64,000 bases of DNA from Mitsuaria sp. 7 (GTDB lineage Bacteria > Pseudomonadota > Gammaproteobacteria > Burkholderiales > Burkholderiaceae_C), in contig NZ_CP011514.1 in NCBI RefSeq assembly GCF_001653795.1, positions 5,142,727 to 5,206,726 on the forward strand, in the 5' to 3' direction. The notes under the pieces are model-generated. The model saw only the letters and a program-made list of their open reading frames with translations, was not told where the DNA came from and ran no database searches. Below, one piece after another: positions 1-64,000 of the stretch. A program made the translations under genes and the position numbers. How positions within the stretch are numbered: the stretch's first letter is position 1; the number at the start of each line of letters is the position of its first letter.

Positions 1-2901
1 AGCGACGAAGCGCAGCAGGTAATGCGGACCGCCCGCCTTCGGGCCGGTACCGGACATGCCTTCGCCGCCGAAGGGCTGAACACCGACCACCGCGCCGATG
101 ATGTTGCGGTTCACGTAGACGTTGCCGATGCGCGCCTCCGACGCGAGCCGCAGCGCCCGGCTGTCGATGCGGGTCTGGATGCCCAGCGTCAGGCCGTAGC
201 CCAGCGCGTTGATCTGGCGCACGACGCCGTCGACATCGCCGCCCCAGCGCACCACGTGCAGCACCGGGCCGAAGATCTCCTTCTTCAGCGAGGCGATCGT
301 CGGCAGCTCGACCGCCACCGGCGCCAGCAGACGCGGGCAGGCATCGGCGGGCACGGCCTCGGCGATCAGCGTCGCCTCGCGCTTGAGGCGCTGGACGTCC
401 TTGGACACGCCCTCGAAGGCTTCGTCGTCGATCAGCGGGCCGACGTCGGTCGCGAGGTCCGCACTGTCGCCGACGCGCAGTTCCTTGACCGCGCCGCGCA
501 GCATTTCGATGACGCCGTCGGCGACCGCCTCGTGCACCGCCAGCAGTCGCAGCGCCGAGCAACGCTGACCCGCGCTGCGGAAGGCCGACTGAACGACGGC
601 ATCGATGACCTGCTCCGGCAGCGCCGTCGAGTCCACGATCATCGCGTTCAGACCGCCGGTCTCGGCGATCAGCGGCAGCGCGGCGGCGCCGGGCTTGGCG
701 GCCAGCTGGCGGTTGATGATCTGGGCCACTTGCGTGGAGCCGGTGAAGCACACCCCCGCCGTCTGCGGCGCGGCCACCAGGCGCGCGCCGACGGTCTCGC
801 CGCGCCCGTGCACCAGTTGCACCGCGTCGACGGGAACGCCCGCCCCGTGCAGCAGCGCGACGCATTCGCGGGCCACGGCCGGCGTCTGCTCAGCGGGCTT
901 CGCGGCGACCGCGTTGCCGGCGGCGAGCGCGGCCACGACCTGGCCGGCGAAGATCGCCAGCGGGAAGTTCCACGGCGAGATGCAGACGAACACGCCGCGG
1001 CCGTTCAACGCGACGCCGTCGACGGCCAGACGCTCGGCTTCGTCGGCGTAGTAGCGCAGGAAGTCGATGGCCTCACGCACTTCGCTGATCGCGTCGCCCA
1101 GGCTCTTGTAGGCCTCCTTGACCAGCAGCGCGCAGAACTGCGGCAGCTGGGCCTGTATCGCATCGGCGGCGCGGCGCAGCACGGCGGCGCGCTCGGCCAC
1201 GGGGGTCGCGTTCCAGCCCGCGAAGCCACCTTGCAGTCGCGTCATCACGGCGTCGACCTCCTCCGCCGTCGCTTCGACCAGCACCGGCACCGTGCACTGC
1301 GCCAACGCGTCCAGCAGCGTCTTTCGCTGCTCCGGCACGGCGAGGTCCAGGCCCGATGAGTTCTCGCGGCCACGGCCCGTCGTGTCGCGGTAGAGGTCGA
1401 TCGGCAGCGGCAGCGAAGCCTCGTCGCGGATCTCCGTCATCGGCGACGCCAGCAGCTCTTCGGGCGCGACGGTCGGATCGGCCAGCTGGTGGACGAAGGA
1501 CGAGTTGGCGCCGTTCTCCAGCAGGCGTCGCACGAGGTAGGCCAGCAGGTCGCGGTGCTCGCCGACCGGCGCGTAGACGCGGCACGGGATGGCTCCGTCC
1601 TTCAGCACTTCGCGATAGACGCCCTCGCCCATGCCGTGCAGGCGCTGCATCTCGAACTTGGCCCCCAGCGCGCGCGCCATCTGCAGGATGGCGGCGACCG
1701 TGCCGGCGTTGTGCGTCGCGAACTGCGGGTAGATGACGTCGTGATGCCGCAGCAGCGCCTGCGCGCAGGCCAGGTAGGAGACGTCGGTGTGCGGCTTGTG
1801 CGTGTAGACCGGATAGAACGGCAGCCCCTGCTCCTGGGCGCGCTTGATCTCGCCGTCCCAGTAGGCGCCCTTCACGAGTCGCACCATGAATTTCAGACCG
1901 TGCTTGTGGGCGATCGCGGCCACCGCCTCGACGACGTCCCGAGCGCGGGTCTGGTACGCCTGCACCGCCAGACCGAAGCCGCGCCACTGCGGGAAGTGCG
2001 TCGCGATGCGCGCCGCCAGCGTGTCCAGCAGCTCCAGCGAGAGTTCGAGCCGGTCGACTTCCTCGGCATCGATCGTCAGGTTGATGTTGGCCTGCGCGGC
2101 CTTCTCGACGAGTTGCCACACGCGCGGCAGCAGCTCGGCGTAGACGCGCTCGCGCTGCAGGACCTCGTAGCGCGAGAACAGCGCCGACAGCTTGATCGAG
2201 ATGCCGTCGCTGCCTTCCGGCGATTCGGCCTTGCGGCCCGAGGCGATGGCGGCGATCGCGTTCAGGTACGAGGCCTGGTAGCGCTCGGCGTCGCGTTCCG
2301 TGCGGGCGCCTTCCCCCAGCATGTCGTAGGAGAAGCGCAGTTGCGCCTGCACCTTGCGCGCGGCGTCGGCCTCCTTCATCGCTTCCTGGATGTTGCGGCC
2401 CAGCACGAACTGGCGGCCCAGCAGCTGGATCGCGCGCACCGTCGCGGCCACCACCGTCTGCGCGCCGAGGCGCTTCATCAGGCCGGAATCGGCCTCGGCA
2501 TCCGGCAGGAATTTCTTGGACAGCGAGATCGCGCTCGCCGCCAGCCCGGCCAGCATCTTGTGCGGGCCATCCGAGGCGCCGTCGAAGTCGGCGCGGCCGA
2601 GCTGGTCCGCCGTCAGGGCGATGGCCGTCTCCGCGTCCGGCACGCGCAGCAGCGCTTCCGCCAGGCGCATCAACGCCAGGCCCTCGGCGCTGGTGATCGG
2701 GTACTCGCGCAGCAGCGATTCCATGGCCCAGAACGGCGCCGGGTTCCCGCGCACCTGCTGCACCCACGGGCGCGCCTGATCCACCACCGCCTGCCAGTTC
2801 AGGGCCTGCATCTCCGCGGCGAGCGCGCGCACCAGGGGCAGTTCCTCGCGGTACGGGTCCGGCAGGCGGGAGGTTTCCAGGGGAAGGGGGAAGGCGGTCA
2901 T
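1..2901 (-). CDS. putA: bifunctional proline dehydrogenase / L-glutamate-gamma-semialdehyde dehydrogenase PutA (3' end cut by window)
   Basis: Oxidises proline to glutamate in two steps (FAD-dependent proline dehydrogenase, then NAD-dependent semialdehyde dehydrogenase). Reverse-strand translation stays open for 967 codons from ATG at 2901, preceded by a GAGGA ribosome site. The first half carries the PRODH barrel (for example LVKGAYWDGEIK and the YPQFATHN segment). The second half carries the ALDH domain, with a glycine-rich FTGSTQVA segment, catalytic glutamate in AETGG and catalytic cysteine in GQRCSALR. The reading frame ends at the window edge soon after GPKAGGPHY, so probably only a short C-terminal tail is missing if it is a roughly 1,000-residue minimal (BjPutA-like) PutA. 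The N-terminus is short and has no ribbon-helix-helix DNA-binding domain, so it should not autoregulate. The divergent Lrp-type gene is the probable regulator. Confidence 0.95.
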   Translation of the reverse strand, partial: MTAFPLPLETSRLPDPYREELPLVRALAAEMQALNWQAVVDQARPWVQQVRGNPAPFWAMESLLREYPITSAEGLALMRLAEALLRVPDAETAIALTADQLGRADFDGASDGPHKMLAGLAASAISLSKKFLPDAEADSGLMKRLGAQTVVAATVRAIQLLGRQFVLGRNIQEAMKEADAARKVQAQLRFSYDMLGEGARTERDAERYQASYLNAIAAIASGRKAESPEGSDGISIKLSALFSRYEVLQRERVYAELLPRVWQLVEKAAQANINLTIDAEEVDRLELSLELLDTLAARIATHFPQWRGFGLAVQAYQTRARDVVEAVAAIAHKHGLKFMVRLVKGAYWDGEIKRAQEQGLPFYPVYTHKPHTDVSYLACAQALLRHHDVIYPQFATHNAGTVAAILQMARALGAKFEMQRLHGMGEGVYREVLKDGAIPCRVYAPVGEHRDLLAYLVRRLLENGANSSFVHQLADPTVAPEELLASPMTEIRDEASLPLPIDLYRDTTGRGRENSSGLDLAVPEQRKTLLDALAQCTVPVLVEATAEEVDAVMTRLQGGFAGWNATPVAERAAVLRRAADAIQAQLPQFCALLVKEAYKSLGDAISEVREAIDFLRYYADEAERLAVDGVALNGRGVFVCISPWNFPLAIFAGQVVAALAAGNAVAAKPAEQTPAVARECVALLHGAGVPVDAVQLVHGRGETVGARLVAAPQTAGVCFTGSTQVAQIINRQLAAKPGAAALPLIAETGGLNAMIVDSTALPEQVIDAVVQSAFRSAGQRCSALRLLAVHEAVADGVIEMLRGAVKELRVGDSADLATDVGPLIDDEAFEGVSKDVQRLKREATLIAEAVPADACPRLLAPVAVELPTIASLKKEIFGPVLHVVRWGGDVDGVVRQINALGYGLTLGIQTRIDSRALRLASEARIGNVYVNRNIIGAVVGVQPFGGEGMSGTGPKAGGPHYLLRFVA

Positions 2902-2959
2902 AGAATCCTCGGATGTTCGTGCGAGGGGCGCTCCCCTAGCGAATGGCGGGAGTTTAGGA

Positions 2960-2978
2960 AGTAACGCTCCGAATTACT
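2960..2978. promoter_or_regulatory. dyad in the putA/lrp divergent promoter region
   Basis: The 102 bp between divergent putA and the Lrp-type gene contains AGTAA-N9-TTACT, an inverted repeat in a locally AT-richer stretch. Lrp/AsnC regulators that control proline catabolism usually bind such imperfect dyads between their own gene and the target. The operator role is inferred from position only. Confidence 0.35.
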
Positions 2979-3003
2979 CACCAATGTTTCTGCACTCGAC
3001 CGG

Positions 3004-3486
3004 ATGGAATCCAGCATGAGCAGCGTTGAAGACCTGGACAAGATCGATCGCCGCATCCTGGGGCTGCTGCAGCAGGATGGTCGCATCAGCAACCTGAAAC
3101 TGGCCGAGGAGGTGCAGATGTCCGCGACGGCGGTGCTGGAGCGGGTCCGCCGCCTCACCCGGGACGGCTTCATCCTCGGCTACGAGGCGCGGCTGAACCC
3201 CGCCAAGCTGGGCGCGCAGATGCTGGTGTTCATCGAGATCCTGCTCGACCGCACGGTGCACGACGTCATGGACAACTTCCGCGCCGCGGTGCAGGCCCGG
3301 CCGGAGATCCTGGAATGCCACCTGGTGGCGGGCGGCTTCGACTACCTGCTCAAGACCCGGGTGTCCGACATGACCGCCTACCGGGAGTTCATCGGCGCCG
3401 TGATCTGGACGCTGCCCGGCGTTCGCGAGACACGGACCTACGCGGTGATGGAAGAGGTGAAAAACACGACCGCGCTGCCACTGTGA
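3004..3486 (+). CDS. Lrp/AsnC-family transcriptional regulator, probable proline-responsive activator of putA
   Basis: A 160-residue protein of normal Lrp length. The N-terminal helix-turn-helix covers about residues 10-60 (LDKIDRRILGLLQQDGRISN, then LAEEVQMSATAVLERVRRL). The C-terminal RAM/AsnC ligand-binding domain covers about residues 70-150 (VMDNFRAAVQARPEILECH, VAGGFDYLLK). The family forms octamers and senses amino acids. It is transcribed divergently from putA with 102 bp between, as with PutR/BkdR-type regulators, so proline is the likely effector (inference). An alternative in-frame ATG lies at 3016. Confidence 0.9.
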   Translation: MESSMSSVEDLDKIDRRILGLLQQDGRISNLKLAEEVQMSATAVLERVRRLTRDGFILGYEARLNPAKLGAQMLVFIEILLDRTVHDVMDNFRAAVQARPEILECHLVAGGFDYLLKTRVSDMTAYREFIGAVIWTLPGVRETRTYAVMEEVKNTTALPL

Positions 3487-3662
3487 ACGGGACTGCGCTG
3501 TCCAGCGATCTGCTTGTGATTTCCACACACCGCCGGCCATTGCAAGCGAATTCAAGGGGGAGATGTCCTCCCCCTTCAGCCCCTCCATCTGCGGGCTGAC
3601 GGTCGGGCCGCGACAGGATCACCATGGAGTGCCTCCTCCCCCGTGATCCTGAGGTTTCCGAG

Positions 3663-4067
3663 ATGAAGTACCGGCCCTCCCAGACCCCCTCCCAGCTGCC
3701 GCGCACGAGCTCCCGGCCGTTCACGAGCGCCTCCGGACCCGACAGCGAGCTGCCCAGCCATTACGGCGACAGCCGGTTCAGCCATGGCGACAGCCGCTAT
3801 TCCGACAGCGGCAGCAGCTTCGGCGATTCCGACTTCGGTGCGGAACCGCCGCCCAGGCGGACGCTCGTCGGACCGGTGGAAAGCTGGCACGACTCCAGTT
3901 TCATCCTGCGACGCGGCCTGGAAGTGCGCGAGGTCAGCGCCAAGGAATGGCGCGTGTGGGCAGAGCCCCCTTCAGCGCCGTCCGCATCGTCGGCTTCGCC
4001 TGCGTCGCCTTCCTCCTCAACGCCGACGCCGACGCGTCGGCGCATGACTGGCGATGGCAACGCCTGA
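3663..4067 (+). CDS. hypothetical protein with Gly-Asp-Ser repeats
   Basis: Not assigned to a family. The frame gives about 134 residues from ATG 3663, with GAGG eight bases upstream; an in-frame ATG at 3624 is the alternative. The first part is Ser/Pro/Thr-rich and contains imperfect repeats of the GDSR kind (YGDSRFSHGDSRYSD). A conserved-looking core follows (WHDSSFILRRGLEVREV), resembling the short 'DSSFxLRxGLxV' segment of small Burkholderiales hypothetical proteins. The C-terminus is a low-complexity Ser/Pro tail. No signal peptide or membrane segment is seen. Coding status is probable but not certain. Confidence 0.5.
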   Translation: MKYRPSQTPSQLPRTSSRPFTSASGPDSELPSHYGDSRFSHGDSRYSDSGSSFGDSDFGAEPPPRRTLVGPVESWHDSSFILRRGLEVREVSAKEWRVWAEPPSAPSASSASPASPSSSTPTPTRRRMTGDGNA

Positions 4068-4094
4068 TCGGGCCTTGGCCAGTGGGCCGGAGGA

Positions 4095-6437
4095 TCAGGC
4101 CAGCTGCAGACGCTTGGGCGCGCGACGCAGCGGCTCGGGCGGCGGCGTGACGACGAAGTCTTCCGGCGGCATCGGTCGGCCGTAGTACCAGCCCTGCGCC
4201 CAGTCGCAGCCTTCACGGCGCAACCACTCCGCCTGCTCGATCGTCTCGACGCCCTCGGCGAGCACGTCGAGGTTGAGGCTGCGCGCCAGCACGATGACCG
4301 TGCGCGCGATCGCCGCGACGTTGGCATCGCTGCTCAGCTCGTTGACGAAGCTGCGATCGATCTTCAACGTGCTGACCGGCATGCGCTTCAGATAGGCCAG
4401 CGACGAGTAGCCGGTACCGAAGTCGTCGATCGCGATGCGTACGCCGCGGTTGGAGATCCGCGTCAGCAGGCTGATGGCCTGCTCGGCGTCTTCGAGCAGC
4501 AGGCTCTCGGTGACCTCCAGCTCCAGCGCGCTCGCCGGGCACCCGGTCTCGCCGAGGATGAAGTCCAGCGTCTCGATGAAGTCCGGCTGGCGCAGCTGTC
4601 GCGCCGAGACGTTCACCGCGACCTGCTGCGGCTTGCCTTCCTGACCCTGCCAGCGCACCACCTGGGCGCAGGCCTGCTCCAGCACCCAACGGCCGATGGG
4701 GATGATCAGGCCGGTCTCTTCGGCCAGCGGGATGAAGTCCGCCGGCGAGATCGGACCGCGCGTCGGATGGCGCCAGCGCAGCAGCGCCTCCGCGCCGATC
4801 AGCGCACCGTCGCTCAGGCGTACCTGCGGCTGGTACTCGAGGCGGAACTGCGCGGCCTCGTTGGCCTGCCGCAGCGCGTGCGTCAGTTCGAAGCGCTGCT
4901 GCACCGCCTGCGTCAACTCGGGCCGGTAGGCCTGGACGGAACCGCGCGCGTGCAGCTTGGCCCGCACCATGGCGACCTCGGCGTTGCGCAGCAGTTCGTC
5001 GACATGGATGCCGTCGGCCGGGAACAGCGCCAGGCCGATGCTGGCGCCGACATTGAAGCGGTGATGGTCGATGAGGATGGGCTCGTCCATCGCCTGGATC
5101 AGCCGGTCGCCCAGCCGCATCGCGGTCTCTTCGTCGACCAGGCCCGACAGCACGACGACGAACTCATCGGCACCGACGCGCGCCACGGAGTCGCTCAGCC
5201 GCGTCACGTTGGCGAAGCGCGCCGCCGCCGTCAGCAGCACCTGGTCGCCCGCGGCGTGGCCCGCGATGTCGTTGACGTCGCGGAAGCCGTCCAGGTCGAT
5301 GTAGAGCACCGCCACGCAGGTGTGCTCGCGCTGCGCGTTGCCGACCTGGCGCGAGATGCGATCGCGCAGCAACGCCGCGTTGGGCAGGCCGGTCAGGCTG
5401 TCGTGCAGCGACTGGTGCAGCAGCTCGGCCTCGGTCTGCTTGATGCGGGAGATGTCGGTCAGCACGCTGAGGTACTGCACCTGCTCCGGATCGCCCGAGG
5501 GCGCCGGCACCTTCACGAAGGTCGCCCACATCGGGATCGAATCGCCGTTCTTGTGGCGCTCGGTGACTTCGCCGCTCCATTTGCCGCGGGTCTCGATGTC
5601 GGCCCACAGGGCGCGCAGCTTCTCGGGGTCCTGCTCGGCGTCGCGCAGCAGCAGCGGGCGCTTGCCCAGCAGCGTCTGCCGGTCGTGGCCGACCATCGCC
5701 ACCAGCGCCGGATTGACGTCGACGATGCGCAACTCGTGGTCGATGACCATGATGCCCTCGCCGCAGTGTTCGTACACGGTGGCGGCACGGCGGGCGGCGT
5801 CGGTGGCCTCCTGCAGCTGGGTCACGTCGCGCGCGATGGCGACCTGGCCCAGGTACTGGTCGTCGTCGAACACGCGGGCGCTGGAGACGTCCAGGCAGCG
5901 CGTCCCGCTGGCGGCCTCGCTGGTGTCGTCGCGCCAGGTCAGGAGGCGGCCGTCGGACTGGGTGTCGACCCAGCCCGGGGGATTCGGCAGGTCGGCGTCG
6001 CGGCGGCCGATCAGCTCCTGCTCGGTGAGGCCGACGGCGCGCTCGAAGGCCGGATTGCAGCCTTCATAGGCGCCGTTGGCGTCCTTGAAATACATCGGAT
6101 CGGGAATCGCGTTCAGCAGCGCGCTCAGCCGGGCGCGCTCGCGGCGCACGCGCTTGAGTTCCTCGCGGCGACGATGCAGACGACCGCGCTGCTGCACGAA
6201 CAGGCTGACCATCACGCCCAGCGTCAGGCCGCCGATCACGCAGCCGGCACCCAGCCAGAAGACGGTGGAGCTTGAATCGATCCATGCCGGCAGTTGCGCC
6301 ACCATGGCCTGCGCTGCGGACGGCACCGTCGCGGGGACGGACGCGGACGCACCCGCCCATGCCGACGTGCTCAGGCACGCAGGCAGAAGCGCGGACGCGG
6401 CAAGGCACCCCCAACGACGGTTCAGGCGAAGACGCAT
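4095..6437 (-). CDS. membrane-anchored PAS-PAS-GGDEF-EAL cyclic-di-GMP signalling protein
   Basis: A 780-residue protein. It has an N-terminal signal-like segment, a periplasmic stretch of about 35 residues and a membrane helix near residues 58-82. Two PAS domains (about 100-330) follow, then GGDEF (about 345-510) and EAL (about 525-765). The cyclase motif reads GADEF, not GGDEF, within [11 protein letters not shown]. The EAL motif is canonical (EALLRW), with the downstream DDFGTGYSS and KIDRSFV motifs intact, so phosphodiesterase activity is well supported. Cyclase activity is uncertain because of the Gly-to-Ala change. It stands alone between two unrelated genes. Confidence 0.93.
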
Positions 6438-6570
6438 GGCTCACCCAAGGATCTTTTTATGAATGGAGGGGCAACAGCTGGCCCCATGTCGGCGTCGTCC
6501 GCGTGTGGCGGACGTTCCCTCAAGCGCGACCGGCGGAGTATCCATGCCGGTCGGAAAATGTTGCTAGGGG

Positions 6571-8664
<2,094 letters not shown>

Positions 8665-8801
8665 TTAGAGAGGTGGTACCAGCGACGCCCGCCACTCTGT
8701 GTCGGCGTTGATATCGAAGTTCACAAAGCTGGCAAGCGGCCACAAGCCCCAGCAACACGGTCCGCGTTCAATCGCCGCATTCTCAATCGGAGTGTCGGAC
8801 G

Positions 8802-10091
8802 ATGCGATTCAAGACCTGGGCCTGGGGCCTGAGCGTGGCCACCGCCGCCCTGCTGACCGCCTGTGGCGGCGGCGGCGACAGCAGCTCGGCGCAGATGCGC
8901 CTCCTCAACGCCAGCATCGGCTACGCCGCGCTGGACATGGCCGTGGACAGCACGACGGTGAACACCGGCGTCGCCTATGCCGGCGTGGGCAGCTATGCCG
9001 ACGTGAAGACGGATGCCACCGGCACCGAGGTGCAGAGCAACAACGTCGGCAGCACGCTGGCGTCGTCGACGCCGACGCTGGCCTCCGGCAGCCATTACAC
9101 GATGATCGCGTACGGCTCGGCGGGCTCGGTCCGCACGACGCTGCTGCAGGAAGACCAGGACGCGGCGGCCACCGGCAAGTCCAAGCTGCTGGTGCTGAAC
9201 CTGGCGCCGGACGCCGGCGCGATGGACGTCTACGTCACCGGCGCCGACGAGTCGCTGGACACCGCGTCGACCGTGGCGAGCGGCATCGCGACCGGCTCTG
9301 GCAGCGGCTACATCACGCTCAACAGCGGCACCTTCCGCGTCCGGATCACCGCCGCCAGCTCCAAGACCGATCTGCGGCTGGACATTCCCAGCCTCTCGCT
9401 GCCGTCGACCGGCGTCTCGACGCTGATCCTCACGGGCAGCACCGGCGGCGTGCTGGTCAACGGCATCCAGCTGCTGCAGCAGGGCACCACCGCCAACTTC
9501 CCCAACACGACCGTCCGGGCCCGCCTGGTGGCCGCGGTGGGGGGCAGCGCGTTGGTCTCGGGCTCGATCGGCCAGACCTCGCTGATGCCGACCTCCGTGG
9601 CGCCCACGATCGGCGACTACACGACGGTCTCCGCCGGCACGGCGGACCTGTCGGTCTACGTCAACGGCGCGCTGATGTCGTTCACGAAGCCGGCGCTGAC
9701 CGCCGGCAGCGACTACACGCTGATGGTGTGGGGCACGGCGGCGGATCCGAAGCTGGCCGTCCTGACCGATGACAACCGGCTGCCGACCAGCCCGACGACG
9801 ACGGCCAAGATCCGCCTCGTCAACGGCGTGGCGAGCGCCACCACCGGGCTGACGCTCAATGTCGACTACAGCGCGCTGGCATCGAACGTGGTGGCCGGCA
9901 CCTCGTCGTCGCCGCAGACGACCGCGGCATCGACGTCCGCCCTGCTGACGGTGACCTCGCCGTCCTCGACGACACCGGTCTACAGCCTGAGCGAACTGGG
10001 CATCCAGGCGGGCTACGTCTACACCGTCTTCGTGATGGGCGACAACAACGCGATGGTCGGCTCGCTGCGCCGCGAGCGCTCCTCGAACTGA
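8802..10091 (+). CDS. DUF4397-domain lipoprotein
   Basis: A 429-residue exported protein. The signal peptide ends in a lipobox (LLTAC) followed by GGGGDSSS, so it is probably lipidated and anchored to a membrane. The mature part holds two DUF4397-like beta repeats, starting near MRLLNASIGYAALDMAVD (about residue 31) and near VRARLVAAVGGSALV (about residue 235). A partial third element begins with IRLVNGVASATTG. It is Ser/Thr/Ala-rich. The molecular function of the family is unknown. It is monocistronic and followed by a clear terminator. Confidence 0.85.
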   Translation: MRFKTWAWGLSVATAALLTACGGGGDSSSAQMRLLNASIGYAALDMAVDSTTVNTGVAYAGVGSYADVKTDATGTEVQSNNVGSTLASSTPTLASGSHYTMIAYGSAGSVRTTLLQEDQDAAATGKSKLLVLNLAPDAGAMDVYVTGADESLDTASTVASGIATGSGSGYITLNSGTFRVRITAASSKTDLRLDIPSLSLPSTGVSTLILTGSTGGVLVNGIQLLQQGTTANFPNTTVRARLVAAVGGSALVSGSIGQTSLMPTSVAPTIGDYTTVSAGTADLSVYVNGALMSFTKPALTAGSDYTLMVWGTAADPKLAVLTDDNRLPTSPTTTAKIRLVNGVASATTGLTLNVDYSALASNVVAGTSSSPQTTAASTSALLTVTSPSSTTPVYSLSELGIQAGYVYTVFVMGDNNAMVGSLRRERSSN

Positions 10092-10211
10092 CCGACTGAC
10101 ACGGCGCCAGGTGGCCTCGACCGGGAACGGCTCCCGGCCCGGCGGCCACTCAGCGCAAGACCCGGCACCGCCGTCGAATCGATCGCGGCCCGGCGCACCC
10201 TCCTCCCTGTT

Positions 10212-10245
10212 GGCCACGTCCTCTCACGAGGCGTGGCCTTTTTTT
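10212..10245 (+). terminator. Rho-independent terminator of the DUF4397 lipoprotein gene
   Basis: A GGCCACG/CGTGGCC stem, extended by CCTC/GAGG with one bulged base, is followed by a run of seven T residues. It lies 120 bp after the lipoprotein stop codon and just before the next gene. Confidence 0.8.
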
Positions 10246-10295
10246 GTCCATCGCTGCTGACGCCCTTCGTCCGGCGCATGCGGCAACATCGTGGG

Positions 10296-11030
10296 ATGTC
10301 CACGACGCCGCCCCGCCCGACCGTGTTCCAGGTCCGCCGCCTGCGCCAGCTCTGGCGCTCGGCCGGCTGGCCGTGCCAGGACATGCTGGAGGTGGAATTG
10401 CTGGCGCTGGGCTGGCTGGAACGCCGCGTGGACACGCACGGCCGGGAGACCTTGCGGCTGACCGCGCCCGGCATCGAGGCGCTGCACCTCGGACTTCAGA
10501 AGAACCGCACCGCACGCGATCGCCACGAGGACCTCGTCGCCCGCATGGCCGTCGAGCTGCAGCGCGCGGGGCGCATCGTGTGGCGCGGGCTGTCCCTGCG
10601 CGCCGGCCTGCCGCGCGAGGACGAACCCGAACGGATGCGATGGGTCAATGCCATGCCGGACGTCTATTCGGTGCGCAACACCACCGTCGAGGACTACCTC
10701 GAACCGGCGGTGCACGAGATCAAGGTCAGCCGGGCCGACCTGTTGTCGGAGCTCCGCCGCCCGGCGAAGTCGCAGGCCTACCTCGCGCTCAGCGGCCAGT
10801 GCTGGTACGTGCTGCGCGCCGGCATCGCCGAGGTCGAGGAGATTCCGCCGGCCTTCGGCGTGCTGTTCGCACACGACCTGAACGGGGGCGAGGGCCTGCG
10901 TTTCGAACTTGGCCGGCCCGCGCCGCGCCGCGCGATGAAGCCGGATTTCGCGACCTGGATGACGCTCGCCAAGGCCGCGCCGGAGGCGGCACCGCTCGAC
11001 GAAGGCCAGGACTTCCTGGGCGAGGTCTGA
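10296..11030 (+). CDS. PD-(D/E)XK nuclease-fold protein (MmcB-like), hypothetical
   Basis: A 244-residue protein, taking ATG 10296 as the start because the upstream in-frame ATG would read through the preceding terminator. The N-terminal 75 residues look like a winged helix (VFQVRRLRQLWRSAGWP ... RLTAPGIEALHL). The C-terminal part has a PD-(D/E)XK-like signature: MPDVYSV near residue 118 and HEIKVS near residue 138, then the helix RADLLSEL. The same arrangement is found in MmcB-type DNA-repair proteins, which is the closest resemblance I recognise. Actual nuclease activity and substrate are not known. Confidence 0.65.
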   Translation: MSTTPPRPTVFQVRRLRQLWRSAGWPCQDMLEVELLALGWLERRVDTHGRETLRLTAPGIEALHLGLQKNRTARDRHEDLVARMAVELQRAGRIVWRGLSLRAGLPREDEPERMRWVNAMPDVYSVRNTTVEDYLEPAVHEIKVSRADLLSELRRPAKSQAYLALSGQCWYVLRAGIAEVEEIPPAFGVLFAHDLNGGEGLRFELGRPAPRRAMKPDFATWMTLAKAAPEAAPLDEGQDFLGEV

Positions 11031-11139
11031 CGCCCGCGCGACGGGTGACCTCCGTCGTCCCCGGATCGCGCGGCTCGCGCTCCGGCGATGGCCGTTTTCG
11101 GACCGGTATCCTGCGCGCTCGCATCACGAGGGAGACGCC

Positions 11140-11685
11140 ATGAACGACACATCCGACACGCCTGACGTTTTCGAAGGCGGCTGCGACTGCCGCCAGGTCC
11201 GCTACCGCATGACCAGCCGCCCGCTGATCGTCCACTGCTGCCACTGCCGCTGGTGCCAGCGCGCCAGCGGCGCGGCCTTCGCGCTCAACGCGATGATCGA
11301 GGCCGACCGCGTCGAGCTCCTGGCCGGCGAGCCGGTCCCCTTCATGAATCCGAGCGAAAGCGGCAAGGGCCAGAAGATCTGGCGTTGCCCGAGCTGCGCG
11401 ATCGCCGTCTGGAGCAACTACGCCGGCGGTGGCGACGCCGTGCGATTCGTGCGTGTCGGCACGCTCGATGAGCCGGACCGCCTGCCGCCGGACATCCACA
11501 TCTTCACCGCTTCCAAGCAGCCCTGGGTCTCCTTGCCGCCCGATACGCCGGCCGTGCCGGAGTACTACGACGTCCGGGCGCAGTGGTCCGCGGAAAGCCT
11601 CGAACGCGGTGCGATCCTGCGGGCGAAACGTCCGTCGGGAACGGGGAGCGCGGCCGCGACTCAGGATCCGCCAGGGAAGGCCTGA
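11140..11685 (+). CDS. GFA family (glutathione-dependent formaldehyde-activating-like) zinc protein
   Basis: A 181-residue protein with the GFA/CENP-V zinc-binding pattern: GGCDCRQVRY near residue 10, HCCHCRWCQRASGAAFAL near residues 30-47, and CPSCAI near residue 85. GAGGGAG lies just before the ATG. Members bind zinc through these cysteines; true formaldehyde activity has been shown for few of them, so the substrate is open. The 3' end overlaps the convergent hypothetical gene by 25 bp. Confidence 0.88.
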   Translation: MNDTSDTPDVFEGGCDCRQVRYRMTSRPLIVHCCHCRWCQRASGAAFALNAMIEADRVELLAGEPVPFMNPSESGKGQKIWRCPSCAIAVWSNYAGGGDAVRFVRVGTLDEPDRLPPDIHIFTASKQPWVSLPPDTPAVPEYYDVRAQWSAESLERGAILRAKRPSGTGSAAATQDPPGKA

Positions 11686-12671
11686 CCGCCGTCGGGCGGG
11701 CCCAGGAAGCGACGGAGAAAGCGTACCGCCCGATGATCCTTCGGCCAATGTCCCGTCAAGGCACGGGCGAGCAACCACACGGCGAGCGACTCCCGGGTGG
11801 GTGCCTCGGCCTCGCCCCGCCCACCTTCTTCCTGATGGAGCGCGCGCAGGAACTGATCCTCACGGCCGCGCGGCGACGCGACCGTTTCCAGCATGTGCGC
11901 CACCGCGAGCCAGATCGCGGACACCTCGGCACGCTCCGGCCGCGCGAACTGGATGCGCTGCTCGACCTCCAGCGCATCCCATTGGCGCGGGGTGCCCGAA
12001 ATGAGGATCTGCCGTCGCTCTTCATCCATCGAGGCCAGCGGTCCATGTGACAGGACCGCCCCGACCGATGTGACCGGCTCCGTCCCTCGAGCGATGTCCG
12101 CCGGCGGGACGGCAATGAAGCGCACTTCCCGCAGCAGATCCTTGGCCGGCGCCGGCAGGCTCGATCTAAACTTCAGGATCGCACGGAGCGCCTCGCCATC
12201 AACTGCCGAGCCGCTGGTCCCTGCTCTCACGGTCGCCGCGGGAACGACGCCATCGCGCGCCGGTTCATTCCTCTGCGTATCCGGAGAACGTGGCGCGGGA
12301 TCGGCCGGATGCCGCATGGCGCCGGCATCACGCCGGACCTGGTGCAACCATGCCCGGATCGACGCCAGTTCGTCGGGATCCGGGCGGTCCGTGTTCAGGT
12401 GCTCCTGGGCCTTCACGGCACGCTCGGCGTGATGACACCAGGGCTCATCCTCGTCGAGGCGCAGGGTCACGGCCATCACGACCCAGACCCAGCGCTGCAA
12501 CTCGACCAGCGTGCAGCGGTCGAAGTCGTCCGAACAACGGTGCCAGTCGGAGGTCGACAGCCAACTGGGCTCGGATCGGCTCGCGCGATCGGTGGCGGGA
12601 GCGGACTCCGGGCCCGCGTCGGTATCGGCGGCCGATGCGGCCGCGAGCGAGGGGAGTGAGCCAGGAAGCAT
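11661..12671 (-). CDS. hypothetical protein
   Basis: No family recognised. The reading frame is about 336 residues from ATG 12671, and a GTG at 12725 could add 18 more. It has an Ala/Pro/Ser-rich N-terminus and a Trp-rich segment (STSDWHRCSDDFDRC, then VELQRWVWVVMAVTLRLDE). A disordered-looking linker follows, and then a C-terminal region of amphipathic helices ending in HRAVRFLRRFLGPP. No signal peptide or membrane helix is seen. It overlaps the 3' end of the convergent GFA gene. Confidence 0.55.
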   Translation of the reverse strand: MLPGSLPSLAAASAADTDAGPESAPATDRASRSEPSWLSTSDWHRCSDDFDRCTLVELQRWVWVVMAVTLRLDEDEPWCHHAERAVKAQEHLNTDRPDPDELASIRAWLHQVRRDAGAMRHPADPAPRSPDTQRNEPARDGVVPAATVRAGTSGSAVDGEALRAILKFRSSLPAPAKDLLREVRFIAVPPADIARGTEPVTSVGAVLSHGPLASMDEERRQILISGTPRQWDALEVEQRIQFARPERAEVSAIWLAVAHMLETVASPRGREDQFLRALHQEEGGRGEAEAPTRESLAVWLLARALTGHWPKDHRAVRFLRRFLGPPDGGQAFPGGS

Positions 12672-12822
12672 GGTGGGCGCTGGGCGCCTTGCGCCCTGGG
12701 ATGGGGGAACGCGCCCTAGTGCCACGCAAGCTTAGAAGCGTCCCGCATATCGGATCCGGCGGCGGAGCGCCACAATGGCAGCTTCCTCGACATCGACCGG
12801 CTCACGAGGCCGCGATTCCGCC

Positions 12823-14415
12823 ATGACCTTCTCCACCTCGATGGCCCGTCGTCTCCGTTCGGCCGCCCGTCTGACCGCACTCGCCGCCGCCTTGTCGACG
12901 ATCGGCGCCTTGCCGGCGCTGATGCCCACGGCCCTGGCGGCCAGCGCCTCGGCCTCGGTGTCGTGGCAGGAAGCCTCCGGCGACGCCGACATCGAGCGGG
13001 CCTTCACCCAGGCCCGCGGCGAGAAGAAGCCGGTGCTGCTGTACTGGGGTGCCAAGTGGTGTCCGCCGTGCAACCAGCTGAAGGCGACGTTGTTCAATCG
13101 CGCCGACTTCATCGAGCAGTCGCGCGCCTTCGTCGCGGTGCATATCGACGGTGACAACCCCGGCGCGCAGCGCCTGGGCGCGCGTTTCAAGGTGCGCGGC
13201 TATCCGACGATGATCCTGTTCAGCAACGACGGCCAGGAACTCACCCGTCTGCCGGGCGAGGTCGATGCGCCGCAGGTGCTGCGCGTGCTGCAGCTCGGCC
13301 TCGCGGGCGGTCGTCCCGTGAAGACCGTGCTGGCCGACGCGCAGGCCGGCAAGAAGATCTCCGCCAACGAATGGAAGCTGCTCGGCTTCTATTCCTGGGA
13401 GACCGATGAACAGCAGCTGGTGCCGGCCGCTCAGCGTCCCGCGCTGCTGGCGAAGCTGGCCGCCGCCAGCCAGGGCGTCGACGACGAGACCACCACCCGC
13501 TTGTGGCTGAAGGCGCTCGCCGCGACTGAAGGCGGCGGCTCATTGAAGGCCGACGCCACGCTGCGTGCGCGGGTCGAGCAGGTGCTGGCCGACCCGGCCG
13601 CCGCCCGTGCCCAGATGGACGTGCTGAGCAACAACGGCGACGACATCGTGCGCGCGCTGGCCCCCGCAGCGGGTGCCGACCGGCAGGCGCTGGTCGCGAA
13701 GTTCGACGTCGCGCTGAAGCGCTTCGAGGCCGACGCCTCGCTGTCGCGCGCCGACCGGCTGCAGTCGTTGCTGGCCCGTGTCGAGCTGGCACGCCTGGAC
13801 CAGAAGAAGGACGAGCTCGCGCCCAAGTTGCCCGCCCCGCTGCTCGGCGAGGTCAGGACGCATGCCGCCAAGGTCGACAAGGAAGTCACCGACGGCTACG
13901 AACGCCAGGCGGTGATCACGTCGGCGGCCTACCTGCTCGGACGCGCCGGCCTGTGGAGCGACAGCGACGCGCTGCTGAAGGCCAGCATCGCCAAGAGCCA
14001 CAGCCCGTACTACCTGATGAGCTCGCTCGGCAGCAACGCGCGCAAGCAGGGCAAGAAGGAAGAGGCGCTGCGCTGGTACGAGGAGGCCTTCAACAAGAGC
14101 GAGGGACCCGCCACCCGCCTGCAATGGGGCTCCAACTACCTGAGCGCGCTGGTTGAACTCGCGCCGCAGGATTCGGCCCGCATCGAGAAGGCCGCGGCCC
14201 AGTTGCTGGCCGAGGCCGAGAAGGACAAGGGCGCCTTCTACGAGCGCAGCGCGCGCTCGTTGCAGAAGGTCGGCAGCCAGCTGGTGGCGTGGAACGCGAG
14301 CGGACAGCATGACGCCTCGCTCTCACGTCTGCGCACCCAGCTGGACGGCGTCTGCGCCAGACAGGAGGCCGGCGACAAGGGTGCCTGCGAATCGCTGCTC
14401 AAGAAGAAGGGCTGA
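12823..14415 (+). CDS. periplasmic thioredoxin-fold protein with long helical C-terminal region
   Basis: A 530-residue protein from ATG 12823. A signal peptide with an Ala-rich hydrophobic core ends near TALAASASA. The thioredoxin-like domain covers about residues 50-160 and has the redox motif WCPPC in YWGAKWCPPCNQL, followed by the usual cis-proline strand (VRGYPTMILF). The remaining 370 residues are helical and repeat-like (for example KEEALRWYEEAFNKSEG, TPR-like), with two further cysteines near the C-terminus (DGVCARQ, GACESLL). It probably acts in periplasmic thiol chemistry; no partner gene is adjacent. Confidence 0.85.
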   Translation: MTFSTSMARRLRSAARLTALAAALSTIGALPALMPTALAASASASVSWQEASGDADIERAFTQARGEKKPVLLYWGAKWCPPCNQLKATLFNRADFIEQSRAFVAVHIDGDNPGAQRLGARFKVRGYPTMILFSNDGQELTRLPGEVDAPQVLRVLQLGLAGGRPVKTVLADAQAGKKISANEWKLLGFYSWETDEQQLVPAAQRPALLAKLAAASQGVDDETTTRLWLKALAATEGGGSLKADATLRARVEQVLADPAAARAQMDVLSNNGDDIVRALAPAAGADRQALVAKFDVALKRFEADASLSRADRLQSLLARVELARLDQKKDELAPKLPAPLLGEVRTHAAKVDKEVTDGYERQAVITSAAYLLGRAGLWSDSDALLKASIAKSHSPYYLMSSLGSNARKQGKKEEALRWYEEAFNKSEGPATRLQWGSNYLSALVELAPQDSARIEKAAAQLLAEAEKDKGAFYERSARSLQKVGSQLVAWNASGQHDASLSRLRTQLDGVCARQEAGDKGACESLLKKKG

Positions 14416-14434
14416 TGCCCCTCTCCTTCCCGGC

Positions 14435-15043
14435 TTACTTCACCAGGCCTTCGGCCTTCATCGCTTCCTGGACCGCCGGCCGCGCCGCGATGCGGCCGCG
14501 GTAGGCGACCAGGTCCGGGTAGCCGGCCAGATCGACGCCGACATGCTGGCCCCAGTTCGAGACGGTGAACAGGTAGGCGTCGGCCACCGAGAACTGGTCG
14601 CCCATCAGGAACTGCTTGCCGGCGAGTTGCCCGTCGACCCACTTGAAGCGCTCGTGCAGCTTGGTCCGGAAGACGCCCTTGGCGTCGTCGGAGATCGCCG
14701 GGTTGAACAACGGGCTGAAGGTCTTGTGCAGCTCGGTGGTGATGAAGTTGAGCCACTCCTGCAGCCGGTAGCGGGCCATCGTGCCGTTGGCCGGCGCGAG
14801 CTGCTTGTCCGGCGCCTGGTCGGCGATGTACTGGATGATCGCCGGGCCTTCGCTCAGGCGCTGGCCGTCGTCCAGCTCCAGCAGCGGGACGTAGCCCTTG
14901 GGGTTGATGCCGTAGTAGTCGGTACCGTCCTGCAGCTTGTGGGTCTTGGTGCTGGCCATCACCGGCTCGAAGGCCAGGCCCGCCTCGCGCAGGACGATGT
15001 GGGGCGACAGCGAACAGGCGCCGGGGCTGTAATAGAGCTTCAT
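14435..15043 (-). CDS. gstA: glutathione S-transferase, beta-class GstA type
   Basis: A 202-residue cytosolic protein. The N-terminal thioredoxin-like domain starts MKLYYSPGACSLSPHIVL, with the beta-class cysteine in the Pro-Gly-Ala-Cys turn. The cis-proline segment reads KGYVPLLEL and the glutathione-contact segment reads SEGPAIIQYIAD. The all-helical C-terminal domain carries the FSVADAYLF motif. It is divergent from the MaoC gene, with 73 bp between start codons. Confidence 0.93.
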   Translation of the reverse strand: MKLYYSPGACSLSPHIVLREAGLAFEPVMASTKTHKLQDGTDYYGINPKGYVPLLELDDGQRLSEGPAIIQYIADQAPDKQLAPANGTMARYRLQEWLNFITTELHKTFSPLFNPAISDDAKGVFRTKLHERFKWVDGQLAGKQFLMGDQFSVADAYLFTVSNWGQHVGVDLAGYPDLVAYRGRIAARPAVQEAMKAEGLVK

Positions 15044-15116
15044 GGGGGGTCTCCTTCAGGGTCTTCGATCCTACTCGTACAGTCCGCCGGTCGACATCCA
15101 GTCCAAGGGTCCCGCC

Positions 15117-15596
15117 ATGAGCACCGATTCCCCCGCCAAGACCTACGCGTTCGAGGACTTCACCGTCGGCCAGGTGCGCGAATTCGGCTCGCGCCTGGTC
15201 GACCGGGAGGAAGGTCTCGCCTTCGCCGCCGCCTACGACCCGCAGCCGCTGCATCTGGACGAAGCCGCCGCCGACGCCTCGGTGCTGGGCGGACTGTCGA
15301 TCAGCGGCTGGCAGACCTGCGCGCTGGTCATGCGCATGATGTGCGATGCCTACCTGCTGGATTCCACCAGCCAGGGATCGCCCGGCATCGACAACCTGCG
15401 CTGGCTCAAGCCGGTGCGCCCCGGCGACACGCTGCGGGTGCGCATGTCCGTGCTGGAGACCAAGGCCAGCCGCAGCCGTCCGCAGATCGGCCTGGTGCGT
15501 TCGGCCTGGGAAGTCTTCAACCAGAAGGATGAACAGGTCATGAGCATGGAGGGTTGGGGGATGTTCGGTCGCAGGGAAAGCAGATCGGAAAGCTGA
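15117..15596 (+). CDS. MaoC-family (R)-specific enoyl-CoA hydratase-like protein
   Basis: A 159-residue hot-dog-fold protein. The MaoC catalytic pattern reads YDPQPLHLDEAAA near residue 40, supplying the Asp/His pair used by R-specific hydratases. The start is ATG 15117, since upstream in-frame codons fall in the gstA promoter region. Members act on acyl-CoA in beta-oxidation, polyhydroxyalkanoate supply or dehydratase steps; the substrate here is not deducible. It lies 67 bp upstream of the hydrolase-natAB operon in the same direction and may be co-transcribed. Confidence 0.88.
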   Translation: MSTDSPAKTYAFEDFTVGQVREFGSRLVDREEGLAFAAAYDPQPLHLDEAAADASVLGGLSISGWQTCALVMRMMCDAYLLDSTSQGSPGIDNLRWLKPVRPGDTLRVRMSVLETKASRSRPQIGLVRSAWEVFNQKDEQVMSMEGWGMFGRRESRSES

Positions 15597-15662
15597 CCGA
15601 AGGCACCCTGCCAAGCGCCTCCTGCTCGCCATAATCGCCGGGCACCATGGAGGAGCGAGTTG

Positions 15663-17206
15663 ATGACGATGCGTCCCGGGGCAAGTCCTGCCCCCCGAGC
15701 CCGGCCGATCCACACCCTGGCCTTGATGGCGACGGCCGCCGTGGCGGGTTTCACCGGCAACGAGGCGCGGGCCGAGGCGTCCGCGCGGGCCTTGCAGCCC
15801 TGCCGCGTCGAAGGCGTGGCCACCGAGATCCTGTGCGGCAGCCTCCAGCGTCCGCTGGATCCGGCCCGCCCGGACGGCGCCCGCATCGACGTCCATTACG
15901 TCGTCGTGCCCGCGTTGGCGCGCAACAAGCTGCCGGATCCGGTGCTGCTGCTTGCCGGCGGTCCCGGTCAGAGCGCCATCGCGCTGACAGCCACCGTGAT
16001 GCCGCGGCTGTCGCGGCTGAACTACCGCCGCGATCTCGTCTTCATCGACCAGCGCGGCACGGGACGCTCGGCGCCGCTGGCCTGCCCGGACAACAGCGCC
16101 CGCAGTCTCGACGAACTCCTGAAGCCCGGCGCCAAGGTGCGACTGCTGGAACAGTGCCGCGATGCGCTGAAGCAGCTGCCTTACGGCGACCTGCGCTTCT
16201 TCACGACGACGATCGCGATGCAGGACATGGACGCCGTGCGCGCGGCACTGGGCGTCGAACGCTGGAACCTGGTCGGCGCGTCCTACGGCACCCGCGCGGC
16301 GCTCGAGTACCAGCGCCAGTTCCCCGATCGCGTGCGGCGCAACGTCATCGACGGCGTCGCTCCGCCGGACATGGTGCTGCCAGTCACGTTCTCGCAGGAC
16401 TCGCAGCGCGCGCTGGATGCCGTGTTCGCCGCCTGTGCGGCCGATGCGGCCTGCGCGGCGCGCTTCCCCGGTCTTCAGTCGGAATGGCAAGCCTTGCTCA
16501 AGGGCCTGCCGCGCAAGGTCTCGTTCACGCATCCACTGACCGGTCGACCCGAAGAGGTCACGCTGACGCGTGAAGGCCTGCTCGGCCTGGTCCGGCCGCC
16601 GCTGTACGCCCCCGGCGTCGCCGCAGCGCTTCCTGCCGCGCTGCACGAGGCGTCGCTGGGACGCTTCGACGCGTTGGCCGGCCTGGCCGGACAGTTGGGC
16701 GGCGGCTCACGCGCGATGCGGATCTTCGAAGGCATGCACTTCTCCGTTGTCTGCGCCGAGGACGCGCCGCGCATCGCGGCGTCGACCGAAGCACCCGCAC
16801 CGGACTTCGGCACGCTGGACCGCGATCTCTATGCCCGCGTCTGCAGTGCGTGGCCGCGCGGCGAGGTGCCGTCGGCGTTCTACACGATCCCGGCGACGAA
16901 GACCCCCGTCCTGCTCACCAGCGGCGGCAATGATCCCGCCACGCCGGAGCGGCATGGGCAACGCGTCAAGGTTGCCCTGGGTGATCAGGCCCGCCATGTC
17001 GTCGTCGGCACCGCCGGTCACGGCGTCGCGCTGACCCTGCCCTGCATGCGCGACGTGCTGTTCCGCTTCATCGACGCACCGCGCGACGCCGACGCGCTCC
17101 AGGTGGACGCGAGCTGCGCCAAGGGCGTGCCCCGCCCACCCGCATTCCTGCCCCCCACGCCGGCCACCATCGCGGCCGCAGCCTCCGCCGCCCGGGAGTC
17201 CGATCG

Positions 17207-17210
<4 letters not shown>
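15663..17210 (+). CDS. secreted alpha/beta hydrolase with TAP-like C-terminal domain
   Basis: A 515-residue protein from ATG 15663, preceded by AGGAGCGAG. The signal peptide is in about the first 35 residues. The alpha/beta hydrolase core has the oxyanion segment LLLAGGPGQSA, the DQRGTGRSAP turn, and the nucleophile elbow VGASYGTRAA (Ser in GASYG). The C-terminal TAP-like domain contains TPVLLTSGGNDPATP and the catalytic-His segment TAGHGVAL. Family members include tripeptidyl aminopeptidases and proline iminopeptidases. Its stop codon overlaps the NatA-type gene start (ATGA), so hydrolase and exporter are translationally coupled. Confidence 0.9.
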
Positions 17211-18012
<802 letters not shown>

Positions 18013-18016
<4 letters not shown>

Positions 18017-19191
18017 ACGGCCCGTTCTTCAAAGCCTTCCGGACGGTCTTCGCCAAGGAGATCCTCGACGCCCTCCGCGACCGCCGCACGCTGCTTCGCC
18101 TGCTGATCCCGTCGGTCCTGATGGGTCCTCTGATGCTGACCCTGATGTCGGGGCTGGCGGCCTCGCTGCAGGAACGCGCCGAGCAGCGCGAGGTGCTCGT
18201 CGCAGGCATCGAGCATGCCCCGACGCTGCGCAACTACATCGAGCGTCAGACCTACACGATCAAGCCGGCGCCCGCCGACTACGAGGCGCGCCTGAGGAAC
18301 TCGAAGCTCGCGGATCCGGTGCTCGTCGTGCCGGCGGACTTCGAGACGCTGCTCGCCGGCGGTGAACCCGCGACGGTGGAGATCGTCAGCGACAGCGCCA
18401 ACCAGCGCGCCGAGGCCGGCGTCGGCGCGCTCGGCCGCCTGCTGCAAGGCTTCAGCAGCGAACGCGCGACGCTGACCCTCGCGATGCGCGGCATCGGCGC
18501 GCAGCAGCTGCGCCCAATCGACGTCCGGGAACGCGACCTTGCCAGTATGCAGGCACGCTCCACGCGGCTGACGCAGATGCTGCCGATGTTCATCATGATG
18601 GCGGTGCTCTATGGCGCACTGACCGCGGCGCTCGACAGCACCGCGGGCGAACGCGAGCGCGGTTCGCTCGAGCCGTTGCTGGTCAACCCGGCGCCGCATT
18701 CAGCGATCGTCGCGGGCAAGTGGGCCGCGGTGCTGATGGCGGGTCTGCTGGTGGCGGTGCTCTCCAACCTCAGCTTCCTTCCGGGCCAATGGCTGATGCG
18801 GAGCGACGCGCTTGCCGCGATGTTCCAGTTCGGCTGGAGCGAGGCACTGCGCTTCCTGCTGCTGCAGATCCCGCTGGGCGCGGGACTGTCCGCAGTGCTG
18901 ATGGCGCTGGCGATCCGCACCAAGACCTTCAAGGAGGCGCAGGCCAGCACGACGCTCGTGATCACAGCCATCGCCCTCACACCGATGGTGGCGATCGTCA
19001 ATCCAGGAGGGGGGGCTTCCTGGCACCTGTGGGTGCCGGGGCTGGGTCAGAACCAGCTCATGATGCAGGTGCTCAAGGGTGAGCCCTTGACCTTTGCGAA
19101 GGTGATGCCGACGGTGATCGTCGGCGCCGCACTCACGTTCGGCGGGTTGGCGCTGGTGGCCCGCTCCATGCGCGCGGCGGTGGCGCGGTGA
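18013..19191 (+). CDS. natB: ABC transporter permease, NatB type (ABC-2 family)
   Basis: A 392-residue membrane protein. One N-terminal helix (LLRLLIPSVLMGPLMLTLM) and a large extracytoplasmic domain (about residues 55-185) precede a cluster of helices, including MLPMFIMMAVLYGALTAALD and the ABC-2 motif TAGERERGSLEPLLV. The architecture matches the ABC-2/NatB sodium-efflux permease family. It is last in the hydrolase-natA-natB operon. Confidence 0.9.
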
Positions 19192-19211
19192 ACGGGCGGC
19201 AGCCGACTCGC

Positions 19212-19457
19212 TCAGTGGCGCGTGGCGAGCGCCAACTGGACCTGCTCCTGCCACGGCAGCATATGCACGATGCCGTTGAGCTGGATCGCCGATTCGATCG
19301 GCGCGAGCACCTCGCCTTCGCCGTTCAGGAACTGCATGTTGGTCACGAGCGCCATCGGATCGACCATCGAGACGACGCCGTAAGGCATGCGCACCCAATC
19401 CCACGCCACGCCGGCGGCACCGAACTCGGATTCACCGCTCCACAGGGTTTGCCCCAT
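19212..19457 (-). CDS. small conserved hypothetical protein
   Basis: About 81 residues from ATG 19457, with GAGGA ten bases upstream. The body (SEFGAAGVAWDWVRMPYG, then VDPMALVTNMQFLNGEG and HMLPWQEQVQLAL) looks like a compact cytosolic domain resembling a small Burkholderiales protein family that I remember only as uncharacterised. In-frame GTG codons at 19484 and 19490 are alternative starts. The gene is convergent with natB, and the 358 bp before luxR lie upstream of it. Confidence 0.55.
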   Translation of the reverse strand: MGQTLWSGESEFGAAGVAWDWVRMPYGVVSMVDPMALVTNMQFLNGEGEVLAPIESAIQLNGIVHMLPWQEQVQLALATRH

Positions 19458-19675
19458 GGCCGGGTGATCCTCGTCTCCCGTCACCAACACGCGCGTGCTC
19501 AAATGCGCGAACTGTAAGCGGGGCAAACGCTGGACATCACACAATATTCGTGGCCACGCGTACACAATCCAAGCTGGTGTCATTGTCAGAATTGTTTGGT
19601 TTGGCTATTGCGGATCGGCGGTTGCTGCTTCTCCCCTTGACCAGAAGTGTGGTCACGAAGCGGTCGACTCGCCAG

Positions 19676-19691
19676 CTGTAAACCCTGTCAG
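19676..19691. promoter_or_regulatory. lux-box-like site upstream of the luxR gene
   Basis: CTGTAAACCCTGTCAG fits the CT-N12-AG lux-box core, with half sites CTGT and TCAG. It matches the site before the peptide gene (20549-20564) at 13 of 16 positions. It is 124 bp upstream of luxR inside a 358 bp gene-free, AT-richer stretch (19458-19815), which suggests autoregulation. I see nothing else defined in that stretch. Confidence 0.5.
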
Positions 19692-19815
19692 GGGCGTGAA
19701 TGCGTCACGTGACCTATGCGGCCCGATGGGGTGCGTGGCGGATCACAGACAGGCGAGCAGGTCCGCCACAGCGACCGAAGAGGCCCACTAGGCCGGCCAC
19801 GGGCCGGAGCGATCA

Positions 19816-20529
19816 ATGCTGCAAGGCGGTTATCAATCAGTCCTGGAAGCCCGCTCACGCGACGAGTTCCGCAGTGAGGTGATTCGCTTCGCGCATAAGC
19901 TGGACTTCCAGACGGTATCGGCCATCACGGTCGTCGATCACACCCTGGCCGAGACCGAGTTCATCACCATCGACAACTGCCCGGTGGGCTACGCCGAAGT
20001 GATGCACGCGCCGGAGTTCGGCCGCCGCGACCCGGTGATGCAGCACTGCAAGCGCAACAGCATGCCGATCGTCTGGGATCGTCAGACTTACGCCCGTCAC
20101 GGGGCCAGCGACATCTGGGAATCGCAGGCGCAATTCGGCTACAGCACCGGCATCTGCCTGGCGCTGCATCTGCCCGAGGGGCGGCATTTCGTGCTCGGCG
20201 TCGATCGCGACCAGCCGCTTCCCAGCGACTCGGGCCAGTTGACGCGCATGGTCGCGGATCTTCAGCTGTTCGCCGTGCACGCCGTGGACACCGCGTTGCG
20301 CGTGCTGCTGCCGGAAGAGAAGGTCACCGAATCGCCACGGCTCACGCCACGCGAGCTCGAGTGCCTGCACTGGACGATGGAAGGAAAGACCGCCTGGGAA
20401 GTCGGCGCGATCCTCAGCATCACCGAACGTACGGCCGTCCTGCACATCAACAATGCGATGCACAAGCTGGCGTGCTCCAACAAGCATCAGGCAGTGCTCA
20501 AGGCCCTGCGGCTGGGCCTGATTCGCTGA
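19816..20529 (+). CDS. LuxR-family quorum-sensing regulator (orphan; no luxI in window)
   Basis: A 237-residue protein with GGAG eight bases before ATG. The N-terminal autoinducer-binding domain (about residues 15-155) keeps the Asp-Pro pair (RRDPVMQ), the Trp of PIVWD and the glycine of FGYSTGICLAL. The usual ligand-pocket Trp of the 'PxxW' position is Tyr here (CPVGYAEV). The C-terminal GerE helix-turn-helix starts at LTPRELECLHWTMEGKTAWE and ends SNKHQAVLKALRLGLI. It probably binds acyl-homoserine lactone or a related signal and controls the peptide-export genes next to it through lux-box-like sites (inference). Confidence 0.9.
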   Translation: MLQGGYQSVLEARSRDEFRSEVIRFAHKLDFQTVSAITVVDHTLAETEFITIDNCPVGYAEVMHAPEFGRRDPVMQHCKRNSMPIVWDRQTYARHGASDIWESQAQFGYSTGICLALHLPEGRHFVLGVDRDQPLPSDSGQLTRMVADLQLFAVHAVDTALRVLLPEEKVTESPRLTPRELECLHWTMEGKTAWEVGAILSITERTAVLHINNAMHKLACSNKHQAVLKALRLGLIR

Positions 20530-20556
20530 TGCTGCCTCTGGCGCCGGCTTGTAAAC

Positions 20557-20574
20557 ACTGTAAGAGCTGACAGT
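20557..20574. promoter_or_regulatory. lux box in front of the double-glycine peptide gene
   Basis: ACTGT-AAGAGCTG-ACAGT is a perfect inverted repeat whose core, CTGTAAGAGCTGACAG, has the canonical CTGT-N8-ACAG lux-box form. An overlapping 16-mer (20549-20564) matches the site upstream of luxR. It lies 28 bp after the luxR stop and 80 bp before the peptide start. A weak -10-like TTCAAT at 20597-20602 would place the box over the -35 region, as in class II LuxR activation. Confidence 0.6.
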
Positions 20575-20654
20575 TATGCGGGCGTCCGCACGCTGCTTCA
20601 ATCCGTTCCGTGCTCAACAAATTCCTGGGCACGTCACCGAATCTGGAGCCTCTC

Positions 20655-20840
20655 ATGCAAGCCCAACCACAAAACGTCGCCGTCAACACGCAAGTCGAAG
20701 AAGGTCTGGTCGAGTTGGACCTGCAGTCCTTGGTGCACGTCGGCGGTGGTGCTCCGAAGGGCACTTGGCTCACAGGCCAGACCGTCTTCGTCGACGTGTC
20801 TGCCGCAGAGGTCGAACCCGCGCCGAAGGGCACTTGGTAA
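20655..20840 (+). CDS. double-glycine leader peptide (putative secreted microcin/pheromone precursor) with duplicated APKGTW core ends
   Basis: A 61-residue ORF with GGAG six bases before ATG 20655. The leader has the C39-peptidase pattern: Leu21 (-12), Leu26 (-7), Val29 (-4), then Gly31-Gly32 in LVHVGGG. Cleavage after Gly32 would release a 29-residue core that both begins and ends with APKGTW. The core has no cysteine. The repeat is also visible in DNA: 15 identical bases at 20754-20768 and 20823-20837. It is followed at once by an HlyD adaptor and a C39 ABC exporter, the standard layout for class II microcins and peptide signals. The function of the mature peptide (antimicrobial or signal) cannot be read from the sequence. 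Confidence 0.8.
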   Translation: MQAQPQNVAVNTQVEEGLVELDLQSLVHVGGGAPKGTWLTGQTVFVDVSAAEVEPAPKGTW

Positions 20841-20854
20841 GTCCTCCCTGCTTC

Positions 20855-20872
20855 GCGAACCGTCAGGTTCGC
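20855..20872 (+). other. intercistronic hairpin between peptide and exporter genes
   Basis: A perfect GCGAACC/GGTTCGC stem with a GTCA loop sits 15 bases after the peptide stop and 19 bases before the exporter start. There is no T-run, so it is more likely an mRNA stabiliser or partial attenuator giving more peptide than transporter mRNA (inference). Confidence 0.5.
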
Positions 20873-20890
20873 AACAAGGCGTAGCAGATC

Positions 20891-22138
20891 GTGGTGGCCC
20901 TGTTCCGCGCCGAGGCGCAAGCCTCGCAACAACAGGCCTGGTTGGGTTCGGTCCAATTGCATAGACCGCCCACGTTGAAATGGCTGAGCATTCTGGCGCT
21001 GGGCGGCGTAATCGCCGTCGGGGTCTTTCTGTTCAGCACCGAATACACCCGCAAGGCCCGCGTCAGCGGCCTGCTGGTGCCCGAACGGGGCGTGATGCGG
21101 TTGAGCGTGCCGCAGAGTTCGACCGTGATGGCACGACCCGTCCAGGACGGGCAGCAGGTTCGCGAAGGTGACGTGCTGTTTGTACTGTCGCTCGACAGCA
21201 CAAACCCGACCGGCGATGGCCTGTCGAGGACCTTGAAGGATCGTGAGCAATCGCTGGGCGCCGCGCAGGAGCAGCAACGGGAACTTGCGCAGAGCCAGGC
21301 GACGTCGCTGAAGGCACGGATCGCCACGCTCGCATCCACACTGCAGCAGGCTGACGCCGAGCTGCAACTGCATGCCCAGCGCGAAGCGCTGGCGCAGCAG
21401 AGTCTGGGACGTCTCGAATCGCTGGCGAAAGACCAGTTCGTGTCGAGTGCCCAGGTCCAGACCAAGCGGGAGGAGTTGCTTGGCTTGCAGGCCCAACGGC
21501 AGGCGCTGGCGCGAGAGCGCGAGAACCTGCAGCGGGAGGCGTTGGGCTTGCAAGCTGAGCTTCAGTCGATTCCGTTGAAGGCGCAAGTCCAGCAAGGGGT
21601 GCTCGCACGTGACATCGCCGCGCTGCAGGCTCAAGGTGTCGAGAACGAGGCGCGTCGCCGTCTCGTGCTGCGTGCCCCCAGCGACGGCCAGATGAGCACC
21701 GTGCTCGCCGAGCCCGGACAGGTGGTCCAGGCCGGCACGCAACTCGCCGTCCTGCTCCCCGCGCACACGCCCTTGCTGGCGCACCTCTACGCCCCCTCCA
21801 GCGCCGTCGGCTTTCTGCGTCCGCATCAGGCGGTGCTGCTGCGCTACCAGGCCTTTCCGTATCAGAAATTCGGCCAGCAGCAGGGCGAAGTACTGCAGGT
21901 CTCACGCACGCCGCTGCAGGCCTCGGAGCTTGCGCAACTCGGCTTGCCCGCCGCCATGGCGCAGGGCGAGCCGATGTACCGCATCACCGTGCAACTCCAG
22001 CGCCAGTCCGTCGAAGCCTACGGGCAGGACCAAACGCTCAGCCCCGGTATGCTGCTCGAAGCTGATGTGCTGCTCGAACGGCGTCGTCTGATCGAGTGGA
22101 TCTTCGAACCGCTGCTGAGTCTCGTCCGCCGTGTCTGA
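20891..22138 (+). CDS. HlyD/CvaA-family periplasmic adaptor of a peptide exporter
   Basis: A 415-residue membrane fusion protein starting at GTG 20891. One N-terminal membrane helix (about residues 30-50, SILALGGVIAVGVFLF) precedes a lipoyl-like half motif (GVMRLSVPQSSTVMARPVQDG). A long coiled coil (about residues 110-250, rich in Gln/Leu/Ala/Glu) and the second lipoyl half (LRAPSDGQMSTVLAEPGQVV) follow. It links the inner-membrane exporter to an outer-membrane TolC-type channel, which is not encoded in this window. It overlaps the transporter gene by eight bases. Confidence 0.9.
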   Translation: MVALFRAEAQASQQQAWLGSVQLHRPPTLKWLSILALGGVIAVGVFLFSTEYTRKARVSGLLVPERGVMRLSVPQSSTVMARPVQDGQQVREGDVLFVLSLDSTNPTGDGLSRTLKDREQSLGAAQEQQRELAQSQATSLKARIATLASTLQQADAELQLHAQREALAQQSLGRLESLAKDQFVSSAQVQTKREELLGLQAQRQALARERENLQREALGLQAELQSIPLKAQVQQGVLARDIAALQAQGVENEARRRLVLRAPSDGQMSTVLAEPGQVVQAGTQLAVLLPAHTPLLAHLYAPSSAVGFLRPHQAVLLRYQAFPYQKFGQQQGEVLQVSRTPLQASELAQLGLPAAMAQGEPMYRITVQLQRQSVEAYGQDQTLSPGMLLEADVLLERRRLIEWIFEPLLSLVRRV

Positions 22139-24302
22139 CGCCCCCTCCTCTACCGACTCCTCCGTTGCAGGCGCCTCGTCCGGCAGTGTCCTGCCTCGGT
22201 TGAACCTCGGTTGGAGCCGCCGCCGGCCCGTCATCCTGCAGACCGAGGCTGCGGAGTGCGGCCTCGCGTGCCTCGCCATGGTTGCCAGCGCACATGGCCA
22301 GCGCTGGGCGCTTGGCGAGTTGCGCGACCGTTTCGCGGTCTCTCTCAAGGGCCTGACGATGGCGGACCTGGTGCGCATGGGTGCGCAACTCGGTCTCACC
22401 GCCCGCGCGTTGCGCGCCGAGCCGCACACGCTGCACAAGCTGCAGACGCCTTGCGTCCTGCACTGGGACTTCAACCACTTCGTCGTGCTGGAACGTGTCG
22501 ACGGCGACCGCGTCGTCATCCTCGATCCCGCGCATGGCGAACGTCGGCTGATGCTGGCCGAGGTCTCCAAGCATTTCACCGGGGTCGCGCTCGAATTGCG
22601 CCCGGGCATGGACTTCGCGCGCAAGGCGCCAGCGCCGGCGCCGAAGTGGCGCCAATTGCTCGGTCACGTGACCGGGTTGAAACGCTCGATCGCGCAAGTC
22701 CTGGCCCTCGCCCTTGGGCTTGAGCTGCTCGGACTGCTGGCGCCTTTCCTGCTGCAATGGGCCGTCGACGGTGTCATCGTCAGCGCCGACCGCGACTTGC
22801 TCGTGACGCTGGGCATCGGCTTCGCGCTTCTGGTCCTGCTGCAGGTGGGTGTGGGACTGCTTCGCTCGTGGGCGGTGATGATCCTGTCGGCATCGCTCAA
22901 CCTGCAGTGGCTTTCCAACGTGTTCTCGCACTTGCTGCGGCTGCCGCTCGCGTGGTTCGAGAAACGCCATCTGGGCGACATCTGGTCGCGATTCTCCAGC
23001 GTGCAGGAGATCCAGAAGACGCTCACGGGCAGCTTCATTGAAGCCGTCCTCGATGGACTGATGGTGCTCCTGACCTTGGCGATGATGGTGCTCTACAGTG
23101 GGCGCCTGACAGCGGTCGCGCTGACCGCGGTGGCGGGCTATGCGCTGTTGCGATGGATCTGCTTCCGCCCGCTGCGCGATGCGCAGGAAGAGGCGCTGAC
23201 CCACGAAGCCCGCCAGAACACGCACTTTCTCGAATCGCTGCGCGGCGCGCAGGCGATCAAGCTCTTCAACGCGCAGGCAGACCGCGGGGCACGCTTCGCC
23301 AACCTGATCGTCGAGCAGATGAACGCGTCACTGACCGGTCGCAAGCTCGAACTCGGCATGGCGCAAGGCAACAAGCTGCTGTTCGGCCTGGAGCGCGTCG
23401 CGATCGTCGCGATGGGCGCGATGCTGGTGCTGGACAACGCGCTGTCGGTGGGGATGCTGTTTGCCTTCCTCGCCTACAAGGATCAGTTCAGTCAGCGCAT
23501 CGCCGGGCTGATCGACAAACTGGTCGCGCTGAAGATGTTGCGCCTTCAGGGCGAGCGGCTAGCCGACATCGTGCTGACCGCGCCAGAGGCTGAGTTCGAA
23601 GCGCCCGGTCGCGCAGTGCCGCACGACGCGGCGCTGGAGCTCGACGGTCTGCGTTTCCGCTACGCCGATGGCGAGCCGGAGGTCATCGCCGGGTGCTCTC
23701 TGCGCATCGAACCCGGTGAGTCGGTCGCGATCGTCGGCCCCTCGGGCTGCGGCAAGACCACGCTGATGAAACTGATGCTCGGCATCCATGCGCCGCAGCA
23801 CGGCGAGATCCGCATTGGCGGTGTGGCACTCGCGCAGTTGGGCGCCCACGCCTGGCGTGAGCGCATCGGTACGGTGATGCAGGACGACCAGCTGTTCGCC
23901 GGCAGCATTGCCGACAACATCAGCTTCTTCGATCTCGATGTCGATCCGGACTGGGTGCGCGAGTGCGCAAGGCTTGCCTGTGTGCTCGAGGACATCGAGG
24001 CCATGCCGATGCGACTGCAGACCTTGATCGGCGACATGGGATCGAGCCTGTCCGGCGGTCAGCGCCAGCGCATCCTGCTGGCGCGCGCGCTGTACAAGCG
24101 GCCACACTTCCTGTTCCTGGACGAAGCCACCAGCGCGCTCGACGTGGAGCGGGAACGGCTTGTCAATGCGAGCCTGCGCCAGCTGTCGCTGACGCGGATC
24201 GTCATCGCGCATCGCCCCGAGACCATCGCGGCGGCGCAGCGCGTGGTCAGCCTCCAGGGCGGACGCGTGGTGCAGGATCTGCGATCGGTCCAGCACCGCT
24301 GA
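22131..24302 (+). CDS. C39 peptidase-containing ABC exporter (CvaB/bacteriocin type)
   Basis: A 723-residue protein starting at GTG inside the adaptor gene. The C39 cysteine-protease domain (about residues 30-160) has an intact catalytic set: the Gln and Cys of QTEAAECGLACL, the His of NHFVVL and the Asp of ILDPAHG. The membrane domain follows (about 180-480). The ATPase has Walker A GPSGCGKTTL, signature SLSGGQRQR, Walker B FLFLDEATSALD and the switch His of IAHRPET. It should cleave the double-glycine leader of the adjacent peptide and export the core. Confidence 0.94.
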   Translation: MSDAPSSTDSSVAGASSGSVLPRLNLGWSRRRPVILQTEAAECGLACLAMVASAHGQRWALGELRDRFAVSLKGLTMADLVRMGAQLGLTARALRAEPHTLHKLQTPCVLHWDFNHFVVLERVDGDRVVILDPAHGERRLMLAEVSKHFTGVALELRPGMDFARKAPAPAPKWRQLLGHVTGLKRSIAQVLALALGLELLGLLAPFLLQWAVDGVIVSADRDLLVTLGIGFALLVLLQVGVGLLRSWAVMILSASLNLQWLSNVFSHLLRLPLAWFEKRHLGDIWSRFSSVQEIQKTLTGSFIEAVLDGLMVLLTLAMMVLYSGRLTAVALTAVAGYALLRWICFRPLRDAQEEALTHEARQNTHFLESLRGAQAIKLFNAQADRGARFANLIVEQMNASLTGRKLELGMAQGNKLLFGLERVAIVAMGAMLVLDNALSVGMLFAFLAYKDQFSQRIAGLIDKLVALKMLRLQGERLADIVLTAPEAEFEAPGRAVPHDAALELDGLRFRYADGEPEVIAGCSLRIEPGESVAIVGPSGCGKTTLMKLMLGIHAPQHGEIRIGGVALAQLGAHAWRERIGTVMQDDQLFAGSIADNISFFDLDVDPDWVRECARLACVLEDIEAMPMRLQTLIGDMGSSLSGGQRQRILLARALYKRPHFLFLDEATSALDVERERLVNASLRQLSLTRIVIAHRPETIAAAQRVVSLQGGRVVQDLRSVQHR

Positions 24303-24332
24303 GCCGCCCCCCGCGAGTCTCGTCTCTTCCGA

Positions 24333-25334
24333 TCAATCGGGCTTGATCTTCGCGCGGGTCACGACCTGCTTCCAACGCTGTTGCTCCTGCGCGATGAATG
24401 CGGTGAACTGCGCTGGCGTATTGCCGACGGCTTCAGCCGCATCATGGCTCAAGCGCTCCCGGGCCGAGGCGGAACGGATCGCCTTCACCGATTCGACCGC
24501 CAGCTTGTCGGCGTTGGCTTGCGCCAGATTGGCCGGCGCACACAGGCCATACCACTGCGTCATCTCGAAGCCAGGGTAGCCCTGCTCCGCAACCGTCGGC
24601 ACGTCGGGCAGCTGCGGCAGTCGCTCCTTGGAGCCCGTCGCGATGCAGCGCAGCTTGCCAGCCTTGATGAACTGCATGATGGCCGGCGCGCCCACCGAGG
24701 CCGCCTCAAGCCGCCCCGCGAGCAGATCCGTCAATTGTGGACCGGTGCCGCGGTACGGCACGTGGAGGATGAAGAGGTCGGCGACCATCTTCAGATACTC
24801 CATCGCCAGATGCCCCGCACTGCCGTTGCCTGCTGAGCCGTAGCTGAACTTGCCCGGATTCTTGCGCACGAGAGCGACCCATTCCTTCAGGTTTCGCGCC
24901 GGCACGTCCGGGTGGACGACGTAGAGGCTGGGCACCTTTGCCAGCAGCGTGATGGGCTTGAAGTCGCGGTTGGGGTCGTAGGGCAGCTTGTCGTAGATGT
25001 ACGGATTCACCGCCAGCGTGCCGATGTGGCCGAGGATCAGCGTGTGCTGATCTTCCGCTCGGGCGACCTCGCCCATCGCGATGTTGCCGCCGCCGCCGGG
25101 CTTGTTGTCGACATAGACCGACTGTCCCAGCGTCTTGCTGAGTTCGGCTGCGGTAGCACGGGCGACGATCTCACTGCTGCCCCCCGGCGCGAAGGGCACG
25201 ACGAAACGCACATTGCGCGAGGGCCAGGTCGATTGCGCCAAGGCGGGAAGCGACGTGCCGAGCGCGGTGCCTGCGGCGCCGAGCGCGGCGGACTGCAGGA
25301 GGAAGCGGCGGCGGTCCTCGTCGATGGGGATCAT
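24333..25334 (-). CDS. Bug/TctC-family tripartite tricarboxylate transporter substrate-binding protein
   Basis: A 333-residue periplasmic receptor. The N-terminus DRRRFLLQSAALGAAG resembles a twin-arginine signal, ending near SLPALAQS. The mature protein starts with the Bug hallmark WPSRNVRFVVPFAPGGSSE, followed by VDNKPGGGGNIA. These receptors bind carboxylates or related small acids. No TctA/TctB membrane genes are adjacent, which is common for the expanded Bug family in Burkholderiales. It is convergent with the peptide exporter operon. Confidence 0.92.
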   Translation of the reverse strand: MIPIDEDRRRFLLQSAALGAAGTALGTSLPALAQSTWPSRNVRFVVPFAPGGSSEIVARATAAELSKTLGQSVYVDNKPGGGGNIAMGEVARAEDQHTLILGHIGTLAVNPYIYDKLPYDPNRDFKPITLLAKVPSLYVVHPDVPARNLKEWVALVRKNPGKFSYGSAGNGSAGHLAMEYLKMVADLFILHVPYRGTGPQLTDLLAGRLEAASVGAPAIMQFIKAGKLRCIATGSKERLPQLPDVPTVAEQGYPGFEMTQWYGLCAPANLAQANADKLAVESVKAIRSASARERLSHDAAEAVGNTPAQFTAFIAQEQQRWKQVVTRAKIKPD

Positions 25335-25436
25335 GCGGAGTCTCCGATAGGTTCTTCTGGAAACTCCGACTCTACGCGGGGCGCGCTGTCAGCGTGCTTT
25401 CAGGACCCCGTGCCGGGCGGCGACCGCCCCGCTGCA

Positions 25437-26015
25437 TCAGCTGCGGATGTCGTTCTTCTTGGGCTGCAATGTCTTCGGCGCGGAAGCGGCCGTGGCCGTC
25501 GCCTCGGCGAGCATCTCCTTGATGGCGAGCGTGTCGATGGCCGCCGAGCGTGCGGCAACGCCGCTGCGGTCAAAGTAGAGGCGGTACTTCTGGCGGAAAT
25601 CGAAGTCTTCACTCAGGTCGCGCAGCGTGTCGACCTGCGGCTTGAGTTGAGCTTCCGACTGTTCCGCGAAACGCTTGCAGGTGTCGCTTCTATCCTTGCC
25701 GGCCAAGGACAGGTGGTTGCGGCAGTCCCGGGCCTTGAGCGCAATCGCTTCCACTTCGGCGGTCGCCCGGGAAGCGCGATGCACGCGTTGATCGGTCACG
25801 CGCGCGAGACTCGGCAGCGAAGGCATTCGCGGGTCGGAAGTCTGCCGCGAAGACGACGGCGTCACCTTGATCTCGATTTCCTTGGACTCCGCCTCCCGCG
25901 GACAAGGCGCGTCCTGGAACGAGACGGTGCCATCCTTGTTCGTGCACTTGTTGATCGCCCAAGCACCGTCGATCGGCGCCAAGAGCAACGGCAGCCACAG
26001 CACCCACTGCTTCAT
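25437..26015 (-). CDS. exported DUF4124-like protein
   Basis: A 192-residue protein. The start at 26015 is chosen because a strong AAGGAGGGAG site lies just upstream and a signal peptide follows directly (MKQWVLWLPLLLAPIDGAWA). The mature N-terminus, INKCTNKDGTVSFQDAPCP, is the DUF4124-type beta-hairpin with two cysteines. The rest is charged and helical, ending in a Lys/Asn-rich tail. Function unknown. Confidence 0.78.
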   Translation of the reverse strand: MKQWVLWLPLLLAPIDGAWAINKCTNKDGTVSFQDAPCPREAESKEIEIKVTPSSSRQTSDPRMPSLPSLARVTDQRVHRASRATAEVEAIALKARDCRNHLSLAGKDRSDTCKRFAEQSEAQLKPQVDTLRDLSEDFDFRQKYRLYFDRSGVAARSAAIDTLAIKEMLAEATATAASAPKTLQPKKNDIRS

Positions 26016-26100
26016 TCGTAACTCCCTCCTTGTTTGGGGCGAGAGGATACGGCACGGCCGGGCCTCCGCCTCTCCCCGGAGAGAGGGATAGCCGCGGCGG

Positions 26101-26358
26101 TCAGACGGGGCGGGTCTCTTCTTCCATCCACCCGAGCCAGCGCATCGCCTGCTCCCGGGAGTCACCGCACATGTCTTCCGACGGCGGCAGCGATCCGCAC
26201 ACGGCGGGCCGCTCTGGTTGACCAAAGATCTTGCAGCGCAACGCCTCATCGAGCTGGATGCAGCGCACGCCGGCTGGCTTGCCGTCGGGCATGCCAGGGA
26301 TGGGACTGCTGATCGACGGTGCGATGCAACAGGCGGCGCAGGAGGGGCGGCAATTCAT
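26101..26358 (-). CDS. YkgJ-family cysteine-cluster protein
   Basis: About 85 residues from ATG 26358 (upstream in-frame codons exist). It has the UPF0153/YkgJ pattern: [11 protein letters not shown] at the start, then [16 protein letters not shown] and [15 protein letters not shown], giving at least eight cysteines that probably bind a metal or cluster. The central GKPAGVRC stretch is typical. Function unknown. Confidence 0.83.
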
Positions 26359-26432
26359 GGGAAGCGGATTGTCGCCGCCCACTCATCAACGACGCCAACA
26401 AGGTCCGTCGGGCATGCCCATGAGGCGGTGAC

Positions 26433-26441
26433 TTATCCACA
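26433..26441. promoter_or_regulatory. consensus DnaA box upstream of mnmG
   Basis: TTATCCACA, a perfect DnaA-box consensus, lies 129 bp before mnmG in the 211 bp mnmG leader region. It is single, so it may regulate mnmG rather than form an origin on its own. Confidence 0.55.
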
Positions 26442-26569
26442 GCCCCGCGTAAAATCACGCCCTTCTCTCATCTGAACGCCAGCCGGCTGCCCATCGCCTG
26501 ATCCCGCGCCCCGCGCGCTTCGCGATGGCCTCGATCCCCTTGATCGCCGACTCCGCTGGAAGCCTAGCC

Positions 26570-28534
26570 ATGCTTTATCCGAAAGAATTCGACGTGATCG
26601 TGGTCGGTGGCGGCCATGCCGGCACCGAGGCCGCGCTGGCTGCCGCCCGCATGGGCGTCAGCACGCTGCTGCTGACCCACAACATCGAGACGCTGGGGCA
26701 GATGAGCTGCAATCCGTCGATCGGCGGCATCGGCAAAGGCCACCTGGTCAAGGAAGTCGATGCGCTGGGGGGCGCGATGGCCGCGGCCACCGACGAAGGC
26801 GGCATCCAGTTCCGCATCCTGAACGGCTCCAAGGGTCCGGCCGTCCGCGCCACTCGCGCCCAGGCGGACCGCATCCTCTACAAGGCGGCCATCCGTCGTC
26901 GGTTGGAGAACCAGCCCCACCTGATGCTGTTCCAGCAGGCCGTCGACGACCTGATGGTCGAGGGCGACCGCGTCATCGGCGCCATCACCCAATCGGGCCT
27001 GCGCTTCCGTGCTCGCGCGGTCGTGCTGACCGCCGGCACGTTCCTCGACGGGAAGATCCATATCGGCCTCGAGAACTACGCGGCCGGCCGCGCCGGCGAT
27101 CCGCCGTCGGTGTCGCTGTCCGGGCGTCTCAAGGAGCTCAAGCTGCCTCAAGGCCGCCTGAAGACCGGCACGCCGCCGCGCCTGGATGGCCGCACCATCG
27201 ACTTCTCCAAGTGCGCTGAACAGCCGGGCGACCTGGACCCGGTGCCCGTGTTCAGCTTCATGGGGAACGCCGCGCAACATCCGCGGCAGCTTCCCTGCTG
27301 GATCACGCACACCAATGAGCGCACGCACGAGATCATCCGCTCCGGTTTCGACCGCAGCCCGATGTTCACCGGCGTCATCGAAGGCGTCGGCCCGCGTTAT
27401 TGCCCTTCCATCGAGGACAAGGTCAATCGCTTCGCCGACAAGAACTCGCACCAGATCTTCCTGGAGCCTGAGGGTCTGACGACGCACGAGTTCTATCCGA
27501 ACGGCATCTCGACCTCCCTGCCCTTCGATATCCAGCTGGCCGCTGTCCAGTCGATCCCCGGCCTGGAGAACGCGCACATCCTGCGCCCCGGGTATGCGAT
27601 CGAGTACGACTACTTCGATCCGCGCGAGTTGAGGTCGAGCTTCGAGACGCGTGCCATCGGCGGCCTGTTCTTCGCAGGCCAGATCAACGGCACGACCGGC
27701 TATGAAGAGGCTGCGGCGCAAGGGCTGTTCGCCGGCTTGAATGCGGCGCTCCAAGTCCAGGGAAAGGACGTCTGGCTCCCAAGCCGCGACCAAGCCTATC
27801 TGGGCGTTCTGGTCGACGACCTCATCACCAAGGGCGTCACCGAGCCCTACCGGATGTTCACGAGCCGCGCCGAGTTCCGCTTGCAACTTCGGGAAGACAA
27901 CGCCGACATGCGTCTTACCGAAGCCGGTCGCCATTTGGGGCTGGTGGATGACGTTCGCTGGGACGCTTTCAACCGGAAGCGCGACGCTGTTTCACGTGAA
28001 ACAGAGAAGCTGAAGTCGACCTGGGTGAATCCGAATACGCTTCCAGCGCTTGATGCCGAAAGGCTCGTGGGCAAGGCCCTCGAGCGTGAATACAACCTGA
28101 TCGACCTCCTTCGCCGCCCCGGGGTCACGTTCGAGACCATTTCGGAAGTCGCTGCCATCGCACGCCCCGCAGCTGGCGTCACACGCGCTTCCCTCACTGA
28201 ATCGCTCGGGGTCGATCTCGCGGCCGCAGTGATTGAGCAGCTGGAGATCGGCGTCAAGTACGCCGGCTACATCAGCAAGCAGCAGGAGGACGTGGCCCGA
28301 GCGTCGAACTACGAGCACCTGAAGTTGCCCGAGGATCTCGACTACGCCCTGGTCACGGCCTTGTCTTTCGAGGCCCGGCAGAAGCTGGGTAAACATCGTC
28401 CTGAAACCCTCGGCCAAGCATCCCGGATCTCCGGCATCACGCCTGCAACGATCTCCCTGTTGCTGATTCATCTTCGCAAAGGTCGCTTCAAGGGCTTCAC
28501 CGAGCAAGTCGCGATCGACTCCAACGCGGCCTGA
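26570..28534 (+). CDS. mnmG: tRNA uridine-5-carboxymethylaminomethyl modification enzyme MnmG (GidA)
   Basis: A 654-residue FAD protein that, with MnmE, modifies U34 of several tRNAs. ATG 26570 is chosen, with GGAAG upstream, because the family begins at the FAD-binding motif ([16 protein letters not shown]). Other family motifs are [17 protein letters not shown] and [13 protein letters not shown], and the C-terminal MnmE-interaction region ([12 protein letters not shown]) is intact. The coding sequence contains a perfect parS site near codons 473-478. It leads the mnmG-rsmG-parA cluster. Confidence 0.97.
27988..28003. promoter_or_regulatory. parS centromere site inside mnmG
   Basis: TGTTTCACGTGAAACA is a perfect 16 bp match to the conserved bacterial parS sequence bound by ParB; the palindrome extends to 18 bp (27987-28004). 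It is read through as part of mnmG (codons for AVSRET). Confidence 0.93.
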
Positions 28535-28558
28535 ACCCCCACCTCTTCCCGTTCATCG

Positions 28559-29227
28559 ATGACTGACCTCGACCTCCGTTCCCGTCTCGCCTCCGCCGCC
28601 GACACACTTGGGCTCGGACTCAAGGATGAGCAACTCGACCAGCTGATCGCTTACCTCGGCTTGCTGTCGAAATGGAACAAGGTCTACAACCTGACGGCCG
28701 TCCGCGACCCGGAAGCGATGCTGACCCAGCATCTGGTGGATAGTCTCAGCCTGATTCCCCCGCTGCGGCGTCACGCCACCGGGCAGCCGCTCCGTCTGAT
28801 GGATGTTGGCAGCGGCGGTGGGTTGCCCGGGGTGGTGATCGCGATCTGTGATCCGACAATCGACGTCACCTGTGTGGACACCGTCGGCAAGAAGGCTTTC
28901 TTCATTGCGCAGGTCGCTGCCGAGATCGGACTGCCCAACCTGCATGCCGAGCATTCGCGGGTGGAGCAACTGAAGACCGCGCCCTTCGATGTCATCACGT
29001 CGCGGGCATTTGCTTCGTTGGCGGACTTCACCGAATGGACCCGCATGCATCTGAAGCCGGGCGCCGTGTGGGCGGCGATGAAGGGACAACACCCGTCAGA
29101 AGAGCTCGACGAACTCGCCCAGCGCGCCCCCGACCTGTCCGTGTTTCACGTGGAACAGCTGGACGTTCCCGATCTCGACGCTCAACGTTGCCTGTTGTGG
29201 ATCCGTCCGACGGCCACCATCGGTTAA
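28559..29227 (+). CDS. rsmG: 16S rRNA (guanine527-N7)-methyltransferase RsmG (GidB)
   Basis: A 222-residue SAM-dependent methyltransferase. The family motifs KWNKVYNLTAVRDPE and QHLVDSLSL are followed by the SAM-binding loop LMDVGSGGGLPGVVIAI and the catalytic region FDVITSRAFASLADF. It lies 24 bp after mnmG in the same operon. A near-perfect parS site lies in its 3' part. Confidence 0.96.
   Translation: MTDLDLRSRLASAADTLGLGLKDEQLDQLIAYLGLLSKWNKVYNLTAVRDPEAMLTQHLVDSLSLIPPLRRHATGQPLRLMDVGSGGGLPGVVIAICDPTIDVTCVDTVGKKAFFIAQVAAEIGLPNLHAEHSRVEQLKTAPFDVITSRAFASLADFTEWTRMHLKPGAVWAAMKGQHPSEELDELAQRAPDLSVFHVEQLDVPDLDAQRCLLWIRPTATIG
29142..29157. promoter_or_regulatory. parS-like site inside rsmG
   Basis: TGTTTCACGTGGAACA matches the parS consensus at 15 of 16 positions (one A-to-G in the right arm), 124 bp upstream of parA. 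A second ParB site near parA is common. Confidence 0.8.
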
Positions 29228-29265
29228 GCTCAGCCCCTCTCCTGAGTCCTGCCCTCCGACCATTC

Positions 29266-30039
29266 ATGGCCAAGATCTTTTGCGTTGCGAACCAAAAAGG
29301 TGGCGTCGGCAAGACGACCACGACCGTGAATCTGGCCGCCGGACTGGCCAAGGTCGGACAGCGGGTGCTGGTGGTCGATCTCGATCCCCAAGGCAACGCG
29401 ACGATGGGCTCGGGCATCGACAAGCGGGCATTGACGCTGACCGTGTATGACGTGCTGCTGGAGTCCGCCACGATCGCGGAAGCGAAGCAGCGCAGCGAGA
29501 AGGCCGGCTATGACGTGCTGGGCGCCAACCGGGAACTGGCCGGCGCCGAGGTCGAGTTGGTCGAACTCGACCGTCGCGAGCAACGCCTGAAAACGGCTTT
29601 GTCTGCCTCGGCACAGGATTACGACTTCATCCTGATCGACTGCCCGCCCTCGCTGTCCATGCTTACGCTGAACGGCTTGTGCTCGGCGCACGGGGTGGTC
29701 GTTCCGATGCAGTGCGAATACTTCGCCCTGGAAGGCTTGACCGACCTGGTCAACACGATCAAGCAGATCCACGCCAACCTGAACCCGGATCTGCAGATCA
29801 TCGGTCTCCTGCGCGTCATGTTTGACCCGCGCATCACGTTGCAGCAGCAGGTCAGTGAGCAGCTCAAGGCGCACTTTGGCGACAAGGTCTTCGACACCGT
29901 CATTCCGCGCAACGTCCGCTTGGCAGAAGCGCCAAGCTACGGCCTGCCGGGTGTTGTCTTCGACGGCGCTTCCAAGGGCGCACACGCCTTCATCGATTTC
30001 GCCAAGGAAATGGTGACCCGCGTCGGCGCCATGCGCTGA
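29266..30039 (+). CDS. parA: chromosome-partitioning ATPase ParA (Soj)
   Basis: A 257-residue Walker-type ATPase, ATG 29266. The deviant Walker A is NQKGGVGKTTTTVNLAA, the A' region is VVDLDPQGNATMGSGID, and Walker B is YDFILIDCPPSLSMLT. It drives origin-proximal DNA segregation with ParB and parS. It lies 38 bp after rsmG and 3 bp before a GNAT gene; parB is separated by about 3 kb. Confidence 0.96.
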   Translation: MAKIFCVANQKGGVGKTTTTVNLAAGLAKVGQRVLVVDLDPQGNATMGSGIDKRALTLTVYDVLLESATIAEAKQRSEKAGYDVLGANRELAGAEVELVELDRREQRLKTALSASAQDYDFILIDCPPSLSMLTLNGLCSAHGVVVPMQCEYFALEGLTDLVNTIKQIHANLNPDLQIIGLLRVMFDPRITLQQQVSEQLKAHFGDKVFDTVIPRNVRLAEAPSYGLPGVVFDGASKGAHAFIDFAKEMVTRVGAMR

Positions 30040-30042
30040 ACG

Positions 30043-30828
30043 ATGTCTCCGGAGCTGGACGCCCTCGCCCGCCGTGCGGAACTGGCGGGTCTGAACGCGG
30101 CCTCCGCGCCACGTGAAGCGCAGGTGGAGGGGTGGCTGCTGCGACTGTCGCCAGGCAAGGCCAAACGCTCACGATGCGTGAACGCGCTGGCCGGCGGCAC
30201 CCTCCCCCTCGACGATCTGCTGCGCCGGTGCCGCGTGAGCTTCGAGCACGCAGGGCTGCCGTTGATCCTTCGACTCACCCCGTTCAGCCAGCCGGCAGGT
30301 CTGGACGACCAACTCGCCGCCAAGGGGTGGGTCCGCTTCGATCCCGCCGATGTGATGGTGCTGTCATCACTCGATGCCTTTGAAGCCGCGAGCGGATTGA
30401 CGCCCCTTTCGCCGGCCGAATACGCCGCACTGATCGGCGCACTGCGCGGCTCCAGCGCCGAGGAGATCGAAGGCCACGCGCGCCGCCTTGAGCAAGCCAG
30501 CGTTCCGCATCAGGCATTCAAGATGGAACGGGAGGGCGTGCTGCTCGCCTGCGGCCAGGTGGCCATCGATCCGGGTCCGGAAGGCAGTCCTACAGGGGGA
30601 ATGGCAGGGCTGTTCGACATCTTCACGCCTGAGGGCCAGCGCGGTCGTGGACATGGCTACCGGCTCTGCGCGGCCCTGTTGGCGGAAGCGCGCCGCCAGG
30701 GCGCTCTCAGTGCGTATCTGCAGGTCGGGGCCGACAACTCGGCTGCTCAGCGTCTGTACGTCCGTCTGGGCTTCGTGCAGGCCTATCGCTACCACTACCG
30801 CAGCGACGACCCACGCGCCTGGGCGTGA
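30043..30828 (+). CDS. GNAT-family N-acetyltransferase in the parA operon
   Basis: A 261-residue protein starting 3 bp after parA. The C-terminal half is a GNAT fold (about residues 160-255) with the acetyl-CoA loop segment PEGQRGRGHGYRLC and the final strand AQRLYVRLGFVQAYRYHYR. The N-terminal half (LEGWLLRLSPGKAKRSRCVN-like segment) resembles the degenerate GNAT N-domain of two-domain acetyltransferases. Substrate unknown. Its tight spacing suggests co-expression with parA. Confidence 0.85.
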   Translation: MSPELDALARRAELAGLNAASAPREAQVEGWLLRLSPGKAKRSRCVNALAGGTLPLDDLLRRCRVSFEHAGLPLILRLTPFSQPAGLDDQLAAKGWVRFDPADVMVLSSLDAFEAASGLTPLSPAEYAALIGALRGSSAEEIEGHARRLEQASVPHQAFKMEREGVLLACGQVAIDPGPEGSPTGGMAGLFDIFTPEGQRGRGHGYRLCAALLAEARRQGALSAYLQVGADNSAAQRLYVRLGFVQAYRYHYRSDDPRAWA

Positions 30829-30832
30829 GCGC

Positions 30833-31285
30833 CTAGTCGCGCGCCTGCCAGACCTTCAGCAGCGTATGGCGGGTGAAGCCCGGCACGAAGTCGTGCACGT
30901 GGCTGATGCAGGCGTAACCGAGGTGCTCGTACATCTCGGCAGTCTCGTCCAGCAGCGTCTCGATCAGCGCGTCGACGCAGCCGCGCTTCAATGCCATCGC
31001 TTCGAGCTGGCGCAGGCAGTCGCCGCCAATGCCCTGCCCCCGATGATCGGCATCGACCCACAGGTAATTGACGTAGAGGCGCTGGAACTCGGTTCGCCCG
31101 GAGGCGCCAGCGATCAACTCACCGCCGCCGTCGTACAACGCCACCGCGATATCTTCCGCATCGCTGCCCTGCGTCTGCTGGCGTCCGTAGCGGATCACGC
31201 CATCGCAGAGCGCATCGAGGTCGTGCTGGGGAACAGCGCCATCCCGGCGCCATTCCCTGCTGCCGTCCGACCTCGAGTCCGACAT
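30833..31285 (-). CDS. GNAT-family N-acetyltransferase coupled to argC
   Basis: A 150-residue single-domain GNAT with the acetyl-CoA site VDADHRGQGIGGDCLRQLE and terminal strand YEHLGYACISHVHDF. Its ATG shares one base with the argC stop (TGATG), so translation is coupled to argC. Substrate unknown. Confidence 0.85.
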   Translation of the reverse strand: MSDSRSDGSREWRRDGAVPQHDLDALCDGVIRYGRQQTQGSDAEDIAVALYDGGGELIAGASGRTEFQRLYVNYLWVDADHRGQGIGGDCLRQLEAMALKRGCVDALIETLLDETAEMYEHLGYACISHVHDFVPGFTRHTLLKVWQARD

Positions 31286-32250
31286 CAGATGCCGTTGACG
31301 TCCGGACCGGTCAGGCCCAGCGACTCGTCCAAGCCCAGATGCACGTTCATGCTCTGCACCGCGGCGCCGCTGGCGCCCTTGCCCAGGTTGTCCAGGCGGG
31401 CCATCACGAGGATCTGCTGTTCGCTGCCGAACACGAACAGGTCGACGTTGTTCGTGTCGTTGCAGGCCTGCACATCGAAGAAACCCACCGCCAGCGTGTC
31501 CGCATCGCGCAGTGGTTTCACGTGGATGAAGCGCTCGCCTTCATAGTGCGCGGCCAGGGCATCGCGAACCTGCTGCGGCGTAGTACCGGCGCGCAGTTGG
31601 CTCAGATGCAGCGGCACGGTGACCGCCAGGCCCTTGTAGAAGTTGGAGACGATGGGCATGAACACCGGCGCCGTCTTCAGGCCGGTGTGGGCCATCATTT
31701 CCGGCAGATGCTTGTGGGCCAGGCCCAGCGCGTAGGGACGCGGCGCGATCAGCTTCGGATTCCCGCCGGCCTCGTACTCCGCGATCATCGATTTGCCACC
31801 ACCGGAATAGCCGGTGATCGACGTCGCCGTGACCAGCGCGTCGGCCGGCAGCAAGCCGGCATCGACCAGCGGACGCACCGCCAGGATGAAGGCGCTGGCA
31901 TGGCAACCGGGATTGGCGATGCGCTTCGATTCACGGATCGCCGCGCGCTGATGCCTGGCCAGTTCCGGCAGTCCGAAAGCCCAGCCCGGCGCCGTGCGGT
32001 GCGCGGTGCTGGCGTCGATCAGGCAGGTCTTGGGGTTGGTCACCATGGCCGCGGCTTCCTTCGACGCGGCGTCCGGCAGGCACAGGAAGGCGACGTCGGC
32101 GGCATTCAGCAGACGCGCGCGCTCGGCGGCATCCTTGCGCTTGTCCGCGTCGATGCGCAGCACCTCGATGTCGGCGCGCTGCGCCAGATATTCATTGATG
32201 CGCAGGCCGGTCGTACCTTCCTGCCCGTCGACATACACCGCGTACTTCAT
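31285..32250 (-). CDS. argC: N-acetyl-gamma-glutamyl-phosphate reductase, type 2 (short) ArgC
   Basis: Third step of arginine biosynthesis: NADPH reduction of N-acetylglutamyl phosphate. At 321 residues it belongs to the short ArgC2 group. It starts [18 protein letters not shown] (dinucleotide-binding), has the catalytic cysteine in [10 protein letters not shown] and ends with the dimerisation region ([20 protein letters not shown]). It stands on the opposite strand between parA-GNAT and parB, interrupting the usual par order. Confidence 0.94.
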
Positions 32251-32328
32251 CGCCGCTCCTGCAAAATCCGTTGCCTCCGGGGCCCTTCCCCGACGGCGCC
32301 AAGAAAGCGCGAAGCATAAGGCCAACAG

Positions 32329-32928
32329 ATGTCACCACACGCCAGTCCGACGAATGACCTGGACGATCCCGCCGACCTTGCGATCACCCGTCCCGTCTAC
32401 CTGTTGCCGGGGTGGCTGAACTCCGACCCCGACCACTGGCAGAGCGAATGGCAACGCCTCCACGGCGACGCCCGGGTCGAGCAGAACGATTGGGAGTGGC
32501 CCCGCCGCGGTGACTGGATGGCCCGCCTCGACGAAGTACTGCAGCAAGACGCTCGCCTGCACGGCCAGCCGGCGCTGCTGGTCGCGCACAGCCTCGGCTG
32601 CCAGCTCGTGGCGGCCTGGGCCGAGCACTCGAACCATACCCACCTGGTGGCCGCCGCGCTGCTGGTCGCGCCTCCCGACACCGAACGCGAGGAGATGCCG
32701 CCGCAACTGCACAACTGGCGGCCGATCAGACGCCCGCGTCTGCCGTTCCCTGCCGTCGTCGTCGCGTCGAACGACGACCCCTTCTGCACGCCAGAACGTG
32801 CCGCAGGCATGGCGGCGGATTGGGGCGCCGAGTTCGTCCTGGCAGGCCCACGGGGGCACCTCAATTCGGAATCCGGGCTGGGCGCCTGGCCCGAAGGCCG
32901 CGCGATGCTGAAGCGTCTGGCGGGCTGA
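32329..32928 (+). CDS. RBBP9/YdeN-family small serine hydrolase
   Basis: A 199-residue alpha/beta hydrolase. The start of the fold is [19 protein letters not shown], the nucleophile elbow is VAHSLGCQL, the acid lies near VASNDDPFC and the His near [10 protein letters not shown]. The family's WQxxW and GHxNxxSG pattern is complete. Physiological substrates are unknown. It lies 70 bp upstream of parB and may be co-transcribed. A paralogue lies at 51658-52278. Confidence 0.88.
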
Positions 32929-32998
32929 ACCGACCGAACAGGCGACACGCCACATCGGGCTGACGGCCCTCCCCCGGAATCGCGGAGAATCGCGCCCC

Positions 32999-33907
32999 AT
33001 GGCGACAAAGAAACCCAAGGGCCTGGGCATGGGCCTCGAGGCCCTGCTCGGACCCAAAGTGAGCGACGCACCGGCGGTGCGCGAAGGCGAACCCGGCGTG
33101 CTTCCCCTGGCGCAGATGCAGGCCGGCAAGTACCAGCCGCGCACCCGCATGGACGAAGGCTCGCTCTACGAGCTGGCGGAGAGCATCAAGGCGCAGGGGA
33201 TCATGCAACCGATCCTCGTGCGCCCGATCGCACCGAACGGCGCGGTCCGCTACGAGATCATCGCGGGCGAACGGCGCTTCCGCGCCGCGAAGCTGGCGGG
33301 CCTGGCCGAGGTGCCGGTGCTGGTCAAGCCGGTGCCCGACGAGGCCGCCGCAGCGATGGCGCTGATCGAGAACATCCAGCGCGAGGACCTCAACGCGCTG
33401 GAAGAGGCGCAAGGCCTGAAGCGGCTGGTCGACGAATTCGGCCTGACGCATGACGAGGCGGCGAAGGCCGTGGGCCGCTCGCGCAGCGCGGCGTCCAACC
33501 TGCTGCGTCTGCTGAACCTGGCCGAGCCGGTCCAGAACATGCTGATGGCCGGCGACATCGACATGGGCCACGCGCGCGCGCTGCTGGCGCTGGACGGCGC
33601 CCACCAGATCACCAGCGCCACCGAGATAGCCGCGAAGAAGCTCAGCGTGCGCGAGGCCGAGAAGCTCGTCCAGCGCCAGCAGGGTGGTGGCCGCCAGGCC
33701 CCGCTGTTGCGCGTGAAGGCGAACAAGAGCCGGGACGTGCTGAGACTCGAGGAAGAACTCTCCGACCTGCTGACGGCGCAGGTGGAGATCCGCGTCAAGA
33801 AGAAGACCAAACGCGGCGAGCAAGGCGAGGTCGCGATCAGCTTCGGATCGCTCGACGAATTGAACGGCTTGCTGCAAAAGCTGCGTCCGGCGGGCGCGGA
33901 GGAATAA
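32999..33907 (+). CDS. parB: chromosome-partitioning protein ParB (Spo0J), CTP-binding
   Basis: A 302-residue protein. It has an N-terminal ParA-interaction segment (KKPKGLGMGLEALLG), the ParB/Srx CTPase domain with YQPRTRMDEGSLYELAESI and GERRFRAAKLAGL, the helix-turn-helix (THDEAAKAVGRSRSAASNLL), and a C-terminal dimerisation domain. It should load on the parS sites in mnmG and rsmG and slide as a CTP clamp. It is separated from parA by four genes, two of them on the other strand. Confidence 0.96.
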   Translation: MATKKPKGLGMGLEALLGPKVSDAPAVREGEPGVLPLAQMQAGKYQPRTRMDEGSLYELAESIKAQGIMQPILVRPIAPNGAVRYEIIAGERRFRAAKLAGLAEVPVLVKPVPDEAAAAMALIENIQREDLNALEEAQGLKRLVDEFGLTHDEAAKAVGRSRSAASNLLRLLNLAEPVQNMLMAGDIDMGHARALLALDGAHQITSATEIAAKKLSVREAEKLVQRQQGGGRQAPLLRVKANKSRDVLRLEEELSDLLTAQVEIRVKKKTKRGEQGEVAISFGSLDELNGLLQKLRPAGAEE

Positions 33908-33923
33908 GGCCCTCACGGGCCTT
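33906..33923 (+). terminator. possible weak terminator after parB
   Basis: AAGGCCC-TCAC-GGGCCTT hairpin overlapping the parB stop codon, without a clear T-run. It opens a 424 bp gene-free stretch (33908-34331). Apart from the 34064-34113 hairpin, I see nothing defined in that stretch. Confidence 0.4.
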
Positions 33924-34063
33924 CATCAGGTCCGTCGACCGGCTCAATCCACAAGGATGGCACGCGGGATGCGTGCTGTCTTCTTCGTACTTCCCACAGG
34001 TGCCCCGTGTCGGGGGATCGTCAACTTTCGCGCTTCACAGGCGTTGGACATGGGAGTACAACG

Positions 34064-34113
34064 GGGTCATGTCTTGCTATCGCGCATCGCTTCCGATGGG
34101 CGTAGCATGACCC
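34064..34113. repeat. long imperfect hairpin in the parB-prkA intergenic region
   Basis: GGGTCATG at 34064-34071 pairs with CATGACCC at 34106-34113. Inside it, GCTA/TAGC and a GCATCG-CTTC-CGATG mini-hairpin extend the fold, giving about 50 nt of structure. There is no T-run. It could be a leader structure, a small RNA element or a REP-like sequence. Confidence 0.4.
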
Positions 34114-34331
34114 AATAAAGCCGCACCGCGCTCGAGGTTGTCGAAGGCGACTTCACACAGGGCGGCGGACTTTGGACCAGCATGGGCTGGCCGTTTGCTG
34201 ATTGCTTGCTGAGCTCGGAAAGCTCTGATGACGCCTTGAGTCATGGACGTCGCCAGAACTTCCTGGACGATGCGAGGTCCGTTGTCGCACGGACGCGCGT
34301 CGCCTCCCAATGAACCACACTGGAGGTCAGC

Positions 34332-36254
34332 ATGGATGTGATCAGCCATTTCGCGGCACGCTACGAACGCGGCAAGGTCGAGGAACTCACGCTGGAGGAG
34401 TACCTCGACGAGTGCAAGCGCAATCCCCTCGCCTACGCCACCGCGCCCGAGCGCATGCTCAAGGCGATCGGCGAGCCGCAGATGCTGGACACGCGCAATG
34501 ACTCGCGCCTGTCGCGGATCTTCCAGAACAAGGTCATCAAGATCTATCCCGCCTTCGCCGAGTTCTACGGCATGGAGGATGCGATCGAGCAGGTCGTCAG
34601 CTACTTCCGCCACGCGGCGCAAGGGCTGGAAGAGAAGAAGCAGATCCTGTATCTGCTGGGCCCCGTCGGCGGCGGCAAGAGCTCGATCGCCGAGCGCCTC
34701 AAGCAGTTGATGGAGCACGTGCCGTTCTACGCGCTGAAGGACAGCCCGGTGAACGAAAGCCCGCTCGGGCTCTTCGATGTCGTCGAGGACGGCCCGCTGC
34801 TGGAACGCGAATACGGCATCCCGCGCCGCTACCTCAACCGCATCCTGAGCCCGTGGGCGGTGAAGCGGCTCGACGAATTCGGCGGTGACATCCGCAAGTT
34901 CAAGGTCGTCAAGCGGCTGCCGAGCGTGCTCAAGCAGATCGGCGTCGCCAAGACCGAGCCGGGCGACGAGAACAACCAGGACATCAGCTCGCTGGTCGGC
35001 AAGGTCGACATCCGCAAGCTCGAGACCTACGCCCAGGATGATCCCGACGCCTACAGCTATTCCGGCGGCCTGTGCCTGTCCAACCAGGGCCTGCTGGAAT
35101 TCGTCGAGATGTTCAAGGCGCCGATCAAGGTGCTGCACCCATTGCTCACCGCGACGCAGGAAGGCAACTTCAAGGGCACCGAGGGCTTCGGCGCGATCCC
35201 CTTCGACGGCATCGTGCTCGCGCACAGCAACGAGAGCGAGTGGAAGACCTTCCGCAACAACAAGAACAACGAGGCCTTCCTCGACCGGATCTACATCGTC
35301 AAGGTGCCCTACTGCCTGCGCGTCAGCGAGGAAGTGAAGATCTACGAGAAGCTGATCCGCGGATCCTCGCTGGCCGACGCCAAGTGCGCGCCCGGCACGC
35401 TGAAGATGATGGCGCAGTTCGCCGTGCTGACGCGGCTGAAGGACCCGGAGAACTCCAGCGCCTTCAGCAAGATGCAGATCTACGACGGCGACAACCTGAA
35501 GGACACCGATCCGAAGGCCAAGTCCATCCAGGAGTACCGCGACTACGCCGGCGTCGACGAAGGCATGGCCGGCATCTCGACGCGGTTCGCCTACAAGATC
35601 CTGTCGAAGGTCTTCAACTTCGATTCGACCGAGGTGGCCGCCAATCCGGTCCATCTGATGTATGTGCTCGAACAGCAGATCGAGCGCGAGCAGTTCCCGC
35701 AGGAGTCTGAACAGAAGTTCGTCGGCTTCATCAAGGAGGTGCTGGCGCCGCGCTATGCCGAGTTCATCGGCAAGGAGATCCAGACCGCCTACCTGGAGAG
35801 CTACAGCGAATACGGCCAGAACATCTTCGATCGCTACGTGACCTACGCGGATTACTGGATCCAGGACCAGGAGTACCGCGACACCGACACCGGCGAGGTC
35901 TTCGACCGCGTGGCGCTGAACGCCGAGCTGGAGAAGATCGAGAAGCCCGCGGGCATCAGCAATCCGAAGGATTTCCGCAACGAGATCGTCAACTTCGTGC
36001 TGCGCGCGCGCGCCAACAACGCGGGCAAGAACCCGCTGTGGACCAGCTACGAGAAGCTGCGCACGGTGATCGAAAAGAAGATGTTCTCCAACACCGAGGA
36101 GCTGCTGCCGGTGATCAGCTTCAACGCCAAGGCCAGTGCCGACGAGGCGAAGAAGCATGAGAACTTCGTCCAGCGGATGGTCGACAAGGGCTACACGCCG
36201 AAGCAGGTCCGGTTGCTCTGCGAGTGGTATCTCCGCGTGAGGAAGTCGAGCTGA
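34332..36254 (+). CDS. prkA: PrkA-family serine protein kinase (YeaG)
   Basis: A 640-residue protein with GGAGG ahead of ATG. The N-terminal AAA+ domain has Walker A LLGPVGGGKSSIAERL near residue 115. The C-terminal half is the PrkA kinase-like region (from about residue 400), and the protein ends CEWYLRVRKSS. It is the first gene of the conserved prkA-yeaH-spoVR (yeaG-yeaH-ycgB) operon, induced by stress and nitrogen starvation in enterobacteria. Recent work on the family questions whether it acts mainly as a kinase or an AAA protease. Confidence 0.95.
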   Translation: MDVISHFAARYERGKVEELTLEEYLDECKRNPLAYATAPERMLKAIGEPQMLDTRNDSRLSRIFQNKVIKIYPAFAEFYGMEDAIEQVVSYFRHAAQGLEEKKQILYLLGPVGGGKSSIAERLKQLMEHVPFYALKDSPVNESPLGLFDVVEDGPLLEREYGIPRRYLNRILSPWAVKRLDEFGGDIRKFKVVKRLPSVLKQIGVAKTEPGDENNQDISSLVGKVDIRKLETYAQDDPDAYSYSGGLCLSNQGLLEFVEMFKAPIKVLHPLLTATQEGNFKGTEGFGAIPFDGIVLAHSNESEWKTFRNNKNNEAFLDRIYIVKVPYCLRVSEEVKIYEKLIRGSSLADAKCAPGTLKMMAQFAVLTRLKDPENSSAFSKMQIYDGDNLKDTDPKAKSIQEYRDYAGVDEGMAGISTRFAYKILSKVFNFDSTEVAANPVHLMYVLEQQIEREQFPQESEQKFVGFIKEVLAPRYAEFIGKEIQTAYLESYSEYGQNIFDRYVTYADYWIQDQEYRDTDTGEVFDRVALNAELEKIEKPAGISNPKDFRNEIVNFVLRARANNAGKNPLWTSYEKLRTVIEKKMFSNTEELLPVISFNAKASADEAKKHENFVQRMVDKGYTPKQVRLLCEWYLRVRKSS

Positions 36255-36284
36255 GGCTAACGAATGACACCGGAAAGGTCCCTC

Positions 36285-37574
36285 ATGACAGGCCTTCAAC
36301 AAATCATCGATAGGCGGCTGTCGGGCAAGAACAAGTCGATCGGGAATCGTGAGCGCTTCCTGCGCCGCTACAAGGACCAGATCCGCGACGCGGTGCGGCG
36401 CGCGGTGGACAAACGCGGCATCCGGGACATGGAGCGCGGCGAGGACGTCCAGATTCCCAAACGCGACCTGAGTGAGCCCGTCTTCAGCCACGGTGAGGGC
36501 GGAACCCGCGAAGTCGTGCGGCCCGGCAACACCGAGCACATCAAGGGGGACCGCATCGGCAAGCCGCAGGGCGGCCAAGGCGGGGGCGGCGGTTCGCAGG
36601 CGAGCGACTCCGGCGACGGTGAGGACGACTTCGTCTTCCACCTCAGCAAGGAGGAGTTCATGCAGGTCTTCTTCGAGGACCTGGCGCTTCCCAACCTCGC
36701 CCGCACGACGCTGGCCGAAACGCCCGAGTACAAGACGGTGCGGGCCGGCTACGTCACCGACGGAACGCCGACCAACCTCCACGTGGTGCGCTCCATGCGC
36801 GGCGCGCTGGGACGCCGGATCGCACTGGGCATGGAGAAGCGGCGCGAACTCCACGAACTCGAGACCCGTCTGCTGACCCTCGCGCAGGAAGAGGACAAGC
36901 GCCGCCCCGAGATCCAGGCGCTCGTGGCCGAGACGGAGGCGCGCATCGTGCTGCTGCGCCAGCGGCTGTCGAACATCCCCTTCCTCGATCCGATCGACCT
37001 GCGCTTCCGCAACCGCATCAAGGTGCCGCAGCCGACGACGCGGGCGGTGATGTTCTGCCTGATGGACGTTTCGGGCTCGATGGACGAAAGCCGCAAGGAC
37101 CTGGCCAAGCGCTTCTTCATCCTGCTGTACCTGTTCCTGACGCGGCACTACGAGAAGATCGAAGTCGTCTTCATCCGCCACCACACCCAGGCGCAGGAAG
37201 TCGACGAGCAGAACTTCTTCCACGCCACGGAGACGGGCGGCACGGTGGTGTCCTCGGCGCTGGTGATGATGGAAGAGATCATCCGTGCGCGTTATCCCGC
37301 CGGCGACTGGAACATCTACGGCGCGCAGGCCAGCGACGGCGACAACTGGCACCACGACAGCGGCCGCTGCCGCGAACTGCTGGCCGACAAGATCCTCCCG
37401 CTCTGCCGCTACTACGCCTACGTGCAGGTGGCGGAAGCCGAGCAGAACCTCTGGGAGGAATACGCCAAGCTGGAGGACGAGGTGCAGCACTTCGCGATGC
37501 GCAAGGCGGTCGAGGTGGCGCAGATCTATCCGGTCTTCCGCGACCTGTTCAAGAAGGAAGGGGCGACCGCGTGA
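36285..37574 (+). CDS. yeaH: YeaH/YhbH-family protein (DUF444) with von Willebrand A domain
   Basis: A 429-residue protein. ATG 36285 is preferred over 36264 because the family begins near IDRRLSGKNKSIGNRERFLRR. A Gly-rich linker (about residues 85-108) precedes the vWA domain, with MIDAS motif DVSGSMDES near residue 262. The partner role with PrkA and SpoVR is inferred from the invariant operon; no enzymatic activity is assigned. Confidence 0.93.
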   Translation: MTGLQQIIDRRLSGKNKSIGNRERFLRRYKDQIRDAVRRAVDKRGIRDMERGEDVQIPKRDLSEPVFSHGEGGTREVVRPGNTEHIKGDRIGKPQGGQGGGGGSQASDSGDGEDDFVFHLSKEEFMQVFFEDLALPNLARTTLAETPEYKTVRAGYVTDGTPTNLHVVRSMRGALGRRIALGMEKRRELHELETRLLTLAQEEDKRRPEIQALVAETEARIVLLRQRLSNIPFLDPIDLRFRNRIKVPQPTTRAVMFCLMDVSGSMDESRKDLAKRFFILLYLFLTRHYEKIEVVFIRHHTQAQEVDEQNFFHATETGGTVVSSALVMMEEIIRARYPAGDWNIYGAQASDGDNWHHDSGRCRELLADKILPLCRYYAYVQVAEAEQNLWEEYAKLEDEVQHFAMRKAVEVAQIYPVFRDLFKKEGATA

Positions 37575-39196
37575 CCGCGGCGCCGGAGGGCAACACCATG
37601 AGCAGCCTGGAGAATCGCCGCAATGTCAGCGTCGGTGTCGGTGTCAACGAATACGGCGGTCGCCGGGTTCGCGCGCCCCTGACGCAGATGCGGCCGCTGG
37701 AGAAGCGGCCCGAGCATCCGCTCCCGTCACCGAGCGACTGGACCTTCGAGCTCGTCGAGCAGTACCACGACGTGATCCGCCAGACGGCGGAGCGCTACGG
37801 CCTCGACACCTACCCCAACCAGCTCGAAGTCATCACCGCCGAGCAGATGATGGACGCCTACGCGTCCGTCGGCATGCCGGTGAACTACCGGCACTGGAGC
37901 TACGGCAAGGAGTTCATCTCCACCGAGCGCAACTACAAGCGCGGCCAGATGGGCCTGGCCTACGAGATCGTCATCAACTCCGACCCCTGCATCGCTTACC
38001 TCATGGAGGAGAACACGATGGCGATGCAGGCGCTGGTGATCGCGCACGCCTGCTACGGCCACAACAGCTTCTTCAAGAACAACTACCTGTTCCGGATGTG
38101 GACCGACGCGTCGTCGATCATCGACTACCTGGTCTACGCGAAGAACTACGTCGCCGATTGCGAGCAGCGTTACGGCCTGGACGCAGTCGAGTCGACGCTG
38201 GACTCATGCCACGCGCTGATGAACCACGGCGTCGACCGGTATCGCCGCCCCGCCAAGCTCTCGCTCGCGCAGGAACAGGCCATGCGCAAGGACCGCGAGT
38301 CCTATGCGCAGCTCCAGGTCAACGACATGTGGCGCACGCTGCCGCGGCGCCTGGAGGACGAAGCGAAGGAAGAAGAGAAGCGCCGCTTCCCCAGCGAGCC
38401 GCAGGAGAACCTGCTGTACTTCATCGAGAAGAACGCGCCGCTGCTGGAGCCCTGGCAGCGGGAGATCGTGCGCATCGTCCGCAAGATCGCGCAGTACTTC
38501 TATCCGCAGCGGCAGACGCAGGTCATGAACGAAGGCTGGGCGACCTTCTGGCATCACAAGCTGCTGAACACCATGTACGACGACGGCTACCTGTCGGACG
38601 GCATGATGATCGAGTGGCTGAAGTCGCACACCAACGTGGTCGCGCAGCCGGCGATGGCGCAGCTCAATCCGTATGCGCTGGGCTTCGCGATGTACACCGA
38701 CATCAAGCGCATCTGCGAGAAGCCGACCGACGAGGACCGCGAGTGGTTCCCCGCGATCGCCGGCAGCGACTGGCTGCCGACGCTGGATCACGCGATGCGC
38801 AACTTCAAGGACGAGAGCTTCATCGCGCAGTACCTGAGCCCGAAGATCATGCGCGACTTCCGGCTGTTCTCCATTCTCGACGACGAGCACCAGTCGGAGT
38901 ACGAGATCTCCGCGATCCACGATGAACAGGGCTACCAGTACGTGCGGCAAGCCTTGTCCCGGCAGTACGACCTGTCCACACGCGAACCCAACATCCAGGT
39001 ATGGAACGTCAACCTGCGCGGCGACCGCTCATTGACGCTGCGTCACCAGCAGCACCAGGACCGCCCGTTGCACGACGGCGCACAGGAGGTGCTGAAGCAC
39101 GTCGCCCGGCTGTGGGGCTTCGGCGTCCAGTTGGAAAGCGTCAACGCACGCGGCGACGTGTCACGCCGCTGGAGCGTGCCTGCACCTCAACACTGA
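37571..39196 (+). CDS. SpoVR/YcgB-family protein
   Basis: A 541-residue protein from GTG 37571, overlapping yeaH by four bases. An internal ATG at 37598 would give 532 residues, nearer to the family's 510. It has SpoVR-family motifs: DWTFELVEQYHDVIRQTAER, AHACYGHNSFFKNNYLF (a His-rich possible metal site) and QVMNEGWATFWHHKLLN. Function unresolved. Third gene of the prkA-yeaH-spoVR operon. Confidence 0.93.
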   Translation: MTAAPEGNTMSSLENRRNVSVGVGVNEYGGRRVRAPLTQMRPLEKRPEHPLPSPSDWTFELVEQYHDVIRQTAERYGLDTYPNQLEVITAEQMMDAYASVGMPVNYRHWSYGKEFISTERNYKRGQMGLAYEIVINSDPCIAYLMEENTMAMQALVIAHACYGHNSFFKNNYLFRMWTDASSIIDYLVYAKNYVADCEQRYGLDAVESTLDSCHALMNHGVDRYRRPAKLSLAQEQAMRKDRESYAQLQVNDMWRTLPRRLEDEAKEEEKRRFPSEPQENLLYFIEKNAPLLEPWQREIVRIVRKIAQYFYPQRQTQVMNEGWATFWHHKLLNTMYDDGYLSDGMMIEWLKSHTNVVAQPAMAQLNPYALGFAMYTDIKRICEKPTDEDREWFPAIAGSDWLPTLDHAMRNFKDESFIAQYLSPKIMRDFRLFSILDDEHQSEYEISAIHDEQGYQYVRQALSRQYDLSTREPNIQVWNVNLRGDRSLTLRHQQHQDRPLHDGAQEVLKHVARLWGFGVQLESVNARGDVSRRWSVPAPQH

Positions 39197-39209
39197 ATTC
39201 CCCGTCCCT

Positions 39210-40640
39210 TCAGACGAAGATCTTCCCGGGATTCATGATGTCGTTCGGATCGAGCGCCCGCTTGAGCGCTCGCATCTGATCGATCGCGCCCTCCCCCGCT
39301 TCCTGCAGCAGGAAGCCCTGCTTGTGCAGGCCGATGCCGTGTTCGCCGGTGCAGGTACCCTCCAGCGCGATGGCCCGCGCCACCATCTGCGCGCTCAGGC
39401 GCTCGGCGGCTTCGCGTTCGGCGGGAATCGCGGGATCGATCAGGTACCCCATGTGGAAGTTGCCGTCGCCGACATGGCCGACGATGAAGTAGGGCAGCCC
39501 GCTGGCCTCGACTTCATCGACCGAGACGTTGATCGACTCCGCCAGGCGCGAGATCGGCACGCAGGTGTCCGTCGTCACCGCCCGGCAGCCGGGCTCCATC
39601 TGCAGCGCTGACAGGTAGGCGTGATGCCGCGCGGTCCAGAGCCGTGTGCGCTCCTCCGGCGTCGTCGCCCATTCGAAACCGGTGCCGCCGTGTTCGGCCG
39701 CGATCTCCTGCACCGTCGCCGCCTGCTCCGCGACGCCCGCCTCGGAGCCGTGGAATTCCATCAACAGCATCGGCGCCTCGCGCAGCGTCAGCTTGTCATG
39801 GCGGTTGACCGCGCGCACGGCATGCGCGTCGAGCAGCTCGCAGCGCGCGATCGGCACGCCCATCTGGATGATCGCGATCGTCGTGCGGACGGCCGCGTCT
39901 ATCGATTCGAACGAACACACCGCCGCCGACACCGCTTCCGGCAGCGGGTACAGACGCAAGGTGATCTCGCAGATGGCGCCCAGCGTGCCTTCGCTGCCGA
40001 CATACAGGCGCGTCAGGTCGTACCCCGCGCTGCTCTTGCGCGCACGGGAGCCGGTGCGGATCAGCCGGCCATCCGGCGTCGCGACGGTCAGCCCGAGCAC
40101 GTTCTCCTTCATCGTCCCGTAGCGGACGGCGTTCGTGCCGCTCGCCCGCGTCGCCGACATCCCGCCGATCGACGCATCCGCGCCCGGATCGATCGGAAAG
40201 AACAGCCCCTGATGACGGATCTCCGCGTTCAGCTGATTGCGGGTCACGCCGGCTTGCACGGTCACTGTCAGATCCTCGGCGTTGATGCCCAGGATGGCCT
40301 TCATCCGCGACAGGTCCAGACTCACGCCGCCCTGCACCGCCAGCAGGTGGCCTTCCAGCGAGGTGCCCGCACCGTAGGGAATCACGGGCACGCGATGCGC
40401 ATTGGCCAGCGACAGCACGGCGGCCACGTCCTCGTTGCTCTCGGCGAAGACGACGGCCTCGGGCGGTGGCACGTCGAACGGGGATTCATCGCGGCCATGC
40501 TGCTCGCGCATCGCCAACGCGGTATTGCAGCGCTCACCGAACCGCGCCTTCAACGCCTCCAGCATCGCGACCGGCATCGGCCGCGGCGCATAGGACGGCT
40601 GGTGCGCGGGGTGGTCACCGAGTTCTCGAGGCGCATTCAT
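39210..40640 (-). CDS. FAD-linked D-lactate dehydrogenase (cytochrome) / glycolate oxidase GlcD-type
   Basis: A 476-residue flavoprotein. The FAD-binding PCMH domain (about residues 55-235) includes VIPYGAGTSLEGHLLAVQGG and DPGADASIGGMSATRASGT. The C-terminal FAD-oxidase domain has GHVGDGNFHMGYLID and the final GTCTGEHGIGLHK motif, ending in NDIMNPGKIFV. D-lactate is the likely substrate, but D-2-hydroxyglutarate or glycolate cannot be excluded. It is convergent with spoVR, with only 13 bp between stops. Confidence 0.92.
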   Translation of the reverse strand: MNAPRELGDHPAHQPSYAPRPMPVAMLEALKARFGERCNTALAMREQHGRDESPFDVPPPEAVVFAESNEDVAAVLSLANAHRVPVIPYGAGTSLEGHLLAVQGGVSLDLSRMKAILGINAEDLTVTVQAGVTRNQLNAEIRHQGLFFPIDPGADASIGGMSATRASGTNAVRYGTMKENVLGLTVATPDGRLIRTGSRARKSSAGYDLTRLYVGSEGTLGAICEITLRLYPLPEAVSAAVCSFESIDAAVRTTIAIIQMGVPIARCELLDAHAVRAVNRHDKLTLREAPMLLMEFHGSEAGVAEQAATVQEIAAEHGGTGFEWATTPEERTRLWTARHHAYLSALQMEPGCRAVTTDTCVPISRLAESINVSVDEVEASGLPYFIVGHVGDGNFHMGYLIDPAIPAEREAAERLSAQMVARAIALEGTCTGEHGIGLHKQGFLLQEAGEGAIDQMRALKRALDPNDIMNPGKIFV

Positions 40641-40816
40641 CGCTGTCTCCTGGTTCCACGCGGTCCGATGCGGAAGAGTTCCCCGGCCGGCGTTGTCCGG
40701 TCGATTCTAGGAAGGGCTGCCGCTGCATCCGCTTGCATCGTCACGCTTGCACCGCGACCCGCACAGTGACAGCATGAGCGGACGCGCGCACGATCGCGCG
40801 ACATGAGGAGTCCGCC

Positions 40817-41125
40817 ATGTCCCATCTGTGGTTATGGACGATCTGGGTCCTGCTGCTGGCGCTGCTGGTGGTCGCGACCCTGCGCATGGATTGGCTGAAG
40901 GTCTGGTGGATGGATCAGCTCCGCCACCTGCCCAACGAAGTCGCGGATCGCGACATCGATCCCGGCGCTCCCGCCGATACGCCCGAACCCGGCACCCGCC
41001 CGCAGGCGCATCACGCGCCAAGACCCGTCGGCATTCCGCGCCACACGGTCCACGACATCCACGGCCATTCGACCGGGATGTCCCACCACCGTCCGGTGTT
41101 CCACCGCAGCGGCAGCCGGAACTGA
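40817..41125 (+). CDS. small single-pass membrane protein, hypothetical
   Basis: A 102-residue ORF with GAGGAG ahead of the ATG. One membrane helix starts at residue 4 (LWLWTIWVLLLALLVVATL). A Pro/His-rich hydrophilic tail ends HHRPVFHRSGSRN. No family is recognised. It lies 77 bp before the cobalamin adenosyltransferase gene in the same direction. Confidence 0.6.
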   Translation: MSHLWLWTIWVLLLALLVVATLRMDWLKVWWMDQLRHLPNEVADRDIDPGAPADTPEPGTRPQAHHAPRPVGIPRHTVHDIHGHSTGMSHHRPVFHRSGSRN

Positions 41126-41202
41126 ACGCATCCGGTCCGGCGGCCGGGCGAGTTGCGGCAAGATGCCGGGTTTGCACTTCCGCAGCCCGCGCGGCACCCG
41201 CC

Positions 41203-41823
41203 ATGGCCAATCGACTTTCCCAGATCGCGACCCGCACCGGCGACGACGGCACCACCGGCCTCGGCGACGGCACCCGCGTCCCCAAGGACCATCTGCGCGT
41301 GCAGGCCATGGGGGACGTGGACGAACTGAATTCGCAGATCGGCGTGCTGCTGGCCGAACCGCTGCCCGACGACGTCCGCGACCTGCTGGTCACGATCCAG
41401 CATGAGCTGTTCAACCTCGGCGGCGAGCTCTGCATGCCCGGCTACAGCCTGCTGAAGGAAGCGGCCGTGCTGTACCTCGACCAGGCGCTGGCCGACCACA
41501 ACGCCGCCCTGCCCCGCCTGGCGGAGTTCATCCTTCCCGCCGGCACGCGCAGCGCCGCCATCGCCCACGTCTGCCGCACGATCGCCCGTCGCGCCGAGCG
41601 CGCCGTGGTCACCCTGGCCGCACACGAGACGATCAACACCGCACCGCGCCACTACCTGAACCGGTTGTCGGACCTGCTGTTCGTGCTGGCGCGCGTGCTC
41701 AACCGGGCCAACCTGGACGGCAAGGGCGGCGACGACGTCTACTGGAAAAGCGAGCGCATGGCCCGCTATGCCGCCGAGGACGCCACGGAACAGGCCCAGG
41801 AAGGCCCCGGAAACGCCCCCTGA
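41203..41823 (+). CDS. cob(I)yrinic acid a,c-diamide adenosyltransferase, PduO type
   Basis: A 206-residue helical-bundle enzyme that makes adenosylcobalamin from ATP and cob(I)alamin. The ATP-binding N-terminus reads ATRTGDDGTTGLGDGTRVPK, followed by AMGDVDELNSQIGVL. Later motifs are SAAIAHVCRTIARRAER and the C-terminal LNRLSDLLFVLARVLNR. ATG 41203 is used; in-frame upstream codons overlap the small membrane-protein gene. No B12-dependent enzyme is adjacent. Confidence 0.94.
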   Translation: MANRLSQIATRTGDDGTTGLGDGTRVPKDHLRVQAMGDVDELNSQIGVLLAEPLPDDVRDLLVTIQHELFNLGGELCMPGYSLLKEAAVLYLDQALADHNAALPRLAEFILPAGTRSAAIAHVCRTIARRAERAVVTLAAHETINTAPRHYLNRLSDLLFVLARVLNRANLDGKGGDDVYWKSERMARYAAEDATEQAQEGPGNAP

Positions 41824-41841
41824 GCGATTCGGCGGACTTTC

Positions 41842-42822
41842 TCAGGCCACGGCGGCCGCCGCGGTCTTGAGGCGCTTCACGTAGGCCTCGCGCAGCGCGG
41901 GCGGTTCCACCACTTCGACCTGGCCGGCATGCCGCAGCAGGTCCATCAGCAGCTCGGTCGCATCGACAAAGGGCAGCTCCAGCTGCCAGCGTCCATCCGG
42001 CAACCATTCGCTGCGCTGAGCGGGATGCCATTCCTCGCTGGAGACCCAGGCCGCGATCTGTTCGCTGAAGATCACCGTCGCCCACTGCGGATCACCGCCG
42101 GCGAAGATCCCGTAGCCCTGGTCGAGCTCTCCTTCGAGTTCCTTCAACGGCAGGCTGCGCGCGAGCTGGTCCTCCAGCACCGAGGCGTCCTCCATCGCAT
42201 CGAGCGCGAAGCGTCTCAATCCGTCGCTGGCGTGGCACCACGCATCGAGGTACCAGGTGTTCCGGTAATGCACGAGCCGCTGAGGCGACACCTCGCGGTC
42301 GCTGACCGATCCGCCGCCGGGTCCGCGCTTGCGGTAACGCAGCTTCAGCCGCCGGCGCTTCACCACGGCGCTTCCCACCGTCTCGAAGTGCTCTGAGGGC
42401 ACGCGTCGACGGGCCGTCGAGATCAGCTTGATGCGACGCGTCATCTCCTGCGCCTCGACCTCATCGCCGCCGAGCATGCCGGTGAGCTTGTCCAGCATCG
42501 GCTGCAGGTGGCGGCTGAGCAGGCCGTTCTCATCGAGCCCGGCCATCATCTGATGCATGGTCAGCAGCGCGTGCAGCTCCTTCTCGCTGAACCAGACGCC
42601 GGGGAGCTCATGCCGCTGGCCGCGCCAGTGCTGGCCGAAGCGATAGCCGTTCTCGGCGGCGTCGTACTCGATAGGCGCATCCATGCGCTCGCGCAGGTAC
42701 TGCAGGTCCCGCTTGAGCGTCGCCGGCGACACCTCCAGCAGATCCTTCATCTTCGCGAAGCTCACGCAGCCGCGGCTGCGGATCAGCATCTCGATCTTGT
42801 AGAAGCGTTCAGTGCGATCCAT
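41842..42822 (-). CDS. WYL-domain transcriptional regulator (YafY type)
   Basis: A 326-residue protein. The N-terminal winged helix-turn-helix covers about residues 1-60 (MDRTERFYKIEMLIRSRGCV). The WYL domain (about 145-215) contains RRRLKLRYRKRGPGG and HYRNTWYLDAWCHASDGLRR. The C-terminal WCX extension ends near AYVKRLKTAAA. WYL proteins commonly repress DNA-damage or phage-defence genes and sense nucleic-acid ligands. It is divergent from the HNH-like gene, with 159 bp and two inverted repeats between them. Confidence 0.93.
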   Translation of the reverse strand: MDRTERFYKIEMLIRSRGCVSFAKMKDLLEVSPATLKRDLQYLRERMDAPIEYDAAENGYRFGQHWRGQRHELPGVWFSEKELHALLTMHQMMAGLDENGLLSRHLQPMLDKLTGMLGGDEVEAQEMTRRIKLISTARRRVPSEHFETVGSAVVKRRRLKLRYRKRGPGGGSVSDREVSPQRLVHYRNTWYLDAWCHASDGLRRFALDAMEDASVLEDQLARSLPLKELEGELDQGYGIFAGGDPQWATVIFSEQIAAWVSSEEWHPAQRSEWLPDGRWQLELPFVDATELLMDLLRHAGQVEVVEPPALREAYVKRLKTAAAAVA

Positions 42823-42845
42823 GCGGGGCCTCTCCTGACAGATCC

Positions 42846-42858
42846 GGGTCGTCGACCC
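42846..42858. promoter_or_regulatory. short palindrome just upstream of the WYL gene
   Basis: GGGTC-GTC-GACCC lies 24 bp upstream of the WYL regulator start. It could be an autoregulatory site; GC-rich palindromes this short can arise by chance. Confidence 0.25.
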
Positions 42859-42884
42859 ACAACCTTCTGTCGACTGCTGGTTGA

Positions 42885-42903
42885 TGGCTCATTCTATGAG
42901 CCA
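42885..42903. promoter_or_regulatory. perfect inverted repeat between WYL regulator and HNH-like gene
   Basis: TGGCTCAT-TCT-ATGAGCCA, eight-base perfect arms with a three-base spacer, lies midway between the two divergent start codons. It is the best candidate operator for the WYL regulator (inference from position and symmetry). Confidence 0.55.
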
Positions 42904-42981
42904 CCTCCCTTGAATACTTGATCCCAAGCCTGAAGCAGTCATGCGCCGGGCCCCGGTTCCCAAGCCTTCAAGGAGCACCTC

Positions 42982-44070
42982 ATGGTCGCCACGATCCGCC
43001 GCAACGCCAACGACATCGCCATCCAGCAACTGCCCCTGCCGATGACTGCGGTTGAGGCTGTGGACAACTCGAACGACGAGATCGGCGCCTCGAGCCACGA
43101 GCGCGTCGGCTTCGAACTGGGTTGGGACTATGCCCATCACGGACTGACCCCGCCGGTCGAGCAGCTGTTCCGGCAGTCGCCGCTTCAGCAGGGCTGGCAA
43201 CTGGGCCGATCGACCTTCGGCGGACGCACTCTGAAGTCGAACCGCCATACGCAACTGTGGCTCTCGCTGCGCCTGCACGCCTGGCAGCGCGGCCGCAGCT
43301 TCGAGACGCTGCTGGTCACACCCAACTACCTGCAGCAGCTGGACACGACGCACTGCCCGGTCAGCCGCCTGCCGTTCAATGACGAGCAGGACCATCCGCA
43401 GCGTCGTTCGATCGACCGGGTGCGCGACGACGCCGGATACGCGGCCGGCAACCTGGCCCTGGTGAGTCATGCCGCCAATGTCGCCAAGCTGGACCGCGGA
43501 TGGCAGCAATGCTGGGCGATGGCGCAAAGCCTGCGCCAGGGTCCGATGACGATGGCGGGTGGACTGAACGCCGACGCCTGGGAGCGGATGGCGATCCTGA
43601 CGAGCTTCGTGACGCCGATGTCGCATGAACTCGCCGCGCAGTTGCCCATGCTGGTGCTGCCGCCGAACCGCCTTCGGATGTTCAACCCGGTGCAGGCCTT
43701 GCAGGCCCTGGTCACGCGGCAGCTGGCGACGCCGGGATGGAGCCAGCGTCTGACGCGTCTTGAGGCGTTGCTGGCCACGCAGCAACGCGCCGACTTCTCG
43801 AAGTTCGTTCTCGCCCTGGTCCCGCGCGTGCTGCGCTGCCAGTCCCTCAGCGATCCGATGGACATCCGCTGGGCGCTGGAAGATGCCTGGCGCGATCCGC
43901 TGCTGCAGAAGCGCTGGACGCACTTCGCGCAACAACTGACCCCCGAGCAGGCGCAACAGCTGGTGCAGCGCGCCGCCAACAAGCGGCTGAGCACCGTGCA
44001 CGTCCAGAGCCACGACGCGCCCACGGACGGCTGGGCGCTGGAACGTCAGGGATTCCGTTCGGCAGCCTGA
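42982..44070 (+). CDS. conserved hypothetical protein with a degenerate HNH-like motif
   Basis: A 362-residue protein, with AAGGAG before ATG. The central part (about residues 125-170) reads TTHCPVSRLPFNDE, then SIDRVRDDAGYAAGNLALVS and HAANVAKLDRGW. The order Cys-Pro, then 'SIDR-(I/V)-(4)-GY-(3)-N-(2)-LVS-(2)-N' is that of HNH/endonuclease-VII-like domains, but the usual second cysteine pair is absent. The rest is helical with Gln-rich stretches. It is divergent from the WYL regulator. A nuclease or nucleic-acid-binding role is possible but not shown. Confidence 0.7.
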   Translation: MVATIRRNANDIAIQQLPLPMTAVEAVDNSNDEIGASSHERVGFELGWDYAHHGLTPPVEQLFRQSPLQQGWQLGRSTFGGRTLKSNRHTQLWLSLRLHAWQRGRSFETLLVTPNYLQQLDTTHCPVSRLPFNDEQDHPQRRSIDRVRDDAGYAAGNLALVSHAANVAKLDRGWQQCWAMAQSLRQGPMTMAGGLNADAWERMAILTSFVTPMSHELAAQLPMLVLPPNRLRMFNPVQALQALVTRQLATPGWSQRLTRLEALLATQQRADFSKFVLALVPRVLRCQSLSDPMDIRWALEDAWRDPLLQKRWTHFAQQLTPEQAQQLVQRAANKRLSTVHVQSHDAPTDGWALERQGFRSAA

Positions 44071-44085
44071 GCCTCGACGCGAGCC

Positions 44086-44304
44086 TCAGCCCGGGATGCC
44101 CACGTGCAGCTTTTCAAGACCGCCGTTCTGGTCCTGGAGCGCGACGTGATAGCCCTGCTCCTTGAACCAGTCGGCCCATTGCCGGGCGTGCGACTTCTCC
44201 GGGAGCCAGGGCCCGGTGCGATCCATGTGGACCCGGTTGCCGCGGCGTTCGTAGAACACCACGCGCCACATGTTGGAGGGGATGCGGTCGTGAAAGCTGG
44301 ACAT
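44086..44304 (-). CDS. small conserved hypothetical protein (72 aa)
   Basis: A compact charged protein: SNMWRVVFYERRGNRVHMDR, then a helix (HARQWADWFKEQGYHVALQ), ending EKLHVGIPG. The alternating strand-helix pattern looks like a real folded domain. No signal or membrane segment. Function unknown. It lies 15 bp downstream of the PIN-domain gene on the same strand and may belong to that operon. Confidence 0.6.
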   Translation of the reverse strand: MSSFHDRIPSNMWRVVFYERRGNRVHMDRTGPWLPEKSHARQWADWFKEQGYHVALQDQNGGLEKLHVGIPG

Positions 44305-44319
44305 GAGCGACCGCGGAAT

Positions 44320-44805
44320 CTAGCAAAGCAATGTGTCCCGCTGGGAGGGGGGCAACACCTGGAACCATCCCGACATCGCACACACCGTGCAGAGTTGCCG
44401 GGCGGCCTGGCTACGACTGTTCGCACACCATCTCGACAGCACCGCGTCGTCGCACATCAGCAGTGAGGCACCACCTTGCAGCGCGAGTTCGACGAGCGAT
44501 TGCAGGGGCTCGGACAACCCCGTGATCCGTGCGCCACGCTTGGGTTTCACCACCTCCGCATACGGCAGGAAATCCGCGAGCAGTTCCTGTTGCTGCACGT
44601 TGGACAACGCGAGCTTCGGATAGGCCAGCGCACGCATCAGCGTCGACGCGAGATCGGGGCTTACCAGCGGTCGCAGCAGGCCCTGCTGCCACGCGCGACG
44701 AAGGCCGAGCGCCTCGCCACCGGACATCAACAACGCACGCAGGATCAATGCCGGATCGATGACGGCGCGCTCCGGCGCCGCCGCCTTCTTCGATCGCCGG
44801 GTCAT
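44320..44805 (-). CDS. PIN-domain-like toxin of a putative type II toxin-antitoxin module
   Basis: A 161-residue protein in COG1569-like PIN style. An early acidic residue (AVIDPALILRALLMSG), a mid-chain segment (NVQQQELLADFLPYA) and a C-terminal acidic pair (ASLLMCDDAVLSRW) match the spacing of PIN nuclease acidic residues. Its start overlaps the AbrB-type gene by four bases. Such PIN toxins cleave RNA. The assignment rests on the layout and motif spacing. Confidence 0.7.
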   Translation of the reverse strand: MTRRSKKAAAPERAVIDPALILRALLMSGGEALGLRRAWQQGLLRPLVSPDLASTLMRALAYPKLALSNVQQQELLADFLPYAEVVKPKRGARITGLSEPLQSLVELALQGGASLLMCDDAVLSRWCANSRSQAARQLCTVCAMSGWFQVLPPSQRDTLLC

Positions 44806-45152
44806 GCGGATTTGCGGATGGTCTTGCGGACGGATGCGGCTGCGGGTGCCTTGCCCGTCGCAGGCGCCTTCCCGACGACCTTCGCGACCTTCGCAACCTT
44901 GGTGACCTTCACGGTCCTGGCCGCAGGCTTGGCGGCCTTCGACGAAAACGCCATCGCCTTCGCGATCACGCCGTCGTCGAGCTCGAGTTCCGCCAGCTTG
45001 GCCCGGACCGCATCGCCGCGCTGGATGCGCACCGGCGTCAACACCACCTGCCCGGCCTGCAGCAGCACTTCGAAGTACTGCACGGGGCCGAGCTTGTCGG
45101 TGACGCTTTTCGGGAGGGTGAGCTGGTTCTTGGACGTCAGCTTCGCCAGCAC
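44802..45152 (-). CDS. SpoVT/AbrB-type antitoxin with Lys/Ala-rich tail
   Basis: A 116-residue protein. The first 50 residues form an AbrB swapped-hairpin domain (MLAKLTSKNQLTLPKSVTDK, then YFEVLLQAGQVVLTPV). From about residue 70 the sequence becomes a histone-H1-like tail of Lys, Ala, Val and Pro (for example KVTKVAKVAKVVGKAPATG), which is unusual for this antitoxin class. It is translationally coupled to the PIN gene (ATGA) and starts 4 bp after the GNAT stop. Confidence 0.8.
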   Translation of the reverse strand: MLAKLTSKNQLTLPKSVTDKLGPVQYFEVLLQAGQVVLTPVRIQRGDAVRAKLAELELDDGVIAKAMAFSSKAAKPAARTVKVTKVAKVAKVVGKAPATGKAPAAASVRKTIRKSA

Positions 45153-45156
45153 GCGA

Positions 45157-45675
45157 TCAGACCAGCGAGCGCTGCAGACGGAGCTGTTCGAGCGCGCGAC
45201 CTTCGACGTCGACCGCCTTCACGCTGTCGTTCTCGACCTTGAAGCCGGCGATCTCGAAGAAGCGCATTGCGCGGTCGTTGTTCTTGTAGGTCCACAGCGT
45301 GACGCGGGTGCAGCCTTCTTCCTGAAGACCTTCCTGCGCCGCTTCGACGAGTGCCTGGCCGACGCCCTTGTCCCAATGAGCGGGCATGGCGTACATGGCC
45401 CAGATCTCACCGGTGGTGGAGGGCGTGCCCTTGTCGCGGGAGCGGTCGAAGCCGACGAAACCCATCACCTCGTTGTCCAGGTGTGCGACCAGCACTTGTG
45501 GCTCGCACATGTTGATGGCTTCGCGCCAGTAGGCCTGGCGTTGGGCGACGGACAAGCCGTTCAGGGCGGTATCGGGCCAGAACTCCTTGTACGCGTCCTG
45601 AGCGGAACTCACCTGGATCTGGGCGATGGCCTTGGCATCACGCAGTGTGGCCGGGCGAATCTGAATACTCGACAT
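45157..45675 (-). CDS. GNAT-family N-acetyltransferase upstream of the AbrB-PIN pair
   Basis: A 172-residue GNAT. The N-terminal strand is IQIRPATLRDAKAIAQIQ, the acetyl-CoA loop is AHWDKGVGQALVEAAQE, and the last strand is AMRFFEIAGFKVEND. It is four bases upstream of the AbrB-type gene, so the three genes probably form one operon. It may be unrelated to the toxin or may modify a cellular target; the sequence does not say. Confidence 0.87.
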   Translation of the reverse strand: MSSIQIRPATLRDAKAIAQIQVSSAQDAYKEFWPDTALNGLSVAQRQAYWREAINMCEPQVLVAHLDNEVMGFVGFDRSRDKGTPSTTGEIWAMYAMPAHWDKGVGQALVEAAQEGLQEEGCTRVTLWTYKNNDRAMRFFEIAGFKVENDSVKAVDVEGRALEQLRLQRSLV

Positions 45676-45747
45676 ACTTGGAGAACAAACGCATTTCGGG
45701 GAAAGGGCGGGATTGTCCCAGTCAATGCGACCAAACGGGCATCTTGA

Positions 45748-45764
45748 CAGTAAATGTTTTACTG
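45748..45764. promoter_or_regulatory. inverted repeat upstream of the GNAT-AbrB-PIN operon
   Basis: CAGTAAA-TGT-TTTACTG, perfect seven-base arms, lies 72 bp upstream of the GNAT start codon in a 152 bp gap. It is a candidate operator for the AbrB-type antitoxin (autoregulation is typical of such modules). Confidence 0.45.
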
Positions 45765-45827
45765 ACCTTGATCGCAGCGGTGCGCATCGAGGCCACCACC
45801 GGCCTCAAAGCTCACGACAGGCGAACT

Positions 45828-46490
45828 TCAGACCAGCGACACCTGCAGATGCCGTCGGAAATCGCGCGCGAATCCGGTGGCTGCCTTGTGCCAATGAGGC
45901 CGCGCCACCGCCTGCAATCGCAGCAGCAGCTCGTGTTCGACGCTCAGTTCCCCGAGAAATTCAGCAAGTTCAACCCCGATGTCACGTTGCATCCGCTGCA
46001 CCAGCTGAGCGGTGGTCAGCGCGTCGGCGAGGGCACGGTGAGCGCGGCCGTTGTCGGGCAGGCGATGGAAGCGTGCGAGCGTTCCCAGCTTGCAGTTCGG
46101 CGAATCCGGATAGAGGCGGCGAGCCAGTTTCACGGTACAGGCGAACTCGGGGGCGATGCGCGGCGAGGCCTCTGCGCGATCCAGTTCATGCAGCCAGAAG
46201 CCGCGATCGAAGCTCGAGTTGTGCGCCACGAAGCCGCAGCCCTCGGTGAACGTCGCGACCTCGCGCATGACCTGGGCCGCATCGGGCGCGTCCTCGACCA
46301 TCTCGTTGCTGATGCCGGTGAGGCGCTCGATCATCGGCGGGATCCACGCGCCGGTGTTCATGAGGCTCTGGTACTGGCCGACGATCTCCCCGTCGCGCAG
46401 CAGCACGGCGGCGATCTCGGTGGCACGGCCTCCCCCTTGCGGCGAGTTGCCGGTGGTCTCGAAGTCGATGACGGCGATGGTGCGCTTCAT
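45828..46490 (-). CDS. DEDDh-family 3'-5' exonuclease (DnaQ-like)
   Basis: A 220-residue exonuclease-fold protein. ExoI is VIDFETTGNSP (Asp/Glu metal ligands), ExoII is GFVAHNSSFDRGFWL, and ExoIII is GRAHRALADALTTA (His-Arg-Asp, so DEDDh subgroup). It is smaller than the polymerase III epsilon subunit and lacks its extended tail, so it is probably a stand-alone repair or RNA exonuclease. Its start overlaps the MazG-like gene by four bases. Confidence 0.9.
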   Translation of the reverse strand: MKRTIAVIDFETTGNSPQGGGRATEIAAVLLRDGEIVGQYQSLMNTGAWIPPMIERLTGISNEMVEDAPDAAQVMREVATFTEGCGFVAHNSSFDRGFWLHELDRAEASPRIAPEFACTVKLARRLYPDSPNCKLGTLARFHRLPDNGRAHRALADALTTAQLVQRMQRDIGVELAEFLGELSVEHELLLRLQAVARPHWHKAATGFARDFRRHLQVSLV

Positions 46491-46801
46491 GCGGTCTTGG
46501 CGGGGTACTTCCGGGCGTTTATGGCGATCTTCCGATCGACGGCGGCTGGCACGTCGACGCCGGCTCGGTCGGCGATCTGCAGCAGGTACATCAACACGTC
46601 GGCGATCTCCTCGCCCAGATGCTGATGGTCTTCGGGCGACAGCTGCCGGGACTCCTCGGCGGTCTTCCACTGGAAGATCTCGACGAGCTCGGCCGACTCC
46701 ACGACCAGCGCCATCGCCAGGTTCTTCGGCGTGAGGTACGGGTCCCAGTCGCGGGCCGCGGCGAAGTCGCGCAGTCGTCGTTGCAGGTCGGCAATGTCCA
46801 T
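46487..46801 (-). CDS. MazG-like nucleotide pyrophosphohydrolase
   Basis: A 104-residue all-alpha NTP-PPase of the RS21-C6/dCTPase type. The metal-binding EXXE motif is in VVESAELVEIFQW and the second acidic motif is in EEIADVLMYLLQIAD. It probably removes non-canonical or excess dNTPs. It is first in a two-gene operon with the exonuclease; the origin-like module A lies directly upstream. Confidence 0.9.
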   Translation of the reverse strand: MDIADLQRRLRDFAAARDWDPYLTPKNLAMALVVESAELVEIFQWKTAEESRQLSPEDHQHLGEEIADVLMYLLQIADRAGVDVPAAVDRKIAINARKYPAKTA

Positions 46802-46906
46802 GGCTTCGCAGTGTGCAAGTCCGGGGCGGGCTGCTCAAGCACCGTGTGCGCTGGCAACGCTCCACAGCAACGTCGCAGAGAAATTTCCCGCCTCTGTTTT
46901 CAACAT

Positions 46907-47150
46907 CAAGGTTTTATATAACTCTTTAGTCGTCTTAGTAGAGGGCCGACATTTCTGTGGACAAGTCTCAGATCTTCTTGAAAATCAAGGACTTGAGTGG
47001 ACCTGAACCTTGTGCGTGGAGGGCCTCTTTGGCGTTGCACGGATCGACAACAACCGGACCACCACCCCCTCGGCCTGTGGAGAAGTGGCCACTTGCCAGA
47101 AAGTTTTCCACAGCGTTGTTGGCTATGCAGCGGTGCCCGTCCTGTGCAAG
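46907..47150. other. origin-like module A: AT-rich stretch, TTAGTAG trio element and DnaA-type boxes
   Basis: Part of the gene-free stretch 46802-47185. An AT-rich segment around 46911-46927 is followed by TTAGTAG (46935-46941; CTACTAA on the other strand, DnaA-trio-like). A 14 bp spacer and TGTGGACAA (46956-46964) come next. Further DnaA-like 9-mers are TGTGGAGAA (47076-47084) and TTTTCCACA (47104-47112). The order box, spacer, trio, AT-rich region is that of a bacterial basal unwinding system. About 100 bp is homologous to module B at 48991-49075. Confidence 0.55.
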
Positions 47151-47185
47151 CACCGGCGGGAACGGGGATAACTTCCCCGTCCGCC

Positions 47186-47833
47186 TCAATCGATCCCGAC
47201 CACCTTGTGCATCTGGATCGACAACTTCCATTGCGGATGGTCCATGCAATACGCGATGGCGGCCCGGGTGTTCTGCTTCTGAAGGACCGAGTCCATGGGC
47301 TGGAGGAAGAAGTGGTCGAAGGCCAGATCCGCGAAGCGCTCGGGCAAGGCCAGAGGCTGTGGATAAACCAGCTTCAACTCGTTGCCCTTCGTCAGGACGA
47401 CTTCCGCGTCGGCCTTCGGGCTCACGCAGATCCAGTCCAGGCCTTCAGGCGCGGGCTGGGTGCCGTTGGTCTCGACGGCGATCTCGAAGCCGTGTGCCTT
47501 CAACGCGGTGATCAGCGGGCCGTCGAGCTGAAGCAGCGGCTCGCCGCCGGTGCAGACCACGTATGGCGTGCCGGTCTTCCGGCCGTGTTCATCCTTGGGC
47601 CACTTCGAGTCGATCGCTTCGGCCAAGGCATCCGCCGAGACGAACTTGCCGCCGCCCTGCCCGTCCGTGCCGACGAAGTCGGTATCGCAGAAGGTGCAGA
47701 CGGCCTTCTCCCGGTCCTGCTCACGGCCGGTCCACAGGTTGCAGCCGGCAAAGCGGCAGAACACGGCCGCGCGGCCGGCTTGGGCGCCCTCGCCCTGCAG
47801 CGTGTAGAACATTTCTTTCACGGCGTAGGTCAT
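47186..47833 (-). CDS. queE: 7-carboxy-7-deazaguanine synthase QueE
   Basis: A 215-residue radical-SAM enzyme of queuosine (preQ0) synthesis that converts 6-carboxytetrahydropterin to 7-carboxy-7-deazaguanine. The cluster cysteines are Cys31, Cys46 and Cys49 (CX14CX2C), the variant described for Burkholderia QueE in place of CX3CX2C. The SAM/substrate motif VCTGGEPLLQL and the N-terminal VKEMFYTLQGEG are typical. It overlaps queD by four bases. Confidence 0.95.
   Translation of the reverse strand: MTYAVKEMFYTLQGEGAQAGRAAVFCRFAGCNLWTGREQDREKAVCTFCDTDFVGTDGQGGGKFVSADALAEAIDSKWPKDEHGRKTGTPYVVCTGGEPLLQLDGPLITALKAHGFEIAVETNGTQPAPEGLDWICVSPKADAEVVLTKGNELKLVYPQPLALPERFADLAFDHFFLQPMDSVLQKQNTRAAIAYCMDHPQWKLSIQMHKVVGID
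47358..47366. promoter_or_regulatory. consensus DnaA box inside queE
   Basis: TGTGGATAA, a perfect DnaA-box 9-mer, within the queE coding sequence and between origin-like modules A and B. It adds to the local box density. Confidence 0.5.
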
Positions 47834-48951
47834 ACGGGGATCAACTCCTCGAACGGGCCGTGGCTGACGATGACGCCGCTGCCGCGGGTCTCGTAGAGGT
47901 CCACGCGCTCCAACGGCGGCAATTGCGCCTTGGCTTGTTGCAGCACCCAGGCGGCCAGGCTGGCCGTGTCCGAGTCCGGCAGGCCGGCGAGTTCATGCAG
48001 CGGATGGTGATCCATCGCCTTGTAGATCGGATCGAACAGCAGCTTCACGTCGCTGAAGTCCATGGCCCAGCCGAAGACCTGGTCCAACGCCGCGCTCAGA
48101 TGCAGACGCAGGGTGAAGGTGTGGCCGTGGATGCCTGCCAGCGGATGTTCCGACGGTGCGCGGTTGAGCTTCACCGCGCTGTCGAGGGTGAACTCCTTCC
48201 AGATCCGGTAGCGCTCGCCGTCGAAGTTGGCGCCACTGGATCCGGTCTCGTAGACGGTGACCCAGCTCAGTTCAGGCAGTTGAGGCTTCAACCGGGCCCA
48301 CAGCCAGGACGAAATCAATTCGCTGGTCGGATTCGACAGGCCGTCGATCTCGTTCAGGCACTGGTAGTTCAGCTGCGCGTGGAACGGCGCCCAGAGCTCG
48401 TCGAGATGGTCGTAGTCGATGCTCAGGTCGCGCTCGCCGAGGTCCTGGTTGGCGTGCAGGATCAATTCGAAGCCGTGTCCGTGCATGCGACCGCACTTGT
48501 GGCCCATCGGGACGTTGGGCAGCTGATGCGCAGCCTGGAAGCGGTATCGACGCCAGACATGCGCGTGGCCGTTGGCGTCCAGGTCGACGCCGGAGTTCGA
48601 CGTGCTCTGGATCCCGACCTGCGTGATGCCGGGCACCTCGAACTCGGTCTCGAGACGGTGACGGATCCAACGGGCGATGTTCTCGTCGGTCGGCTGGGTG
48701 ATGTGCTGGTTCAGCAGCGCGTGGTCCAGCGGGGCGATGCAGCGTTCGAGGCAGTCGCGCAGCGCGCTGACCTCGCCTCCTGGGAACGGTGCCCAGCCGG
48801 ACGGCAGTTCCGCGCGAACGGTGGCCAGATAGCTGTGACCGTGAAGACTGCGGGAGCGGTGACCGGGAGGGAGCGCGTCGATCTGACACGCGGACTCGAA
48901 GCCCGCCGAGGCGGTGAAAAGCGAGGCGGGAGAAGCAGGTAAAGCAGACAT
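47830..48951 (-). CDS. queD: QueD-type 6-carboxytetrahydropterin synthase with three tandem PTPS domains
   Basis: A 373-residue protein, about three times the usual 120-140 residues. Domain 1 (about 10-133) has HGHSY but Cys (FESACQI) in place of the first zinc His, and no catalytic Cys. Domain 2 (about 134-250) has the complete set: the zinc His of FQAAHQLP, the catalytic Cys and HGH of HKCGRMHGHGF, and the Glu of VYETGSSG. Domain 3 (about 251-373) keeps HGHTF and VDLYETRGSG but lacks the first His and the Cys. Domain 2 is therefore the likely catalytic one. It converts dihydroneopterin triphosphate to 6-carboxytetrahydropterin for QueE. Confidence 0.9.
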   Translation of the reverse strand: MSALPASPASLFTASAGFESACQIDALPPGHRSRSLHGHSYLATVRAELPSGWAPFPGGEVSALRDCLERCIAPLDHALLNQHITQPTDENIARWIRHRLETEFEVPGITQVGIQSTSNSGVDLDANGHAHVWRRYRFQAAHQLPNVPMGHKCGRMHGHGFELILHANQDLGERDLSIDYDHLDELWAPFHAQLNYQCLNEIDGLSNPTSELISSWLWARLKPQLPELSWVTVYETGSSGANFDGERYRIWKEFTLDSAVKLNRAPSEHPLAGIHGHTFTLRLHLSAALDQVFGWAMDFSDVKLLFDPIYKAMDHHPLHELAGLPDSDTASLAAWVLQQAKAQLPPLERVDLYETRGSGVIVSHGPFEELIPV

Positions 48952-48975
48952 TCCGAGAGTGTGACACGCCCGCTT

Positions 48976-49202
48976 TTCTTATCTTCTTGTATTGAATATC
49001 TCCTTGGTCGTATTAGTAGGTGTTTACGGGTTCGTGTGGACAACGCCCGAATTGCTTGTCAGAACAAGGACTTGCGAGCAGGGCAACGGTGTGGGCCGAA
49101 CCCGGAGGAACTCCGGGAATGGAAGACAACAACTTCTGGAAGCGCGGAGCCGCTGTGGACAACCTGCAGCTTGTTCATTGTTCATCCCCAGGGTTGTGCA
49201 CA
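48976..49202. other. origin-like module B: AT-rich stretch, TTAGTAG trio element and DnaA-type boxes
   Basis: Part of the gene-free stretch 48952-49298 between queD and the divergent toxin gene. AT-rich 48973-49003 precedes TTAGTAG (49013-49019), a 15 bp spacer and TGTGGACAA (49035-49043). A second TGTGGACAA is at 49154-49162 and TTGTGCACA at 49194-49202. Order and sequence match module A: shared GGTCGT/AGTCGT before the trio, and CAAGGACTTG after the box. Promoters for queD and the toxin must also lie here. Confidence 0.55.
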
Positions 49203-49298
49203 GGCCGCCAATCAAGACAAACACGCATCTTTGAGCTAACGACAGCGTCGAACTCGTCGGCCAGACTATGGCACCTAGTGCTACAGTTTGGAGATCAA

Positions 49299-49685
49299 GT
49301 GAAGAGGGTTTTCAAGACGCGTGCGTTCGATCGATGGGCGAAGAAGTTGATTCCTGATTGCCTGTTGTGTTTGGCTGCGCGGGACATTGAAGCCGGCCGC
49401 TTTGAGGCGGATCTGGGCCACGGCTTGTGCAAGAAGCGCATTGCGGTGGCAGGTCGCGGAAAGCGGGGAGGGCTGCGAGCGCTTGTCGCCAAGCGACATG
49501 CAGGTGCTGTCTTCTTCGTAGCGGGCCGAGAGAAGAACGAACCTGGGTTTGATTTTTCTGATGAAGCGGTCGACGTCGCGCTGGCGATTGCTGTCCAACT
49601 GCAAGGCATGAGCCTGACGGACCTTGCTGCATCGATCCTTGATGGCCGATTGAAGGAGATTTGCAATGGCAACGAAGGACCCTGA
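49299..49685 (+). CDS. RelE/HigB-family toxin (DUF1044-like) of a type II toxin-antitoxin pair
   Basis: A 128-residue protein from GTG 49299, with GGAG five bases upstream. The RelE-superfamily pattern is RVFKTRAFDRWAKKL, then CKKRIAVAGRGKRGGLRAL and FFVAGREKNEPG. These toxins are ribosome-associated or free mRNA endonucleases. It overlaps the antitoxin by 20 bp and comes first, as in higBA order. The short GCAC-CTA-GTGC palindrome at 49271-49281 could be its operator. Local GC is lower than in neighbouring genes, suggesting acquisition by transfer. Confidence 0.87.
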   Translation: MKRVFKTRAFDRWAKKLIPDCLLCLAARDIEAGRFEADLGHGLCKKRIAVAGRGKRGGLRALVAKRHAGAVFFVAGREKNEPGFDFSDEAVDVALAIAVQLQGMSLTDLAASILDGRLKEICNGNEGP

Positions 49686-49998
49686 GAACGCGCGCATCTT
49701 GCGGGACCTGCTTGAGTTCGCTGAGGACCTGAATTCCTATGGGCTGATGTCGAAGTCCAGCATGGCGAAAATAAGGTCGCTCTGTGTGCCGCCACCGGCG
49801 TACACCTGCGAACAGATCGCGGCCATCCGCACGGGCGTGGCGAAGATGAGCCAATCGGTCTTCGCAGCATTCCTCAATGTCAGCGTGTCGACGGTCCAGA
49901 AGTGGGAATCTCCCAGGGCAAACAAGCAACCGACCGGCACCGCGCTCCGACTCCTGCAACTCGTCGAATCGAAAGGGGTCGAGGCCCTGATCGCGTGA
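49666..49998 (+). CDS. HigA-type helix-turn-helix antitoxin
   Basis: A 110-residue protein. A charged N-terminal segment precedes an XRE-type helix-turn-helix (about residues 52-100): IRTGVAKMSQSVFAAFLNVS, VSTVQKWESPRANKQP, then TALRLLQLVESKGVEAL. It overlaps the toxin gene by 20 bp; co-expression and autorepression are expected for this type. A strong bidirectional terminator follows. Confidence 0.88.
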   Translation: MATKDPENARILRDLLEFAEDLNSYGLMSKSSMAKIRSLCVPPPAYTCEQIAAIRTGVAKMSQSVFAAFLNVSVSTVQKWESPRANKQPTGTALRLLQLVESKGVEALIA

Positions 49999-50023
49999 GA
50001 TCGACACAGCATCCAGGAACGAA

Positions 50024-50046
50024 AAAGCCCCGCACCGCGGGGCTTT
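50024..50046. terminator. bidirectional Rho-independent terminator between the antitoxin gene and the S1/P1 nuclease gene
   Basis: AAAGCCCCGC-ACC-GCGGGGCTTT perfect stem with A-run on the left and T-run on the right, in the gap between convergent genes; it should stop transcription in both directions. Confidence 0.88.
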
Positions 50047-50074
50047 CGTTCATCTGGGTCAGGCCATCAATTCG

Positions 50075-51133
50075 TCACTTCTTGTCCGTCTTTTCCGCCT
50101 TGTCCGGCCAGATGCTCTCCAGCATCTGCGCCAGGCGGGCGCCGCCATTGATGACGTTCAGGCGCGTCTGCTCGAGGCTGCGGGCGTCGTAGTTTGCCGG
50201 AGGCGTGGCCAGCCAGCGAGGACCGCGAAGGCTTTGCTGGCGGGGACCGAAGCTCATGCCATCGAACGCATCGCGTGCGCCCAGCAGCGATTCGCTCGCC
50301 CACTGCACGGGCCAGTCGTCCGGGTTTCCCGTTGCGGGCGGCACATCCTTGGCAAGCGCCGGCATCGCAGCGAGTTGCTCCGCGCTCAACCGTCCCGGCA
50401 TCCCGTCCCAGTAGCTGTGCAGGTTGCCGCCTGGCGTGCCGTCCGGCTTGGGCAGCGTGATGGCGTTCGCGCCCACCGTATGCGTCTGCGCATCGGCGCC
50501 CTGCGTATCCGGGTCGTATGGCTTGCCGTCCGCGTCCAGGTACAGCGAACCCATGTGCAGCGGCTGGTGCATGTCGCCGATCGCGTGCGTGATCAGCGCC
50601 AGCGCCTCCCGTTCGTTGAAGTCCATCGGCGGCGTCTGCTTGCCGGTCTTCAATACGAGGATCGCCGCCTTCAGCGCGGGCACCAGGTCATGGTCGCTGG
50701 TGCCGATCGCGCCAGGCACATAGCGGCCACGCTGGATCGCGACGTTGGCATAGTGGTACTGCTTGTTGCAGGACTCTTCGCCCGGCTTGGGCAGGCATTG
50801 CTCGAAGTTGCGCTTCACGTAGTCGCGCATCCGGGCTTCTTCCTCGGCGTTGTTCTCGAACACCGCGCACTCGGCAAAACGGCCCGTCACCGCGTACTTG
50901 AACTCGTTGCCGGTATCGATGCCCTTCACGCAGTCGTCCCACACGGCGATGTCGCGCAGCGAGACCGGACCGAGGATGCGCTTGACCTCGGCTTCAGCGC
51001 GATGGCCCTTGATCAACTGGGCGGCGATCTCACCGACGGTGTTGTGGCCGACGGCCCCGAATCCGAAGGCCTGACCGCAGCAGACGGCCAGCAGCGACAA
51101 CGCGGCTAGGCCGCGCGCAAACGATTTGGTCAT
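50075..51133 (-). CDS. S1/P1-family zinc nuclease, exported
   Basis: A 352-residue protein from ATG 51133. The signal peptide ends near CGQAFG. The mature part has the family zinc-site residues: GAVGHNTVGEIA near the N-terminus, the central THAIGDMHQPLHMG and NLHSYWDGMPG. S1/P1 enzymes cut single-stranded nucleic acids with a tri-zinc cluster. The first zinc ligand position, normally an N-terminal Trp after signal cleavage (WGxxGH), reads Phe here (FGAVGH). Confidence 0.9.
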   Translation of the reverse strand: MTKSFARGLAALSLLAVCCGQAFGFGAVGHNTVGEIAAQLIKGHRAEAEVKRILGPVSLRDIAVWDDCVKGIDTGNEFKYAVTGRFAECAVFENNAEEEARMRDYVKRNFEQCLPKPGEESCNKQYHYANVAIQRGRYVPGAIGTSDHDLVPALKAAILVLKTGKQTPPMDFNEREALALITHAIGDMHQPLHMGSLYLDADGKPYDPDTQGADAQTHTVGANAITLPKPDGTPGGNLHSYWDGMPGRLSAEQLAAMPALAKDVPPATGNPDDWPVQWASESLLGARDAFDGMSFGPRQQSLRGPRWLATPPANYDARSLEQTRLNVINGGARLAQMLESIWPDKAEKTDKK

Positions 51134-51407
51134 GACATGAAACCCGTGTCGAACGATGCGCCGGCGGGCGGCCGGCAGGGGATGGCGGATTGTGCATGGG
51201 GCTCCATGACAGCCTTCAACGGAGATTCCCCTGGGACGGCGCCCGGCGGGCGGATCGCGCAGCGGCGGCCCCGGCTTTACCTCCGCTTTACCGCTCCACC
51301 CCGCCCGCGTTCTTATTCGTTCAGCGCATGTGGATGCATCAAGCGCTTCGTTCGGCAAATGAGCCGGGCTGCCTAAGCTGGTCCCCATCTTCTTTGGAGC
51401 CCCTCAC

Positions 51408-51626
51408 ATGACCATCACCGCCATCAACGTCCGCAACCAGTTCCGCGGCACCATCAAGGAAATCGTCGAAGGACCGGTTGTCTCGGAAGTCGACGTGCAG
51501 ACGGCCGCCGGCCTGATCGTCACATCGGTGATCACGACGCGCTCGGTGAAGGAACTCAACCTGACGGTCGGCAAGGAAGTCGTCGCCCTGGTGAAGTCCA
51601 CCGAGGTGTCGATCGCCACCTTGTGA
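51408..51626 (+). CDS. molbindin-like single Mop (TOBE) domain protein
   Basis: A 72-residue molybdate-binding Mop domain (AINVRNQFRGTIKEIVEG, then LIVTSVITTRSVKELNL and VVALVKSTEVSIAT), with GGAG before ATG. Such proteins store or buffer molybdate as oligomers. No modABC genes are near. It lies 31 bp before the small hydrolase gene. The 274 bp divergent gap to the nuclease gene shows nothing clear. Confidence 0.93.
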   Translation: MTITAINVRNQFRGTIKEIVEGPVVSEVDVQTAAGLIVTSVITTRSVKELNLTVGKEVVALVKSTEVSIATL

Positions 51627-51657
51627 GCCTCCGGCCCGAGACCAGCAGGAGATCGCC

Positions 51658-52278
51658 ATGGCGCTCTACCCTCTCCGTGCGACGCAGCACAACGGCAGCG
51701 CAGAGCCGCGCCTGCTGATCATCCCCGGCCTGCATGACAGCGGGCCGGCGCATTGGCAGAGCTGGCTCGAGCAGCAGTATCGCGACGCGCACCGCGTGAA
51801 GCAGCGCGACTTCAGCCATCCGGATCTGGAGCGGTGGTCGGAGCGCATCCATGCGCGCATCGACAACGCGGGCCCCGGCGAATGGATCGTCGTGGCGCAC
51901 AGCTTCGGCTGCCTGGCGCTGGCGCATCACCTGCAGCATCATCCGGACTCGCCGGTCCGGGAGGCGCTGCTGGTCGCGCCGGCCGAGCCTGACAAGTTCG
52001 GCCTCGCGGAAAGCCTGCCGCACCAGCGCCTGGGTCGTCCGACGGCCTTGATCGCCAGCCAGAACGACCCCTGGATGAGCGCCTCGAGCGCACTGCGCTG
52101 GGCGACGCGCTGGGGCAGCAGCTACAGCAACATCGGCCTGGTCGGACACATCAACACCGAATCCGGCTTCGGCCCATTCCCGCTGGCCAAGCGCTGGGTC
52201 GAGGCCGCGAAGGCCCGCGCCGCACGTGAGCGTCGGTCCGAACGCGCGGGCATCCTCGAGTGGTCGTTCTCCGTCTGA
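51658..52278 (+). CDS. RBBP9/YdeN-family small serine hydrolase (paralogue)
   Basis: A 206-residue alpha/beta hydrolase with AGGAG before ATG. Motifs are LLIIPGLHDSGPAHWQSW, nucleophile elbow VAHSFGCLAL, acid near ASQNDPWMS, and His in VGHINTESGFG. It has the same family and motif order as the hydrolase at 32329-32928, but the sequences have diverged strongly. Substrate unknown. Confidence 0.9.
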   Translation: MALYPLRATQHNGSAEPRLLIIPGLHDSGPAHWQSWLEQQYRDAHRVKQRDFSHPDLERWSERIHARIDNAGPGEWIVVAHSFGCLALAHHLQHHPDSPVREALLVAPAEPDKFGLAESLPHQRLGRPTALIASQNDPWMSASSALRWATRWGSSYSNIGLVGHINTESGFGPFPLAKRWVEAAKARAARERRSERAGILEWSFSV

Positions 52279-52416
52279 GCAAGGGCTGACCCCCGGTTGA
52301 AACTGCGAGGCAGAGCGCCCTCGGTGGTATCCCTGTCAGGGCCACGGGGACTCGCGCCGGACACGTTCCGAGGCTATGGTGAATCTCCCATTCGAGAACA
52401 AATCCAGGAGACACCG

Positions 52417-52863
52417 ATGCCCTTCACCATCCGCCTGCACCGCGTCCTGAAAGCACCGCCCGAACGTGTCTATCGCGCGTTCACCGACGCCGCAGCGATG
52501 TGCAAATGGCTGCCGCCCCATGGCTTCACAGGGACCATGCACCACATGGATCCGAAGGTCGGCGGCACCTGGCGCATGTCGTTCACCAACCTCTCGGCCG
52601 GCGGCTCGCATGCCTTCGGCGGGGAATACCTCGAGCTCGAACCAGGGAAGAAGCTCCGCTACACCAGCCGCTTCGATGACCCCAACCTGCCCGGCGACAT
52701 GACGACGACCATCGAGCTGACCGCAGTTTTCTGCGGGACAGAAATGCAGGTCACCCAGGAAGGCATCCCCGATGTCATCCCCTCCCAAGCCTGCTATCTG
52801 GGCTGGCAGGAGTCCCTCACCCTGCTCGCTCAACTCGTCGAACCCGATATTCCGAACGGCTGA
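52417..52863 (+). CDS. SRPBCC (AHSA1/START-like) domain protein
   Basis: A 148-residue ligand-binding fold with CAGGAG before ATG. It starts with the family hallmark RVLKAPPERVYRAFTDAAAM, then WLPPHGFTG and GGTWRMSFTN, and ends with a long helix (GWQESLTLLAQLVEP). These proteins bind hydrophobic ligands; the role here is unknown. A terminator follows 37 bp downstream. Confidence 0.88.
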   Translation: MPFTIRLHRVLKAPPERVYRAFTDAAAMCKWLPPHGFTGTMHHMDPKVGGTWRMSFTNLSAGGSHAFGGEYLELEPGKKLRYTSRFDDPNLPGDMTTTIELTAVFCGTEMQVTQEGIPDVIPSQACYLGWQESLTLLAQLVEPDIPNG

Positions 52864-52899
52864 TTCCGCGCGTTTTCCTGGCAGGGGTTGTCAGGCTCT

Positions 52900-52924
52900 C
52901 AGCGTTTTTGAACGCTGGTTTTTG
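52900..52924 (+). terminator. Rho-independent terminator of the SRPBCC gene
   Basis: CAGCGTT-TTTG-AACGCTG stem followed by GTTTTTG. It begins the 311 bp gap before the DsbD-like gene, which otherwise holds only the dyad at 53087-53112. Confidence 0.82.
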
Positions 52925-53086
52925 CGTCTTTCCAGAGACCTGGACCCCGCTTGGCCAAGCGCGGGCTCTCCACGGGGCATGGGGCCTCGCGTCCGCGAAC
53001 CCCAAGCCCCATTCCGGCCCCACCCGCACCCGCTGACTTCCCGTTCTTGGCGACGGTCACGGACTGTGGAATTCGGGGATATCGGA

Positions 53087-53112
53087 TTTCCCGGTTTCAT
53101 CGAATCGGGAAA
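53087..53112. promoter_or_regulatory. dyad upstream of the DsbD-like gene
   Basis: TTTCCCG and CGGGAAA arms separated by 12 bases, with partial pairing inside (GTTT/GAAT), lie 62 bp before the start codon. It may be an operator for a response regulator or a leader hairpin; position is the only support. Confidence 0.3.
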
Positions 53113-53174
53113 GTAAGGAAACAAGGAAAGACGACGCCTTGTGAGGGTCAAGCCCATTGCCTAGCATCGCGCCC

Positions 53175-55367
53175 ATGCGCTTTCTTCCCATGAACCTCCT
53201 GCGATCCGCAGCAGCGACGGCATTCGCCTCGTTCGCGGTCCTCGCATCCACGGCGAGCGCCGCGCCGCCCACCGACCGCTCCGCGACCGACGAGGTCCAG
53301 GTCCGGCTGATCAGCGCCTCTTCACAGGTGGCACCAGGCCAGACCCTGCTGCTCGCGCTCGAACAACGCATCGCGACACACTGGCACACCTACTGGAAGA
53401 ACCCCGGCGACTCAGGCCAACCCACCAGCATCGAATGGACCCTGCCCAAGGGCGCGACCGCCGGCGAGATCCTCTGGCCGGCACCCCGGCGATTCGACGT
53501 CGGTCCCATCACCAACTACGGCTACGAGGACCAGGTCCTGCTGTTGACCGAAGTCCGGCTCCCTCAAGACCTGACCCCCGGCACGATCGCCACGCTGACC
53601 GCCGAGGCGACGTGGCTCGTCTGTCGCGAAGAATGCATCCCGCAACAGGCGACGCTGGCGCTCTCGCTTCCCATCGCCGCCGCGGCGAAACCTTCTGCGG
53701 ACGCCTCCGCGTTGTCCACAGCGCGTGCCGCGTTGCCCGGCAAGGCACCGTTCCCGACTGCCGCCCGCTTGGAGGGGCGAGACCTGCTCGTGACGTGGTC
53801 CGCCTCGACCGTACCCGTCGTCAAGCAGGCGCTGTTCATGCCGCAGGACTGGGGTCGCATCCAGCACGCCGCGAAGCCGCAACTCGACCGCATCGGCGAT
53901 GACTGGCGGCTGCGTGTGCCGGTCGGTGAGGAACCAGCCACGGCCGGAAAACCGCTGAATGGCTTGCTGCTCGTCGATGGCAAGGCCTGGGAGGTCAGCT
54001 TGCCGGTCACCGGTGCAGTGATGGCACCGACATCGGTCGCACCACCGGCGACAACGACGACATCGTCGACGTCAACCTCGGCAGCAGCGTCTCCTGCTGC
54101 AAGCACCACAACCGGCGAATCCGCCATCAGTCTCTGGAGCGCGATGGGCCTCGCGCTGATCGGCGGCCTGATCCTGAACCTCATGCCCTGCGTGTTCCCG
54201 GTGCTGGCGATCAAGGCGTTGGGCTTCCTGCATGGCAATGCCGGCGAGCACCGCCGCCAAGGCCTGGCCTACACCGCGGGTGTGCTGATCGCCTTCGCGG
54301 CGTTCGGCGGTGTGCTGCTCGCGTTGCGCAGCGCGGGCGGCAGCGTGGGCTGGGGCTTCCAGTTCCACTCGCCGCTGTTCGTGCTGCTGCTCGCCTGGCT
54401 GATGTTCGTGCTGGGCCTGTCGCTGGCGGGACCATTGCAAATCGGTGCGGGATTCGCCGGCATCGGCGAAGGGCTGGCCAGCAAGCCCGGCCTCGCGGGC
54501 AGCTTCTTCACCGGCGTGCTCGCGACGGTCGTGGCGACGCCGTGCACCGCGCCGTTCATGGGCGCGGCGATGGCGTATGCGCTGGCGCAGCCTGCCGCGG
54601 AGTTGATGGCAGTGTTCCTGTCGCTGGGACTGGGCCTGGCGCTGCCTTACCTGGTCCTGGCCTGGTGGCCCGCGCTGCAGCGACGCATGCCGCGTCCTGG
54701 CGTGTGGATGGACGTGCTCAAGCAGGCGTTGGCGTTCCCGATGTTCGCCGCCGCGATCTGGCTCGTGTGGGTGATCGCGCAGCAGGCCGGGCCGATGGGC
54801 GTGCTGGTGGCCCTCGCGGGCATGGGCCTGCTGGCGTTCGCCGCCTGGATCCGTTCGGTGAGCCGGAACGCCACGCCGCGGTGGCGATGGACGGGAGTCG
54901 GCGCGGCGATCGCGTCGTTGGCTGCCGCCGTCGCGCTGCTGCCGACGCTGTCGACCCTCGGTGGCGAGGAGTCGCCAGGCGCGGCGGCATCGGGTGCTGC
55001 CTCACGATCCGCGGCCGCCGATCACGAACCCTACTCGCCCGAGCGCCTGGCCCAGCTGCGCGCGCAAGGCAAGCCGGTGTTCGTGAACCTGACCGCGTCG
55101 TGGTGCATCACCTGTCTCGTGAACGAGCGCGTCGCACTGTCCACCGACGAGGTACGCGCTGCCTTCGAGCAACAAGGCATCACCTACCTCAAGGGCGACT
55201 GGACCCGCCAGGATCCGCGCATCACCGAACTGCTGAAGCAGCACGACCGCAGCGGCGTGCCGCTGTACCTGTTCTATCCCGCCGGGACCGGCGGCACCGC
55301 GCAGGTGCTGCCGCAGCTGCTCACGCCCGGCATCGTCACGACAGCCCTGAAGGCTGGCACCTCTTGA
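53175..55367 (+). CDS. DsbD/ScsB-like thiol:disulfide interchange protein
   Basis: About 730 residues. A signal peptide precedes an N-terminal DsbD-alpha-like periplasmic domain (about 30-280, with the cysteine pair region VCREECIP). A Thr/Ser/Ala linker leads to eight-helix membrane domain (about 320-600), whose first helix has LNLMPCVFPVLAIKALG and a later one TPCTAPFMGAAM. The C-terminal thioredoxin domain has TASWCITCLVNERV. It should carry reducing power from cytoplasmic thioredoxin to periplasmic partners; the adjacent redoxin is a likely one. Start ATG 53175, alternative 53190. Confidence 0.92.
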   Translation: MRFLPMNLLRSAAATAFASFAVLASTASAAPPTDRSATDEVQVRLISASSQVAPGQTLLLALEQRIATHWHTYWKNPGDSGQPTSIEWTLPKGATAGEILWPAPRRFDVGPITNYGYEDQVLLLTEVRLPQDLTPGTIATLTAEATWLVCREECIPQQATLALSLPIAAAAKPSADASALSTARAALPGKAPFPTAARLEGRDLLVTWSASTVPVVKQALFMPQDWGRIQHAAKPQLDRIGDDWRLRVPVGEEPATAGKPLNGLLLVDGKAWEVSLPVTGAVMAPTSVAPPATTTTSSTSTSAAASPAASTTTGESAISLWSAMGLALIGGLILNLMPCVFPVLAIKALGFLHGNAGEHRRQGLAYTAGVLIAFAAFGGVLLALRSAGGSVGWGFQFHSPLFVLLLAWLMFVLGLSLAGPLQIGAGFAGIGEGLASKPGLAGSFFTGVLATVVATPCTAPFMGAAMAYALAQPAAELMAVFLSLGLGLALPYLVLAWWPALQRRMPRPGVWMDVLKQALAFPMFAAAIWLVWVIAQQAGPMGVLVALAGMGLLAFAAWIRSVSRNATPRWRWTGVGAAIASLAAAVALLPTLSTLGGEESPGAAASGAASRSAAADHEPYSPERLAQLRAQGKPVFVNLTASWCITCLVNERVALSTDEVRAAFEQQGITYLKGDWTRQDPRITELLKQHDRSGVPLYLFYPAGTGGTAQVLPQLLTPGIVTTALKAGTS

Positions 55368-55423
55368 GCCGAGGGCTCACCCCCTTCCCTTCCTACCGCC
55401 GTTTTCATCCTGGAGACCTTGTC

Positions 55424-56086
55424 ATGAACATCCCGATGACTTCCACGACCTCCTCGTTCCGCGGCGCGCTGTCGCGCCGTGTGGTGCTGGCCGGCGCCGC
55501 GTTCGCGGCGACGATGGCGATGACCGGCGTGGCGCACGCGCAGGCGCAGATCGATCAGCCCGCGCCGGCCTTCAGCGCGACGACCGCCGACGGCAAGACC
55601 GTCACGCTGGACAGCTACAAGGGCAAGACCGTGGTGCTGGAGTGGACCAACCACGACTGCCCCTTCGTGAAGAAGCATTACGGCAGCGGCAACATCCCGG
55701 CGCTGCAGAAGGAGGCCACCGCGCAAGGCGTCGTGTGGCTGCAGGTGATCTCGTCGGCACCGGGCCAGCAGGGCCATGTCGACGGCCCGACGGCGATCAA
55801 GCTGAACAAGGACCGCGGCGCGGCGCCGACGCAGGTGCTGCTCGATCCGAGCGGCCAGTTGGGCAAGGCCTATGGCGCGCAGACCTCGCCGCATCTGTAC
55901 ATCGTCAATCCGCAAGGCGTGCTGGTCTACAAGGGCGGCATCGACAGCATCGCGACCGCCAAGGCCGAGGACATCGCCAAGGCCGATCCGTATGTGAAGA
56001 CGGCGCTGGGTGAACTGGCCGCCGGCAAGAAGATCACCCATGCGAGCACGAAGCCTTACGGCTGCTCCATCAAGTACGGCAGTTGA
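55424..56086 (+). CDS. exported AhpC/TSA-type redoxin domain protein
   Basis: A 220-residue protein, GGAG upstream of ATG 55424. A twin-arginine-like N-terminus (LSRRVVLAGAAFAA) precedes cleavage near VAHAQAQ. The thioredoxin-like fold carries WTNHDCPFVKKHYGSGNIP, with one cysteine at the peroxidatic/redox position, and the later LYIVNPQGVLVYKG. It lies 56 bp after the DsbD-like gene and is probably in the same operon, so it may be a periplasmic client of that reductase. A second cysteine is near the C-terminus (YGCSIKYG). Confidence 0.88.
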   Translation: MNIPMTSTTSSFRGALSRRVVLAGAAFAATMAMTGVAHAQAQIDQPAPAFSATTADGKTVTLDSYKGKTVVLEWTNHDCPFVKKHYGSGNIPALQKEATAQGVVWLQVISSAPGQQGHVDGPTAIKLNKDRGAAPTQVLLDPSGQLGKAYGAQTSPHLYIVNPQGVLVYKGGIDSIATAKAEDIAKADPYVKTALGELAAGKKITHASTKPYGCSIKYGS

Positions 56087-56210
56087 GCGCTGCGTCGATC
56101 TGTCGCTTTCTTCCGCTTTCTCCCCCACTCTCGGGTCGTGTTGAGGGGGGAGCGAGGCAGTCCCGTCGCAGGCAGCCGTTACAGTCCACGCACAACGGAA
56201 AGCGGATGGG

Positions 56211-59200
56211 ATGACGGACAGACGAGCGTGGGAGGCGGTGACCGACGCCGGGGCCTGGTTGGGGGAGCGGATGCTCCATCAGGGCCGCCGGAGCGAAGTC
56301 GTCCGGGTCGAGGATGGTCGAGGCGGCACGCTGCTGCTCAAGCGCCTGCGCGACCCCCGCGCCGATCCCGCCGCCGTGGCCCGGCTGCGCCGCGAGTTCG
56401 AGCTGGCCCAGCGCCTCGATCCGGCCTTCGTCCTGCGCCCCGCGGCGCTGATCGAGCACGGGGGCCGTCCGGCGTTGCTGCTGCCGGACTCCGGCGCGGA
56501 GACCTTGCGAGACCGTCTTCGGCGCGGCACGCTGGACAACGACGCCCTGATCCGCATCGCGCTCGACCTGGTCGAGGCGCTCCAGCATCTGCATGGCCAG
56601 GGACTCATCCATCGCAATCTCGGACCGGGTCAGGTCGTGCTGCTGCCCGGCGCGGGACGCGAAGCGCGCAAGGTGCTGATCGCGGACCTCGGGCTCGCCG
56701 CCGAGATCGAGCGCGAACGGCCGCTCGTCCAGCGCGCCGAACTGATCGAGGCCTCGCTCGCGACGCTGGCGCCGGAGCTGACCGGCCGCATGAGCCGTGA
56801 CGTCGACTACCGGGCGGATTTCTACAGCCTGGGCGCCACGCTGCTGGAGGCGCTGACAGGCGCGCCGCCGTTCAACATCGACGACCCCGCGCGCGCCGTG
56901 CATGCGCACCTGGCGCTCGCGGCGCCGATGGCGACGACGCGCAATCACCAGGTCTTCGCACCGCTGGCGCAGGTCGTCGCGCACTGTCTGCACAAGGAGC
57001 CCGAAGGCCGCTATCAGAGCCATCAGGCGCTGCGACACGACCTGCAGCTCTGCGATGCGGCGCTGGAACAGGGCCGTGGGCTGCCGGGCTTCGAGCCCGG
57101 ACAGGGCGACGCCGCCGTGCGCTTCCAGCCCAGCGGGAGGCTTTACGGTCGCGAGTCGGCGCAGGCGCAGCTCGGACAAGCGTTCGAAGATGCCGCGCAC
57201 GGCCAGGCCGCTGGCCCCGGACTGGTGGCGGTGGCGGGCTTCTCCGGCATCGGCAAGACCGCGCTGGTGCTGGCGGCGCAGCGCAGCCTGCTGGCGCAAC
57301 GGGGGCACTTCGCAGCCGCCAAGTTCAACCAGTACGGACAGGATCGGCCGTACGGGCCGCTGCTGCATCTGCTGCTCCAACGTGCCGCGCAAGTGCTGGC
57401 GCTGCCGGCGCCGCAGCAGCTCGTCTGGCGCGATCGCCTGCGAGAGCGCCTCGGCGCGAATGCCGCGCTGCTCGCGCAGGCGCTGCCGGAGATGACCCCG
57501 TTGCTGGCCCTGGACGCGCCGCTGATGCCGGTCGGTCCGGCCGAGGCGGAGAACCGCTTCCTGCGCGCCGTCAGCCAGGGCTTCGCCGCGCTGGCGCGCG
57601 AGGGCGAGCCGCAGACGCTGTTCCTCGACGACTGGCAATGGGCCGACCGCGCCTCGCGCCGCCTGCTGCGCGAGTGCCTGCACGACGCGACCCTGCGCCA
57701 CACGCTGTTCGTCATCGCCTATCGCGACAACGAGATCCCGCCCGGTCATCCGATCGCGCAGGAACTCGCGGAACTGCGGCAGCAGCTCGGCGAGCGCTTC
57801 ATGCCGCTGCGCGTCGGCCCGCTCGGTCTCGACGACACCCGCCACCTGCTGGCCGACAGCCTGCACCGGGATCCGACCGACGAGGACGCCGGACTCGATG
57901 AGCTTGCCCGCCTCTGCCAGACCCGCACGGCGGGGAATCCGTTCTTCCTGCGCCGCTTGCTGGAGGACCTCGTCCGCCGCGGCTTGATCCATTACGACAC
58001 GGCCGCACAGCGCTGGGACCACGCCCTGGAACGCATCGCCGCGACGCGCACGGCGGACAACGTCGTCGCGCTGATGCTGCAGCAGCTCGATCGCCTGCCC
58101 GACACGACGCGCCAGGCGCTGAGCGTGGCGGCGCTGCTGGGTGCGGGCTTCAACCTCGACAGCCTGGCCACGGCGCTCGACGTGCCGGCCGACCTGCTCG
58201 CCACCGACCTGCTGCCGGCGCTGCAGGCGCAGCTGCTGGTGCCGGCGAGCGCGCTGTACCGCTACGCGCCGCAGCTGCAGGGTCAGGCCAGCGAGGCCGT
58301 GCGTTACGCCTTCGCCCATGACCGCGTGCAGGAGGCGGCGCTGCAGCGCATCGCGGCCGACCAGCGCCCCGCGCTGCAACTGCGCATCGGCCGGCTGCTG
58401 CGCGACGGCCATCGCGCCGCGCATCCGGAGGTGCCGCTGCCCTACACGGTGCTGCATCACCTGAACGCGTCGCGCCTGCTGCTGCACGAGCCGCACCACG
58501 AGGCCGAGCGCCAGGCGCTGGCCGGATTCAACGCCCAGGCGTCCCGGCAGGCGATGGACGCCGCCGCCTTCGAGCCCGCGGCCGACTACGCCGAACTGGC
58601 CCTCGAACTGGCGCCCTGCTCGCCGCATCGCGCGGCGTGGCTGCATCACGCGGCGCGGATGGCCTACCTGGCCGGCCGCCCGTCGCGCATGGACGCGCTG
58701 CTGGAATCGGCGATCGCCGATGCCGAGGACAACGCGCAGCGGGCGCGCCTGCTGGAAGTCCGGATGGAGGCCTTCTACGCGCAGGGCCGTCTTGCGGACA
58801 CCGTCGATCTCGGACTCGAGCTGTTCCTGCTGCTGGGCGCGGAGCTGCCGCGCGCCGGCGGCCCCGACGCGATGGCCCAGGTCATGCAGCTGCTGGCCGA
58901 CCTGCAGCAGGAGATCGCCGGGATCGGCCTGGACACGCTGGCCGCGCGCGGTCCGATGCGCGACGAGCAGCGCCTGCTGCTGATCTCGATCGCCGCCAAG
59001 ATGACCGCCGCGGCCTATATCGTGCGGCCGGCGCTGCTGCCCTTGCTGACGCTGTTCCAGGTCCGGCTGATGGTCGACCACGGCCATGTGCCGCAGGCGC
59101 TGTCGGCGTACTCCGTGCTGGGTCTGATGTGCGCGGAGTTCCTCGGCGACTACCGCTTCGCCCACGACCTGGGCCGCATGTCGACGGAGCTCGTCGAGCG

Positions 59201-61652
59201 GCACGGCTGGATGCAGGTGTTCGCGCACGCGGGCTTCTCGTTCCACGCCTTCCTCAGCCACTGGGTGCAGGGGCTGCGCGTGAGCATGGACGGCCTGATG
59301 CAGACGCATCGCAACGGTCTGGAGTTCGGCAACCTGCGCCATGCGGGCCTCGGCCTGTATGTGCACGACGTGCACGCGCTGCTGTCGGGCATGCCGCTGC
59401 CGGCGCTGGAGGATCAACTGGTCACGCATGGGCAGCGCCTGCGCGCGATGCGCCAGCCGGTGGCCGCGGACTATGAGGACGCGTTGCTCGGCCTCGTGCG
59501 CGCGTTGCGGCAGCCGCGCCTGCCCGAGGACGGCTTCGAAGGACTGGAGGCGCTGGCCCGGACCTATGGCGAGCGCCAGGACCAGACCGGCCTGATGTTC
59601 CTGCACGGCTGGCAGGCGGTGCTGCATTTCATCGCCGATCGGCCCGAGCCCGCGCTGCGTCTGGCGCTGGAGGCACGAGCGCTCTTCGCCGCGGGACGCG
59701 GCATGCACGCGCAATCGCTGCTGCTGTTCATCGCGGCCTGGGCGGCGCAACGCGTCGCGCTGGCGGGCGGGGCGCGCGATCAGGCGCTGGAGGATGACGC
59801 GCTGCGACGCCTGCAACGCTGGAGCGACGCCGGCCCCGGCCATCTGCGCGATCGTGTCGCACTGCTGCGTGCGCAGCAGGCGATGCTGTCGGGCGCGCCC
59901 ATCGAAGAGAGTGACCGGCTGCTGGCCGAGGCATTGGCCGCGGCGGAGGGGCCGCATGGGACGTCGCTCGATCTCGCCGCCGTGCTGCGGGCGCAGGTCG
60001 ACGCGTGGCGCGAGCATGAACCGGCGCGCGCCGCTCAGGCCCGGCTGCGACTGCAGCAGGCCTGGAAGGACTGGGGCGTCACGGCGCTCGCGGGGGAAGC
60101 GCTATCGCGGCCGGTCGACGATCGGAGCGCCTCGATGGCCGCGACCGCCGACGCCGGCGAGATCCGCGCCGACGCCGCCGACCTCAGCACGCTGACGAAG
60201 GCGGTACACGCGATCAGCAGCCAGCCCGACCTGCCGCGCCTGTTGCGTCGCCTGCTGGAAGTCGTCGCCGAGAACGCCGGCGCGCAGCGCGCGGCGATCG
60301 TGCTGGCGACCGGCACTGCAGGCACGGCCGGCGCAGCGGGTGCTTCGCGCTGGGTGCTGCAGGCGGAAGCGACGCTCGGCGAGTCGCCGACGCTGCATCT
60401 GCTCGAGCAGCTGCCGCTGGAGCGCGCGGGCCAGCAACTGCCGCTGACGCTGATGAGCCGCGTGCTGCGCGATGGCGAGCGCGAGTTGATCGTCGACGCG
60501 CGTGGTCTGGCCACGATGGAGGACTACTTCCAGCGCCACCCCTCGCCGCCCCGCTCGGTGCTGGCGCTGCCGCTGCTCAAGCAGGGGCAGACGGTGGGCG
60601 CGCTGTACCTCGAGAACGCCGCCGCGGCGGGCGTGTTCACCGAGGCGCGGGTGAGCTTCCTGGAACTGCTGTGCGCCAACGTCGTCAACGCGGTGGACAA
60701 CGCGCGGCTGGTGGCCGAGCTGCAGGAGCTCAATGCCAACCTGGAACGCCGCGTGGCGCGACGCACGCGCGAGCTCGCCGACAGCGAGGAGCGCCTGCGC
60801 GCCGTGCTGGATCACGCGCCTATCCCGATGGTCGTGACGCGCGAGCACGACGCGCTGATCGTGTACGCCAACGGCCCTTCCGCGGCGATCGTCGGGCGGC
60901 CGCTGGACGACCTCGTCGGCAAGCCGGCGATCAGCTTCTACCGCGAGCCCGGCGAGCGCGACCGCATGCAGCTGAAGTTCAAGGAGGACGGCCGGCTGCA
61001 GGGCGAGGAGATCTGCCTGCTGGCCGCCGACGGCCGCGAGCTGTGGATGCTGCTGTCGATGGTGCCGGTGGTGTACGACGGCGCGGCGTCGGTGCTGAGC
61101 ACGCTGGTGGACTTCACCGACCGCAAGCGGCTGGAGATCGAGCTGCAGCGCCTGGCGACGACCGATGCGCTGACCGGCGCGGCCAACCGGCGCAGCTTCC
61201 TGGAGCACGCCGACGCGGAACTCGCGCGCAGCCGTCGCTACGGGCTGGAGATGTCGCTGGTGATGATGGACGTCGACCACTTCAAGCGCATCAACGACAC
61301 GCTGGGTCACGCGCGCGGCGACGCGGCACTCTGCCACCTGGTGCAGCTCTGCGCGCAGATCGTCCGCAAGCAGGACCTGCTCGGCCGGCTCGGCGGCGAA
61401 GAGTTCGGGCTGCTGCTGCCGCAGACCTCGCTGGAAGACGCCACGCACCTGGTGGAGCGTCTGCGTCACCACATCGAGACCAGCGGGCTGGAACTGCAGC
61501 CGGGCTCGCCGCCGGCCCTGCTCACGGCGAGCTTCGGCGTGACGGCGTTGCGGCCGGAGGACCTGCGCGTCGAGGAGCTGCTCGGTCGTGCCGACCAAGC
61601 GCTGTACCGCGCGAAGGACGGCGGGCGCAATCGCGTCGAGCGGCAGTCCTGA
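56211..61652 (+). CDS. giant pseudokinase-AAA-GAF-PAS-GGDEF signalling protein
   Basis: 1,813 residues. A protein-kinase-like domain (about 1-280) keeps the ATP lysine (LLLKRL) and DLG for DFG. However, the catalytic loop is HRNLGPGQ where HRDLKPEN is expected, so the catalytic Asp and Asn are both replaced. An AAA-type ATPase follows (Walker A GFSGIGKTAL near 344, Walker B LFLDDWQWAD near 470), then a long helical/TPR-like region (about 700-1290), GAF (about 1325-1490), a coiled coil, PAS (about 1528-1640) and GGDEF (about 1650-1813). The cyclase motif RLGGEEF is intact, so c-di-GMP synthesis is the likely output. The layout resembles kinase-ATPase-histidine kinase trifunctional proteins, but with a cyclase as output. 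Confidence 0.93.
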   Translation: MTDRRAWEAVTDAGAWLGERMLHQGRRSEVVRVEDGRGGTLLLKRLRDPRADPAAVARLRREFELAQRLDPAFVLRPAALIEHGGRPALLLPDSGAETLRDRLRRGTLDNDALIRIALDLVEALQHLHGQGLIHRNLGPGQVVLLPGAGREARKVLIADLGLAAEIERERPLVQRAELIEASLATLAPELTGRMSRDVDYRADFYSLGATLLEALTGAPPFNIDDPARAVHAHLALAAPMATTRNHQVFAPLAQVVAHCLHKEPEGRYQSHQALRHDLQLCDAALEQGRGLPGFEPGQGDAAVRFQPSGRLYGRESAQAQLGQAFEDAAHGQAAGPGLVAVAGFSGIGKTALVLAAQRSLLAQRGHFAAAKFNQYGQDRPYGPLLHLLLQRAAQVLALPAPQQLVWRDRLRERLGANAALLAQALPEMTPLLALDAPLMPVGPAEAENRFLRAVSQGFAALAREGEPQTLFLDDWQWADRASRRLLRECLHDATLRHTLFVIAYRDNEIPPGHPIAQELAELRQQLGERFMPLRVGPLGLDDTRHLLADSLHRDPTDEDAGLDELARLCQTRTAGNPFFLRRLLEDLVRRGLIHYDTAAQRWDHALERIAATRTADNVVALMLQQLDRLPDTTRQALSVAALLGAGFNLDSLATALDVPADLLATDLLPALQAQLLVPASALYRYAPQLQGQASEAVRYAFAHDRVQEAALQRIAADQRPALQLRIGRLLRDGHRAAHPEVPLPYTVLHHLNASRLLLHEPHHEAERQALAGFNAQASRQAMDAAAFEPAADYAELALELAPCSPHRAAWLHHAARMAYLAGRPSRMDALLESAIADAEDNAQRARLLEVRMEAFYAQGRLADTVDLGLELFLLLGAELPRAGGPDAMAQVMQLLADLQQEIAGIGLDTLAARGPMRDEQRLLLISIAAKMTAAAYIVRPALLPLLTLFQVRLMVDHGHVPQALSAYSVLGLMCAEFLGDYRFAHDLGRMSTELVERHGWMQVFAHAGFSFHAFLSHWVQGLRVSMDGLMQTHRNGLEFGNLRHAGLGLYVHDVHALLSGMPLPALEDQLVTHGQRLRAMRQPVAADYEDALLGLVRALRQPRLPEDGFEGLEALARTYGERQDQTGLMFLHGWQAVLHFIADRPEPALRLALEARALFAAGRGMHAQSLLLFIAAWAAQRVALAGGARDQALEDDALRRLQRWSDAGPGHLRDRVALLRAQQAMLSGAPIEESDRLLAEALAAAEGPHGTSLDLAAVLRAQVDAWREHEPARAAQARLRLQQAWKDWGVTALAGEALSRPVDDRSASMAATADAGEIRADAADLSTLTKAVHAISSQPDLPRLLRRLLEVVAENAGAQRAAIVLATGTAGTAGAAGASRWVLQAEATLGESPTLHLLEQLPLERAGQQLPLTLMSRVLRDGERELIVDARGLATMEDYFQRHPSPPRSVLALPLLKQGQTVGALYLENAAAAGVFTEARVSFLELLCANVVNAVDNARLVAELQELNANLERRVARRTRELADSEERLRAVLDHAPIPMVVTREHDALIVYANGPSAAIVGRPLDDLVGKPAISFYREPGERDRMQLKFKEDGRLQGEEICLLAADGRELWMLLSMVPVVYDGAASVLSTLVDFTDRKRLEIELQRLATTDALTGAANRRSFLEHADAELARSRRYGLEMSLVMMDVDHFKRINDTLGHARGDAALCHLVQLCAQIVRKQDLLGRLGGEEFGLLLPQTSLEDATHLVERLRHHIETSGLELQPGSPPALLTASFGVTALRPEDLRVEELLGRADQALYRAKDGGRNRVERQS

Positions 61653-62579
61653 TCAGGGATCGATGCGGGAGGGCTTGGCGCGCTCGCGATAGAACGCGTC
61701 GAAGCGGGCCGCGTAATGGGCCTTGGTCTCCGGCGTGAGCCAGCGCATCAGGCCCTGCCGCAGGTTGGCGGCGCCTTCCGGCCGGCCGTAGGCCTTGTCG
61801 ATGCCGCGGATCGCCGCGAGTCCCCACGGCGTGCGCGGGCAGGCGATGCCGGCCATCACCAGATCGCTCGCGCCCTGGATGGGGACGCTGACGAGGTTCT
61901 CGGGATTCCCGGCCATGATCAGCGCCATGTCCATCTCCACCGAGTAGTCGGCCCGCCCGAGGTTGAGCATCTGCAGCACGCGGGCGCCGAAGTCCTTGGG
62001 CGAATAGAGCGTCACGGCGCTGTCCACGGATCGGGCGGCGAGCATCTCGTCGAGCGCCGGACCGTAGCTGCGTCCGTCGATCAGCGCGCCGCGCAGCGAG
62101 GGATCGGCGAGCAGCCGAGGCAGCTGCACCTCGCCGGCCGCGTTGCGCGGCAGGCGCTTGAGCGTGTCGCGGCGCACGATCAGGCCGGGCGGCGGCGTGA
62201 GCTGGGTGTTGATGAAGTACGCCGCCTTCTCGCGATCAGGCGTGCGGACCATGTTGGCGCGGCACACCTCCTCGCCGTTCTCGATCATCTGCCAGCTGCG
62301 CTTGGCGTTGGCGAAGACGACCTCGTGCCGGACGCCCGGCCACTGCTTCTCAAGGTAGGCCGTCACGCGTCCGGTCACGCCGCTGGCGTCCGCGCCCGTC
62401 ATCTGCGGCGCGTGGTCGGAGGCGAGCCAGGTGATCCTGGTGACGACGGGCGCGGGGGCAGGCGTTGCGCCGGGGCTCTGCGCACGCGCCTGCGGTGCCG
62501 CCAGTATCAGGGCGGTCAGCGGCAGCAGGGCGACAAGGCACGAACGGATCGGGACGGGGAGCTTCACGGTCAACAGCAT
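61653..62579 (-). CDS. TIGR02285-like periplasmic protein (solute-binding fold)
   Basis: A 308-residue protein. ATG 62579 is chosen because it directly precedes the signal peptide (SCLVALLPLTALILA, cleaved near PQARAQS); ATG 62600 is possible. The mature part resembles the family-3 binding-protein fold: ITWLASDHAPQM, AYFINTQLTPPPGLIV, LGRADYSVEMDMAL. The ligand is unknown. Its stop directly abuts that of the convergent 1,813-residue gene; a functional link to that sensor is possible but not shown. Confidence 0.78.
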   Translation of the reverse strand: MLLTVKLPVPIRSCLVALLPLTALILAAPQARAQSPGATPAPAPVVTRITWLASDHAPQMTGADASGVTGRVTAYLEKQWPGVRHEVVFANAKRSWQMIENGEEVCRANMVRTPDREKAAYFINTQLTPPPGLIVRRDTLKRLPRNAAGEVQLPRLLADPSLRGALIDGRSYGPALDEMLAARSVDSAVTLYSPKDFGARVLQMLNLGRADYSVEMDMALIMAGNPENLVSVPIQGASDLVMAGIACPRTPWGLAAIRGIDKAYGRPEGAANLRQGLMRWLTPETKAHYAARFDAFYRERAKPSRIDP

Positions 62580-62602
62580 AAGGGGGTCGCTGCTGGCCAT
62601 TG

Positions 62603-62636
62603 AAAAAAAGCCCCGCCGGCCATCGCCAGCGGGGCT
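62603..62636 (-). terminator. Rho-independent terminator of the sulfate-binding-protein gene
   Basis: AGCCCCGC...GCGGGGCT stem with a 12-base loop and, on the reverse strand, a run of seven T. It lies 136 bp after the sulfate-binding gene stop and separates it from the next leftward gene. Confidence 0.85.
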
Positions 62637-62771
62637 GCTCGCACAGAGCGAACGGTCTGGTTGCCTGAAGGGCCGCTTGCGCGGCACCCGAGACCGACCG
62701 AGGAGACAAACGTTGATGCTGCAAGCCTGGCGGCTTGCGGCGGAAAGCGTGAAGCGCGGTCCCGTGGGGAC

Positions 62772-63797
62772 TCAGCGCACCGCGCTGATCTGGTCGAAGA
62801 CGCCGCCGTCGTCGAAGTGGGTCTTCTGCGCATTGCGCCAGCCGCCGAAGACCTCGTCGATGGTCACCAGCTTCACCGGGGCGAAGGTCTTGGCGTACTT
62901 CGCGGCGATCTTGGGGTCACGCGGGCGGTAGTAGTTCTTGGCCGCGATCTCCTGGCCTTCCGGCGAGTACAGGTACTCCAGATAGGCCTGGGCGACCTTG
63001 CGCGTGCCCTTCTTGTCGACGGTCTTGTCGACCACCGACACCGGCGGCTCGGCCAGGATGGACAGGCTGGGCGTGACGATCTCGAACTTGTCCGGACCCA
63101 GTTCCTTCACCGCCAGGTAGGCCTCGTTCTCCCAGGCGATCAGCACGTCGCCGATGCCGCGTTCGACGAAGGTCGTCGTGGAGCCGCGCGCACCGGAGTC
63201 CAGCACCTTGGTGTTGGCGTAGATGCGCTTGACGAAGCCCTTGGCCGAGTCGGCGTTGCCGCCCGGCTGCTTCAGCGAATACGCCCACGCGGCCAGGTAG
63301 TTCCAGCGCGCGCCGCCCGAGGTCTTCGGGTTCGGCGTGATCACGTCGATGCCGCTGCGGGCCAGGTCCGGCCAGTCGTTGATGTGCTTGGGGTTGCCCT
63401 TGCGCACCAGGAACACGATGGTCGAGGTGTAGGGCGAGGCATTGCTCGGCAGACGCTTCTGCCAGTCGGCCGGCACCAGCTTGCCGTGGTCGTGCAGCGC
63501 GTCGATGTCGTAGGCCAGCGCCAGCGTGACGACGTCCGCATCCAGGCCGTCGATCACCGAGCGCGCCTGCTTGCCCGAGCCGCCGTGCGAGTTCTTCACC
63601 GTGACGGTCTCGCCGGTCTTGGCCTTCCAGTACTTCGCGAACGCGGCGTTGTAGTCCTGGTAGAGCTCGCGGGTCGGGTCGTACGACACGTTGAGCAGCG
63701 TGACCGAGCCCTGCGCATGGGCCAGGGGCATCAGCGCGGCACCGCTCAGCAGGGCGGCGGTGGCGAGCAGCGAGACAGTGCGACGAAGTGAGTTCAC
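62772..63797 (-). CDS. sbp: sulfate/thiosulfate ABC transporter periplasmic binding protein
   Basis: A 341-residue protein. GTG 63797 is chosen because it starts the signal peptide ([19 protein letters not shown], cleaved near AHAQGS). The mature protein has the sulfate-binding family motifs [34 protein letters not shown] and [14 protein letters not shown]. CysP and Sbp cannot be told apart safely. No cysTWA genes are present in the window; they could lie beyond the edge. A terminator follows it. Confidence 0.92.
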
Positions 63798-63904
63798 GGG
63801 ATTCTTCTCATCACGGGGGGTGGAGGGGAGCGCCCAATGTAGGCAAGCGAACATTCAAAGGGAACGAAGAAGATCTGCTTTGCTTTGCACCGTTCCCGGA
63901 AAAA

Positions 63905-63931
63905 GGGCCGCCCCCTCGTGAGGAGCGGCCC
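63905..63931 (-). terminator. Rho-independent terminator for a leftward gene beyond the window edge
   Basis: GGGCCGC/GCGGCCC stem, followed on the reverse strand by five T. It fits the end of the partial leftward gene at the window edge. Confidence 0.7.
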
Positions 63932-63976
63932 GCAAGCCGGGCGGATCGCCGCGGCAGTCGGAACGGGTCGGCAGCC

Positions 63977-64000
63977 TCAGGCGCCGAAGCGGTGCTCCAG
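63977..64000 (-). CDS. possible 3' end of a leftward gene (partial)
   Basis: On the reverse strand the last bases read Leu-Glu-His-Arg-Phe-Gly-Ala then TGA. A terminator lies 45 bp downstream. Too little is present to identify the gene, and coding status rests mainly on the terminator. Confidence 0.35.
   Translation of the reverse strand: MEHRFGA

Follow-up and report, generated by a model that had tools for sequence, protein, structure and literature searches.

The locus described here, from a Roseateles-type bacterium, poses the question of what a LuxR-type receptor reads when it lies without luxI and directly ahead of the gene of a small peptide destined for export. In textbook accounts LuxR receptors respond to small diffusible metabolites, and peptide pheromones encoded by genes are regarded as a Gram-positive trait. 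Within the window (i.e. the whole stretch of DNA analysed, 64,000 nucleotides), Pfam matches and the sequence confirmed the parts named by the initial annotation, namely a LuxR regulator, two lux-box-like sites, a 61-aa double-glycine peptide, an HlyD adaptor and a C39 exporter (Table 1). That annotation had read them as an acyl-homoserine lactone (AHL) receptor controlling a microcin-like product; the quorum-sensing-type regulator, the double-glycine peptide, the C39 exporter and the lux box before the peptide gene stand, while the AHL receptor and the microcin-like product are not supported. We consider, on the grounds of comparative sequence analysis, that the block very probably constitutes a quorum-sensing module of the LuxR/RsaM type with a gene-encoded peptide signal in place of the AHL synthase gene.

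Table 1. Features of the LuxR-peptide block (positions within the window)
Feature	Position	Strand	Basis
RsaM-fold protein (predicted), 123 aa, divergent from luxR	19212..19583	-	Fold match; presence in 80/80 loci
Second lux-box-like site CTGTAAACCCTGTCAG, between RsaM-like gene and luxR	19676..19691	.	Sequence
LuxR-type receptor/regulator, solo, proposed peptide receptor	19816..20529	+	Domain matches; pocket co-variation
lux box CTGTAAGAGCTGACAG ahead of peptide gene	20558..20573	.	Consensus match across loci
GGAG, Shine-Dalgarno-like, of peptide gene	20645..20648	+	Sequence
Double-glycine peptide precursor, 61 aa (32-aa leader, 29-aa core), stop included	20655..20840	+	Sequence, homologues
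Hexapeptide unit 1 APKGTW, right after GGG leader end	20751..20768	+	Sequence
Hexapeptide unit 2 APKGTW, at C-terminus	20820..20837	+	Sequence
HlyD-type periplasmic adaptor	20891..22138	+	PF13437
C39-peptidase ABC exporter	22131..24302	+	PF03412, ABC_membrane, ABC_tran

The gene order (RsaM-like gene, luxR, lux box, peptide gene) repeats across the loci sampled from the Roseateles/Rubrivivax/Methylibium group (80 loci, 79 of them judgeable for the peptide), and the arrangement is not due to chance, since receptor, box and peptide are seen together throughout the family. The exporter combines a C39 peptidase domain (PF03412, E 2.4e-35) with ABC_membrane and ABC_tran domains and has GG cargo adjoining, as C39 exporters do; its PDB relative is the bacteriocin transporter 4ry2 (E 2.5e-88). 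The peptidase and ATPase residues, previously described as intact, are readable in the translation as what we take to be Cys, His and Asp of the C39 domain, the Walker A and B motifs and LSGGQ. The NHLP bacteriocin exporter family was rejected (TIGR03796, 494.7 bits against a curated cut-off of 853.3), and the adaptor scored 126.5 bits with TIGR01843, under that model's cut-off. Immunity and TolC genes were, as reported before, not recognisable within the block.

The 29-aa core consists of two identical APKGTW units separated by a variable spacer, a repetition that had been overlooked. A peptide gene follows luxR in all 79 judgeable loci (partly by-eye calls, which may be biased in GC-rich DNA), and most precursors carry an xPxxxW unit specific to the species in 1-7 copies, the copies within a precursor being nearly always identical. 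A regular expression found at least two units in 51/85 precursors; after matches that fell beyond the coding core had been removed by eye (L089, L115, L068, L099 and L141), at least two core copies were counted in 49 precursors, with all copies identical in 44. First and last copies agreed in 41/51 precursors (permutation mean 2.9, maximum 11), and synonymous codon differences persist in 36 of the 41 precursors scored by script as having identical copies. Among the matches listed, 120 metagenome homologues included 113 multi-copy precursors, 110 of these with identical copies. The constancy of the unit's Pro and Trp is not in itself evidence, because both were fixed by the search pattern; the by-eye survey of sequences missed by the pattern does count as evidence. 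PxxxW was missing in 5/79 precursors (L123, L133, L137, L139 and L146). In L171, L259 and L265 LuxR had no recognisable peptide next to it, and L263 gave a spurious match only. There are 52 unit types among 81 receptors, and we regard the system as species-typed because units differ between species.

The co-occurrence in relatives that had been suggested as a check was borne out: homologues keep peptide and receptor together, and the leader wherever the exporter is kept. Exporter and double-glycine leader are both present in 65/79 loci, the leader ending in GG or GA in 65/65 loci with an exporter, and leader loss tracks exporter absence (6/13 without exporter vs 0/65 with exporter, p=6.7e-6), LuxR and peptide being retained at loci without exporter. 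The leaderless, exporter-less precursors (L104, L105, L113, L143, L198 and L200) lend some credit to a reading in which the short peptide is an intracellular co-inducer or folding ligand of LuxR, export removing it or serving another purpose and no cell-cell signalling taking place; against it stand the 65 loci that maintain both leader and exporter, and we hold it to be unlikely, its odds overlapping with those of the peptide-signal module because the LuxR-ligand step is common to both.

The luxR product matches the autoinducer-binding and GerE domains (PF03472, 79.7 bits; PF00196, 55 bits) and the fold of QscR (6cbq, TM 0.78); its domains are those of LuxR only, and a TPR-type receptor as in RRNPP systems was not found. 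It is the sole PF03472 match in the whole genome, and the LuxI profile (PF00765) had no match there. This absence is informative because the same search was positive in 8/23 genomes, including G486 and G890, in which distant LuxR relatives have luxI next downstream. At the LasR Tyr56 position none of 85 LuxR proteins has Tyr, and at the Trp60 position Trp occurs in 4/85; the LasR Asp73 position is Asp in 83/85 and Pro74, Trp88 and Gly113 are kept in 85/85 (D72, P73, W87 and G112 in the window LuxR). As four of six hallmark AHL positions are thus kept, AHL binding may be possible. No xPxxxW peptide or exporter was recognised at the LuxR locus of G324 (37.6%, another family). The proline iminopeptidase gene that is a hallmark of PipR/OryR does not adjoin luxR, and a TAP-like hydrolase further upstream (15660-17210) scored 46.5 against a cut-off of 259.75.

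These kept residues, together with the LuxR fold, the lux boxes, the LuxI matches found elsewhere in the genomes of four locus-bearing relatives (G008, G015, G028 and G194) and the fact that bacteriocins are common cargo of C39 exporters, would suit a LuxR solo that senses an AHL or other small molecule and switches on a bacteriocin- or microcin-like peptide. Such a receptor is, however, at odds with the window's genome devoid of luxI matches and with the replaced Tyr56 and Trp60 contacts, and such a product with a conserved block that holds no recognised immunity gene, with precursors as short as 18 aa that end in the unit and with the retention of LuxR and peptide where the exporter is gone. 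The repeated xPxxxW core co-varies with the LuxR pocket, which fits the peptide as signal and not as cargo of AHL sensing. We therefore rejected the microcin/bacteriocin reading as the best account and consider it very unlikely; the system is probably not AHL-driven.

The lux box of the peptide gene deviates by at most two mismatches from the consensus in 82/85 loci (vs 0/2265 control windows), and a site with at most three mismatches to the first consensus lies upstream of luxR in 65/85. The divergent 123-aa ORF, also missed by the initial annotation, is by its structural model an RsaM-fold protein: the AF2 model (pLDDT 88.8) has as its best and, at E<0.001, sole PDB match the RsaM homolog 4o2h (two chains; E 2.5e-5, TM 0.70), which is also the top, albeit weak, PDB match in a profile search (E 0.021), and Pfam and NCBIfam yielded no match. 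The ORF was found at 80/80 loci. Its W48, W61, W63 and W111 are invariant in 14 aligned sequences and spaced by 13, 2 and 48 residues, as compared to 15, 2 and 48 in the four-tryptophan core cluster (Trp60, 75, 77 and 125) given for RsaM in PMC8088503.

We compared unit and receptor residues in 81 non-redundant LuxR-unit pairs. Ala70, Phe101 and Trp60 are among the LasR ligand contacts (PMC9654057). Thr at unit position 5 pairs with Gly/Ser at LuxR 69 (LasR Ala70) in 33/33 cases, and Gly with other residues in 35/35; on one tree (Fitch parsimony, branches treated as equal) this pair of sites changed together 21 times (p=9e-15), followed by position 3 with LuxR 100 (LasR Phe101, p=6e-7) and LuxR 59 (LasR Trp60, p=7.5e-6). 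The best pairs of two control genes reached 4e-5 over 89 columns (RsaM-like; about 0.015 after 356 tests and thus not nothing) and 2.9e-4 over 323 columns (HlyD), so that LuxR 59 and weaker pairs weigh little alone. LuxR columns beyond the listed pocket (62, 14 and 171) also score, and enrichment in the pocket, by a list of residues presumed to line it, of which PMC9654057 supports those relied on here, is modest over all unit positions (p 0.013) and non-significant or borderline for single ones. Since overall Mantel tests, though positive, are partly phylogenetic (the RsaM-like gene sharing part of the signal, r 0.165 after controlling for LBD), we relied on residue-level and tree-based tests with the two control genes. 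In fresh loci the position-5 rule held in 18/22 (Fisher 0.02) and was broken in 4/22, and a position-3 charge swap held in 20/23 (Fisher 0.0017) and was broken in 3/23. Furthermore, two Mitsuaria loci (L084 and L085) with TPKGTW units have upstream flanks close to the window's; over residues 26-130 their LuxR proteins share 56-57% identity with the window LuxR and 89-90% with the LuxR of a more distant TPKGTW locus (L086), suggestive of a natural swap with divergence confined to the LBD. That the peptide signals through another protein (e.g. a surface sensor), LuxR merely regulating the operon and the co-variation reflecting linked-gene history, could draw on gene linkage, the partly phylogenetic Mantel signal and the nominal RsaM-like signal, but is highly improbable given that the strongest co-changes (9e-15 and 6e-7) fall in LuxR pocket columns and far surpass those of the RsaM-like and HlyD genes, which are linked just as closely, that the Mitsuaria divergence is LBD-only and that the substitutions are complementary in size and charge.

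The LuxR pocket thus seems to have co-evolved with the peptide unit, and the receptor residues predicted to tell the unit positions apart are 69 (position 5, strong), 100 and 59 (both position 3) and 114 (position 1, weak). In the window LuxR, residue 69 is Gly and residue 100 is Ile. In the proposed module, the C39 transporter and HlyD adaptor would export the precursor while cutting at the double glycine, and the core would be trimmed to a short Trp-ended peptide of about 5-6 residues, trimming after the internal Trp calling for a further putative protease. The peptide would enter neighbouring cells, probably through a putative oligopeptide importer, and occupy the pocket in which other LuxR proteins accommodate AHL; LuxR may then activate the peptide-exporter operon via the conserved lux box (positive feedback), and the RsaM-like protein would probably damp this feedback, which is the role of RsaM proteins in AHL circuits.

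The RRNPP/Rgg-SHP and Rap-Phr systems of Gram-positives likewise employ short linear exported peptides, cytoplasmic regulating receptors and type-specific signals; in contrast, the receptor here is LuxR-type and not TPR, export is of the double-glycine/C39 kind and the host is Gram-negative. With C39/PCAT systems (ComA, PCAT1) the window shares the GG leader and an exporter matching 4ry2 and ComA near full length, but it adds an HlyD adaptor and encodes, downstream of a lux box, a cargo made of repeated xPxxxW units. AHL systems with rsaM in their luxR/luxI modules (CepI/R with an rsaM homolog, AbaR/AbaM/AbaI; PMC3742214, PMC8088503) resemble the locus in LuxR fold, lux boxes, an RsaM-fold gene adjoining luxR and a signal gene behind a lux box, whereas here luxI is lacking, Tyr56/Trp60 are replaced and the signal slot is filled by peptide precursor and exporter. 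The plant-associated OryR/PipR subgroup also comprises LuxR solos: PipR responded to the tripeptide Ser-His-Ser (1 mM or more) and required an ABC peptide importer (PMC4981722), and the PipR/OryR signal is exogenous (HEHEAA for PipR; PMC10134790). Unlike the window locus, OryR/PipR are not accompanied by a peptide gene of their own, by an exporter or by repeats. Open-licence PMC papers (preprints being outside this scope) gave no instance of a LuxR whose signal is a peptide encoded by a gene, so that priority is not assured.

Taken together, it appears likely that, across a whole Burkholderiales clade, the LuxR-RsaM-LuxI module has become a peptide language, a multi-copy pheromone precursor taking the place of luxI and the AHL pocket being retuned to recognise each residue of a Trp-ended penta/hexapeptide, with lineages diverging into dozens of pherotypes and, in some species, tandem LuxR arrays possibly reading neighbours' peptides. 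If true, a major bacterial receptor family would possess a peptide language, LuxR solos would gain a new ligand class with signal specificity programmable by sequence, and the metabolite-sensing and peptide-pheromone traditions would meet in a LuxR family that reads a ribosomal peptide of its own. With their repeats, the precursors are also a bacterial counterpart of yeast alpha-factor. A regulon pattern search of the window's genome returned 5 matches, of which 2 are the present locus and one, beside an M4 protease (G000:C1:3286957), is a conserved candidate target.

Each part of the block named by the initial annotation was found in its place by sequence, translation and domain searches, with mnmG-rsmG lying downstream. 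The domain search revealed the window's LuxR to be the single Autoind_bind LuxR of its genome (6.09 Mb), and gave no LuxI match anywhere in that genome (as a control, the LuxI search was run on 23 genomes and gave matches in 8, including G486 and G890, two genomes in which luxI follows the LuxR gene). Four locus-bearing relatives have a LuxI match elsewhere in the genome (G008, G015, G028 and, weakly, G194). Seven C39-domain matches were recorded in the window's genome, the window's included, the other C39 exporters lying at L002-L007.

The 61-aa precursor is composed of a 32-residue leader with a GGG end and a 29-residue core laid out as APKGTW-LTGQTVFVDVSAAEVEP-APKGTW, i.e. two copies of a hexapeptide unit (xPxxxW). 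In the genus-level comparison the spacer drifts and the paired hexapeptides remain identical, even after a change to TPKGTW. An alignment of 10 LuxR proteins was used as query against genome contigs (a scan in which Roseateles/Mitsuaria records made up most of the window's closest relatives) and the best 80 of 171 relatives were kept; a pattern search recovered the peptide in 59 of these 80 loci, and by-eye inspection of the 21 misses, together with a rescan, brought the total to 79/79 judgeable loci (in L128 the peptide ends 137 bases past luxR). PxxxW is absent from five of the 79 precursors (L123, L133, L137, L139 and L146), among which L123 and L133 carry LPRVS in two copies each, and L139 LPRIGGL in two copies. 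Precursors contain between 1 and 7 copies of the unit (7 in L115; e.g. LPRGTW four times in L114, GPNGGW five times in L136). Leaderless micro-ORFs, hardly longer than the unit, were observed at L198, L200, L244 and L255 (e.g. MQASRHATATIRRNPKGGW).

Among the 85 precursors examined for copies (the 79 loci, the window, L059, L060, L067, L068 and L070), 51 showed at least two units by regular expression. Once matches outside the coding core were removed by eye (leaving identical cores in L089, L115 and L068, and a single copy in L099 and L141), the copies were identical in 44 and differed in 5 (L090, L120, L124, L134 and L135) of 49 curated multi-copy precursors. As synonymous codon differences separate the copies in 36 of the 41 precursors scored identical by script, recent duplication alone does not explain this identity, and the codon pattern argues for selection keeping the copies identical. 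Furthermore, a protein database search with 16 precursors as queries yielded 257 proteins; among the 120 listed, 113 have at least two units (identical throughout in 110), and nearly all homologues for which the source gives a name are annotated as "hypothetical protein".

A C39 exporter is present in 65 of the 79 loci, all 65 of which have a GG or GA leader. Fourteen loci are without it, L132 being cut by its contig; in the remaining 13, for which leaders were scored by eye (the regular expression had mis-scored L115, L130 and L143), the leader is absent or degenerate in 6 (L104, L105, L113, L115, L143 and L124). Exporter absence is thus tracked by leader loss, and because LuxR and unit persist, the system's core appears to be the receptor together with the unit.

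In comparison with LasR, the Tyr56 position is replaced in all 85 LuxR proteins of peptide loci and 81 of 85 have Tyr or Phe at the Trp60 position; Asp73 is retained in 83 of 85 (Pro74, Trp88 and Gly113 being retained too). Across 71 non-redundant loci, unit distance correlated with that of the LuxR ligand domain (Mantel r 0.284; 0.26 controlled for the DNA-binding domain; 0.167, p 0.0008, controlled for the RsaM-like gene), and since a correlation between the unit and the RsaM-like gene survives ligand-domain control as well (0.165), phylogeny contributes to this signal. Residue-level tests (81 non-redundant LuxR-peptide pairs, 52 unit types) were sharper. Thr at unit position 5 is accompanied by Gly (31) or Ser (2) at LuxR residue 69 in 33/33 pairs, and Gly by Met, Trp, Ala, Tyr, Gln, His or Phe in 35/35 (13 of the 81 pairs have neither Thr nor Gly), which is roughly a size swap. 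Lys or Arg at position 3 goes with Leu, Met, Ile or Val at residue 100 in 59/59 pairs, and Asn with Lys in 6 of 7, i.e. a charge swap; moreover, Lys at position 3 is paired with Phe at residue 59 in 33 of 40, and position 1 is associated with residue 114. The excerpts of PMC9654057 tabulate the LasR equivalents of residues 69, 100 and 114 (Ala70, Phe101 and Thr115) among the ligand-site residues and name that of residue 59 (Trp60) in the text.

On a tree built without the tested columns (160 branches), position 5 and residue 69 (27 and 29 changes) changed jointly on 21 branches (p=9e-15). Position 3 co-changed with residue 100 (p 6e-7) and residue 59 (p 7.5e-6), followed by column 62 (1.5e-5), which is outside the listed pocket, and residue 114 was weak for position 1 (0.0086, rank sixth). 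With the best values of the same test for the RsaM-like (4e-5, about 0.015 after 356 tests) and HlyD (2.9e-4) controls as yardstick, residue 69 carries most of the case and residue 100 comes next. These co-variations suggest that the LuxR receptor reads the peptide; direct binding is inferred, as are the mature peptide, cleavage after the internal Trp, the importer and the functions under control.

Forty further loci comprised 8 already in the set and 32 others, with ligand domains 56-89% identical to the nearest one previously used. A credible peptide was present in 28 of these 32; none was found at L259 and L265, nor at L276, which sits at a contig end, and that of L263 was spurious. The position-5 rule was obeyed in 18 of 22 fresh loci (Fisher 0.02; exceptions L257, L272, L273 and L274) and the charge swap in 20 of 23 (Fisher 0.0017), Lys/Arg occupying residue 100 with 5 of 8 uncharged units versus 0 of 15 Lys/Arg units. 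We consider that L084 and L085, two Mitsuaria loci with TPKGTW units, represent a probable natural swap: their upstream flanks (ABC2 and RsaM-like genes) mostly share 78-94% DNA identity with the window, and in the DNA-binding domain identity to the window's LuxR reaches 95%, yet over LuxR residues 26-130 it drops to 56-57%, compared with 89-90% to L086, a TPKGTW locus with more distant flanks.

A box resembling CTGTAAGAGYTGACAG precedes the peptide, 17-144 bases beyond the point where the luxR match stops. It deviates at no more than 2 positions in 82 of the 85 loci (versus 0/2265 control windows) and at 3 in the remaining three, and a site 5' of luxR, frequently of the CTGTAAACCYTGTCAG type, lies within 3 mismatches of the post-luxR consensus in 65 of 85 loci versus 3/2265 controls. 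The divergent 123-aa ORF is kept in 80/80 loci. Its AF2 model (pLDDT 88.8) had the RsaM homolog BCAM1869 (4o2h) as sole structure match at E <0.001, the sequence profile ranked 4o2h first, weakly (E 0.021), and the spacing of its four invariant tryptophans nearly exactly matches the RsaM cluster. As RsaM genes are located between luxR and luxI, and hold back AHL systems (excerpts of PMC3742214 and PMC8088503), the locus is best read as a luxR-rsaM module in which peptide and exporter occupy luxI's slot. The parts of this system are of known kinds; the LuxR solo PipR can answer to a peptide and can need a peptide importer, its signal being exogenous (excerpts of PMC4981722), and a LuxR paired with a dedicated gene-encoded peptide signal was not found in the published literature searched.

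Window-type LuxR (E 1e-70 or better) occurred in 100 of 399 sampled family genomes (37 of 141 genera). At the looser E 1e-40, 4 of 399 genomes matched in the order sample (2 of the 4 within the family) and 2 of 369 in the class sample, the window's own included. The three matches outside the family were the LuxR-LuxI pairs of G486 and G890, and a distant LuxR in G324, in whose locus a peptide of the xPxxxW kind was not recognised.

In L193-L197, the peptide locus has 3-5 LuxR paralogues arrayed in tandem beside it, and downstream scans placed a lux box only after the peptide-adjacent copy; the remaining copies may be eavesdropping receptors. A second LuxR and RsaM-like pair, away from the exporter (LuxR 42-48% identical), was observed in L202, L204-L210 and L212, mostly without a recognisable peptide (L209 has a 9-residue ORF, MICLPRVGW). 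The CTGTAAGGCCTGACAG box is conserved in three genomes (L225, L224 and L231), flanked by genes for an M4 thermolysin-like protease and an AidB-like acyl-CoA dehydrogenase, and this region is a possible regulon member.

Positions of two further features in the genome of Mitsuaria sp. 7
Feature	Sequence	Position
TAP-like alpha/beta hydrolase gene	window	15660-17210
CTGTAAGGCCTGACAG box (L225)	G000:C1	3286957

The TAP-like hydrolase is distantly proline-iminopeptidase-like and its gene is present in 53 of the 63 loci having sufficient upstream sequence, which could reflect either peptide trimming or mere synteny.
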